From: Halorubrum coriense DSM 10284
GTDB lineage: Archaea; Halobacteriota; Halobacteria; Halobacteriales; Haloferacaceae
NCBI RefSeq assembly: GCF_000337035.1
Contig: NZ_AOJL01000013.1
Coordinates: forward strand, 83,566-128,346
Length of the DNA: 44,781 nt
Direction: 5' to 3'
Positions 1 through 44,781 of this stretch are shown in pieces (position 1 is the stretch's first letter; every line of letters starts with the position of its first letter). A program made the translations under genes and the position numbers. The notes beneath the pieces are model-generated. The model had not been told where the DNA came from. It saw nothing but the letters and a program-made list of their open reading frames with translations, and searched no databases.

Positions 1-78
1 TCATGGTCAGAGTCATCACGCTCTCTTCGTCCCAACGAGGAGCATACGAACCCGCAAGTTGCCTCCGTGGGTCGGTAA
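1..78 (+). pseudogene. TnpB C-terminal fragment
   Basis: The frame open from the left edge ends in NPQVASVGR and a TAA. The same nine-residue ending closes the TnpB remnant near 19.1 kb, and an IS1341-type right end follows both. Only the last 25 codons are inside the window, so it cannot be seen whether the gene is complete upstream. TnpB is the RNA-guided nuclease of IS200/IS605-type elements. Confidence 0.6.
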
Positions 79-130
79 GCGATACCCCCAGCGTGAGGAA
101 ACCTCGCCGTTCACGGCGAGGAGGATGTCA
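79..130 (+). mobile_element. IS1341/IS605-type right end (omega-RNA-like hairpin)
   Basis: After the tnpB stop comes a GC hairpin (CCTCGCCGTTCACGGCGAGG) followed by AGGATGTCA, the typical right terminus of haloarchaeal TnpB elements. This part of such elements normally supplies the 3' end of the guide RNA. A transcription-factor fragment starts at the element boundary. Confidence 0.65.
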
Positions 131-252
131 TGAAACGATGTGATGAGTCTCTCCGACAAGCAGATATTGCTCATGCTGCTGAGGTGAGCGAGATGACGAT
201 ACGAAACAGGTATCCCGAGATATTGGCCGCAGCAGATACTGAAGATGTGTAA
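130..252 (+). pseudogene. Transcription initiation factor TFB, C-terminal fragment
   Basis: The frame encodes about 40 residues including SLRQADIAHAAEVSE and MTIRNRYPEIL, then TAA. This is the last cyclin-fold helix-turn-helix of TFB (archaeal TFIIB), compared with the family pattern of SEVTIRNRYxEL near the C-terminus. The zinc ribbon and first cyclin repeat are absent, and the fragment begins exactly where the TnpB right end stops. I infer that an element insertion or deletion removed the rest. The ATG at 130 is probably fortuitous. A 40-residue piece is unlikely to work as a basal factor. Confidence 0.6.
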
Positions 253-320
253 AGACAGTGAATGTTCGAACCCGTGCGCGAGTTGGTCGAACTAAAATGA
301 TCGGTTACACATATTAGATC

Positions 321-330
321 TATTTTTATT
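321..330 (+). promoter_or_regulatory. TATA box for nadE
   Basis: TATTTTTATT lies about 30-39 nt upstream of the ATG at 360. This spacing suits an archaeal TATA box serving a short-leader transcript, and it favours ATG 360 over the GTG at 336, which would lie upstream of the predicted transcription start. Confidence 0.45.
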
Positions 331-359
331 ACTGTGTGCCTAACATCTTGTTAGAAAAG

Positions 360-2042
360 ATGGAAGAGCAGCTCAAAGTTGGAGTCATACAACACAACCC
401 TGTAATCGGCGATATAGACGGAAATGTCGGTAAGATCGTCACGGAGTACAGGCAGCTGCTGGATACTGAGCCGGATCTCGTCGTCACACCTGAGCTCTCG
501 GTGGTTGGGTATCCACCTCGTGATTTACTCCACCGAGCAGAGATACTTGATGCTCAGGAGGCAGCGCTCAACGATCTAGCGTTAGAAACCGCTGACGGGC
601 CACCGTTAATCGTCGGCGCTGCGGTCAGAACCGAGCGTGACAATGGTGCGCCGGTCCACAATGCCGCAATCGTGCTCCGCGATGGAAAGACGGGTGAAAC
701 GTACCACAAGCGGTTACTCCCGACATACGACGTCTTCGATGAACATCGGTACTTTCAGCCCGGGACCGACCCAGTGGTCGTAGATATTGCGGGCACCGCC
801 GTTGGACTCACAATCTGTGAAGACGCATGGCAGGATGCCGTCGTAACCGGGACGCGCCGCCACGACGAGAGTCCACTACAAGACACAGCTACAAGCGGAG
901 CAGATCTTATTATCACGCTTTCTGCGAGCCCATTCAGTCTTGAGAAGCCGTCGCGACGTGAGCGTCGGTTCGCAGCGCATGCTGCTGAGACAGGCTGTCC
1001 GGTTGTTTTTGTTAATCAAGTGGGTGGGAATGACGAGTTGATCTTCGACGGGCACTCGTTGGTCGCTGTTGATGGAGCGGTCCACGAGCAGCTGACGGGA
1101 TTCGAGTCTAGCACCACTGTGGTAGACGTTCCGGTCCGCGGAGACGCAACAGTTCCGACGGGTAATACTGAAACCCGCGCTACGCAGGCTCGCAAAGCAC
1201 TCACGCTTGGGGTACGGGATTACTTCGAAAAAACTGGGTTTGAGGAAGCCGTAGTTGGGTTATCAGGTGGAATTGATTCAGCAGTCGCGGCCGCGCTCGC
1301 AGTAGCGGCACTCGACGCAGGCAACGTCTATGCCGTGTCGCTCCCAAGTGAAGTCACAAGCCAACAGAGCATCGCCGACGCTCGGACGGTGGCAGCGAAC
1401 TTAGGGATCGAGTTCGATGTGATCCCCATCGGGTCGGTGGTGGAGGACATCTCCCAGACGCTTGATGAGAACGACGCATCGCTCGCTGGTGTTGCTGCTG
1501 AGAACATCCAAGCGCGAATCCGTGGGTCCATCCTCATGGGAATAGCGAACCAGCGTAATGCGCTCGTGCTCACTCCAGATAATAAGAGCGAAGCCGCAGT
1601 CGGCTACTGTACGTTGTACGGCGACGCCGTAGGCGCACTTGCTCCACTGGGTGATTGTTACAAACGGCTGGTGTATGAGTTAGCTAGCGTATTCAACGAT
1701 ACTTTTTCCTCAGCAGAGTCATCGCCAGTCATTCCAACATCTGTAATCGAAAAAGAACCGAGCGCAGAGCTTCGCTCTGGACAGACCGACGAGGAGGAGA
1801 TCCCAGCGTATGAGGTACTAGATCCTATTCTTGAACACTATATCGAGGAGGGCAAAAGCACCAGTTCGATACAAGAAGAATATCCTGACCACGTCGTTGA
1901 CGAAGCACTTCGACGGACCACGCGCGCTGAATTTAAACGGCGACAAACTCCACCACCACTTCGTATCACGCAGAAGTCGCTCGGGCGCGGGTGGAACTAT
2001 CCAATTGCCGCAGCGTACGATTCCCTGCTCGATGACCGCTAA
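360..2042 (+). CDS. nadE: Glutamine-dependent NAD+ synthetase
   Basis: The enzyme makes NAD+ from nicotinate adenine dinucleotide, ATP and glutamine, the last step of NAD synthesis. Residues 1-260 form a nitrilase-fold glutaminase with the expected Glu45 (TPELSVVGYP), Lys117 (YHKRLLPTYD) and Cys153 (LTICEDAW). Residues 290-560 form the synthetase domain with the ATP-pyrophosphatase loop SGGIDS (302-307). The length of 560 residues matches two-domain NadE; many haloarchaea instead carry a short ammonia-dependent form, so acquisition from bacteria is possible. ATG 360 is chosen from the TATA spacing and because the nitrilase fold begins at LKVGVIQ. An in-frame GTG lies at 336. The gene is monocistronic. 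Confidence 0.93.
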   Translation: MEEQLKVGVIQHNPVIGDIDGNVGKIVTEYRQLLDTEPDLVVTPELSVVGYPPRDLLHRAEILDAQEAALNDLALETADGPPLIVGAAVRTERDNGAPVHNAAIVLRDGKTGETYHKRLLPTYDVFDEHRYFQPGTDPVVVDIAGTAVGLTICEDAWQDAVVTGTRRHDESPLQDTATSGADLIITLSASPFSLEKPSRRERRFAAHAAETGCPVVFVNQVGGNDELIFDGHSLVAVDGAVHEQLTGFESSTTVVDVPVRGDATVPTGNTETRATQARKALTLGVRDYFEKTGFEEAVVGLSGGIDSAVAAALAVAALDAGNVYAVSLPSEVTSQQSIADARTVAANLGIEFDVIPIGSVVEDISQTLDENDASLAGVAAENIQARIRGSILMGIANQRNALVLTPDNKSEAAVGYCTLYGDAVGALAPLGDCYKRLVYELASVFNDTFSSAESSPVIPTSVIEKEPSAELRSGQTDEEEIPAYEVLDPILEHYIEEGKSTSSIQEEYPDHVVDEALRRTTRAEFKRRQTPPPLRITQKSLGRGWNYPIAAAYDSLLDDR

Positions 2043-2247
2043 GACTTCTTGAGCGGATCTTCTAAGCTGCGGATAGGCCAAGCTGGGTATGATTTTGTTA
2101 TACTAATTCACGAAGGTGTTGAGCTAGAGTTTGGTGCGAAACTCAGATATAGATCTTACCTGAGCTTATTGATCGCTTGTCTTAGATACAGATCTCAGAC
2201 TCATAGCAGTCAGTAGGTAGGCGGCAAAAGGCAGCGAGTCTGTCCAG

Positions 2248-2658
2248 TTAGTCAGTTCCACTACTCCCCATGTACGCTAACTGCGCCGTGAGATCAGTCG
2301 CAGAGACCATTCCAACGATCTCATTTTTGTCTCCAGCGACTGGGAGATGCTGGATATCTTCGCGGAACATTTTGACTGCAACATCATAGAGAGTAGCCGT
2401 AGATGAAACCGTGAGCACATCCTCTGTCATGTAGTCTCCAACAGTACCGCTGTAGAGAGAGTTATTTGTTGACACGACTGACACGAAGTCAGTACTTGTC
2501 AATACCCCTTTGAGGTGACCCTCAGAGTCTAACACGACCAATGATCCGACACCCTGGTCCAGCAGTATATCTGCGGCTTCAGAGATCTTAGTGTCGGGTG
2601 TAACGGTCAGAAGATCAGTGCTCATTAGATTTTCAACTGGAGTATTATCAACACCCAT
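2248..2658 (-). CDS. CBS domain-pair protein
   Basis: This 136-residue cytoplasmic protein is two tandem CBS motifs (roughly 9-62 and 74-128), each with the MSTDLLTV / MTEDVLTV opening and a GVLTSTDF / GMVSATDL closing strand. CBS pairs bind adenine nucleotides and usually act as energy sensors for a partner. There is no fused catalytic domain, so the partner is unknown. The gene is convergent with nadE and single. The family call is secure; the specific role is not. Confidence 0.9.
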   Translation of the reverse strand: MGVDNTPVENLMSTDLLTVTPDTKISEAADILLDQGVGSLVVLDSEGHLKGVLTSTDFVSVVSTNNSLYSGTVGDYMTEDVLTVSSTATLYDVAVKMFREDIQHLPVAGDKNEIVGMVSATDLTAQLAYMGSSGTD

Positions 2659-2784
2659 GATAACATTACACGCACTACTGATGTATACTAATTTCGGTGA
2701 TTAGTTGCGTATAGAGGTGCGTGTCGCGTCATAGCCACCATATTGTTTAGTGTTAATTGTTATAAGCGAACGAGTAGAGAAAGT

Positions 2785-3639
2785 TGGACACATACGGGTA
2801 ACGCCAAATTCGGGCGTATTGAGTGTCATGAGGCAATCAATGCGTTCGCCCGCGAGATCCTGCTGACTGCGAAGGAGCGACTGGAAGCCGGCGGCTGGCG
2901 CGTCGTCGATGGGATTGTCGATTCGATCTGGGTGACGCCAGACCCCGACGTCGGCGACAACGACGACCGTGGGGACCTCCAGACGCTCGCAACGGCGATC
3001 ACGGAGTAGGTCGACATTCAGCTCGAACACGAAGCCCACTACGACTAGGTGGCGTCCGTGCCGCAACAGGAGAGCAACGCTGGCACATTAACGAAGTACT
3101 TCGGGAAGGTCACCGGTGATGACGAGTTCAAGATTAGAGGAATCAAATCCCGACAGCGCTCAACCCCACCGTTCATCGAGGCCGCCCAGCGTGACTGCCT
3201 CGATCGGCTCGACACGACTCGACCTCCGGACGCTGTACTCGAGTGTATTTAGGAGGCGATCAGTCGGCTCCACGCCGGAGCGGTGCCGGTTGAGGGCCTC
3301 GTTGAACGCAATCGCGTCTCCAAGCCACTCGAACAGCATACGCAGAACACTCAAAATATGGCGGGGATGAAGCGGGCTCGCGACCAAGACCTCGTTGTCC
3401 ATCCTGGACAAGAGATCGAGTACGTGGTCGTTGACGGTGAGAAACACTCGCGGGAGCGGGTCGCGTTGGCTCACGAAAAGACTACGCCGCACGATGCGTC
3501 GTAGTATGAGGCACAATTCATCCGAGCTGTCGGAAGTTTGCTAGCACCGTTTGGCTGGGATCAGCCAGAGATTCGTCGAGCACTGGCAGAGACACGGATG
3601 CCAGAACTGCTGGCCTTCGCCGGCGGTGGAAACGATTAA
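2785..3639 (+). pseudogene. polB: Family B DNA polymerase, C-terminal remnant with four in-frame TAG codons
   Basis: One frame runs from about 2785 to a TAA at 3637 and reads as the C-terminal third of a haloarchaeal family B DNA polymerase: RIECHEAINAFAREIL, GIVDSIWVTPD, TKYFGKVTGDDEFKIRG, ERNRVSKPL, GQEIEYVVVDGEK. Four stops interrupt it (3007, 3046, 3250, 3502), all TAG, with no frameshift in about 285 codons. The exonuclease domain and most of the palm are missing upstream. The simplest reading is a decayed plasmid-type polymerase beside the orc1 origin. Translation through amber codons is a remote alternative. The conserved aspartate of the last palm motif would fall in VDSIW (normally DTD-like), so activity is doubtful even with readthrough. 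Confidence 0.75.
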
Positions 3640-3677
3640 CCAACAGAAGTGGCGGTTGACGTAGGGTTGTTGGTTAA
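3636..3677. repeat. TTAACCAACAG...TTGTTGGTTAA inverted repeat, copy 1
   Basis: Eleven-base arms at 3636-3646 and 3667-3677 form a dyad overlapping the polB remnant stop. A closely similar 41-bp dyad at 7213-7253 lies upstream of a small gene on the other side of orc1. The spacers also agree in part (CGGTTGACGTAG against CTGTTGGCATAG). It looks like a duplicated operator or binding site. Confidence 0.6.
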
Positions 3678-3699
3678 TTACGGTTCCACGTGAGCGAAC

Positions 3700-4110
3700 C
3701 CCCACGGCCCGTGTGCGATGTCACCAACCCACCTCTAAGATGGTGGGCTTGTCGGTGGACTCCCGTTCTGGCCGATCCTACTGGATGGCAGGCGAGTAGC
3801 CGCCATTCACTTTCAGTGCCCCCAACTTGAGGGCGAGGTGACGTGTCGCCCCTCTATGCGGAGACTTTTGCCCCGCATGGAGTGGCCGAAATCCGATGTT
3901 CTTCGCCGCGTTGACTTCGTAGCCGCAGTTCACACAACAGAACTTCGCTTGCGACTGGCGGTTCTCGTCCAACGTCGTCTCGCACTTTGAGCACCACGTA
4001 GACGTGTACGCCGGATTCACCTGTGTGGCGTTGATAATATATACTACGGTACCATGGAGGGAGTCGGACTGTCGGCCCCGGTGGCTGCTTCCCACGGTTT
4101 TAGCCGTGGG
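3700..4110 (-). mobile_element. IS1341/IS605-type element remnant
   Basis: Read on the minus strand, a palindrome CCCACGGCTAAAACCGTGGG (4091-4110) precedes a tnpB C-terminal fragment. The tnpB stop is followed by a right-end hairpin whose arms are CCCACC and GGTGGG (about 3720-3745). The element is internally deleted: only about 90 codons of TnpB remain and no tnpA is present. Confidence 0.6.
3778..4050 (-). pseudogene. tnpB: TnpB C-terminal zinc-finger fragment
   Basis: The product contains QVNPAYTSTWCSKC and FCCVNCGYEVNAAKNIG, the CxxC...CxxC zinc ribbon of TnpB with the last RuvC aspartate region altered (usually VNADxNAAKNI, here VNAAKNIG, so the catalytic Asp triplet is deleted). The catalytic N-terminal two thirds are absent. 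It is therefore inactive as a nuclease, though its right end may still be mobilised in trans. Confidence 0.7.
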
Positions 4111-4180
4111 TTTCTGTTTTGAATTGCTATGAAATCACAACACCAGATGTGAGTGTGACAGCTAGCACGTTGCGGACGAC

Positions 4181-4318
4181 ACACCCCTCTATCGATGTGT
4201 TTTCCACGTTCGGTGTTGTTAGTTAGGTTAGAAGTCGAATCACGGTTTTGACTAAGAGTGCTATTCACTAGCCGTCACCTCGAGGCCAAAGAGACACACA
4301 CCCCTCTATCGATGTGTT
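4181..4318 (+). repeat. Origin repeats 1 and 2 (forward)
   Basis: Copies at 4181-4201 and 4298-4318 share ACACCCCTCTATCGATGTGT followed by T. Both extend by further AC dinucleotides on the left. ACAC and GTGT at the ends give the repeat partial dyad symmetry around ATCGAT. Confidence 0.9.
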
Positions 4319-4483
4319 CCACGCAGTCGTTACTGAACAGATAATCGTAACATCTGAGCTGGGATTGTTGATACAGCCCGAAAATTGACCTTTGGGGCAG
4401 TTATACGTCGAATACTGTAAGAGTACTAGCAACCAAAATTGTTGGAGTGAGAAACACAGAATACACGCAGTCACAACACATCG

Positions 4484-4693
4484 AACACATCGATAGAGGG
4501 GTGTGTGTGTTCGTGTTAATTGGAAGAAAGAAGAGAAGAGAACGAAGAGGATGAAACGAACGACTTGAAACCGACAAGAGTACGTTTCGTCCAATTTGGA
4601 CAGACAAGACGCGGTCACTTCCAACACACTAGTTGAGGTGGTCGACGAATTGCCCACCCCGTGAAGACACTGAACACATCGATAGAGGGGTGT
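4484..4693 (-). repeat. Origin repeats 3 and 4 (reverse)
   Basis: Copies at 4484-4504 and 4673-4693 are exact reverse complements of the forward repeat (ACACATCGATAGAGGGGTGT core), each extended by GTGTGT. They face repeats 1 and 2, giving converging G-rich ends. Confidence 0.9.
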
Positions 4694-4805
4694 GTGTCTT
4701 CGGGTGTGTGATCCTAAACACATCGTCACCGGCTACTGCTAGTTACCCTATTATCACCATTCTCACGCGATTAATGCGGTATCATGCGGTTTCAAACGGC
4801 TAATC

Positions 4806-4826
4806 ACACTTCGATAGAGGTGGGGA
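4806..4826 (-). repeat. Degenerate origin repeat at the orc1 promoter
   Basis: ACACTTCGATAGAGGTGGGG keeps the TCGATAGAGG core and G-run in reverse orientation, about 30 nt before the orc1 ATG. Its position suggests autoregulation of orc1 by its own product, as proposed for other archaeal cdc6 genes. Confidence 0.6.
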
Positions 4827-4853
4827 ACCTTTTTGATACAGGCCGGTATCAAC

Positions 4854-6329
4854 ATGCGTATGGGTATTGACGACTCCGATGATCCTTTAGATGAGTCGGG
4901 ATCGCCGGAGGACGAGACGACGGCTCAAGCAGAGCTGTCGAACGCGTCACAGTCGGAACCGTCGCGACAGCCGACATCGTCTCACGTCACAAACGGTGAT
5001 TCACAGTCCAAAGATGATCCTGACTCTGGAGAGCCCTCACAGTCGATCGAGGACATGCTCCTCGAGTTCGACGACCAGAAAGGATTGATTCGGGAGCGAG
5101 CGCTACTTGATCCCAATTACGTCGTCGAAGAGGACCGCATCGTAGGTCGTGACGAGCAACTTCAGGAGGTCACCAAGATGCTTCGTGTTGCGCTCGGCGA
5201 CAACCGACCGCCGAATCTGTTCCTCTATGGGCCATCCGGAACAGGCAAGTCGCTGATCACAAAGGCTGTTTGTCATAATATTAGCCGTATCTGTAAAAGT
5301 CGAGATATCCAGTTTGGCACAATCGAAGTGAACTGCCAAGATTTAGACACGCTGGGTATTGCCGTGTACGAACTTGTTCAGCAGGCTGCCGACGAAGCAG
5401 GTGTCGCTGTTGAGGTTCCAAAACACGGCGTCGCGACGAAAGAGAAATGGGATGAACTCTATCGGATCGTCAACGAGCATTTCGATTCTGTTGTGTTTGT
5501 CCTTGATGAACTGGATATGCTTGTCGGACGGCGAGACAAACAGGAGCCTGCGTTCTCGCGGCTGCTGTATCAACTCTCCCGAGCTGGCACGAATGACGAT
5601 CTCAACGCGTACATCTCAGTCGTTGCAATCTCAAACGACACGAAGATGATGGAATCTGTCGGGAGTCGCGCCGTTAGTTCGTTTACTCCGGAAGACGTCC
5701 ACTTTGACGACTACGACGCAGACCAGCTCCAATCGATCCTTCGACGCCGTCAAGATGCTTTTCATGATGATGTGCTCGACGATGATGTGATCCCGCTTGC
5801 GGCGGCATTTGCGGCTCAGACTCATGGTGACGCAAGGAAGGCGATTGACCTTATCCGTGTTGCCGGTGAACTGGCTGAACGGGAAGGCGACACTCGCGTT
5901 CGCGAAGAACACGTCCGCACCGCACAAGCGAAAGTCGAAAAAAATCGGGTGCTTGAGGTTGTCCGTGGCATCAGTACACAAAAGAAGCTCTGTCTATACG
6001 CAACCGCAGCTGTCGCTTCCCAAAGCGATGGTGGGTCTGCTCGAAGTACGACCGGTTACCGCGTGTACCAGTATCTGACTGACGCTATCGACGCTGATCA
6101 GTACCATCAGGAGACGTACGTGAACAAAATGAAAGAACTCACGACCTATTCGCTGGTTGACTTCGAACGTCGAAGTCACGGTCCTAGCTCCGGAATGTTC
6201 CTTGAGTTCCAGTTTGGAGAGCGACCAGAAACAATCTTGGAAACACTCCGAGAAGATTCGCGTATTGAGGCGGTCTCTGAGGATGAAGTCAATTCTGTCG
6301 TCAAAGCGCAAATCCGTAACCAGACCTAA
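4854..6329 (+). CDS. orc1: Orc1/Cdc6 replication initiator
   Basis: This is an AAA+ ATPase that binds origin boxes and loads the MCM helicase. Numbered from ATG 4854, it has an acidic, Ser/Gln-rich leader (1-65), Walker A GPSGTGKS (126-133), Walker B VLDELD (216-221), sensor 1 VVAISND, sensor 2 HGDARKAIDLIR and a C-terminal winged helix from about 370. The start is uncertain between ATG 4854, ATG 4860 and an upstream TTG at 4833; ATG is preferred. The gene sits between two clusters of the same 21-bp repeat, which are its probable binding sites. The neighbouring polymerase remnant and small plasmid-type gene suggest an integrated or secondary replicon rather than the main chromosomal origin. 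Confidence 0.93.
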   Translation: MRMGIDDSDDPLDESGSPEDETTAQAELSNASQSEPSRQPTSSHVTNGDSQSKDDPDSGEPSQSIEDMLLEFDDQKGLIRERALLDPNYVVEEDRIVGRDEQLQEVTKMLRVALGDNRPPNLFLYGPSGTGKSLITKAVCHNISRICKSRDIQFGTIEVNCQDLDTLGIAVYELVQQAADEAGVAVEVPKHGVATKEKWDELYRIVNEHFDSVVFVLDELDMLVGRRDKQEPAFSRLLYQLSRAGTNDDLNAYISVVAISNDTKMMESVGSRAVSSFTPEDVHFDDYDADQLQSILRRRQDAFHDDVLDDDVIPLAAAFAAQTHGDARKAIDLIRVAGELAEREGDTRVREEHVRTAQAKVEKNRVLEVVRGISTQKKLCLYATAAVASQSDGGSARSTTGYRVYQYLTDAIDADQYHQETYVNKMKELTTYSLVDFERRSHGPSSGMFLEFQFGERPETILETLREDSRIEAVSEDEVNSVVKAQIRNQT

Positions 6330-6440
6330 TAGCAGCTTTCGCTTGGAGTAGCGTCCATCATTCTCTCGATTTGATCCCAATGGAGCGGTTCCGCAATCGC
6401 TCTGTAGATTAATCTCTGCTGCTATTGTTCATCCGAGCAT

Positions 6441-6774
6441 ACACCCCTCTATCGATGTGTTCAATGTGTCTGCTATCAGGACGCAATTTTCACTCAGCCA
6501 ACCAATTCTCTTCCTCTCAGTTGCGGTTTTTATCTAAATTGCGCAGACACCCCTCTATCGATGTGTTCGAACCGTTTGTTCCCAAGTAACAATTGCTACT
6601 TTGCTTAATGGTTCCTAATCCCCGACTATTGTTTTCCAGTAGTTCGCGTATACACCCCTCTATCGATGTGTTCGGTACGTCTGCTAGCAGTCCACAATTG
6701 ATACTCAAATCACCTGTTTTGTGCCAATATACCGGTTTCCATTCATTCTCGCAGACACCCCTCTATCGATGTGT
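6441..6774 (+). repeat. Downstream tandem array of four origin repeats
   Basis: Copies of ACACCCCTCTATCGATGTGT lie at 6441, 6547, 6652 and 6755, all forward, spaced 106, 105 and 103 bp. The last lacks the terminal T. The intervening units are related: CGCAGACACCC or similar precedes the box, and CAATT(G/T)...ACT follows at similar distances in the first three, so the true unit is a degenerate ~105-bp direct repeat. Ten helical turns per unit would place all boxes on one DNA face. No gene overlaps. Confidence 0.85.
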
Positions 6775-6872
6775 AAATCGGTTTTTGAAGTATTGAAAAG
6801 CCAAGTGAGCGAGGAATTTGCTTAGGTGAACGACTACCAACATTTATGTAAATGTCGCATATGGCTCAGTTG

Positions 6873-7196
6873 CTACTCATCCGCGCTGACTGGTCCCTTG
6901 TATTGTGAGCGGATTTTCTTTCCATCTCGCCACTGCCAATAATAATATCGGTTGTCGTTGATCTCTTTGATCGTTATCGTGGCTTTTGAGGGGACATTGT
7001 TAGGAAGATCGCCAGGTCGCTCGTTAGCTTCGTTGCTATCCGGCTCTTCTTCGAGGTGGACTCCACGAGTTTTGTGCGATGCCAAAGCCTCGGCGTAGTG
7101 TGCGACGTATCGGAGCTGAGTTGGCGAATAGCTGTTGAGCGTGTCAACCATCTCTGTCGGAAGATCCGCTGGTGGCGTCGGTGGCTTGTTAGGCAT
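6873..7196 (-). CDS. Small conserved haloarchaeal protein (DUF6788-like)
   Basis: The 107-residue acidic protein runs from MPNKPPTPPADLP to GPVSADE. Its C-terminal half, ATITIKEINDNRYYYWQWRDG followed by KKIRSQYKGPV, resembles a family of small haloarchaeal proteins often found on plasmids; the family name is from memory and no function is known. The tyrosine/tryptophan-rich motif suggests a nucleic-acid-binding beta sheet, but that is a guess. ATG 7196 is preferred over ATG 7238 because the latter would put translation inside the palindromic operator. It is transcribed toward the origin array. Confidence 0.65.
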   Translation of the reverse strand: MPNKPPTPPADLPTEMVDTLNSYSPTQLRYVAHYAEALASHKTRGVHLEEEPDSNEANERPGDLPNNVPSKATITIKEINDNRYYYWQWRDGKKIRSQYKGPVSADE

Positions 7197-7212
7197 CAGC
7201 AATTGCCTCGTG

Positions 7213-7253
7213 TTAACCAACAGTATCTCTGTTGGCATAGATTTGTTGGTTAA
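7213..7253. promoter_or_regulatory. Operator-like CCAACA/TGTTGG dyad, copy 2
   Basis: Arms TTAACCAACAG (7213-7223) and TTGTTGGTTAA (7243-7253) enclose a third half-site, so CCAACAG-TATCT-CTGTTGG also forms a perfect seven-base dyad. It lies 17 nt upstream of the ATG of the small gene. Copy 1 is at 3636-3677. Confidence 0.6.
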
Positions 7254-7320
7254 ACAGATCGCAACATACCCCGTCTAACAAGGGTGAGATATATCCACAG
7301 AGGCATCGACATAAATGGGC

Positions 7321-8215
7321 GGCTCTGTTGAAATCCTCAGCCGCTGACAGTTTGCTGAGGCTGTGCTGAATACGAGCGTGTATCTGTCGCTGATCTACCC
7401 GCTGAGAACCGGGATTAGGAATCGCTCAGTACAGACTATTTATTTCGTAGCGTCTGGGTCAATCTCGCGAGCGAATTGTATAAAGAACGTCTCCATCACA
7501 TCCCAGCGCGACTCTCCAAGGCGGCGACCTGGGTCCGTATACAACGCGCCGAGGCGTTTGCGCGCCCACTCGTACAGAAGATCCACATCTGGCAACTCGG
7601 GGGCATCGTCGGGAAGGGTCTCTACGTCATCAATGATGGCGTACTGCTTGCCGATGCGTCCGGAGCGTTCACCGACGATACAGGCGAGACGGACGAGTCC
7701 GACCGCACCGACTGCATCGAGCTTGTCAGCGTCAAAGAGTAACTTTGCCTCGATCGTTTCAGGATCAGGCGAACTTGCCCGAATGCTGTGTGCCCGAAGA
7801 CAGTGTTCAACCGCTGCGATCCGGTCCGACGGTACATCTTCCGACGCGAGGAGAGTCGTGGCCTCGTCTGCTGCCCAGTCGTCGTGATCGTCGATTTCCC
7901 CGACGCGTTCGAGTGGCCGCCCGATATCGTGAAACCACGCTGCTGCGGCTAGGATGTCTCGATCGACGCTGTCCGGATGCTGGTTCGCAAGCCTGAGTGC
8001 GACATCACGTACTCGTTTCGCGTGGAACATATCGTGTGCGGGAAAAGAATCCTCGTAGTATGGGCGCGATAGCCCGCGGGACAGAGGAGCTAAGTTGGAG
8101 GGCATCACTGGAGGAAAATCTCTGCTAGAGTCTTAGTTATTGTGAAATACGCACCCTTCAGCGACCGGCTGTTTCAGACTGATGGATGTCTGAAGAAGTG
8201 GATTTCAACAAAGAC
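7321..8215. mobile_element. IS6-like terminal repeats bracketing an HD-domain gene
   Basis: GGCTCTGTTGAAATCC at 7321-7336 is matched in inverted orientation by GGATTTCAACAAAGAC at 8200-8215 (14 of 16). The right side also carries the subterminal block CTTCAGCGACCGGCTGTTTCAG (8157-8178), which recurs next to the IS6-like transposase at 27.7 kb. No transposase lies between the ends, only the HD hydrolase. The 8-base flanks do not match, so a clean single transposition is not shown. Confidence 0.5.
7440..8108 (-). CDS. HD-domain phosphohydrolase
   Basis: This 222-residue soluble protein has the HD metal-binding set: His29 (MFHAKRV), His60-Asp61 (AAWFHDIGRP), and Asp127/Asp131 (FDADKLDAVGA). The layout matches the small YedJ-like HD family of nucleotide or phosphate-ester hydrolases; the substrate is unknown. 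The start follows a weak upstream context, and M2 at 8105 is an equal alternative. The gene is alone between IS6-like ends. Confidence 0.85.
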   Translation of the reverse strand: MMPSNLAPLSRGLSRPYYEDSFPAHDMFHAKRVRDVALRLANQHPDSVDRDILAAAAWFHDIGRPLERVGEIDDHDDWAADEATTLLASEDVPSDRIAAVEHCLRAHSIRASSPDPETIEAKLLFDADKLDAVGAVGLVRLACIVGERSGRIGKQYAIIDDVETLPDDAPELPDVDLLYEWARKRLGALYTDPGRRLGESRWDVMETFFIQFAREIDPDATK

Positions 8216-8326
8216 ATACTGCTCTATCTTTCTATAGATGCTACTGAAGATATGCTCGGGGCATATCGACGCAACATGTACGCCTCTTCTGGGCGTTTCC
8301 CCGAGTTGACTCCCTATGGTGACCGC

Positions 8327-8536
8327 CTACGACTCTAGTTCGGCCTTTGCGCCATCGATCTCAATGATGTCACCATCACCGACGTCTAACGCGTCATGAA
8401 GTGCTTCGAGATGGTCATCAGCCTCCTCGCGGAGCTCTTTCGCAGTGGGCAGATCAACGTCTCCTTCCTCAAGCGTTTCTGCGATCTCTTCGAGCCGATC
8501 GATCCGCTCGCTGATGTCAATCTCAGCCTCGCTCAT
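8327..8536 (-). CDS. xseB: Exonuclease VII small subunit
   Basis: This 69-residue, very acidic protein is a predicted two-helix hairpin: SERIDRLEEIAETLEEGDVD, then TAKELREEADDHLEALHDAL. That matches the XseB fold, in which several small subunits wrap the coiled coil of XseA. It lies 42 nt downstream of xseA on the same strand, as expected for an operon. The short, divergent sequence is recognised mainly from this context. Together the pair would digest single-stranded DNA to oligonucleotides. Confidence 0.8.
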   Translation of the reverse strand: MSEAEIDISERIDRLEEIAETLEEGDVDLPTAKELREEADDHLEALHDALDVGDGDIIEIDGAKAELES

Positions 8537-8578
8537 GAACGGTGGTTGGCCGGAGCGGTCTTGAATACCTGGTTTCTG

Positions 8579-9949
8579 TCACAGCAGTCCACTTGCCCAC
8601 AGGGCGACACCGAGCACCAGTAGCCCGATAAGAACGAGTACGACTATCCGAAGCTGTTGAGCCTGTTGCTGTGCCGCTTGGACATCTGTATTTGTCTCGA
8701 TGTCCTGGTACCCACGCTCGATCCGACGTTCAAGATGTTCAGTTTCGCGCTGGACGCGCGTCTGATATGCCTGATCGATGCGTGCTTCGAGTCCGGCGAC
8801 ACGTCCACGGGCTGCTGTGGCCGTAACAGCCTCCGTCTCGGCGGCATGCTCTATCTTTTGGATTCCGGTACCTATCCGTGAGTCAAGACTGTCAAGACGA
8901 GCCGAGACGAGTGTCGAGTAGGCGGTGTCAACCCGCTGTTCGAGGTCAGCTGCTCGTTGGATTTGTGCCCGACGGTTCTCTGCCGCTCGTTCGATACTGA
9001 CCACTGCGTTGTCGACGCGTCGATCAAAGGCGTCCAGCCGGCCAGTCACAATCGCATCATATCCGGCTTGGAGCTGACGCTCGATTTCGCCGACCCGGTC
9101 ACGGACGGTACTCACGGCCGGCGTCGCGACGATCCCGGCCTCCGTTGGTGTTATCGCGGACTTATCCGCCACACCTTCGGCAAGCGTCTCATCATCTTCG
9201 TGGCCGACAGCGACGACTGTTGGCGTCCGACAGTCCGCGATGGCCCGAATGACAGGCTCCTCGTTGAAAGACCACAGCGTGTCGTCTGCGCCGCCACCAC
9301 GCGTAACAACAATGATATCGATGCCCGGATCCTGATCTGCCTGCCGGATGGCCCCAACGAGTGATGGCGGGGCATTTTTGCCCTGTACTGTTGCGCCGAA
9401 GAAAGTAAGCGTCACACCCGGCGCACGACCCCAAGCAGCTTCACGCACGTCCTCTCGTGCGGACCCGGTTAGCGAGGTGACGATGCCAATGTTCGATGGA
9501 AATTGTGGGAGTGGTTGTTTCTGATCAGAATCGAAGAGTCCCTCCTCATCGAGTTCGGCACGCAATGCCTCCAACTCTTGTGTTCGGTCGGAGTCGCCTA
9601 CCGCCCAGTAGTTTTTCACATTCAGCTGTGTGCGTCCGCCGTCGGTGTAGAAATCGACGTTCGCTCGAACGATCACCTCCTCGCCTTCGGTGATGCGCTC
9701 ATCGATACGATTCCGATAGGACGACCACACGATACACTGGATCGTCTCCTCGCCATTGACGTCTCGAAGCGTGAAGAATGTTCCATAGCTTTTCGCTGTC
9801 GCATCCGAGACCTCGCCGACAACATATGTCGGGAATCGATTGGAGGCTGACTCCAAGGTCGCCTCGATCTCGTTATTGAGCCGGCCCACAGACCACGCTG
9901 ATTCGTCTCGTTCCGCGTCCCCACTGCGAGTCTCATCGTCGACGGCCAT
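8579..9949 (-). CDS. xseA: Exonuclease VII large subunit with C-terminal membrane helix
   Basis: The 456-residue protein has an N-terminal OB-fold (about 35-115, YVVGEVSDATAKSYGTFFTL) that binds single-stranded DNA. The catalytic domain (about 140-265) includes IGIVTSLTGSA, VTRGGGADDTLWSFNEEP and AVGHEDDETLAEGVADK. Long helices (270-425) form the XseB-binding stalk. The last ~25 residues (IVVLVLIGLLVLGVALWASG) form a hydrophobic helix, not part of canonical XseA, that would tether the complex to the membrane. Its promoter region is shared with the divergent gene at 10060. Confidence 0.9.
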   Translation of the reverse strand: MAVDDETRSGDAERDESAWSVGRLNNEIEATLESASNRFPTYVVGEVSDATAKSYGTFFTLRDVNGEETIQCIVWSSYRNRIDERITEGEEVIVRANVDFYTDGGRTQLNVKNYWAVGDSDRTQELEALRAELDEEGLFDSDQKQPLPQFPSNIGIVTSLTGSAREDVREAAWGRAPGVTLTFFGATVQGKNAPPSLVGAIRQADQDPGIDIIVVTRGGGADDTLWSFNEEPVIRAIADCRTPTVVAVGHEDDETLAEGVADKSAITPTEAGIVATPAVSTVRDRVGEIERQLQAGYDAIVTGRLDAFDRRVDNAVVSIERAAENRRAQIQRAADLEQRVDTAYSTLVSARLDSLDSRIGTGIQKIEHAAETEAVTATAARGRVAGLEARIDQAYQTRVQRETEHLERRIERGYQDIETNTDVQAAQQQAQQLRIVVLVLIGLLVLGVALWASGLL

Positions 9950-10059
9950 TCGCTCAGATATATACTGTCGGGCGGTTTAGTTTGTTGGCTCCCTCCTGTC
10001 CTGTGGATATTCTCACAGCCAGCGACATCTGTATGTGATGTGACAGCGTACATTAGACT

Positions 10060-10422
10060 GTGTCGACGCGACGTACTGACGCTGGCTCGGCCGCCATCGT
10101 TGCGGTTATCGTCTGGATCGCTGCGCGGCGAGGTGGGGCGACCACTCAGGAGCTACTTCGACCAAGTCCGTTTCTGGGGGGTGCGGCAACAGCAGTGATC
10201 ATTGAAGCCGTGTTCGCGTGGTGGCCAGAGCGCGCAGGTCACCTCTGGCAGCAACCGAGTGTTCGGTTTGGCTCGCCCATCGTGCTGGTTGCCGTGGCCC
10301 TCTCTGTTGGTCGTCGCAGTGACATGGCTTACGCGGCGACGCTCGGTGGCCTCGCGGGATATTTCTCGCTATTAGCAGGTGTCGCTGCGGCCGTCATTCC
10401 GGAACCACGAGAGTGGTTTTGA
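10060..10422 (+). CDS. Small four-helix membrane protein
   Basis: The 120-residue protein starts at GTG 10060 and has about four hydrophobic segments (AAIVAVIVWIAA, FLGGAATAVIIEAVFAW, IVLVAVALSVG, TLGGLAGYFSLLAGVAAAVI). No family is recognised. It diverges from xseA with a 110-bp shared upstream region. Haloarchaeal-like composition and an intact frame support a real gene. Confidence 0.6.
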   Translation: MSTRRTDAGSAAIVAVIVWIAARRGGATTQELLRPSPFLGGAATAVIIEAVFAWWPERAGHLWQQPSVRFGSPIVLVAVALSVGRRSDMAYAATLGGLAGYFSLLAGVAAAVIPEPREWF

Positions 10423-10762
10423 CAGTCTAACTCTGATAACAAATACGAACTGCTTGGGCTGGCCTACCTTCTGAGGTTGCGTACGCGTACCATCCTAGAA
10501 ATGTCTGTATTTAACCGCCTGAAAAATAATTAAGTGCTGTATCTATCTTGAGCCTTTGTATGGTAGGGTCTCGTCCCCCTTCGGATCGGACGCCAGAGTC
10601 GGTACATCAGCCGTAGGCCACCGTCTCCACCCGATCATATAGTCAGGAGAATACAACCGTCCAAATCATCTCCGACTGTCATATGCTCATCGCGTATAAA
10701 ATGAGTGATCTATTATATAATAAAACAATAGTATTTCATAGCTTGAATCCGGATATTGGGAT
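10423..10762. other. Intergenic, AT-rich promoter region
   Basis: There is no credible gene in this 340 bp. The last 80 bp are strongly AT-rich (TATTATATAATAAAAC near 10710), a plausible promoter and operator for the PadR gene. GCGTACGCGTAC at about 10479 is a short near-palindrome. Confidence 0.4.
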
Positions 10763-11044
10763 ATGTACGATCTTACCGGGTTTCAGCGGGACCTGCTGTA
10801 CGTCATTGCGGGGCTCGATGACCCACATGGGCTCGCAATTAAAGATGAACTCGAAGAGTACTATGAAAAAGAGATCCACCATGGCCGCCTCTATCCGAAC
10901 CTCGACACGCTTGTTGAGAAGGGACTTGTCGAAAAGAGTCAGCGGGACCGCCGGACCAACGAGTATGCGGCAACTCGCCGCGGCCAAAGAGAAATCCAAG
11001 CCCGCGTCGACTGGGAAGCGGAGTACATCGCCCACGACCCCTAA
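10763..11044 (+). CDS. PadR-family transcriptional regulator
   Basis: This 93-residue winged-helix protein has the PadR signature: FQRDLLYVIAGLDDPHGLAI, YYEKEIHHGRLYPNLDTLVE and GLVEKSQRDRRTNEYAATRRG (recognition helix around HGRLYPNL, then the wing). It is a short haloarchaeal PadR lacking the long C-terminal dimerisation helices. PadR proteins usually repress neighbouring genes; the target here is not clear because the next gene, cetZ, is convergent. Autoregulation through the AT-rich leader is possible. Confidence 0.85.
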   Translation: MYDLTGFQRDLLYVIAGLDDPHGLAIKDELEEYYEKEIHHGRLYPNLDTLVEKGLVEKSQRDRRTNEYAATRRGQREIQARVDWEAEYIAHDP

Positions 11045-11074
11045 AATCGCTCACCCCCAATACTCTCTCCGCGT

Positions 11075-12247
11075 TCAAAATAGAGACTCCAGTTCCCCAT
11101 CGCTATCCATCAAATCCGCAAAGCGGTCCGCGCTTTCGTCAGTGATTTCTCCACGATTCTGCTGTGCTTCGATTGCGACTTGCTGGAGCTCTTTCACTCG
11201 CGGAACGTTCGTTATGCCACCGAGTAGTACGAGTGCTGCGACCGTTCCCTCACCGCGTCGTGGGTAGTCACCACCACGGACCTCCATCGACCCGGTCTGA
11301 TCTTCGAGCCACTTACGACCATGCTCGACCCCCTTCCGATTCAGATACTCAGGCGGCCCGGCGATGACGAGCAATGCTCGCTCTGTTCCGTTCACCTCAC
11401 AGGGTAGAGTGAGGCGACCTAAGGTCGCCTTCCGAACGAGACTCGTTATTCGATTGGTGGCCTCTGTACTGTCAATCCCGTCATTCGAATCACCACGGAG
11501 TCGTGAGAGCAATCCACCCCGCTCTGCTTCCTCCACCTCGACGTCGGCGTACCCCAATGTCGAGATACCCCCGCCTTTGAGCGTATTAATTATCTCGGAC
11601 GAGTCGACCACGCTTTCGGCGACATCGCTTCCTTCTGTTATTTCACCAGCACTGAAGAGCACGCCGAACCGCTGGACTAACTCTTCGTTGATTGCGTCAA
11701 ACCCTTGCTCGACGGATTCACCGGAACTGCGCCAGGCGTCGTTGTCAAACAACATGAGGTTGTCAACCTCATCGACGAACGTCTTGAGCGATCGAGCAGC
11801 GTTCAGCGTGTAGATCCCACCCTCATCGCTGCCGGGCAGAATACCAAGTCCATATACTGGTTCGGTGTAGATCCGCTTGAGATTCTTCGCGATTACGGGC
11901 GCGCCACCCGATCCTGTCCCGCCTCCAAGTCCTGCGACGACGAGAAACGCATCAATCTCGTGGACCGGCACCGAGTCGAGTGCGCCTTGGATTTCATCGA
12001 GGTCTTCCTCGGCGATTTCTGCGCCCAACTCGTTATCCGCGCCCACACCGTGGCCTTTGACTCGTGATTGCCCGATTAGAATTCGACGGTCCGTCGGGAG
12101 GTTGTTGATCCCTTTGAGGTCTGCTTTTGCCGTGTTGACGGCGATCGCTCCCCGAACGATATCCGCGCCTGTTTGTGCGTCGTAATGTAGAAACTCGTCG
12201 ACTACCTTCCCACCTGCCTGTCCAACCCCAATTAATGCGAGTTTCAT
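11075..12247 (-). CDS. cetZ: CetZ-type tubulin/FtsZ-superfamily protein
   Basis: This 390-residue GTPase has the tubulin signature LGGGTGSGG (107-115), an N-terminal nucleotide loop IGVGQAGGKVVDEFL (6-20) and the archaeal NTAKADL element. CetZ proteins control haloarchaeal cell shape and rod formation for motility and are distinct from division FtsZ. ATG 12247 gives the family N-terminus MKLALIGVGQAGG, so the in-frame ATG at 12283 is rejected. The gene is monocistronic and convergent with padR (31 nt apart). Which CetZ subgroup it belongs to cannot be settled here. Confidence 0.9.
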   Translation of the reverse strand: MKLALIGVGQAGGKVVDEFLHYDAQTGADIVRGAIAVNTAKADLKGINNLPTDRRILIGQSRVKGHGVGADNELGAEIAEEDLDEIQGALDSVPVHEIDAFLVVAGLGGGTGSGGAPVIAKNLKRIYTEPVYGLGILPGSDEGGIYTLNAARSLKTFVDEVDNLMLFDNDAWRSSGESVEQGFDAINEELVQRFGVLFSAGEITEGSDVAESVVDSSEIINTLKGGGISTLGYADVEVEEAERGGLLSRLRGDSNDGIDSTEATNRITSLVRKATLGRLTLPCEVNGTERALLVIAGPPEYLNRKGVEHGRKWLEDQTGSMEVRGGDYPRRGEGTVAALVLLGGITNVPRVKELQQVAIEAQQNRGEITDESADRFADLMDSDGELESLF

Positions 12248-12590
12248 GAAAGCACACCACATGTCTCTACGCATGTCGGACAAATAAAGTTTGAATTCTT
12301 CTCAATCGTGAGATAGCCGAAATTGCTACTTGAGTACGTTAGTGTTTTAGCGTTCGTTGGGTGGTGATCTATTCTATCTCCCTAGTCAAGAGTCGAAATC
12401 TGAAGGACTAATCCTGACGCCTTCTGCTAAGTTAATAGGAGCAGACTTATTTACTGAAAGACATCACTCCACGTTGTGATTCGACGAGGTTTATCGACGC
12501 AATCACCAAGTCCCACCGATTATCATTGACTTGGACTAGCTGCCCACCGTATACGGACACGTTCCCGAGTTATCATCGAGACTTCAACCA
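12248..12590. other. Intergenic region between divergent genes
   Basis: No gene is seen in 343 bp separating cetZ and the membrane protein at 12591. It should hold both promoters. AGTTAATAGGAGCAGAC near 12430 and AATAAAGTTTG near 12285 are AT-rich candidates, but none is convincing. Confidence 0.4.
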
Positions 12591-14267
12591 ATGTCAACAC
12601 GCCCTCCATCCGGCGGATCAGACGAACAGTCATCCGATAACGACCTTACCGACTGGCCACCAGGCGACTCAGATCAAAGCGAGTCATCCCCGCCGTGGCT
12701 TCCAATTGGTGTTGCTGGAATCATAGCTGTAGCTATTGGGTGGTTCTTTCGGCCGTGGCTCCACGGACTCGTCTACACAGCATACTCAACACCGTTACTG
12801 TTGCTCGGTATCGTTGCCGGCGGGGTTGCTGCGTGGGTCACCGCGCGGTCGGGAGATCGCGTTGAGACTGTCGTCAATACACTCTCCAGCAATGACCATA
12901 CGATTACCCCACTTCGTGTTGGGGTGGTTGTGCTCGTGATTGCTGCGTTTGCGCTGGCGCCTCTCGCCAACGCAGTCGCTGGCGTCACGCTAAGCGATCA
13001 GACGATGAGCCAGACGGCTACAATTGAGCGACTTGATGATGTTGATGCCGACAACCCGCGCATCGTCACGCGAGCGGTCGCTGATCGATACGCATCAAAC
13101 ACGCTCAATCGCCCACAGTATCGTGTTGGTGACACAGATATTAGCGTGGTGAACGGGACTCCCTACTGGGCGGCGCCGCTCGCTCCGGATGGTCTATTCA
13201 ACAGGATCACGAAACGACAGGCCGGCACCGTCTTGGTCGATATGACGACTCAGCAGGCCAATGTCCGGTCTGTTGATGGCGAGCTTGAGACCGGCGTCGG
13301 AACCATTTTTCATCGGAACTATCGGTGGGAACTCCTCAAATCGCAGGCTTACCTCGTTGACTACGGCGATCCGAAGATGGTCATTCACAATGAGACTCAG
13401 TATATCACTGTCCCATACACCGAGCCAGCGTTCCACTTGACGCCGCTTCCTCACTCTACACCACAGTGGGGCGGTGTCGCCGTTATTGATCCAAGTGGTT
13501 CGATCGAAATGCTCTCGCCCGCTGAGGCTGCGGCCAACCCGATCCTCGACACTCAGCAACTGTATCCAGAGAAGTTGGCACTCCAGTCGGTCGCAGCGAC
13601 GAAGTACCGCAATGGAATTATTAATACGTACACGAGCCACGAAGATGAAATCGAGGTCGCACCACTCCCCGGCGACGACAACGACCAGCCATTCTTCGTT
13701 CTCTCTGAGTCGGGCCCGCAGTACGTTGTTGCCGTCGAACCGTATGGCGACGCACAGGGGCTTCAAGAGTTGTGGACGATTGACGGTCAAAACGGAACCT
13801 TCGAACGGTACGTGCCAACTGACTCGCTGTTCGGCCCACAGCGAGCGGCGGATCTCGTGAGGCAATCAGCGCCACAGACGGATTGGGACCGCTTTTCACC
13901 AGCCGAACCGATTCTCACCGTTATCGACGACCGAGAGTACTGGCAGGTACGGGTCGTCCCCGAAGACAACAGTGGGATCGCGTACGTTGCGTTTGTCGAC
14001 GCACGGTCTGGTAATGTCGATTCCTTCGAAGAGACAGATGCGATAACGCAGTTCCTCGCAGGCGAGACGCCAACTGAGACAGCCACCGAAACAGATCCAA
14101 GCGAGACGACTACAGAGACGCCAACAGTCATTGTCCAACGGGTTGCCGAAAATGGCACCGTGATCGAGACCATGCGGGTGTATGACGACGAATCGATCGA
14201 AATTCGGACGCCGACAAACAGCTCTGTTGGCGCTGAGAACACGACCACAAAGAGCCTCGCAAGTTAG
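12591..14267 (+). CDS. Membrane-anchored protein with large extracellular domain
   Basis: This 558-residue protein has a hydrophilic, acidic N-terminus and three hydrophobic segments (about 37-53, 66-84, 108-130: GVAGIIAVAIGWFF, LLLLGIVAGGVAAWV, VGVVVLVIAAFALAPL). A ~400-residue beta-rich domain follows, then a Thr/Glu-rich stalk (TPTETATETDPSETTTETPT). Several NxS/T sites suggest surface glycosylation. Repeated phrases such as YWAAPLAP, YWQVRVVP and AYVAFVDARSG resemble PepSY-like or repeated beta modules, but no family is recognised. The gene is single; its role in the envelope is inferred from topology only. Confidence 0.75.
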   Translation: MSTRPPSGGSDEQSSDNDLTDWPPGDSDQSESSPPWLPIGVAGIIAVAIGWFFRPWLHGLVYTAYSTPLLLLGIVAGGVAAWVTARSGDRVETVVNTLSSNDHTITPLRVGVVVLVIAAFALAPLANAVAGVTLSDQTMSQTATIERLDDVDADNPRIVTRAVADRYASNTLNRPQYRVGDTDISVVNGTPYWAAPLAPDGLFNRITKRQAGTVLVDMTTQQANVRSVDGELETGVGTIFHRNYRWELLKSQAYLVDYGDPKMVIHNETQYITVPYTEPAFHLTPLPHSTPQWGGVAVIDPSGSIEMLSPAEAAANPILDTQQLYPEKLALQSVAATKYRNGIINTYTSHEDEIEVAPLPGDDNDQPFFVLSESGPQYVVAVEPYGDAQGLQELWTIDGQNGTFERYVPTDSLFGPQRAADLVRQSAPQTDWDRFSPAEPILTVIDDREYWQVRVVPEDNSGIAYVAFVDARSGNVDSFEETDAITQFLAGETPTETATETDPSETTTETPTVIVQRVAENGTVIETMRVYDDESIEIRTPTNSSVGAENTTTKSLAS

Positions 14268-14335
14268 CTCTCGCTGAACACTGGGCTACCAGAAGGGCTA
14301 ATCACCTGTTTGTGTATTCCGACTCATAGCCCTCC

Positions 14336-14450
14336 ACGCAGTCGAAAACGTTGAGAAAGCGTTTGGTGTTACTCGAGAGTTTCTCACTCTCGCCTCCGTG
14401 CGCCGCTGGCTGACACTTGCGATTGTCGTGTTCTTTGTCGGGGGTGGTTT
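14336..14450 (+). pseudogene. DUF7544-like membrane protein, N-terminal fragment
   Basis: Translation from 14336 gives ALHAVENVEKAFGVTREFL then RRWLTLAIVVFFVGGGL. This resembles the N-terminus of a haloarchaeal multispanning family that opens with an amphipathic helix, RW, and a first membrane helix ending FFVGGG. The initiator position reads ATA and the frame is cut off where a TnpB right end begins. It is a dead 5' fragment. Confidence 0.45.
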
Positions 14451-14512
14451 AACATCCTCCCGGCGCTAAAGTGCGAGGCTTTCTCTTGGATTCTCCGTAA
14501 GGAGGGTGTCTG
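14451..14512 (-). mobile_element. Solo IS1341-type right end
   Basis: On the minus strand, GGAGAATCC leads into AAGCCTCGCACTTTAGCGC, CGGGAGGATGTTA, the right-end hairpin and terminus. A sister copy with the same TTCTCCGTAAG side sequence lies at 19882-19937. No tnpB is attached. Confidence 0.55.
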
Positions 14513-14587
14513 TCTGATTTATGAGGCATTCCGCATTGTCCGCTTGGCCCCGATTAAAAATGGGGGTATGCGCTCGTATCTATATTA

Positions 14588-14782
14588 TCAGGCGTTACGG
14601 GCGGATCGTCTCAATATTTGAGGGGTAATGATGAAATCAAGTGCTGCTGTCATGAGCAAAATAATTCGAAGAGCTTGATCCTCGACAATGAGTAGAGCGA
14701 TTCCAACCAGTATCAATGATGTCATTGTGGGTATGCCCAAGCGGAAAAGCGGACTCTGAAAAACCCCGGAGTGCTGTGACAT
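14588..14782 (-). CDS. Small two-helix membrane protein, paralogue A
   Basis: The 64-residue product starts MSQHSGVFQSPLFRLGIPTM, has two hydrophobic segments (SLILVGIALLIVED, IILLMTAALDFIITP) and ends QILRRSARNA. The protein at 26270-26464 has the same length and plan (MSQ...LFQSP..R.G.P.M...IED..LR......D...TPQILKRAARN), which strongly supports both as real genes. The function is unknown. Confidence 0.7.
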   Translation of the reverse strand: MSQHSGVFQSPLFRLGIPTMTSLILVGIALLIVEDQALRIILLMTAALDFIITPQILRRSARNA

Positions 14783-14983
14783 ACATCGTTGCTCTGTACC
14801 GAGAGTAATAGCGCCAAGTGGTGTGTTTCTCAGCGGGACACAACCGTCGGTAGTACAGTGAAGATAGTGAGATCAGTACCCACAGCTTTGTGGTTGGCAA
14901 TACTGTTATCCAAACTAATCCGCTGTGTCGTTCGTAGACACCCCTGCTTGGGCGAAAAATCAAATTCACTTGATAATATCTTA

Positions 14984-15723
14984 CTAATCATCTCCGTGTA
15001 ATTCGAGAATAGTGGGGAGTCTCTGCCAAGAGAAGATCAACACAAGTACCCAGAATACAGTCCAGACGTTCACAAATAGCGGTGAACCTAACATTCCTTC
15101 ACCAGCTAAGAAGCCCTGCTCCAGTAGCGGGTTGGCAACTCTCAAAACGAGAATCTCAAACAGCATGTACGGGATCAAGAGTAGTCCTGTGAATGTTGAC
15201 AACTGTCGTTGCTGTGGCAACGTTGAAGCGGCTTGATATAATGGCGGGCTGATGAGCGCTAACACAATTGTTACTCCAATTGCTAGGCGAAGAAGCGGAT
15301 TCAGTCTTGGAAAAATGCCCCGAAGAATTACCATCTCATCGCCACCAGACTGTGCGACGCTGTATATTCGGCCGAAAGGCATGGTCGCGAAGATTAGACA
15401 GAGTCCGATCGATCTGTTTGGAAGGCTTTTTTCGTTCTTATTATATGATACCCAATCCACATGAGCCCATAAGTAAAGACAAGACCAGCAACTGGTGCCA
15501 AGACAATTTCTGGCGTTTGCCGACACGCAAGCTGCCACATGTTGAAATTCCGTGGACCCCAAGACCCACAGATCAATCGCCCGACACCAGTGTGTGATAT
15601 TTCATGGATCTCGTTATGTACGAATAACAGCGCGACAAATGCGATTGCCCAAGAAGAGCTAAAATTGAACTTTAATGCCCTGTTACGAGGCGATTCTGAT
15701 GTACTGCCTAGCTGTAGAGGCAT
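14984..15723 (-). pseudogene. HExxH membrane metalloprotease-like gene with a frameshift
   Basis: Two overlapping frames read as one protein of about 245 residues. The 5' frame (15723 to ~15427) starts MPLQLGSTSE and has a hydrophobic helix ending in VHNEIHEISHTGVGRL, with the zinc-binding HExxH at residues 40-44. A second helix, APVAGLVFTYGLMWIGYHII, runs into RTKK. The 3' frame (~15432 to 14984) continues with LPNRSIGLCLIFATM and four more hydrophobic segments. The break is at a run of six A on the coding strand (15427-15432); one extra A would restore the frame. A membrane-embedded HExxH suggests a site-2-protease-like or related peptidase. The cause may be a sequencing indel, mutation or slippage. 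Confidence 0.6.
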
Positions 15724-16326
15724 GGACGCCCATACGTGCGAGAGCGAATAGTACGGAGAGCCACGTTTCTGGAATTGAAACGGGACCTCGATATGATCTT
15801 ATGTCTTGACCGCGGGGTGATTCACTTATCGGCTAAAATTCAAGCCTCATGCTGGATCAAGTCACTTGATCATGACCTGTCTAACACCTTTTGTGAAGAG
15901 GACCGCGTGGTGAGAGACCAGTCAATTGATCGTACAGTGGACAAACAATAATTGAGTATCTGACAGATATCTTGTTAGCATGAAGCAACCAGTGAGTCTC
16001 AGACGTGGAAACACGGCGAAAGTATCTTGAAACAACTGCTGGCAGCGTTATATGCTCGGCCCGCCGCTAGTTTACGAGTCATGTCCCGGTCCGGAGCAAT
16101 GAACAGTCTTCCACAGGCCGACATCGGTGTCGTACTCAACTCGCCTACTACGTACATGGATTGAGCAGTTGTTTCATCCCAACTGAGTTGGGGAGAACCC
16201 GCTCGAAATGACGAGTAAATCCAGTCAGTACAAGTGAATCACGTATCGTTCGGTACAGAGAATACATCCAGCAAGAGGTACTTTCTGTAAATCGTATTAT
16301 CAAACTGATAGCACTAACTGCCCGAG
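15724..16326. other. Intergenic, no recognisable gene
   Basis: In about 600 bp I see no convincing coding frame. There is a perfect 17-bp palindrome, GATCAAGTCACTTGATC, at 15855-15871. A related half-site, TCAATTGATC, lies near 15922. Confidence 0.4.
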
Positions 16327-16551
16327 TTAATCAAAGATGGCCAGAAAAGTAACTCCAAGGAGTACAAATATCGTCCAGAGGACGGGTAGTGGGGCTTGAT
16401 TTAGTACCCCATACCACTGGACGAGAATCCCTAGCCCGCCTCCAACAACAACAAAAACCGGCAGGAGTAACTTGGCCCGTTGCGGGTTGTTCCACGCCTC
16501 AAAACCCGTCGAAAGTAGGCGAGATCGGAGTTTGCTACGTATGTCCGACAT
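16327..16551 (-). CDS. Small two-helix membrane protein
   Basis: The 74-residue product has a basic N-terminus (MSDIRSKLRSRLLSTGFEAW) and two hydrophobic segments (LLLPVFVVVGGGLGILVQW, VLWTIFVLLGVTFLAIFD). AT-rich CTATACTATAGAAT lies just upstream on the coding strand. The family is not recognised. It is plausible as a gene from its charge/hydrophobicity pattern and promoter. Confidence 0.55.
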   Translation of the reverse strand: MSDIRSKLRSRLLSTGFEAWNNPQRAKLLLPVFVVVGGGLGILVQWYGVLNQAPLPVLWTIFVLLGVTFLAIFD

Positions 16552-16610
16552 ATTCTATACTATAGAATTATCCCAATTCAAACTTTGTACTACGCAGATA
16601 AGCAGTTCTC

Positions 16611-16666
16611 ATTAGCCGGCTGTTTCAGGCGAGAATATGTCTGAATGATGGGATTTCAATAAATCC
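16611..16666 (-). mobile_element. Degenerate IS6-like end
   Basis: GCCGGCTGTTTCAGGCGAGA, then GGGATTTCAATAAATCC, resembles the subterminal block and terminus found at 27650-27715 in inverted orientation. It is a solo, decayed end with no partner nearby. Confidence 0.45.
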
Positions 16667-16779
16667 TCGCATTTCTTTCTCCCCTATACGAAGGTAGCAG
16701 CGGTCGTGTCAAAGCACTTCCGTCACGTTTCTGCGTCTGAAACCGGTACGAGACAGCACAAGGAATTTTAGGGACATCG

Positions 16780-18303
16780 TCACTTCTTGATGGAATAAAC
16801 AGTGAGCAAAACGAGCGGGATCGTAGTGAACAAGAAGACGAACACACCGGCTGCGACGCTGCCTTCAAATTGAGCGGATATTATTATCGCAATTAGCGAG
16901 ACTGCCCCAAACAGGCCCATTGATACAAGTGACATCCGAGTGGACGATGAGCTATCTAGCCGTAACAATGCGGTACCAACGTCGATCATCGAGTCTCGGT
17001 CGTCGCTCTCAGCGTTCCAATCACGTATGTTGCTGTCAGCCTCACCTGCCTCAGCAAGCACGCGTGTGATCGCAGTTGGATCAGCAAGCCGTGGTAACTT
17101 GGTTGGCCGGTCGCCACGGTCAACAATTACCGTCGAGGTGTCCAGCCAACTGTCGACAGCGTCACGTTCGACTCGAACCTCACCATGATTAAGCGATTCG
17201 TACCGCCAGAGAGGTGTTCGAAATAGCGTGTCGGTTGCAACAATAGCGCTCGAATCAGCCTGGTATTCAATACCAGCGTACCGAACCCAGTAGTCCAGCG
17301 TGACGAGTGTAAGGGGTACACCGAGCCCAATGCCCACGAATCCAATTGCGATTCGGATAGATCCGTCGGATACGGAAACTGACGCGGCGAGAAAGGCGAG
17401 CGGCGAAAGTAGCCACGGCGCAGGATGTCCTCTGAAGTGTGATGCGGTGGGCACTAGTCGTCCAAGAAGTGGTGGGCGGAACACTGTCGGAGCCCCTGAC
17501 AGCATTGTCTCGATCGTCTCAGGACTTGGGGGGGGGTATGCGTCTCCGCGACCAACAAGTGACCACAGTCCAGCACCGAGACGACCGTCATAGTAGTACC
17601 CGGCAACGTCGGTAAGGAGCCTGATTGAGACGACGACAATGACGAGTGGCCCAGTCGCGACGCGTTCGATTGTCTGAGGACCCTCTCTACCTCCGCCGTT
17701 GGTGACAAAGACAGCTGCGGCGAGCAACGCGACGATACTCGCTATAAGCACTGTTGCGCCCTCAGTCAGAACGCTTTGGAGGGCCGTGGCGACGTTATGA
17801 TCTTGATACCCGTCATCCCGAAAGTAGGTAGTGATTGTCCGCCACCCCTCTGCGAGAAAGATTCCAAACGCACCAGCAACGATCCACACTGATGGCTCAG
17901 CAGTTGGGTTCACATTCGCTACAGGCCCAACAACTAGCGCACCAACAAACACCCACAATCCGATGAGAAACGGTGTCACGAACAGAAGCGTCGGAATCGT
18001 CATCACTTGGATGTCGGCATCGACTACTGGGATCGGAATTGAAGCCCTCTTTTCATCGAGCGCTCCCAACAGAAGTGGGTCTTTGTCTCGCTCTATTGGC
18101 CGCCCAGCGAACAAGGCCCGAACGATTGCCCAGAAGCAAACAACGCCGAACTCGAGCCAATACAGCGTCAACAGTCCTAACACGGATAGACCGAACGCGA
18201 TGATTCCCACGATCGGGACCAGATTCGCGATGATAATTGCCGCCAGTTCTGGATCTGGAATACGGCTGTCTTGTGTGTCGTCAGACGGTCCTGTTGCGTT
18301 CAT
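16780..18303 (-). CDS. DUF6498-like polytopic membrane protein with PH-like domain (1)
   Basis: The 507-residue protein has an N-terminal pair of helices with the phrase ANLVPIVGIIAFGLSVLGLL then LYWLEFGVVCFWAIVRALFA, which I associate with the DUF6498 family. More helices follow (ten or so in all). Near 345-420 a soluble bacterial-PH-like segment (IEYQADSSAIVATDTLFRTP, WLDTSTVIVDRG) precedes two C-terminal helices. A paralogue with the same order lies at 34217-35617 and a shorter relative at 24170-24898. The function is unknown. The gene stands alone. Confidence 0.75.
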   Translation of the reverse strand: MNATGPSDDTQDSRIPDPELAAIIIANLVPIVGIIAFGLSVLGLLTLYWLEFGVVCFWAIVRALFAGRPIERDKDPLLLGALDEKRASIPIPVVDADIQVMTIPTLLFVTPFLIGLWVFVGALVVGPVANVNPTAEPSVWIVAGAFGIFLAEGWRTITTYFRDDGYQDHNVATALQSVLTEGATVLIASIVALLAAAVFVTNGGGREGPQTIERVATGPLVIVVVSIRLLTDVAGYYYDGRLGAGLWSLVGRGDAYPPPSPETIETMLSGAPTVFRPPLLGRLVPTASHFRGHPAPWLLSPLAFLAASVSVSDGSIRIAIGFVGIGLGVPLTLVTLDYWVRYAGIEYQADSSAIVATDTLFRTPLWRYESLNHGEVRVERDAVDSWLDTSTVIVDRGDRPTKLPRLADPTAITRVLAEAGEADSNIRDWNAESDDRDSMIDVGTALLRLDSSSSTRMSLVSMGLFGAVSLIAIIISAQFEGSVAAGVFVFLFTTIPLVLLTVYSIKK

Positions 18304-18466
18304 GTTTGACTGACGTTGCTGGCTGACTCGTTACCCGCCTCTTGAGTATGGAGTATCTCCTGAGAGATACTCGCAAGCAAGTGTGGGTGCTCGAAAGTGA
18401 CTGTGACCGTTGTCTCACTTCGCCGTCGCGGTATCAAATTCGCGGTGTTAGCCATGAGAAAACGAA

Positions 18467-18658
18467 TCAGTTCTGATCGCTGTGTATTGGGGGGTGCTGC
18501 TTGAGAGTGCCTCCCGCTGAGGCGAGCACGACAAGCATCCCGATCACGATGAGCAAAGCCGCAAGAACCGGTTCAGCGAGGTAATAGAGTACCAAGCCCA
18601 TCATAATGTTTGCACTAGCCAATACGAGCGGGTATACTACATGCCCTACGTACATCAC
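18467..18658 (-). CDS. Small membrane protein
   Basis: The 63-residue product has two hydrophobic stretches (YPLVLASANIMMGLVLYYLA, VLAALLIVIGMLVVLASAGG) and a polar tail KQHPPIHSDQN. Length and layout resemble other small membrane proteins in this window, without clear sequence identity. No family is recognised. Confidence 0.5.
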   Translation of the reverse strand: MMYVGHVVYPLVLASANIMMGLVLYYLAEPVLAALLIVIGMLVVLASAGGTLKQHPPIHSDQN

Positions 18659-18885
18659 TTTGGGTTCAGTAATGTCTGTGTGGCAATTATAGGTGTAGCT
18701 ATTGGCTAATAATACAGAATCAACGAGTGACGTGAGTCTAAGTATCCAGACAGTACCGATTCATATTCAGGGGGCGCCCGCAGACACCACGCTGATCTGA
18801 CCGCCCTGGGAGGGAGTGGCTCTGTTTGGCTCCTTGGGAGTGTTGAGATACGGTCGAAGGATGAGGCGATCAAAGTGTCGAGTAG

Positions 18886-19150
<265 letters not shown>

Positions 19151-19404
19151 CGATGAAGAGGACCTTGGACGGAGCGGAGGGCCGTCCTGTCAGCGGGGTA
19201 GCCGATACAGCACTGCCGGGTACAGACGAACACCCCATCGGGGGAGGAAGCGGTGGGGGTTCGATGACCGGACATTTGTTAGGAGCGGCCTCCGGTCAGT
19301 GGCCACGTACGTATCGTGCTCGGTATCATATCAAGGCTGTAGCAGTGTTTCAACGGGAGAAACACGGATTAGCAGGACCGGCTACCTGTCGGTTTGATCA
19401 TTAG

Positions 19405-19605
19405 TCAGGTCCACAACGGGAGGGTGAATATTACTGTACTACCTGCGTCTGAGCCGATCATCGTCACTACAGCGAGTGAGCCGACCAAGTTGAGAACTAT
19501 CGTCGCCGATACGATGAGGGCGAGAAATGCCCTTGTGCGAGCAATACCGGTCTTCTTTTTGAGTCGACCCTGAAACGTCGTCAGGGTGGAGGGCAGTTCA
19601 ACCAC
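19405..19605 (-). CDS. Hypothetical small membrane protein
   Basis: The 66-residue product has a basic start (TFQGRLKKKTGIARTRAF) and one or two hydrophobic segments (LALIVSATIVLNLVGSLAVV, AGSTVIFTLPLW). It is not recognised and could be spurious, but composition and topology resemble the other small membrane proteins here. Confidence 0.4.
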   Translation of the reverse strand: MVELPSTLTTFQGRLKKKTGIARTRAFLALIVSATIVLNLVGSLAVVTMIGSDAGSTVIFTLPLWT

Positions 19606-20100
19606 ACACTGACAGCCCGTGATAGATTGTAAGTATCATCTGGATAATCATTAAGTTGAATCAGCACTCGCAAGCTGGATTTGGCTCGGTACATCACGAG
19701 TGTTTGAGATACTATTCCTTTTATTACGGCATCTCAAATAAATAAATACGATTAATATTTTGGTTTTATATCTACACACCCAGAAACAGTCACCCAAGGC
19801 ACGCCAGTTTGGGTAGCTATCGCAACGGTGGTTCTCGTAATCGCCGCTGCCGTCGGTCGAAGTAGAAAAATCCAACATTGAGATCTTCCTCGCGCCAAAG
19901 AGCGAGGCTTTTCCCTCGATTCTCCGTAAGAACAGATATACGACTCAGAGCGCGTCGTGTTTCCGGTGACGTAACAAGCACTGTGGTATTATTTATGAAC
20001 CTGCCAAACAGTCGAGGTGACTGGCTACGATGACGATCACAATCGGCCTTGGATTCGCTCCGGTTTCAAGTAACTATTTAACAGGAACACTCCTCCACCA
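19606..20100. other. Intergenic region with gene and element remnants
   Basis: A frame ending at TGA 19879 reads TQGTPVWVAIATVVLVIAAA then VGRSRKIQH. This is a single membrane helix plus basic tail, like the C-terminal anchor of a surface protein whose body is gone. From 19882 to 19937 lies a solo IS1341-type right end on the minus strand (GCGAGGCTTTTCCCTCGATT, CTCCGTAAG), sister to that at 14451. The rest is AT-rich leader for the kinase at 20101. Confidence 0.45.
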
Positions 20101-21744
20101 ATGCTGCTATCATTAGTCACATCAGTTGCTATCGATGCTGTTGTCGTAAGTCTACTCGCGTGGGTAACGTGGCAGGTTGGGAAGGACCGGTCCCCGCCGA
20201 ATGCGGTCCCTTTTGCGCTCATGAGCGGCAGTCTCCTACTGTGGGCACTCCTCTCGTTGGTCTCGGAATTCCCAAACGCCTGGGAGATTGGTTCGAATCT
20301 CGCTGCGCTGGCACAGATTGTCCCAGTTGTGTTTCTCCCCGCCATCTGGTTGGTCTATGTGCTTGGGTATACCGGCCGGGAAACAGGTTTCACTCGGCTG
20401 CGAAGAGCATTATTTGTTCTCCTCGCGCTCCCGTTAGTTGGGGCAGCAGTCACGTTCGAAGGTGACCCAACAAGAGAAGAAATTCAGCGCTCGATTGCGT
20501 CACTTGCTGGAACTGAACTGTTCCTGCTGTTTGCTGTGTATATGTATGCGGCAGTTGTTTTCCTCAGGTATGGGTGGAATCATGGCCGGGTATCGAGAAT
20601 ACAAGTTGGAATCCAACTAGGAGCAATTTCAGCTCCATATCTCATTGGTGGCTGGCTTGACGGAAGCTCGATTGTTGACGGTGTCACAGGCGGATTGTTG
20701 GTTTCGGGGATACTGCTTGGAGTCGCAATTAAACGTTATCCAGTATTGACAGGATTCCCGAAGGCGGACTATGTCGCACGGTCACGTGTTGTCGAATCGC
20801 TCCAAGAAGCAGTTATCGTTGTAGATTGGGAGATGAACATCCTTGATGCCAACGTGACAGCTGAAGAGTTGTTTGGCTGGACAACTCGAGATATGATTGG
20901 CACACCACTCGATGCGGCTATTGATGATATCTCCGGAGCTGATATTTCAGCTGGTAGCACAGAACTCGTCTCGCTTCAGACAACCGACGGTCGACGTCAG
21001 TTTCAGTTCACCGTTTCCGATGTCGAACGTGATACTAGTGACGGCGGTGGCGAGCCGGTGGCGAGAACGGTTGTCTTTCGAGACGTAACCGATCAGCGGA
21101 CGCGTGAACAACGTCTTTCCGTACTCAACCGAGTACTTAGACACAACACCCGGAACAAACTCGATGTAATTTTGGCACACGCTGACCACGTCGCAGACGA
21201 CACCCATCGTACAGCGATTCAAAACAGCGCTACAGATCTCGCCTCAGTCAGTCGCAAAGCACGAGAGACTGAGGCGGTCATGACCGACAGTGTTGGCTCT
21301 CCGTCGACAGTTGACATCGCTGCTGTCGCTCATGAGGTAGCCGCGACGGCCCGTGATGACTATCCAGACAGCAGCATCTCAGTCGCCGCACCGGAGCGAC
21401 TACACCTAACCACCTACCGAACGGTTGTACGCCGACTCATGGCCGAACTCGTGGAGAACGCAATCGTTCACTCGGATGATCCCACACGGGTCGATATTGA
21501 AGTTCAAGAGTCGACTGACGATGGTCCACAGCTCCGTGTCGCAGATAACGGTCCCGGGATCCCCGACCGTGAGCGTGACTTGTTGACCGAACCGACCGAA
21601 ACACAGATCAAACACGGACTCGGTGTGGGGCTCTGGTTCGTCAACTGGGCAGTAAGTCAACTCGGTGCTGAGCTTGAGTTCCAGTCCGCCGGCACAACAG
21701 GGACTACTGTTGTCGTTCGATTCCGTAATAACATCTCGTCATAG
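20101..21744 (+). CDS. Sensor histidine kinase with seven-helix N-terminus and PAS domain (1)
   Basis: The 547-residue kinase has about seven membrane helices (1-215), the histidine-kinase N-terminal 7TM arrangement. A PAS domain (about 225-340) includes VVDWEMNILDANVTAEELFG. The dimerisation helix has the H-box LNRVLRHNTRNKLDVI with the phosphoacceptor His, and the ATPase domain has N-box ELVENAIVHS, G1 DNGPGIPD and G2 HGLGVGLW. It would autophosphorylate in response to an unknown membrane or cytosolic cue. A close paralogue is at 30071-31720. No adjacent response regulator is present; the HalX regulator at 23549 is a candidate partner. Confidence 0.9.
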   Translation: MLLSLVTSVAIDAVVVSLLAWVTWQVGKDRSPPNAVPFALMSGSLLLWALLSLVSEFPNAWEIGSNLAALAQIVPVVFLPAIWLVYVLGYTGRETGFTRLRRALFVLLALPLVGAAVTFEGDPTREEIQRSIASLAGTELFLLFAVYMYAAVVFLRYGWNHGRVSRIQVGIQLGAISAPYLIGGWLDGSSIVDGVTGGLLVSGILLGVAIKRYPVLTGFPKADYVARSRVVESLQEAVIVVDWEMNILDANVTAEELFGWTTRDMIGTPLDAAIDDISGADISAGSTELVSLQTTDGRRQFQFTVSDVERDTSDGGGEPVARTVVFRDVTDQRTREQRLSVLNRVLRHNTRNKLDVILAHADHVADDTHRTAIQNSATDLASVSRKARETEAVMTDSVGSPSTVDIAAVAHEVAATARDDYPDSSISVAAPERLHLTTYRTVVRRLMAELVENAIVHSDDPTRVDIEVQESTDDGPQLRVADNGPGIPDRERDLLTEPTETQIKHGLGVGLWFVNWAVSQLGAELEFQSAGTTGTTVVVRFRNNISS

Positions 21745-21987
21745 ATTGCCGCCTCCTGCCTAGACAAGATTTTGCCTCCATTTGGCTCTCTTGAAACCAT
21801 TCGAAGTTGATACATTCTGACCGGCTGTGATCAGGACAGGTGACTCATGTAACGGTGCCAGACATCAGACCTCCGGAGTCTGTCAGTAGTCTTGTGCGAG
21901 ATACAGAGGGATCTATACAGCACGACGACAGATTTCATCCAGTCCGCAATATACGGAATCAACCGTGCTACTCCGAGTGAAACTTGG

Positions 21988-22461
21988 TCAGTTCGTGAAC
22001 GAGCACATCTGATCGTAATCGTATCGGTCACATCCCTCCTTGAGATAGATGCTGAGTGTGCTGCGATATTCGGCGACGGCAACAACGCAATCGACATCTT
22101 TCGACAACGCGAACTCCGTGATGGACTCTTCTACCCACTCGCTGTCATCAGCACGGATCCGAACGCTATAATCGCCTGGAGTATTTCCCCAGGTACACTC
22201 CGCAACGGCTCCGTCGATGTATTTGCCACCGCCATCTAGCTCGCGTGCCGCGTCAACTGTATGTGTCGAAGTGTGAACCCTCTCTCCATCTCGGTTCACT
22301 TCGAGGTCAAACTGATGTGACGAATCTGTGTCGACATTGTGGACTCCGAACCACCCGAGTTGAGTGGTCGGATTCACTGTTTCTCGAACCGAAGAGAGAC
22401 ACCCACTACTGACGCCCGCTATCAGTACGCCGCACGTTTTAATGATACTCCGACGCCGCAT
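21988..22461 (-). CDS. Tat-exported lipoprotein
   Basis: The 157-residue protein begins MRRRSIIKTCGVLIAGVSSG, followed by CLSS: a twin-arginine signal and a lipobox with Cys21 as the lipidated residue. The mature part is a beta-rich domain (FDLEVNRDGERVHTST, GDYSVRIRADDSEW) like small haloarchaeal surface lipoproteins of immunoglobulin-like fold. The function is unknown. It is single and divergent from the acyltransferase. Confidence 0.8.
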   Translation of the reverse strand: MRRRSIIKTCGVLIAGVSSGCLSSVRETVNPTTQLGWFGVHNVDTDSSHQFDLEVNRDGERVHTSTHTVDAARELDGGGKYIDGAVAECTWGNTPGDYSVRIRADDSEWVEESITEFALSKDVDCVVAVAEYRSTLSIYLKEGCDRYDYDQMCSFTN

Positions 22462-22653
22462 ACCAACGCCAATTCACTCGTCGGTAAGTGCTTTCTCTGT
22501 ACTGACCGATCCGGACAGTTGGTTTTCCGAAAGACCCCAATGCGAGATACGCGCCCTACGTTCAGCAGAGTCGGGTGGTCTCTCGGGAGGTATTTTCTGA
22601 CTCACCTGTCTGCTCATAGGAATGATTAAGAATAGGTGAACGCGACCCGGTCC

Positions 22654-23136
22654 ATGGGCTCTGATATCGATGAGGCCGTGAGACTTGTCGAATCGACGAC
22701 GGGAGATGTAATGATTCGTGAGTACACCACCATCCATGATTCCGAGATTGGTGACGGATGCCGGATCTACGAGCGGTGCTCAATCAAGAAGAGCTACCTC
22801 AGCGAGGGGGTCGATATCAATGCCGGGAGCTACGTCGAAAACGCTGACATCGGGTCCCACGTTCAGATTGGGCCCAACTGTAGTGTCGTCGGTGTTACCC
22901 ACGAACTCCATGATCAGGGTATGGTTTTCCGAGACGACATATTCGAGCGGATTATCCTTCACGATCGGGTCTTCGTTGGTACAAACGCGGTCCTCGGGCC
23001 CGGTGTGGAAATCGGTTCTGGATCCGTTATTGCCGCTGGAGCTGCGGTTACTCAGGACATCGACTCCGGGAAGATTGTACTGGGGAGCCCCCCCGCACAA
23101 CAAATTGAGGAACTTGACCACTGGACTGGTGACTAA
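22654..23136 (+). CDS. Left-handed beta-helix acyltransferase
   Basis: The 160-residue protein consists of hexapeptide repeats: IREYTTIHDSEIGDGCRIYE, ADIGSHVQIGPNCSVVG, VFVGTNAVLGPGVEIGSGSV, IAAGAAVTQDI, closing with GSPPAQQIEEL. It matches the LbH transferase family (acetyl- or acyl-transferases of sugars). His in TSVVGVTHELHD-like context (VTHELHD) may be catalytic. ATG 22654 is chosen; a GTG at 22636 is in frame. No sugar-pathway neighbours are present, so the acceptor is unknown. Confidence 0.85.
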   Translation: MGSDIDEAVRLVESTTGDVMIREYTTIHDSEIGDGCRIYERCSIKKSYLSEGVDINAGSYVENADIGSHVQIGPNCSVVGVTHELHDQGMVFRDDIFERIILHDRVFVGTNAVLGPGVEIGSGSVIAAGAAVTQDIDSGKIVLGSPPAQQIEELDHWTGD

Positions 23137-23548
23137 GTTATAGGCGGTATACAATACTTGACGAATATCACCCTCTTGGATTCCATCTAAAGCTTCATCT
23201 CGTTCTTCCTCTGATGTTGCTTTTTCAAGCTGATATGATAAATTTTTAAAATCTTGAATGTCTGTGTCTCTTCCAACACAATCCCTGCCAGCCTGATGAC
23301 TGTAATTAGATCATACATCTTATCCTAGGTCTATTCAATAAAGACTCTTTAATTTGACTGACATTCGCGCTGCATTTAGCACGCCTCTCTGGAAATCGAC
23401 AAAATCTGACAGGATCTGTAGCGGTGCGTCCGCACACTTCAGCGACCGGATGTTTCAGATCATAACGTGCCTGAAGAATAGGATCTCAACAGAGCCCTCC
23501 ATTTCAAAATCCCCGGTTATTAGACGCTGTAGCTAGTATCACCGCGCT
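23137..23548. other. Intergenic, AT-rich, with IS6-like end
   Basis: No gene is seen in about 410 bp. The left half is AT-rich. The right half contains a solo IS6-like end (23438-23496). Confidence 0.4.
23438..23496 (-). mobile_element. Solo IS6-like end
   Basis: CTTCAGCGACCGGATGTTTCAG, split here as CTTCAGCGACC plus GGATGTTTCAG, precedes GGATCTCAACAGAGCC (23481-23496), a near match to the inverted terminus of the IS6-like element. No partner end or transposase is nearby. Confidence 0.5.
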
Positions 23549-24133
23549 GTGACGGCCGATATGTACGTTGACCGGCCACAGGTGCTACTCGTTGACGATG
23601 AAAAAGAGGTTGCTGACGCGTACGCCCTCCGGCTAGATGCCGTAGCTGACGTTACAGTCACCTATAGCGGCCCTGAAGCATTATCCGCAGTTGATGAGTC
23701 AGAACCTCCAGACGTGGTCTTGTTGGATCGGCATATGCCGGACCAATCGGGCGATGACATTCTTCGGGAACTGCGTGACTACAACCTCCACACCAAGATC
23801 ATCATGGTCACCGCCATTGATCCGGGGCTGGAGCTCTTGGACCTCCCATTTGATGACTACCTCTGTAAACCGGTTGACCGCGAGGATATCCGAGCCGCAG
23901 TCGATCAACAGTGCCAGGTTCTCGCATATGAGCTTATTGGCGAATACTTTGGGATAGAGTCGAAACGAGCAGTCATTGCCGCAGAGTTACCGCAAGACCG
24001 ACTCAAGAATCACGAGAAATTCTCAGCGCTCAACGAGCAAGCCACTAACTTACAGGATCGTATTTCTCGACTACTTCCTGACGCTAAAGAGTTGTTAGAC
24101 ACGTTCTCTGGCATCGAACGAGAAGCATACTGA
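23549..24133 (+). CDS. Response regulator with HalX domain
   Basis: The 194-residue protein has a receiver domain with acidic pocket Asp16-Asp17 (VLLVDDEKEVADAY), phosphoacceptor Asp60 (VVLLDRHMP) and Lys107 (YLCKPVD). Residues 115-190 form a helical HalX domain typical of haloarchaeal regulators (LNEQATNLQDRISRLLPDAK), of unknown output but often linked to transcription. The start is GTG 23549 or ATG 23561. It lies among three histidine kinases, none directly adjacent in an operon, so the pairing is unresolved. Confidence 0.9.
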   Translation: MTADMYVDRPQVLLVDDEKEVADAYALRLDAVADVTVTYSGPEALSAVDESEPPDVVLLDRHMPDQSGDDILRELRDYNLHTKIIMVTAIDPGLELLDLPFDDYLCKPVDREDIRAAVDQQCQVLAYELIGEYFGIESKRAVIAAELPQDRLKNHEKFSALNEQATNLQDRISRLLPDAKELLDTFSGIEREAY

Positions 24134-24169
24134 CCACCTTGGGAGGAAACTTCAAATGAATAATCACTA

Positions 24170-24898
24170 TCATGAGAAGCTAACCTCGACATCGTCAGTT
24201 TGTGGATCAAGTCCGCTGAACCAGACCCTGACTGCCCCCATCGGTATGAGATAGGCCAGCCATGTAATGCGCGCCTCATAACTGATCTCGAATGCGATCC
24301 CGATAACTACGATAATGACTGTGACAGGGACGATCACGTATACCGATATAATAAACAGTTCACTGAGCGGAACAAATCCGAATTGAACTGCATCTAGCGG
24401 TGACTTCTCTAGATACTGCTGATCGCGAATGAAATTCTGCCAGACCCGGTGTAACTCAAAAAGTGTGATCCCAACTACTACCAGCCCGACCGACGGGGCA
24501 CGTATTGACTCAACCTCAAATTGAGCCACCAGCGCTTGTAACAATACTGGAATAAGAATCCCAGTGGATAGTACATATCGAAGGATGAACCGGGCATTCC
24601 GATAGTACACTGCGGGAAACCGGCTAATCGGTTGTATCGGTGTCGGCTTGGTGTTCCACCGCTCTTCATCACTATCTGTGAGGGGTTGTGGTGTGAACAA
24701 CGCAACAAACAGATACAGAACGTTGACGATCGCAATCTCCAGTACATACATTACCGCAATCTCCAGTAGACTCCATTGGAAGCCAATTATCGCAACGATG
24801 AGTGCGATGTTCAAAACGAGACCTGGAATATATTCACTTGATATCTGGAGTGTCTCTGATATTGTGTCGGCACTTCGCCTCAACGCACGTTTCCACAT
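24170..24898 (-). CDS. DUF6498-like membrane protein, short form (2)
   Basis: The 242-residue protein has about six hydrophobic segments. Its N-terminal pair, LNIALIVAIIGFQWSLLEIA then MYVLEIAIVNVLYLFVALF, matches the N..x..G..W...YxxE pattern of the two longer proteins at 16780 and 34217. It lacks their PH-like segment. ATG 24898 is chosen. It lies between the HalX regulator (convergent, 36 nt apart) and a kinase upstream on the same strand. The function is unknown. Confidence 0.65.
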   Translation of the reverse strand: MWKRALRRSADTISETLQISSEYIPGLVLNIALIVAIIGFQWSLLEIAVMYVLEIAIVNVLYLFVALFTPQPLTDSDEERWNTKPTPIQPISRFPAVYYRNARFILRYVLSTGILIPVLLQALVAQFEVESIRAPSVGLVVVGITLFELHRVWQNFIRDQQYLEKSPLDAVQFGFVPLSELFIISVYVIVPVTVIIVVIGIAFEISYEARITWLAYLIPMGAVRVWFSGLDPQTDDVEVSFS

Positions 24899-25022
24899 GT
24901 CTATATATACACTATTGCTGTACAAAACGCAATTAGCGCTTCTATCTATACAACGTCATTTCACATGTTGAGTTCTTCAGCGAACAGGGGAACCGGCCGT
25001 CCGCCCGGAGCAGGAAGCGCCT

Positions 25023-26060
25023 TCAAATGTTGATCTCAAATTTAGCACCACCGCAGTCTGCTACTGTGAGCGTTACCTCCCAATCATGTGCTTCTATAAT
25101 CTGCTTAACAATTGCGAGACCAAGTCCTGTACCTCCACTTCGTGTGGAGTATCCAGGATTAAAAGCGACGTTGCGCTCTGCGGCCGGGATACCCGGCCCG
25201 TTATCAGCAATATAAAAGCCGTCTTCGAATGGTTGGACAGTCACGGTCACCCCGTCACCTCTCCAATTCTCTTGAGAGTTGGAAGATTTCTCATCAGTCG
25301 GGTCTGTCTTCTGATTTGGTTCTGACTGGTTGCTAGGGATAGTATGCTCAACGGTATTCCGAAATAGGTTCTCAAATAATCGCCGGAGACGATCAGGGTC
25401 TGCAGTGACGGTTGGAAGGGCCTCTGAAACTGTCAACTCAACATGCTCAGTGTCAATTGACTCCCACGCGTCTGTCGCAGTGGCCTCAACTGCGACCTCC
25501 TCTGAGGGTTGAATAACGATATCGTCGCGCGTTAGTGTAAGCACATCGCGAATAATTTGTTCCATCCGATCATGCGCGTTAGCAACCGATTGAAAATGCT
25601 CAGCATCCCCGGTCTCTTGCGCTGCCTGAAGATGCGCTTTCGCGACATCTAGTGGGTTCCGAAGATCATGGCTGATGACACTGCTAACTTGATCAATACC
25701 CGGTGACTCTCCTCTGTCTGGGCACTTACGCAGGTCTGAAAAAATGATATAGCCCGTGTCATCATCAGATGGAATTATCCGGGCGAAGAAGGGGCCCTGA
25801 CGGTTATATCCACTAAGACGGACACCAACCTGATCGCCTTGGAGCAGATGGGTCAATGGCTCTTTATCCCCAGTTGTGTTACACTTATTAAAACGATCGA
25901 ATATCGTCGAGATGAGTGCCCCCGACAGTTCGGTTTCAAACTGCTGGCTAAAGGCGTTATTTGTGGCTGTTATGCGAGCGTCATCAGCTTCAATAGTGTA
26001 CGCAAGAGTTGGGTCAGGAAGTTCATCCAACAGAATGCTGGTGCGACGCTCACTACTCAT
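25023..26060 (-). CDS. Soluble PAS histidine kinase
   Basis: The 345-residue kinase has no membrane helices. The N-terminal PAS-like segment (about 10-110, LPDPTLAYTIEADDARITAT) precedes a HisKA helix with SSVISHDLRNPLDVAKAHL (phosphoacceptor His) and an ATPase domain with N-box LFENLFRNTVEHT, G1 DNGPGIP and G2 GGTGLGLAIVKQI. A polar insert (NQSEPNQKTDPTDEKSSNSQ) extends the ATP lid region. It would sense a cytoplasmic signal. The nearest regulator is the HalX protein at 23549, on the opposite strand. Confidence 0.9.
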   Translation of the reverse strand: MSSERRTSILLDELPDPTLAYTIEADDARITATNNAFSQQFETELSGALISTIFDRFNKCNTTGDKEPLTHLLQGDQVGVRLSGYNRQGPFFARIIPSDDDTGYIIFSDLRKCPDRGESPGIDQVSSVISHDLRNPLDVAKAHLQAAQETGDAEHFQSVANAHDRMEQIIRDVLTLTRDDIVIQPSEEVAVEATATDAWESIDTEHVELTVSEALPTVTADPDRLRRLFENLFRNTVEHTIPSNQSEPNQKTDPTDEKSSNSQENWRGDGVTVTVQPFEDGFYIADNGPGIPAAERNVAFNPGYSTRSGGTGLGLAIVKQIIEAHDWEVTLTVADCGGAKFEINI

Positions 26061-26269
26061 TGGTTACCCGAACTCCTCTTTCTTACTGTTACCCAGATTG
26101 TTCACGTGTCTCAGCGGTATTGATGACTGCGTAAGCCGCCGCTTCCCACTGTCCATGGTCTCATCTTGACTCGCGCTACTAGTGGGCGTTATTTTTTGCT
26201 TCTGATTCGGAAGTACTTGAGTCATTTCAGCCAAGTTAGATTCCGTTGTAATCTCATGGTTGATCTTGA

Positions 26270-26464
26270 TTATGAATTCCGAGCGGCGCGCTTCAATATC
26301 TGAGGCGTAACAAGAAGATCAACAGCAGCTACACCGACCATTGCTAATCTAAGCATCCGATCTTCGATAATAAAAAACGCGATAGCTATAATAGCGACAG
26401 TCGTCATGAGAGGCATTCCCCACCGGACAACTGGACTTTGGAAGAGGTTCACTGACTGCGACAT
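26270..26464 (-). CDS. Small two-helix membrane protein, paralogue B
   Basis: The 64-residue product MSQSVNLFQSPVVRWGMPLM...QILKRAARNS matches paralogue A at 14588 in length, helix positions and ends. Shared motifs include MSQ, FQSP, R.G.P.MT, IED..LR and TPQIL.R.ARN. Conservation between two loci 11.7 kb apart argues for selection. Both stand alone on the minus strand. The function is unknown. Confidence 0.7.
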   Translation of the reverse strand: MSQSVNLFQSPVVRWGMPLMTTVAIIAIAFFIIEDRMLRLAMVGVAAVDLLVTPQILKRAARNS

Positions 26465-26609
26465 ATCGAATTATTAGACTGTCTCTATATAGTGATACTG
26501 GCGTGTTTCAAGCCTAGAAATTCTGGAGGATACATTATGGAAGCAAGGAGCCATCCGCTAAACATTGAACCACAACAAAACAGATAAACCGGTAAACAAG
26601 ATTTCGGGC

Positions 26610-27521
26610 ATGAAACGCAGGGTACTCGCAATACTCGTTTTGGTGGCTCTGGTCGCACTTGCGGGGTGTTCGGCAGCGGGATCATTGTCGATGAAGGCCG
26701 CAGACGACGCGGAGATAGTGGAGGCCGCCAGCCGACCAGCAGCCGTGGAAAGTCCTGCCCCAGACGATCAGGCAGTAGTTCGGGAGGCGATTGAACATGG
26801 ATCAGGAACAGTTACAGCTACTAAACCGCCGGTTGAGCGAGGGCTCCCCTTTGTATATGAGGATAGCTACTACGAGGTTGACTGGAATGTAACTGGCACA
26901 GAGCCCGGAACCGCGTTCGTTGTTGGCGTTGATCTCAACGGAACAGCGTCGGCCGACGAGACAGTCGCTTTTGATGATCTCTCTAAGCATGATAGGCAGC
27001 TATTGGGCGGTCTGGTTTCGGCTACAACAGAGTCTGAGGGCCGGCTAAGACCCGGTCCCGAGGTTGCTGTTTCTGAAGAGTACACCATGGCAAAGACCAA
27101 TACGTCCGTGCTATTATCCGGAGATTACAGTGCCTTACGATACAACGGCACCGTTTATCCCTTCGAGCTGAACGAACGCGAGAATGTGACGCTGACCCGC
27201 TACCGTTACACCGTCAGCACGGTCGCAGACAGCACCGCCACATACGCTCAGCAACTTCGCGAGAAGCACTTAATCACCCTCTCGGGCCTCTCAGAGGACG
27301 AGCGGATGGTGGTAAATGAGGCGGTTGACGACGTCTATTACGCTGAGGATACAGATGACGAGGCATTCCGGTCTGTGATGGACCATTTCCCGGCAGAGTC
27401 AGCGATCGATGCTGACAGCTACGACGGCACGTGGCTGGTGCGCTATGACGGGGAAATATACGTCGCAGACTTTTCTTACGGCGGGTTTGATCTAAACGAT
27501 CGGCCTGTTACCGAAGAGTAG
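26610..27521 (+). CDS. Secreted lipoprotein
   Basis: Starting at ATG 26610, the signal peptide MKRRVLAILVLVALVALAGC ends in a lipobox LAGC. About 280 acidic residues follow, with several NxS/T sites (WNVTGTEPG, DLNGTASAD, RYNGTVYP). The mature part has two related beta-rich lobes (FVYEDSYYEVDW, YNGTVYPFEL, RYDGEIYVADF). The family is not recognised. An earlier in-frame ATG at 26565 would add a hydrophilic stretch before the signal and is rejected. The gene ends 129 bp before the IS6-like element. Confidence 0.75.
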   Translation: MKRRVLAILVLVALVALAGCSAAGSLSMKAADDAEIVEAASRPAAVESPAPDDQAVVREAIEHGSGTVTATKPPVERGLPFVYEDSYYEVDWNVTGTEPGTAFVVGVDLNGTASADETVAFDDLSKHDRQLLGGLVSATTESEGRLRPGPEVAVSEEYTMAKTNTSVLLSGDYSALRYNGTVYPFELNERENVTLTRYRYTVSTVADSTATYAQQLREKHLITLSGLSEDERMVVNEAVDDVYYAEDTDDEAFRSVMDHFPAESAIDADSYDGTWLVRYDGEIYVADFSYGGFDLNDRPVTEE

Positions 27522-27876
27522 GGCCGGCCGAGAACACTTGCGGCTTCAGGCCCAAGATGAACCCGACCATACTTACTTAGCAATCTGGGCTGACCACGCG
27601 CGGTCAGAAGATATTATCTCTAAAGACTCTAACAGAATTAGAAAACTTAGGCTCTGTTGAAATCATATTCTTCGGATATTTTCTCGCCTGAAACAGCCGG
27701 TCGCTGAAGGGTGCGAACTGATCAACGAATTTCTTGTCCGTCCTCCTGCTTATATAGGGCCAGCGTCAGGTTCTTTTGTCAACGGCGTAAGCAAGAGAGA
27801 ATAGGAACGAAACAAATGCGAGGACGGTGTTCAGATAAGGATTGAAAGGTGAGGCGGTGCGTTTTCAAAGTGTTCT

Positions 27877-28512
27877 ATGCCCGAAAACGACCGCCTCAGT
27901 GGCTGTTTAGACGAGATCAACTTAGAGTTTGTGGAGCGAGAGGCAACACCGAAGCTGTTGATGAAACTCAGTATTCAGCTTCATTTAGCAGGACTATCTC
28001 TTTCGAATACTGTTTCGTTTCTTGAGGTATTCGGTGTTGATCGGGTTCGATCCACCGTTCATAACTGGGTTCACAAAGCCGATCTACAGCCGGAATCTAG
28101 TCGGTGCCCGAATCAAGTTGCGGTAGATGAAACCGTGATTCAGCTTGATGATGAACAATATTGGCTGTACGCCGCCGTCGATCCCGACTCAAACGATTTA
28201 CTCCATACAAAGCTTGAACCGACAAGAACAAACGTGATCGCAGATCAGTTTTTCGCGGAACTCCGGGAGAAACACGACGTAGATGACGCGATCTTTCTCG
28301 TTGATGGAGCGGTTCCACTTCACCGAGCCTGTGAGAAACACGACCTCGATTTCAGATACGAACGACATGGAAATCGGAACAGCGTTGAACGTGTCTTTCG
28401 TGAAATAAAACGCAGAACTACCAGTTTCTCAAACTGTTTCAGCAACGCCAAAGCAGAAACTGCTGATACGTGGCTCAGATCGTTCGCATTCGCATGGAAT
28501 CAGCTTATTTGA
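27877..28512 (+). CDS. IS6-family transposase
   Basis: The 211-residue DDE transposase has an N-terminal helix-turn-helix (GLSLSNTVSFLEVFGVDRVR) and the catalytic triad Asp84 (VAVDETVIQL), Asp143 (FLVDGA) and Glu171 (RNSVERVFREIKRR, with Lys178 seven residues on, as the family requires). The length suits haloarchaeal IS6 members. The frame is intact, so it may be active and could mobilise the solo ends in the window. It is followed 9 nt later by vapB. Confidence 0.9.
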   Translation: MPENDRLSGCLDEINLEFVEREATPKLLMKLSIQLHLAGLSLSNTVSFLEVFGVDRVRSTVHNWVHKADLQPESSRCPNQVAVDETVIQLDDEQYWLYAAVDPDSNDLLHTKLEPTRTNVIADQFFAELREKHDVDDAIFLVDGAVPLHRACEKHDLDFRYERHGNRNSVERVFREIKRRTTSFSNCFSNAKAETADTWLRSFAFAWNQLI

Positions 28513-28521
28513 ACACGAGGA

Positions 28522-28722
28522 ATGCGAGTCAGCGAAGACCTATACGCTCGGGTGAAATCGGAGAACCGAGAGGGGGAAACACTCGCAGAAACATTGGACC
28601 GGCTGGTCGGTGGGTATTCGCTAACTGACTTCGCTGATGATGCGACCGAACTTGATCTTGAGGTGAGCGTTGAGGACGTGACTGACGGATCAGTTAGCGC
28701 GACGCCGCCCGGGTCGGAATGA
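28522..28722 (+). CDS. vapB: VapB-type antitoxin
   Basis: The 66-residue product MRVSEDLYARVKSENREGET followed by LAETLDRLVGGYSLTDFA resembles haloarchaeal VapB antitoxins, whose N-terminal ribbon-helix-helix binds the operon promoter and whose acidic tail wraps the toxin. The N-terminus seems a few residues short of typical members, which may reflect the transposase junction 9 nt upstream. The stop overlaps the vapC start (ATGA). Confidence 0.75.
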   Translation: MRVSEDLYARVKSENREGETLAETLDRLVGGYSLTDFADDATELDLEVSVEDVTDGSVSATPPGSE

Positions 28723-29123
28723 TTCTGGACACGCAATACCTCGGCGCGCTGGCCGATGGCGATGAGGCTACACGTGAGAAGGCACGAGAGCTTGATGAGA
28801 GAGTCCTCCCGACCCGCGTTCCGCCAGCAGTCGTTTGGGAGGTCGACACTGGTATTGGAAATGCCCCACTGGCGGAGCAAGGAGAGAAGTTGTATGCGCT
28901 CTACGAGCGACTGATTGCGAGCCGCTCAACTGTCGATCTCTCACCGGAAGTAGCTCGCCAGGCTGGTAGGTTGAACGGCGAACATATGAAGTCCGACGTG
29001 CTGGCAGAACTCGACGGTGCCGACTCAATCGTCGCCGCTCATGGTCTACTACTTGGCGAGCCAGTGGTCTCGAATGATTCCGGCTTCCGAGATGTCGAAG
29101 GTCTCGAAGTAAAGATCTACTGA
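28719..29123 (+). CDS. vapC: VapC-type PIN-domain toxin
   Basis: The 134-residue PIN ribonuclease has the acidic metal-binding set Asp4 (MILDTQYL), Glu41 (AVVWEVDTG), Asp102 (DGADSIVAA) and Asp120 (PVVSNDSGF). VapC toxins cleave tRNA or rRNA when released from VapB. The ATGA overlap with vapB indicates translational coupling. All four acidic residues are present, so the toxin should be active. Its placement inside an IS6-like unit suggests an addiction cassette carried by the element. Confidence 0.88.
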   Translation: MILDTQYLGALADGDEATREKARELDERVLPTRVPPAVVWEVDTGIGNAPLAEQGEKLYALYERLIASRSTVDLSPEVARQAGRLNGEHMKSDVLAELDGADSIVAAHGLLLGEPVVSNDSGFRDVEGLEVKIY

Positions 29124-29241
29124 GTTGCGACAGCCACTCCACCTCTGTCGAACGCTTCATAGAAGTCCTGTACTGACCACATCCAACTCAGAATATATCA
29201 TTTCCCGAGGGTTTCAACAGAGCCAAAATTTGCTATTCGAC

Positions 29242-29736
29242 TCAGAGCTTCCGTACAGCAGAGATAATTGAAAGTATACTGAATATACCACCGGAGACGA
29301 TTGTCATAAGAGGAGCATTTGAGATATTGTCTTTTAAGAATGCGTCTCCCGGTTGGTCCGGAAAAACATACGCGACAGTCTGTTCTCCCTGTTCGTACTG
29401 CTCCATAGCAGACTCGGCACCGGATCGAGTGTCATAGTTCTGTTCGATATCTGCTGGATATATTTTTGTACCAGCATATTCGGTGCCGTCGCATGTATAC
29501 TCAAACTCAACGATTGGCTCGTAATTTACACGCATATTTGACGACGTCCCGCTGTCTGTCTCGATGCCGATCTCCGTGATAGTCGCATCAACCTCAACCG
29601 ACTCTCGAACTGCCTCCGTTTGCTGTACATAGTCGTACCCTCCGTAGCTGACGATCGCAATTCCAATGACAAGATACAGTAACGCACCCTTGAGGCTATC
29701 AGGACCGTTAATGTTTAATCCAGAACCGTTTGCCAT
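29242..29736 (-). CDS. DUF3592-like membrane protein
   Basis: Starting at ATG 29736, the 164-residue protein has an N-terminal helix (ALLYLVIGIAIVSYGGYDYV), a central beta domain (SVEVDATITEIGIETDSG, PIVEFEYTCDGTEYAGTKIY, GEQTVAYVFPDQPGDAFLKD) and a C-terminal helix (IVSGGIFSILSIISAV). This helix-beta-helix order with Y(V)FP..PGDA is the DUF3592 pattern. The function is unknown. The upstream in-frame ATG at 29826 would add a poorly hydrophobic leader and is rejected. Confidence 0.75.
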   Translation of the reverse strand: MANGSGLNINGPDSLKGALLYLVIGIAIVSYGGYDYVQQTEAVRESVEVDATITEIGIETDSGTSSNMRVNYEPIVEFEYTCDGTEYAGTKIYPADIEQNYDTRSGAESAMEQYEQGEQTVAYVFPDQPGDAFLKDNISNAPLMTIVSGGIFSILSIISAVRKL

Positions 29737-29908
29737 CTTGTTAATCACCCCAAACTCGGTTCGGGTCGGTCGGCGGTGAATTGTTTCTGCGGAGTACAGC
29801 TTTCTGTGGGTCAACCTGCCTGCCAAACAGTGAGTAGTGGGGGATGGAGTGAGTAAATCGGCGTTTCAATTGTTGTCTATGTACTCGATGATTCACGAGG
29901 GCCCTTAT

Positions 29909-29963
29909 CCCAGCGGTGCGGTGCCGTGGGATTCCTGCGTCTTCAGGCGCGGGAGGATGTCAA
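29909..29963 (+). mobile_element. Solo IS1341-type right end
   Basis: CCAGCGGTGCGGTGCCGTGG, ATTCCTGCGTCTTCAGGCGC and GGGAGGATGTCAA form the right-end hairpin and terminus. The same sequence, inverted, is at 44649-44703 (CAGCGGTGCGGTGCCGTGAG...). No tnpB is attached here. Confidence 0.6.
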
Positions 29964-30070
29964 GCTCCAAACGGACAGGCTAGAATAATAGTATCTGCCT
30001 CTTCGCTTCTGAACCAGAAACGGTCGTTTGTAATCTGTCGGCAGTGATGTCTAGCTCAGCGTGACACCTG

Positions 30071-31720
30071 TTAATCGTCAGGAAGTGGTATCTGTACTCT
30101 GACTGCCGCCCCTCCGAGATGACTCTCCTCAAAAGTTAGCTTCCCGCCGAGAGACTGTACTGCCCAGCTGGTCCCCCAGAGACCAATTGAAGTGGCGTGG
30201 CCAAGTCTGTCTTCGGAGCCCGCCTGAACTGCTGTCACCTCTTGTTCGGGAATTCCAGGCCCGTCGTCGGCAACAACTACTTCGGCCCCAAACGTCGTCA
30301 TTTCGCACACAATCTCTACAACCGGGGTCTGTGTATTGTTATGTTCGATGGCGTTCTCGATGAGATTCCGGAGTGCGAATCTCAGTAGTTCCCAGTTGAG
30401 TGTGACGGAAGTCTCTGGGATCGTAACGGTAACCTCGACTGTCTCGTCTGTGGAAGTGACTTCCGCGACGACCGACCTGATGAATTCATCCAGCTGCTGA
30501 GTAGCCGTCTCCTCTCCCTGCCGATTAATCAGCGTCTCGATTCGCCGGGCATCTGTGCTTAATTTCTCTAATTCATCAGAAATGTCAATTATTTGTTTTA
30601 CCTGTGCCTTGGCATTACGATCTTTGTCAGTCGCAAGGTCGGCGCGAGCTTGGATAGCACTGAGGTCGTTGCGTATATTATGCCGTAGAATACGGTTAAG
30701 CACCTGAATACGCTCACGCCGCATCTCCCGCTCGGTCACATCGATGAGCGTAATAGTGACGCCAAGCCGCTGTCCGCCGCCACCAGTGACAGTTGAAACA
30801 CGGGGGTCAAACTGCCGATAGCCATCTGAAGTCCGGTGTTCGAGCACATTGACGTCACGCAAACCCCTAACCGACTGTCCAAGCATCTTCTCGAACGCGT
30901 CACCCACAGTGTCAGAACCAAAGAGAGACTGTGCCGTTGCGTTCGCGCTGACAACGGTACCGTCGCTGTTTACCACGAAGACTGGTTCGTCCATCTCTGT
31001 GACTACTGATCGGAGCCCTAAACGACTCGTGCCGGGGCGACGAGTCAGCACATCGTACCGGACGACAGCCAACCACAACGAACCGCCGACGACTGCGAAC
31101 ACGCTGCCATTCAGGAATGTCCGGGCATCCGGGTCAATACCCAATGACTGTGCCGCCATCAATAACACGGCGACTGGAAGCACTAACACCACACCCTGTC
31201 TCAGCGAGTGTCCGCCGTGTCGATATGTCGAAAGCAGAATCGCACCGGCGACCGCAAACGTCACTCCATGGAGTCCCACTATTCCAAATCCCAAGAACGC
31301 GGTTGTGACCGCTGAATCTGGGAAATCTCCAGAGATACTCGCAATGAATACTCCAATGAACACGTAAACGAGAGCAGCGCAACCGACAATCCTAGCTGTC
31401 GTTAAGATGTGATCTCGACCAGCATATCTGAGACCGAACATTGCCCATGGGACTAACACCGCCGCCCAGATTATTAGATTGAGCGTTGAGTACCCGTCCG
31501 TCGGGATAACAACCTCGTAAACCGGGAATAAGACCACCAGAAGTCCGAAAAGACCCGCTAAGAGAAAAAATGGTACAACGAGGTCGGCGTGGCGTTCACG
31601 CAGTTCCTCTCGTCGGAACACGCTTAGCCACACTGGAAGGGCAGATATGAGCAGTCCAATTAGCACCGTCAGAACGGTTGCGAGCGTCCCAGAAGCAACG
31701 GTAGCGCCCATCACAAACAC
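30071..31720 (-). CDS. Sensor histidine kinase with seven-helix N-terminus and PAS domain (2)
   Basis: The 549-residue protein is a paralogue of the kinase at 20101 with the same order. About seven membrane helices (1-225) come first, then PAS (VVNSDGTVVSANATAQSLFG), H-box VLNRILRHNIRNDLSAIQA, N-box NLIENAIEHN, G1 DDGPGIPE and a divergent G2 (HATSIGLWGTSWAVQS, where the glycine-rich HGLGVGLW of paralogue 1 has become HATSIGLW). The altered G2 box may affect ATP binding. No response regulator is adjacent; the winged-helix and Bat-type regulators lie next on the same strand. Confidence 0.88.
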   Translation of the reverse strand: MFVMGATVASGTLATVLTVLIGLLISALPVWLSVFRREELRERHADLVVPFFLLAGLFGLLVVLFPVYEVVIPTDGYSTLNLIIWAAVLVPWAMFGLRYAGRDHILTTARIVGCAALVYVFIGVFIASISGDFPDSAVTTAFLGFGIVGLHGVTFAVAGAILLSTYRHGGHSLRQGVVLVLPVAVLLMAAQSLGIDPDARTFLNGSVFAVVGGSLWLAVVRYDVLTRRPGTSRLGLRSVVTEMDEPVFVVNSDGTVVSANATAQSLFGSDTVGDAFEKMLGQSVRGLRDVNVLEHRTSDGYRQFDPRVSTVTGGGGQRLGVTITLIDVTEREMRRERIQVLNRILRHNIRNDLSAIQARADLATDKDRNAKAQVKQIIDISDELEKLSTDARRIETLINRQGEETATQQLDEFIRSVVAEVTSTDETVEVTVTIPETSVTLNWELLRFALRNLIENAIEHNNTQTPVVEIVCEMTTFGAEVVVADDGPGIPEQEVTAVQAGSEDRLGHATSIGLWGTSWAVQSLGGKLTFEESHLGGAAVRVQIPLPDD

Positions 31721-31935
31721 ACATTGTGAACTATCTCGTATGTATCAATCGGCGGCAATGCCTGATATAGACAAGCTCACTTAGTGTGAAACTCTCAGAC
31801 AACAACAGCGGTAGAATATTCTTTCTCTCGGCCTCGGAGACGTAAGAGTGGCTCAGTCTGAATCGACGTCTGTGGTAACTACGCTCTCTGTGGATAGCCT
31901 GTCTGTATAATGGCTGTCTTGGAAGCAGGAAATCC

Positions 31936-31980
31936 TGCCCTCAAGAAGGGCACGGCGCTAGCCGTGAGCGAGTAGGGTAG
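31936..31980 (+). mobile_element. Solo IS200/IS605-type right end with two hairpins
   Basis: GCCCTCAAGAAGGGC and CACGGCGCTAGCCGTG are adjacent perfect hairpins followed by AGCGAGTAGGGTAG, the terminus I associate with another haloarchaeal TnpB subgroup. It abuts the stop codon of the convergent winged-helix gene and may serve as its terminator. Confidence 0.5.
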
Positions 31981-31981
31981 C

Positions 31982-32326
31982 TTACCAACTCAGACTGACA
32001 GTTGCTTCGACTTCACCGCCGTCAAGCGACACGGAAATGTGTTGTGCAGACGCGGTAAATTGTTCGCGATGGTGGCCATCTGGCGCAACGTAACACTCGC
32101 TCGTGATGAGTCCGGCGTCTTGGAGTTCGTTGAGACGGCGATAAGCTGTTGGCCGAGAAACGTCGGCTGCCTCTGCGACAGCACGGCCACCACGTGGCTG
32201 CTCAGAGACTGCTTCAAAAACTCGTCGGGTGTACTCATCACCAAAGAGGTCAAGCAGCTTCTCGGTCGGAACTTCCGCGGCCGTTTCTTCTGAATGTTCG
32301 TTACGCGACTGGGGTCGTACTGCCAT
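31982..32326 (-). CDS. Winged-helix transcriptional regulator
   Basis: From ATG 32326 the 114-residue protein holds an ArsR-like winged helix: KLLDLFGDEYTRRVFEAVSE, then GGRAVAEAADVSRPTAYRRL (recognition helix) and LNELQDAGLITSE with a beta wing. A beta-rich tail (ASAQHISVSLDGGEVEATVS) ends the protein. Similar small regulators are common in haloarchaea next to Bat-type activators. The target is unknown. The upstream ATG 32347 is in frame but gives a poorer start. Confidence 0.82.
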   Translation of the reverse strand: MAVRPQSRNEHSEETAAEVPTEKLLDLFGDEYTRRVFEAVSEQPRGGRAVAEAADVSRPTAYRRLNELQDAGLITSECYVAPDGHHREQFTASAQHISVSLDGGEVEATVSLSW

Positions 32327-32521
32327 ATGAATACCGTACTGCGGCATACTCTTGGTAGAATATGCTTAGTATCCAGAGTCACCGATGAAGACGTATCTAA
32401 CTATCCAGATTCATACTGTGTTTTAACCGGGAAGTGCGCGTATCGGTGAGTATGAACTACCTCGACGTTGAGCCTGAAGTATTCGACTCCTGACGACTGG
32501 GCAGATCAAAATAGGATTTCT

Positions 32522-34066
32522 CTAGCCATTGCTCATATCGTGCTCGTCATAGAACGCATCAAGCAGCTTTCGCTGACTTGCTCGAAGGTGGTGGAGTAGC
32601 GTTGATCCAGTGATTCCAAGTGACGTTGCTACCTCTTCAGCTGTGCTTCCACGCGGTGATGTGAAGTAATCCGCGAGATAGGCTGTTCGCAAGACCGTCG
32701 CCTGTCTATCAGTCAGTCGGTCGTTTAGCTCGTTTTGAAATTCTCGCTTCGTTGTCGGCGATCTTGTCTTATCTTGCCGTGCGAGAATAGGGGCTGGCCC
32801 ACTGTTCCCAAGGGCGTTTGCCAAACTGCGTACGTTCGCGTCTGGCGACAACTCCACGACTAAGCGACCCTCATTCCCGTTGAACCTTGCTGTCTGTATA
32901 TTGGCACCGCGATTGATCGCCACAACAAGCGGGACTGTCCCCTCGACAGTCAGTTGGATTCGACCGTGTGTTGCGTCTGTCTGTCGAATGACTCGTCCGT
33001 TCTGCGTTTCTGGCATGGCGGTAATAGTTTCGAGAACATCTTCTGGATTAGATCCGGAGACTGTCACGAAGCACTTGAGACCACTGTCGTCTGGGGTGAC
33101 GGTCCCACTAAGAGTAAGTTCAGCTTCGCTGTCTTTGCTTGCGCGTACTAGTGGCGAATTTTGATCAAGGCCGAACGTTACCTCAGTGACTGTGTCGGCA
33201 TACAGTAGTTTTCGGTTCTGTGTTGCGTTGATTGCGTATCCAGCAAGGTCTCCCAGTGTCTCAAAACTTGACTGGACATGATCACTAAAAGCGGCCTTTG
33301 TTCCAGCGTAGACACCAACAACACCGTAGACACTAGAGCCGTAAGCCAACGGAAGCGCAAAGACAGATTGGACGCCCTCCGCAAAGCCTGCAGCACGTAC
33401 AGTCTCTGGGACCGATTTGTTTTCACTTAGTGATTGAATCAACGTTGGAGACTGCTCGTCCACAGCCTGCTGTTCAGGGGTGGCACGTCCTTCCTCAATC
33501 GACTCACGAATCGCCGTGAACAGTTGTCCCCGCTCTCCTTCGACGCCACTGATAACCAACTCACCACTCTCGACAAGGTACTCTCCAGTCCATACAAACT
33601 GAAACTGGTCAGACGTCCCCAGCTGTTCTCGAATCGTCTCCATAATTGCATCCTGCGACGTGGCATCAACAAGCCCCTCGAGTACGTCTCCAATCAGCGA
33701 ATCAATGATCGTGGCTCGTTCAGAGTCCGCACGAAGTCGCTGGACCGTCTGCTGGGTGTTTTTCATTTCTGTCACATCATCCACGTAGATGGTCGTGGTC
33801 TCATCGTTTGGAACGATAGAAACAGATAGCCATTGGTCGATTGCTGGATAATACTCTTCAAATACCACATCCGCTACCGAGTTACCATTGAACGCGTTCG
33901 GGACTGACCGCTCGACTGACTGTGGGAACACGTCAACAATCGGCTTGCCAACTGGGGAATTAATTGGAAGAATATTGGACGCAGTCTCATTCACCGCACG
34001 TACGGTTCCCTCTTGAACGGTAATAACGCCGATTGGCGCTTCAGCAAGACGATGTTCCATTGTCAC
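32522..34066 (-). CDS. Bacterio-opsin-activator-like (Bat-type) regulator
   Basis: The 514-residue regulator has PAS (about 5-110, GVITVQEGTVRAVNETASNI), GAF (about 120-290, FALPLAYGSSVYGVVGVYAG), a Bat-type beta domain (about 295-430) and a C-terminal HTH_10 (LTDRQATVLRTAYLADYFTS, STAEEVATSLGITGSTLLHH). This order defines Bat, the oxygen/light-responsive activator of bacteriorhodopsin genes, but many haloarchaeal paralogues have other targets. It lies 3.3 kb from an opsin-homologue gene, so a regulatory link is possible but not shown. Confidence 0.88.
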   Translation of the reverse strand: MTMEHRLAEAPIGVITVQEGTVRAVNETASNILPINSPVGKPIVDVFPQSVERSVPNAFNGNSVADVVFEEYYPAIDQWLSVSIVPNDETTTIYVDDVTEMKNTQQTVQRLRADSERATIIDSLIGDVLEGLVDATSQDAIMETIREQLGTSDQFQFVWTGEYLVESGELVISGVEGERGQLFTAIRESIEEGRATPEQQAVDEQSPTLIQSLSENKSVPETVRAAGFAEGVQSVFALPLAYGSSVYGVVGVYAGTKAAFSDHVQSSFETLGDLAGYAINATQNRKLLYADTVTEVTFGLDQNSPLVRASKDSEAELTLSGTVTPDDSGLKCFVTVSGSNPEDVLETITAMPETQNGRVIRQTDATHGRIQLTVEGTVPLVVAINRGANIQTARFNGNEGRLVVELSPDANVRSLANALGNSGPAPILARQDKTRSPTTKREFQNELNDRLTDRQATVLRTAYLADYFTSPRGSTAEEVATSLGITGSTLLHHLRASQRKLLDAFYDEHDMSNG

Positions 34067-34216
34067 TTATTCATTCACAAGACGACAGCACTTGGATCGA
34101 AGAGTAGAGGGGTTCAAGTGTTTCCCGCTATCTGGCTCTACAAGTCTCACTAGTTCGTTTATGTGCTTCTGGTGATTTAATTACTGTCCACGAGGACCCC
34201 AGTATATTGATCCTAC

Positions 34217-35617
34217 CTAAATACGGGCAAGCATCGCATACAACAGAACACCGATCAGAATTATAAAAAACGGGGCGAGCATCATCAAGATTATAACTAC
34301 TTCTACTCCGGTTATCTGTGAAGAGCCAAGCATCATAAGCGGAATGCCAGTAAAAAACAGTGCTAATGCGAGAGCGGCACCGACGACAGCAGGGTCCTGC
34401 TCGGGACGTCCTTCATGTTTGACAGGCAAATCAAGTGTTTCGATCGCTTGATCAAGATCAGCAACAGGCCCGAATTGGACCGTGCTTGTCGGCGTCGCTT
34501 CGACGTTTGAGACGCGTAGTGTCCCAGTACCGAATAGCCGGTCGGGAATTGCGTTCTTAATTTCAAACCGTGCTCGCGAGTGAACAGGCACAATCCACTG
34601 TGGAGCATTAAGCAGTGTATCATACGCGACTAGTACATCTCCGCGTCGCTGGTATTCAATGGTGCCATATCTGAGGTAGTAGCTCCCAATTCGGACAGCA
34701 AGGACACACACCAGAACACAGAGGCCAACACTGCTCCACACGAGGTGTCCTGTAAAAATCGCAGCGATAACGCCAATCAAGAGCAGTGCCACGCCACGAT
34801 TGAAAATCGTTAGCAGTATTGTACTCGTGCTTCCCAGTAGCACTGACTGCGGGCTAACAACCACCCGTGCCTGAACGGCTTCATCAGGGAGGTCCGGCTC
34901 TGGCTGTGGACGACTGAGTTCACGATCAGCGCTCAACCGATCAAAAATCGATTGTAGAGATCTTGCAATCGGCCCAGTGGATTCCCACGAAACAGAGAGC
35001 GCTGTCTTCACGACCACAAAGCCGCCAAGCACAGCCACGCCTGCCGACTGGGTCGCTGTCAGTCCAATTACCCCAAGTAGCATCATCGCTACTGTGAGCT
35101 GTGTTGGTTGCTGTAGAATCTCTCGAGCAGACACATCTTCGTACTTTCTGGTACCTAGGTAGTCGACACGGAACTCGATCAGTTGTGCCAGCAATAGCAC
35201 ACCAGTGCTAATGCTCACCTCCCAGGATAACACCACTGGTATGTCTACTGTAGCCCACACAAGTGCTGTAATTGGCACAATGGTGGAACCCCAAATGCCG
35301 AGTACTGAGAGCGCAAACGGCACATTTCGTGGGTATACTGGCGGAAGTGTTTGTAGAGGATACCACCCACCTCGCTTATGACGTAGTTCGTGGAGTGGTT
35401 CTCGCTGACCAATAACATCAGGCGATCCCTGCTTTGCAAACAATGACTTCAATGTACCAAGAAGAACTGTGCTAAACGCTTCAATCCAGTAGAGGACTAG
35501 GAGCGTCCAAACGTTCCAGCCGCTACTGAAGACACCGATCAGTGGAACGAGGTTCGCTGAAACAATAACAAGGTCTGACGTTGATTGGCGCGATGGCGTG
35601 GAGGGCACGCTTCGCAT
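34217..35617 (-). CDS. DUF6498-like polytopic membrane protein with PH-like domain (3)
   Basis: The 466-residue paralogue of the 16780 protein has an N-terminal ANLVPLIGVFSSGWNVWTLL, LYWIEAFSTVLLGTLKSLFA pair, several more helices, and a PH-like segment (GTIEYQRRGDVLVAYDTLLN, LRVSNVEATPTSTVQFGPVA). Two C-terminal helices end the protein. The PH-like part suits a membrane-associated scaffold or lipid-sensing role, but no function is known. It is downstream of nothing obvious and single. Confidence 0.75.
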   Translation of the reverse strand: MRSVPSTPSRQSTSDLVIVSANLVPLIGVFSSGWNVWTLLVLYWIEAFSTVLLGTLKSLFAKQGSPDVIGQREPLHELRHKRGGWYPLQTLPPVYPRNVPFALSVLGIWGSTIVPITALVWATVDIPVVLSWEVSISTGVLLLAQLIEFRVDYLGTRKYEDVSAREILQQPTQLTVAMMLLGVIGLTATQSAGVAVLGGFVVVKTALSVSWESTGPIARSLQSIFDRLSADRELSRPQPEPDLPDEAVQARVVVSPQSVLLGSTSTILLTIFNRGVALLLIGVIAAIFTGHLVWSSVGLCVLVCVLAVRIGSYYLRYGTIEYQRRGDVLVAYDTLLNAPQWIVPVHSRARFEIKNAIPDRLFGTGTLRVSNVEATPTSTVQFGPVADLDQAIETLDLPVKHEGRPEQDPAVVGAALALALFFTGIPLMMLGSSQITGVEVVIILMMLAPFFIILIGVLLYAMLARI

Positions 35618-35777
35618 ATCTAATCAGTACGAACCGTGATAGAAATACCCCCTGCGTTGCTCAGTATGATGCCGGCATCTTCGTGCTATTTTACTCAGGA
35701 GAGCAGAGATCTGCCCCCTTCGTTCTTGAGCTTCTCGGCGAGCTCCGCGCCGCCGCTCTTGACGACTTCCCCGTCGT

Positions 35778-37170
35778 TCAGTTGGACTGTACAGAGTCAG
35801 ACGTTTCGACAGACGGGGGAGCATGGCCCACCCCATTGGCGAGGACGGTGTACCCGAGGTGGGTTAGAGAGAGGCCGAACGGGTGGAGGTTCTGTTGGGT
35901 GGGGGATGGTAATAGCCCAGCAAGAATGACCACTTCGCCGCTTCCGCCCGGAACCCGGATGGTTCCCGCGGTGACAAGTGTTTTGTCTTCCCGCTGGTGG
36001 TACCCGGCGACGCTTCCTCCAGCGGCCTCGAAGGCGTCGCGGTCGACGCCGTACACTGGCACCCCGTTGGCCGTCGAGGCGTACCCGAGTGGGCTACTTC
36101 GAGCGAGTTCACGCTGGCCCGGCTGAGTCCCCTCCAATAGTGAGTGATCCTCATTTCGCGTGCCCAGCGATATTCCTCTCCGTGTGACCCGCTGTACGGC
36201 GTCTTCGGAGATCGACTCCGAAAATTTTGACTCCCCGAGCAATTGGACCCCGCTATCGGTTAGAACGACCGTCCTGTCCTCGTCAGTCAGCACCGTGTTG
36301 AGACTCTCGACATAGTCCGACCGGTCGATACCTGTGTCAGTAGGAACGACCATGGCGTTGACGTGGTCTATCACTGACTCTACCACGTTCGGGTCCCGAA
36401 CCACGGCGGGGTAGACAACGTTGCTCGCCGCTCTGTAGCTCGGCGCGACATCGGTGATAGAGACATCGTAGTCGCGTTGGTTGTAGCCCAGCGCGGCGCG
36501 AGGGTCCCGCTGCGGCTCGGTGACCGACCGCGTTTGAATCGATATGACGGCGCCTTGATCGCCGCGCTCGTTAGATAGTTCCAGTTCCCAAGTCCCGCCC
36601 ACTGGATCGTTGACACCCCAGACGAACCGGCCTTCGGGTGCCGTCGCCATCGTATACTCGTCGGCTGTTCGAACGATCGCGCCTGAGGGGTCGTAGAGGG
36701 TGACGTCGGCGGCGCCGGTGGTGGCGTCGACTGTCGCTGTGAGCCGGTGCGCCTCGCCTTCCATCTTGATAGGCACAGTCATCTGTTCGTCAACCGGAAC
36801 AGACTCTTGTGTCTCTGTCGCGCCAACACCGATTACCGCGTCTCCACCAGAACTGCCACTCGCGGCAGCGTCTCCATCGTGGCGCCCGACTGGGTACGGA
36901 AGCTCTGATGTAGTAGCGCGAGTGCTGTCTCCGTCGATAAGTGCCACCTTCTCCCCGGCTGGATTCTCGATGGCTATGTTTTCGTTGCCGGTGTAGGAGG
37001 TGAACGACTCGAGTGTAGTCTTGTAGGCTCGGATCTGTAGGTCAACGACGGCCGGATCAAAACTCATGCTGCCGATCCGGATGTCCCACGCCGTCTCTAA
37101 GGCTATACCACGAGCACCTAATCCGCCTGTATGGAACCGAAGGCACCGTCGACATTCTCGATTCCTAAGC
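35778..37170 (-). pseudogene. M14-peptidase-like protein, truncated and frameshifted
   Basis: The open frame 37067-35778 (429 residues) lacks a signal and starts inside a domain. In-frame codons upstream of its ATG read GLGARGIALETAWDIRIGS, and the preceding segment, GIENVDGAFGS, is in another frame, so a frameshift lies near 37120. The C-terminal module (MVVPTDTGIDRSDYVESLNT, TVVLTDSGVQLLGESKF, AGLLPSPTQQNLHPFGLSL) resembles the C-terminal extension of large secreted haloarchaeal metallocarboxypeptidase-like proteins; that assignment is from memory. The N-terminal zinc-binding half is missing. It is higher in GC than neighbours to the left. Confidence 0.5.
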
Positions 37171-37238
37171 GGTGATCTCTTAGTTACCAGCGCCGGGTGG
37201 GGGGTCGGGGCGATCTCGTGAGGCGGTCAAACCGACCT

Positions 37239-37278
37239 GACGCTCTAGGCGTCCGGATGCGCTTGGCCACGACATCGA
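37239..37278 (+). repeat. 40-bp direct repeat A flanking the htr-opsin pair
   Basis: GACGCTCTAGGCGTCCGGAT and GCGCTTGGCCACGACATCGA together match 40120-40159 at 38 of 40 positions, in the same orientation and 2881 bp apart. The repeat lies just downstream of the opsin stop. On the minus strand both copies can encode DVVAKRIRT(P/S)RAS, so they may derive from one coding sequence. Confidence 0.85.
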
Positions 37279-37402
37279 TCCCTCGAAGCTGTCCGCAGAC
37301 TCCTTGGTCCGTATAGCCCGGTCCTCAATGCTGCTCTCCCCCTGAGTAGTCTTAGTCCCCGTCCACGGGGAGTAAAAAGGGCCCACGCCGGTCTCGCGGT
37401 TG

Positions 37403-38122
37403 TCAGTCGTCCGCGGTTACCTGTCCGGATGAAGTCGGTGTCTCTGGTATCGTCTCTCCGTCGTTGTCGACCAGCGCCCCAACGTTCTGGACGACGAGCG
37501 CAGCAAACCCAACGCGGTAGATGATATTGGTATATTGGAGGGTCGCTGTCAATGTGAACAAATCGAGGACTCCGGTCACCTCCAACTGCGACCACACGAC
37601 CAGCATCGCGAAGATGAACACCACGAGGTTCCGGGTCTTCGCGTACAAGAGTTCTTTCCGGGGCGGCTGGTTGGACGCTTTCTTGGCGATAGGCCCGTAC
37701 ATAAGCACAATTGCCACGAGATAGAAGGCTATGATCCCGAGATTCGCGACCGTCGCGATGATCCCGTCAAACACGGCTACGAGGTCGTATGAGATCCGGA
37801 CCGCCAGCAGAAGCCCCACGACCCCGCCGATGTACCGCCGTCCGGCCCCCGAGACGTAGACCGAGAACCCGAACAGCAACACGTAGGTCGGGTAGTCAGT
37901 CACCAACTGTGGGAGCCGCAAGACACCGCTCCCCACCGACACGAAACCGATGCCCGCACCCCACGCTGCCGCCATTACTGTTGCGAGCCCAATCAGGCCG
38001 AGGAACGGGTAGCAGTACCGGCGAGCGGCTTTCTCCTTCCGAAGCGTTAGGCCGGTCAGAACGATTGCTGAAACCGCGTAAACGGCCGCTGTTCCGTAGT
38101 GTATCGCTGTGGTGTCAATCAT
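37403..38122 (-). CDS. Sensory-rhodopsin homologue lacking the retinal-binding lysine
   Basis: The 239-residue seven-helix protein aligns with sensory rhodopsins along its length: helix [19 protein letters not shown], helix [19 protein letters not shown], helix [18 protein letters not shown], helix [16 protein letters not shown]. The Schiff-base lysine of helix G is Arg203. The helix G aspartate is Asn199, the helix C counterion is Gln72 (Arg69 and Pro78 kept), and helix F pocket residues Trp, Tyr, Pro, Trp are Phe171, Leu174, Val175, Ser178. Retinal attachment is therefore not expected. The start overlaps the transducer stop by 8 nt (ATGATTGA), the normal htr-sop order with translational coupling. 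Tyr197 matches the transducer-contacting tyrosine of sensory rhodopsin II. I infer a light-independent sensor. Confidence 0.85.
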
Positions 38123-39713
38123 CGTCAGTCACCCCCGTCCGGCGCGTCTTCGCCCCGGCCTGTGGCGTTTGTTCCGGTTCTACCGTCGTTGGCTCCGCAT
38201 CCACATCACGGGTTTCAAACTCACTCAGTCGCGCCTCAAGCTCGTGCGTCCGGTCCGTGAGGTCGGACGTGATCGCCTCAACTTCTTCCATCATCTCGGC
38301 CGCTTCCTCGGCCGACTCAGCAACGGTGCGGGCGTCAGAGACTACATTCTTCGCGCTCTCGGAGACCTCGTTCACGACGGCCGCCACTTCCTCGACGCCC
38401 GTCGCGCCTTCGGCCGTCGCGTCCGAAATGTCTCCCATCGCCGAATCGACTTCCTCAACGGTACTCGTCAGTTCGGCTATCGTCTCACCCGCCTCACGGG
38501 CCGACTGGGTCGTCTCGTCGATCTGCTCGACCGTCGCCTTCATGTCCGAGCTCACCTCGTCGACGTCGTCGATCGCGCTGGAAATCGTCTTGTCCACCTC
38601 CGCCGTCGACTGCTGGGTCTCCTCGGCAAGTTGCTTCACCTCCTCGGCGACGACCTCGAACCCGTCTCCCTCCTCGCCCGCTCGCGACGCCTCGATCGAA
38701 GCGTTCAGCGCAAGGATGTTCGTCTCCTCGGCGATCTCGGAGATGATCTCGGTCGTACTCCCGACCTCGTCCATCTGCGTATCGAGTCCGTGAATAACCT
38801 CCTCAAGCTCCTCTAACAGCTCCGCGATAGCGAGAATCGACTCGATCGCCTGTGTCGCCTTCGTCTCGCCTTCTTGACCAGCCTCAGCCGCTCGTGTCGC
38901 GTCGTTCGCTACGTCGTCCGTGGTCGACGCGATCTCCTCAATGAGCGCCGAGAAACTGTCTGTCTCTTTCACCGCTTGTTGGAGTTTTCCACTCTGCGCC
39001 TCAACCTGCTCTGCCAATTCCCGAATCTGCCCCGCGACGTATTGGTTCATTTCGCCGACCTGCCCGGCCTTCTCGGACACGTTCGTACTTGTCTCCTCGA
39101 CTTCGTCCGCGAAGTCGTGGAGTTCGCCGATCGTCACGGAGAGGTCGGTTGCCATCGCGTTGTATGCCTCCGCGATCTCACGCATCGCTTCTACGTCTGC
39201 GTCGGTACCGAGTTCCGTCGTAAAATCCCCGTCTGCCGCGGCTTCCATCGCACCCTCGACTGACTTCGCGTGCTCCATCAACGCTGCGTTCATCTCCTCA
39301 GCCTCTTGTTGTGCCTCCTCAGCGTCTTTCTGTGCCGACTCCGCCTCGCTCACTGCTTCATCAAGCGAGACTCGCATATCGTCGATGCTGGCGAACAGGT
39401 TACCAATCTCGTCGCTCCTGTCTGACTTCGCCGTGGTCTGAAAATCACCGTCCTCGATCGCGCTCGCGACCGTCAGCAACCGAGAGAGTTCTGTCCCGAC
39501 ATTGTCACCGACCATGATTCCGACAACCCCGAAATTCAGTAGCATCACGAAGGCCGTCGCAGCGACCGCAGCGACTCCTGCATCCACAGTGCCGGCCGAC
39601 TGTAGGTGCTGGACGAACAACGCGGAAAGCCCAATCGTCAGTAAGATTGTCCCCGCTACAATCCCCCGAAGCCGGCGACCATAGCTACCTTCCACCGCCT
39701 CGATTAGCCCCAT
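38115..39713 (-). CDS. htr: Methyl-accepting transducer partner of the opsin homologue
   Basis: From ATG 39713 the 532-residue transducer has two membrane helices (about 17-36 and 48-72) with only a short outer loop, as in sensory rhodopsin transducers rather than ligand-binding receptors. HAMP (about 73-125, [20 protein letters not shown]) and a second HAMP-like segment follow, then a long coiled coil with the conserved tip [20 protein letters not shown]. Glu/Gln-rich methylation helices flank it. Asn60 in helix 2 ([10 protein letters not shown]) matches the asparagine that hydrogen-bonds the rhodopsin tyrosine in the SRII-HtrII complex. It should signal to CheA. GTG 39728 is an alternative start. 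Confidence 0.92.
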
Positions 39714-39754
39714 ACATTTTTCTCCCACTACGGTAGGTAAACCCCGGCGACCTA

Positions 39755-39768
39755 ATTATTTTTATTGA
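39755..39768 (-). promoter_or_regulatory. TATA box for the htr-opsin operon
   Basis: On the minus strand TATCAATAAAAATAATT lies about 45-55 nt before ATG 39713 and 30-40 nt before GTG 39728, an AT-rich island in GC-rich surroundings. It is the probable single promoter for both genes. Confidence 0.45.
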
Positions 39769-40214
39769 TAACAACGCGCCCCACGCGGCCACTAACGCCA
39801 CCGAATAGAGACACCCAACGACTCCTCGACCTACCACCTTCTGTTCTTGACGCTACTCACGTTTGAGAGTGGTTTCACCGACTCGCCGTACTCCGGGTTT
39901 GGGCGTCCTGCCACTGCTAAGTCTTGTCCGGTTCTTGTTCGCATAGTGGCATTTGATTTCTTAGCTGGAGATGGTATCTGTCAATTCGGACGAGTACCGG
40001 GATGGAAGTCGCAGATACTGAAAGCACACCGGACATTTCTGAAGACCGACCAGCCGCCCCGTAGCGACTCATTCTCGAAGAGGTTGCCGCCGCTGGCGAA
40101 CTGTGCGTCGAAGCGGACCGACGCTCTAGACGTCCGGATGCGCTTTGCCACGACATCGAGTGGAATATAGTATTCTCTTGAAGGAATCCCTGTGAATCAG
40201 ATGTTGAGGTCACG
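39769..40214. other. Intergenic region upstream of htr
   Basis: No intact gene is seen. On the minus strand 40159-40070 can be read as DVVAKRIRTSRASVRFDAQF, ASGGNLFENES, a protein-like stretch sharing its start with repeat A, so it may be the remnant of a gene split by the htr-opsin segment. Confidence 0.35.
40120..40159 (+). repeat. 40-bp direct repeat B flanking the htr-opsin pair
   Basis: This matches repeat A (37239-37278) at 38 of 40 positions and in the same orientation. It lies on the far side of the htr promoter, so the two copies bracket the complete transducer-opsin operon. Confidence 0.85.
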
Positions 40215-41053
40215 ATGTCTAGGGCGGACACACACCTCACAGATCTGCGGAGGCATCTCCGTGACGCCGGCGTAGGTGTTCTTCTCAGCGTAGCGTGCGT
40301 TCTTGCTGGTATCCACGTTGCTGTTCCAGAACCGCTGGTGTCACAGTTCGTGTTTACGTACGGCGACCCACAGTTGGTGACTGTCTGGACGGCGGCAGCG
40401 ATTCACGATAGTCCCGCCCATTTCGCATCAAATCTGGCATGGTACGGGATCGTAGTCGCACTTGCGTATACGCTATACTCCATCTGGGGTCGACGGCGGC
40501 TGTTCTGGCTGCTCTACGGGAGTCTTCTTTTGATCACTCCCCCCGCCACGGTGGCAGTTGACTACTAGCTGCTGTATCAACGGTGGGAGCTTGTTGGACC
40601 CCCCTCAGTCGCCTACGGATTCTCCGGTGTTGTGAGCGCCCTCGGTGGACTGCTTGTGTTGGGCTGGTGGGGCTGCTCGCTGCGTGGTACACGTGGGCGA
40701 TTTCGATCGCATCCACGTTCACGTTCGTGGTGTGTGGGCTAGGTGTCGCACTCTATCGGTCCTCACTGCCCACAGTCCCGAGTGCCGGTGTGCTAGCCAT
40801 TGGTGGGGCGATTCTGCTAGTCGCCATCGGACTCGGGTGGCAGTATCGAGAGATAGCCGTTCGCCAGTGGCTATCTACGCACCAGAACGCGATCATACTC
40901 CTTGGAGCGTGTGGTGGTGTCGTCAGTTCCTTCGTCGTGGTCCTGTTTTCTGTTGAGGCTGCGTCTGGTGGCCGGTTTCCAAACGTGATCGCTCATGGGA
41001 CCGGATTTGTGACTGGCCTCAGCGTCGCGGTAGGTGGACTCCGTCTGCTGTGA
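40215..41053 (+). pseudogene. Rhomboid intramembrane protease, TAG-interrupted and frameshifted
   Basis: The frame from 40215 gives an N-terminal membrane helix and HDSPAHFASNLAWYGIVVAL, the rhomboid HxxxN region. It stops at TAG 40566 but continues in frame as VAYGFSGVVSALGGLLVLGW, with the rhomboid GxSG nucleophile motif. Near 40660 the homology moves to a second frame (VGLLAAWYTWAISI) that ends at 41053 with VIAHGTGFVTGLSVAVGG, carrying the catalytic histidine. All catalytic elements exist, but an amber codon and one frameshift break the gene. Rhomboids cleave membrane proteins within the bilayer. It is probably a recent pseudogene. Confidence 0.7.
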
Positions 41054-41079
41054 GGAGTGCTGTGTTTGGAGTTGCGGCG

Positions 41080-41116
41080 GGCTGATCAATCAGCCGACTG
41101 AGGGTGAAAATCACCC
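41080..41116. repeat. Two tandem hairpins after the rhomboid gene
   Basis: GGCTGATCAATCAGCC (41080-41095) and GGGTGAAAATCACCC (41102-41116) are perfect six-base-stem hairpins 6 nt apart, 27 nt after the rhomboid stop. They may be a terminator or the foldback end of an IS200/IS605-type element. There is no T-run after them. Confidence 0.5.
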
Positions 41117-41256
41117 GCCCTCCTTGTGATCTCATGCGTCGCCTTTTGACGAGGACACGATCTCGTTAGCATGGGTTCACCACGTATCTCGACGACGCTG
41201 TAGCCTCAGAGCACTTGTTGGGATATTCACCTGAACTAGTTCACATATTCGTTAAG

Positions 41257-41268
41257 TATATCATATAT
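41257..41268 (+). promoter_or_regulatory. TATA region for the SDR gene
   Basis: ATATCATATATAAG lies about 50-60 nt before ATG 41318. A transcript starting near 41290 would carry a small hairpin (41289-41306, arms CCACG and CGTGG) and an AGGTGA ribosome-binding sequence at 41308-41313, so this gene probably has a leader. Confidence 0.45.
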
Positions 41269-41317
41269 AAGAAACTATTGTAAGCTTCCCACGTGCTACA
41301 GCGTGGCAGGTGAACCT

Positions 41318-42073
41318 ATGAAAGGAATCCAAGACGGAGTCGCAGTTGTTACCGGCGGAGGGTCAGGAATCGGCCGACAATCATCACTTCGGTTCGCCGA
41401 AGCGGGAGCAAAGGTTGTCGTCGCTGACGTTGACGAAGACGGCGGATACGAGACTGTCGAACTGATTGAGGAAGCCGGAGGCGAGGCGATTTTCGTCAAC
41501 GCAGATGTCACTGATTCAGATGATGTCGACTCAATGGTACAGACAGCCATTGACGAATATGGCGGGCTTGATTTCGCACACAACAACGCTGGCATTGCCG
41601 ATGAGGGTGCTCGTCTCGCTGAGTACGACGAAGAAGAGTGGGACCGGATGATTGACATCAATCTGAAGGGTGTCTGGCGGTGTCTCAAAGCAGAGATCCC
41701 CGAGATGATCGAACGTGGTGGTGGAGCGATCGTCAACACGTCGTCGGTCGCCGGTGTGAGTGCGAATGGGAGCGCACACTACGTTGCCAGCAAGCACGGG
41801 GTTATCGGATTAACTCGACGGGCAACAATCGATTATGCGGGAGAGGGAATCCGTTTCAACGCCGTGTGTCCCGGTGTTATCGATACGCCGATGGTCCAAC
41901 AGGCAGGTGAAGACAACTCAGAAGAGATGGACCGGATCACTGCGGGTATTCCAGCGGATCGGCTTGGCGATCCCCAAGAGATAGCTGACGCAGTTGTCTG
42001 GCTCTGCTCTGAGGAGGCATCCTACGTGATGGGACAGCCGATCATTGTCGACGGCGGGTTGCTTGCCCAGTAG
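41318..42073 (+). CDS. Short-chain dehydrogenase/reductase
   Basis: The 251-residue NAD(P)-dependent oxidoreductase has cofactor loop VTGGGSGIG, NNAG motif (DFAHNNAGIADEG), catalytic Ser (NTSSVAGVSA), Tyr-x3-Lys (HYVASKHGVIGLTRR) and C-terminal QPIIVDGGLLAQ. Asp in VVVADVDEDGG after the second strand indicates NAD+ preference. It resembles the glucose/3-oxoacyl-ACP reductase group; the substrate is unknown. ATG 41318 has an AGGTGA Shine-Dalgarno-like sequence 4-10 nt upstream and is preferred over GTG 41303. The gene is monocistronic. Confidence 0.92.
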   Translation: MKGIQDGVAVVTGGGSGIGRQSSLRFAEAGAKVVVADVDEDGGYETVELIEEAGGEAIFVNADVTDSDDVDSMVQTAIDEYGGLDFAHNNAGIADEGARLAEYDEEEWDRMIDINLKGVWRCLKAEIPEMIERGGGAIVNTSSVAGVSANGSAHYVASKHGVIGLTRRATIDYAGEGIRFNAVCPGVIDTPMVQQAGEDNSEEMDRITAGIPADRLGDPQEIADAVVWLCSEEASYVMGQPIIVDGGLLAQ

Positions 42074-42462
42074 TAGCGACCACTCGGCCGAGCCACACAA
42101 GTGTCTCATCCGAAGAAATGTACTCGAAATCACCCGCCGAAAATTTTTGTCTGTACTTGAATACGGAGCGAGAGCCGATTGCCTGGCCTCAAAGCTCAGA
42201 TGGTGATGTTACTCCTCTACAAGCCTGACTCGACCGCATGGAAATTGACATTTTTGACGCTTTCTCACTATTCACACACATACAAGATTGGCACTCTAAC
42301 ATTCTAAGACTCACGTCTAAGATAAAAGTCTAAGATCTACTCTTTGAGACTAGAAATTTGTGATAGACGACGAGACGGTAGTCGCCCACTAGCCTTCACT
42401 GGATCTGATCAATCTACCCCCACCCCAAAAGACATATTTAATCTGGTTGTATCGAGTTTTTT
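42074..42462. other. Intergenic, AT-rich
   Basis: No gene is seen in 389 bp. Three GTCTAAGA-type direct repeats lie near 42303-42338, and CATATTTAATC near 42431 is a TATA candidate for the next gene. Confidence 0.4.
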
Positions 42463-43335
42463 ATGGCTCATAACGGAGGCACAGATAGCAGAAGAAATCC
42501 ACCCCAATCGGACGACTCATCTGGCTCACCTAAGTCCTCTGAGGAACACCCATCTAATGTTGCTGATGATCTTGAAGACACGATTAGCAGCGACACATCG
42601 ATAGCACCAGATGAAGACACCGAAGCATCAGTAACTAATCGAACAGGTGATTCCAAGCCGGGAGTGACTGATAATGATTTCGATATTTCAGATCCCGATA
42701 CTATCGCGAGATCTGATGCCAACGAAAACGAACTGGAGAACACGGCTTCGAACTACGAAACGTCGGCTAGTTCCTCCCTCAGTGGTGATCTTAACGCTGA
42801 TGACGCAGAGAAGTTCATCGAAGAAATCGAATCTGAACAAGAGTACATTCAGATCACGCCCGTCCGCGAAGAGGTAAACTCAGAGACGGTCAAGCGAGAA
42901 TTGTACGGCCTCCATCGCTACGGAAACGGCCGGAAACTCCCGCTAGATATGGAGCTTCATATCGCCGGCATCGAACCAGTCGCTAACTTCGAGTTCATCA
43001 TCTACAAGCCTGAAGACGAAGCGCAGTTCAAGTTCTTCATCGGCCCCGGAGAACGCGGCGACGTCACTTGTGACAGACTCGAAGGCACCACGCGATCGCA
43101 GTATCCGGAGAACTTCGAGTTCGACAGAGAGCAGTTCGACATCACGAACGTCTTCGACGAAGTCCCAGAGATGATCCGCTGGGAAGGCGTCGAAGAGAAG
43201 CGGCGTGACTGGATGACGACGCTCACATCGTACAACAACGAAGCGATCGAACGCTCCCCACTTTCGAATCTTCTCGAGACCATCATCCAAACCGACGGCT
43301 CGGTCATCTTCAGAGTTACACAGAACAAGTGTTAA
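42463..43335 (+). CDS. Orphan N-terminal module resembling conjugation/HerA-type ATPases
   Basis: The 290-residue protein has a disordered acidic first 110 residues. A domain follows, with EYIQITPVREEVNSETVKRE, LYGLHRYGNG, FEFIIYKPEDEAQFKFFIGP and RSPLSNLLETIIQTDGSVIF. This recalls the N-terminal domain that precedes the ATPase in large haloarchaeal transfer (VirB4/HerA-like) proteins; the match is from memory. No Walker motifs are present, and the protein ends just where the parent family continues toward its motor domain. It is a truncated derivative or a stand-alone regulator. It lies 28 nt upstream of cheC on the same strand. Confidence 0.5.
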   Translation: MAHNGGTDSRRNPPQSDDSSGSPKSSEEHPSNVADDLEDTISSDTSIAPDEDTEASVTNRTGDSKPGVTDNDFDISDPDTIARSDANENELENTASNYETSASSSLSGDLNADDAEKFIEEIESEQEYIQITPVREEVNSETVKRELYGLHRYGNGRKLPLDMELHIAGIEPVANFEFIIYKPEDEAQFKFFIGPGERGDVTCDRLEGTTRSQYPENFEFDREQFDITNVFDEVPEMIRWEGVEEKRRDWMTTLTSYNNEAIERSPLSNLLETIIQTDGSVIFRVTQNKC

Positions 43336-43363
43336 CAGGGTACCCGCTAATCAATACAAATAT

Positions 43364-44605
43364 ATGAAGATTGAGGTTAACGCGCTTGGGCAGTTTAACC
43401 AACTTGCTCATGACGGGTCGAAACAGGCTGCGCGATCACTTGGCCAACTGACTAACGTCCAGCCGACAGTTGAAGCGACAAGCATTGACCTCCTTCGGCG
43501 TCGAGATATCGTTGCGGATCTTCACAATCAGGAACTTGTCGGTATTTCCAGTGACTTCTCTGGCGGGATTGCTGGAACAGCACTACTTATTTTCAACATG
43601 ACTGGCGCAAAGACACTCGCAAAGAGTCTCCCCGGTAATAAAGGTGGAGAGATCGGGCTTGAACCCCGACTCACCGAAGTCGGAAACATCATGCTGAGTG
43701 GATTCATCGACGGCTGGGCAGACTACCTCAACCAGTCCATCGATCAGCGTCCACCAACCTACCTCACTGGAGATGGAGCAGATGTTATCCCAGATGCGTT
43801 ACCGCTCAATGAGACTTCAAATCAGGTATTGACCATAAATAGCACATTTGAAACGACAAACGCCGTAGTTGAGACGACAGCGTATATTTTTCTCCAGGAG
43901 GCGTCGTTCAAGCGTATTCTTGATAATCAACTCTCTAGTGAGTCGACCCCGATCCCGCTCGACAAACTCCAAGCATTCAGCCAAATGGCTGCGAAAGGTG
44001 GCGACACCGCAGGCGATAATATTACGACGATGACTGGCATCGAGACAACGGTCACGATTAGCCGCATGAGCTTTCTCCCCATTGAACAGATCGGGCCACG
44101 ACTTGGTGATGAACAACACGTTGGTGTGGTTGCCGAACTGACTGGCTTACCAACCGGATATATTCTCATCCTCTTCGATGAAGCCTCTGGTGAAACAATT
44201 GCGGAGGCGATGGGTACCGGCGAGGTTACCGATGGATTCGAAGAGCTACACAAAAGCGCAATTGAGGAGATTGGGAATATTATGATCAGTGGATTCGTTG
44301 ATGGCTGGGCCAATGTGCTTAGCACATCGAACCAGCACACTCCTCCGGAGTTCGTTCACGATTTTGCGTCGGCTATTGTTGACCCAATAATGCTTGATTT
44401 TGCGACAACACAAGAGTATGTGTTTGGATTCGATACGCTTATTCAAACGACATCAGAACCCGTGCAATGTCAGATTCTCGCGCTCCCGAGAGCTGAGGAG
44501 CTCAAACAGGCACTTGATGAACTATCGATTAGTGAACTGTCTGCCGATGTTGAGGCCAAAATGAAAGCTGACCCCAAGTCATTATTCGACAACCACGCCG
44601 AGTAG
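43364..44605 (+). CDS. cheC: CheC-family chemotaxis phosphatase, double-domain
   Basis: The 413-residue protein contains two CheC phosphatase helices with the full consensus ExxNx22P: Glu105-Asn108-Pro131 (LTEVGNIMLSGFIDGWAD) and Glu302-Asn305-Pro328 (EEIGNIMISGFVDGWAN). CheC dephosphorylates CheY-P and, in archaea, links to the archaellum motor through CheF. Long CheC proteins with two such units are known in haloarchaea (CheC2 type). No other che genes are in the window, so it is an accessory copy. It may be co-transcribed with the gene 28 nt upstream. It lies 3.6 kb from the htr-opsin operon. Confidence 0.9.
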   Translation: MKIEVNALGQFNQLAHDGSKQAARSLGQLTNVQPTVEATSIDLLRRRDIVADLHNQELVGISSDFSGGIAGTALLIFNMTGAKTLAKSLPGNKGGEIGLEPRLTEVGNIMLSGFIDGWADYLNQSIDQRPPTYLTGDGADVIPDALPLNETSNQVLTINSTFETTNAVVETTAYIFLQEASFKRILDNQLSSESTPIPLDKLQAFSQMAAKGGDTAGDNITTMTGIETTVTISRMSFLPIEQIGPRLGDEQHVGVVAELTGLPTGYILILFDEASGETIAEAMGTGEVTDGFEELHKSAIEEIGNIMISGFVDGWANVLSTSNQHTPPEFVHDFASAIVDPIMLDFATTQEYVFGFDTLIQTTSEPVQCQILALPRAEELKQALDELSISELSADVEAKMKADPKSLFDNHAE

Positions 44606-44648
44606 TTGTGGCGAATGTTTTGAACTGACTGCTGGATATTCACCATGT

Positions 44649-44703
44649 TTGACATTCCCCCCACGCCTGAAGACGCGGGAATCTCACGGCACCGCACCGC
44701 TGG
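44649..44703 (-). mobile_element. IS1341-type right end
   Basis: On the minus strand CCAGCGGTGCGGTGCCGTGA, GATTCCCGCGTCTTCAGGCG and TGGGGGGAATGTCAA repeat the right end at 29909-29963 with few differences. It follows a tnpB 3' end and terminates the element that continues past the right edge. Confidence 0.65.
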
Positions 44704-44726
44704 ATTGGGATATTAGGGTTTACAGT

Positions 44727-44781
44727 CTACCACCTCTGCCCGAGGTTGGAATCCTCGAGAGAGGTCGTGAAGGTAGACTCC
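44727..44781 (-). pseudogene. Probable TnpB C-terminus, running off the right edge
   Basis: The minus-strand frame reads ESTFTTSLEDSNLGQRW and a TAG. The placement 24 nt before a right-end hairpin fits a tnpB tail. Only 18 codons are visible, so whether the gene is intact beyond the edge is unknown; it is listed as a partial gene rather than a proven pseudogene. Confidence 0.4.

Follow-up and report, generated by a model that had tools for sequence, protein, structure and literature searches.

The gene at positions 37403-38122 (minus strand) of the window, ie the whole 44,781-nt stretch of Halorubrum coriense DSM 10284 DNA analysed here, is real and intact, and belongs as a divergent member to an already published class of opsins that are retinal-less and coupled to a transducer. 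It encodes a group A opsin-related protein (ORP) of 239 amino acids, with Arg203, Asp76 and Thr75. The original prediction, made from the DNA alone, was that a former photoreceptor had become a light-independent membrane sensor signalling through the chemotaxis pathway, with a lipid, ligand or voltage as purely conjectural stimuli. A retinal-free sensor coupled to a transducer is the best supported reading, and it is well supported, because the retinal lysine and the light-trigger residues are gone, the output interface and the transducer are kept, and the family is under purifying selection. It is not a new reading, having been published by Becker et al. in 2016 (PMC4915679), so that both the finding and the inference drawn from it amount to an independent rediscovery. 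Among type 1 rhodopsins, lysine-less opsins of this kind correspond to those GPCRs whose stimulus is something other than light. The class has been known since 2016; new here are a deep-branching second copy in one genome, directly comparable with the ordinary paralogue on contig C9, and a proposed, testable charge-pair rule from a comparison of about 80 ORPs, namely that where position 203 is charged, an acid is found at 75 or 76.

The 239-codon frame has no internal stop and is intact, as first read. Among PDB sequences the top phmmer match of its product is sensory rhodopsin II of Natronomonas pharaonis (NpSRII, E = 3e-9); a profile search with the ORP family gives E = 6e-19, and profile-profile comparison with canonical haloarchaeal sensory rhodopsins (SRs) gives E = 4e-18. 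Structure prediction of the protein alone, one of the checks proposed at the outset, yielded a confident seven-helix AlphaFold2 model from 19 sequences (mean pLDDT 89.7, pTM 0.81), whose top Foldseek matches are SRII chains of SRII-HtrII complexes (1h2s_A, TM 0.81/0.85). The protein is therefore a seven-helix sensory rhodopsin homologue as predicted, but the description of the alignment as end to end was slightly generous: phmmer aligns residues 32-232 only, and the structural match, over 225 alignment columns, covers nearly the whole seven-helix part. The Pfam model Bac_rhodopsin (PF01036) gave no match to the window ORP at E ≤ 1, so that its curated cut-off was not reached, and it matches just 2 of 19 group A members at all. 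Three plasmid records (NZ_CP081960.1, NZ_CP119990.1 and NZ_CP096660.1) contain lysine-less ORP homologues labelled 'bacteriorhodopsin'. Such labels, together with the misses of the Pfam opsin model, lead to both over- and under-counting of photoreceptors.

Residues were assigned with a MAFFT alignment to haloarchaeal opsins, among them four encoded by the same genome, with a larger alignment, and by profile-profile comparison with canonical SRs. All three place Arg203 at the position of the Schiff-base lysine, in agreement with the original prediction. A lysine that might take over that position was looked for, and helix G contains none, the only lysines of the protein being residues 29, 31, 147, 148, 156 and 162; the helix G retinal lysine of canonical SRI and SRII is thus absent. 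The counterion in helix C had been given as Gln72, which was an error: Gln72 aligns with Arg72 of NpSRII (Arg82 of bacteriorhodopsin), the counterion position (NpSRII Asp75) is occupied by Thr75, and Gln72 was accordingly rejected for that role. The retinal-contacting Trp76 of NpSRII is replaced by Asp76. In the helix F pocket W171, Y174, P175 and W178 of NpSRII become F171, L174, V175 and S178, the same Phe, Leu, Val and Ser that had been read from the translation, with the qualification that a gap in helix F displaces the last of them (178) by one in the profile-profile and phmmer alignments. The predicted Asn199 does stand at the position of the helix G aspartate (NpSRII Asp201), and it is peculiar to the window copy, as all 25 other Halorubrum homologues have Asp there. 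Tyr202, at the position of NpSRII Thr204, is likewise unique among the Halorubrum copies.

The marks of SRII, Asp75, Arg72 and the Tyr174-Thr204 pair, are consequently represented by Thr75, Gln72, Leu174 and Tyr202. Both marks of group A, Trp76 to Asp and Tyr174 to Leu, are present, and the transducer contacts Tyr199 and Asp189 of NpSRII are kept as Tyr197 and Asp187. Three pocket residues which are typical of group A without defining it (Met108, Thr/Ser127 and Ala178) are Val108, Asn127 and Ser178 in the window ORP; these positions vary among other members of the clade too. At the former retinal site Gln72, Asp76, Tyr80, Tyr112 and Arg203 are invariant or nearly so in the family.

Immediately upstream of the ORP gene lies that of its cognate Htr-type transducer (38115..39728, minus strand), which encodes two TM helices with a short extracellular loop, a HAMP domain (6.5e-7) and an MCP signalling domain (MCPsignal, 1.6e-35); homologues suggest a start at Met6 (39713). 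The transducer stop and the ORP start overlap by 8 nt, ATGATTGA (38115..38122, minus strand), in a two-gene operon, and the coupling to an intact transducer was therefore correctly called. The same -8 overlap is found in 24 of the 53 relatives having an upstream transducer. Of the 62 group A genes, at least 53 are directly preceded by an MCP gene, this being a lower bound as some loci are short or have over-extended start calls. A candidate AT-rich TATA element for the operon can be read at 39752..39768 (minus strand), about 40-55 nt upstream of the Met6 start. The TM2-HAMP part of the transducer matches NpHtrII at E = 2e-17, and the Asn/Gly motif of TM2 aligns with NLGLVAATLG of NpHtrII, which we take to be Asn74 to Gly83, with an Asn at the position of Asn74; in some distant relatives this Asn is replaced by His. 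In the SRII-HtrII complex, Tyr199-Asn74 is a hydrogen bond of the interface and Tyr174-Thr204 is the light trigger (PMC3274258). Judged by sequence comparison, the Tyr199-Asn74 mark of Htr coupling is present in the window pair as Tyr197 and the aligned TM2 Asn. Since these two are kept and the Tyr174-Thr204 pair is gone, the output side has been kept and the light-input side dismantled.

Relatives were gathered from 52 genomes of the genus, 392 genomes of the order and a number of named genomes; the latter include Halorubrum ezzemoulense, trapanicum, distributum, xinjiangense, sodomense, californiense and others, with more distant relatives in Halovenus. The proposed search for homologues with a residue other than lysine at the helix G site gave 80 ORP rows, and in a quick tree that excluded positions 75, 76 and 203 they form one clade, ie one side of a branch with SH-aLRT 100. 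The ORPs are closest to sensory rhodopsins in this tree. They comprise a group A superclade of 62 rows (SH-aLRT 99), group B with 11 rows (SH-aLRT 99) and a third set of 7 rows (SH-aLRT 91), four of which have Asp75, Tyr76 and Arg203. The window ORP falls in the group A clade with the Halorubrum ORPs (26 rows, SH-aLRT 97), as sister to the other 25, on a long branch (1.17) and at 39-50% identity to them. No closer orthologue, ie above 50% identity, was present among the 52 genomes of the genus, 25 of which contain ORPs. The host genome also has an ordinary Halorubrum ORP, the copy on contig C9 (L035), and the pair in the window is its second ORP with a transducer. Relatives from group A extend to several further families of the order, a wider spread than in 2016, when the set was mainly Halorubrum. 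A scan of viral contigs for the window ORP gave 15 pattern matches, none of them a relative, and tblastn against plasmids found only relatives of 30-36% identity, in Halobaculum and Halorussus. A separate ORP subgroup outside group A (L145, L150, L151 and L026) has Asp75, Tyr76, Arg72 and Arg203 and an MCP gene upstream of each member; in this second lineage, too, Arg has taken the lysine site, but the original counterion is retained.

From a survey of 80 haloarchaeal genomes Becker et al. reported 48 ORPs lacking the lysine (PMC4915679). Their group A, mainly from Halorubrum, has Arg at the lysine site, Trp76 changed to Asp and Tyr174 to Leu, with Tyr199 and Asp189 kept, and 15 of the 16 members adjoin a HAMP/MCP transducer; Met108, Thr/Ser127 and Ala178 are given as group patterns, 127 for 'most ORPs' (PMC4915679). 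In the same study transcription was seen for 8 of 9 ORPs tested, LC-MS/MS found no native ORP protein, and the purified group A ORP of Halorubrum distributum formed no pigment with retinal and had no absorption at 480-580 nm; a role in non-light taxis was proposed (PMC4915679). The ORP of H. distributum JCM 10118 (L067) is 45% identical to the window ORP.

The window ORP resembles group A in the Lys to Arg, Trp76 to Asp and Tyr174 to Leu changes, the Tyr199 and Asp189 equivalents, the adjacent transducer, the Halorubrum-type host and its clade. It differs from the other Halorubrum members in its low identity to them, in having Val108 rather than Met, Asn127 rather than Thr/Ser and Ser178 rather than Ala, and in being the second ORP of its genome, on a contig of low G+C. 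With NpSRII-HtrII the pair has in common the fold, the Htr operon, the helix G Tyr and the TM2 Asn-Gly motif, but the ORP is without the retinal lysine, the Asp75 counterion, Arg72, the Tyr174-Thr204 pair and the pocket aromatics. Group B ORPs (Natrialba and relatives) belong to the same ORP clade, have also lost the lysine and are sometimes MCP-linked; unlike the window ORP they have Gly75 and Leu, Phe or Val at 203, ie both charges are lost, and they keep Arg72 and Tyr51. Betaproteobacterial Rh-noK, lysine-less freshwater FArhodopsins and fungal ORPs are also type 1 relatives lacking the lysine (PMC10308929; PMC4915679). They were published as separate losses, and are set apart here by description rather than by the tree; the bacterial lysine-less opsins have a proton pump or flotillin as neighbours, and no transducer.

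Selection was assessed, as had been proposed, from pairwise dN/dS (NG86) among homologues of more than 70% identity with dS of 0.05-1.2; the 216 pairs are mostly group A, the relatives of the window copy being at most 50% identical to it. The median was 0.34, with values at or below 0.5 throughout, indicating purifying selection, and 11 canonical SR pairs in the same list had a median of 0.24. Across the 26 Halorubrum copies the codon for Arg203 varies only synonymously (CGG in 15, CGC in 9 and CGT in 2) and that for Asp76 is always GAC or GAT. Decayed ORP copies nevertheless occur in at least three genomes. Because these exist and about half of the Halorubrum genomes have no ORP (25 of 52 do), the function is dispensable. 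A 97-amino-acid frame at L083:3926-4219 (the same gene as L025:1435-1728) joins the transducer N-terminus (TM1) to ORP helices F-G, and is the in-frame product of a deletion across the operon. Halorubrum californiense has an internally deleted ORP of 101 amino acids (L074:6550-6855, also L036:8039-8344) beside an intact copy, and a frame-broken copy is found in another genome of the genus (G303, L111/L152). L131 was considered as a pseudogene, an idea rejected on inspection of its coordinates, which show that the stop reported for it marks the natural C-terminus.

We consider it probable that this group A ORP and its own Htr-type transducer are together a light-independent membrane receptor, descended from a sensory rhodopsin, which does not bind retinal and feeds the CheA/archaellum pathway. 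The emptied retinal site would form a polar, charged pocket on a buried Arg203-Asp76 pair. A stimulus that perturbed this pair or filled the pocket (a small solute, a proton or the membrane state) could then shift helices F and G, and the Tyr197-Asn contact would relay the shift to TM2, and from there to HAMP and CheA, as happens in SRII-HtrII. That the ORP senses nothing, and serves as a structural partner which stabilises the transducer or sets its basal activity while the transducer perhaps senses membrane state or cytoplasmic cues, seems unlikely to us. Conservation of the output interface when every SRII input residue is altered would fit such a role, as would the better conservation of the transducer (53-54%, compared to 43% for the ORP, to the same relatives), but the near or complete invariance of Gln72, Asp76, Tyr80, Tyr112 and Arg203 goes beyond the needs of a scaffold, and the group A pocket is systematically unlike that of group B.

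The absence of a lysine from helix G and the replacement of Trp76, Trp171, Tyr174, Pro175 and Trp178 make it quite improbable that the ORP is still a light sensor, using retinal non-covalently or some other carotenoid-derived pigment. The genome does make retinal (two Brp/Blh genes), and an alternate chromophore was left possible by Becker et al., but their group A relative had no retinal absorption and some ORP-bearing species are without crtY and brp (PMC4915679). Very unlikely, in our estimate, is a former photoreceptor now decaying under relaxed selection. The long branch of the window copy, its changes at 20 otherwise invariant columns (including Asp199Asn) and the truncated or frameshifted ORPs of relatives are what decay would produce; against this, an intact frame of 239 codons has a chance of about 3e-4 if fully randomised at its own G+C, the copy keeps 55 of the 75 columns invariant in the other 25 compared to 51 of 147 variable ones, Arg203 and Asp76 are kept, the transducer is intact and the seven-helix model is confident.

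For the favoured reading, a retinal-free receptor, the residues at 75, 76 and 203 are of particular interest. Arg203 is present in 61 of 62 group A rows, and in 60 of these 61 an acid, Asp or Glu, occupies 75 or 76, the exception being L131 (Asn75, Asn76, Arg203). The sole group A row without Arg (L136, Ser203) has no acid at 75/76. Group B has Gly75 and a hydrophobic residue at 203 in 10 of 11 rows and in all sampled kin, ORP rows with Thr, His or Val203 have no acid at 75/76, and the Arg203 rows of the third group have Asp75. All 15 ORPs with a neutral residue or His at 203 lack the acid, and 79 of 80 ORPs fit the rule. On the tree the covariation amounts to only two or three independent contrasts, all in the expected direction and without statistical weight, and the Fisher p of 2e-15 ignores kinship and was not relied on. 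The pattern suggests that a buried Arg203-Asp pair may replace the Schiff base-counterion pair in group A ORPs. The words 'counterion' and 'salt bridge' are absent from the main text of PMC4915679, where the Trp76 to Asp change is treated merely as a lost aromatic; the rule is put forward as a hypothesis of the present analysis. More tentatively, group A may have retained the electrostatics of the active site and dropped the pigment, with Arg acting as the protonated Schiff base and Asp, shifted from 75 to 76, as the counterion. The receptor would then be switched when a ligand, a proton or the membrane voltage breaks the buried ion pair, the same event as is caused by light in SRII, and group B, in which both charges were lost together, would have to work differently.

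The host genome has BR- and HR-type opsins, a canonical SR-transducer pair, two Brp/Blh genes, archaellins and about 17 MCPs, so that retinal and the machinery of taxis are available; given the SR-transducer pair and the Brp/Blh genes, the ORP does not take the place of phototaxis in a cell without retinal. The operon has a G+C content of 59-60%, compared to 53% for the window and up to 69-71% in other parts of the genome that carry opsins. On either side of the operon lies one copy of an imperfect direct repeat of 53 nt (left copy 37226..37278, right copy 40107..40159; 87% identical over 53 nt and 93% over 45), with no further copy elsewhere in the genome. Acquisition of the ORP-transducer pair as a transferred two-gene cassette is plausible. 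Another opsin of the same genome (L004:1462-2115, G000 contig C62) retains the lysine and has Arg72 changed to His, the counterion to Glu, Thr79 to Gly and Trp171 to Gly. On the same low-G+C contig as the operon there is a CetZ tubulin-like gene (window 11075-12283), and downstream of the ORP, at a distance of about 3 kb, lies a gene for a Bat-type regulator (GAF, BAT and HTH_10; window 32522-34066). The name Bat recalls the bacterio-opsin activator, but this set of domains is widespread in haloarchaea. A gene for a CheC/CheX-like chemotaxis phosphatase (window 43364-44605) is found about 4 kb from the operon.
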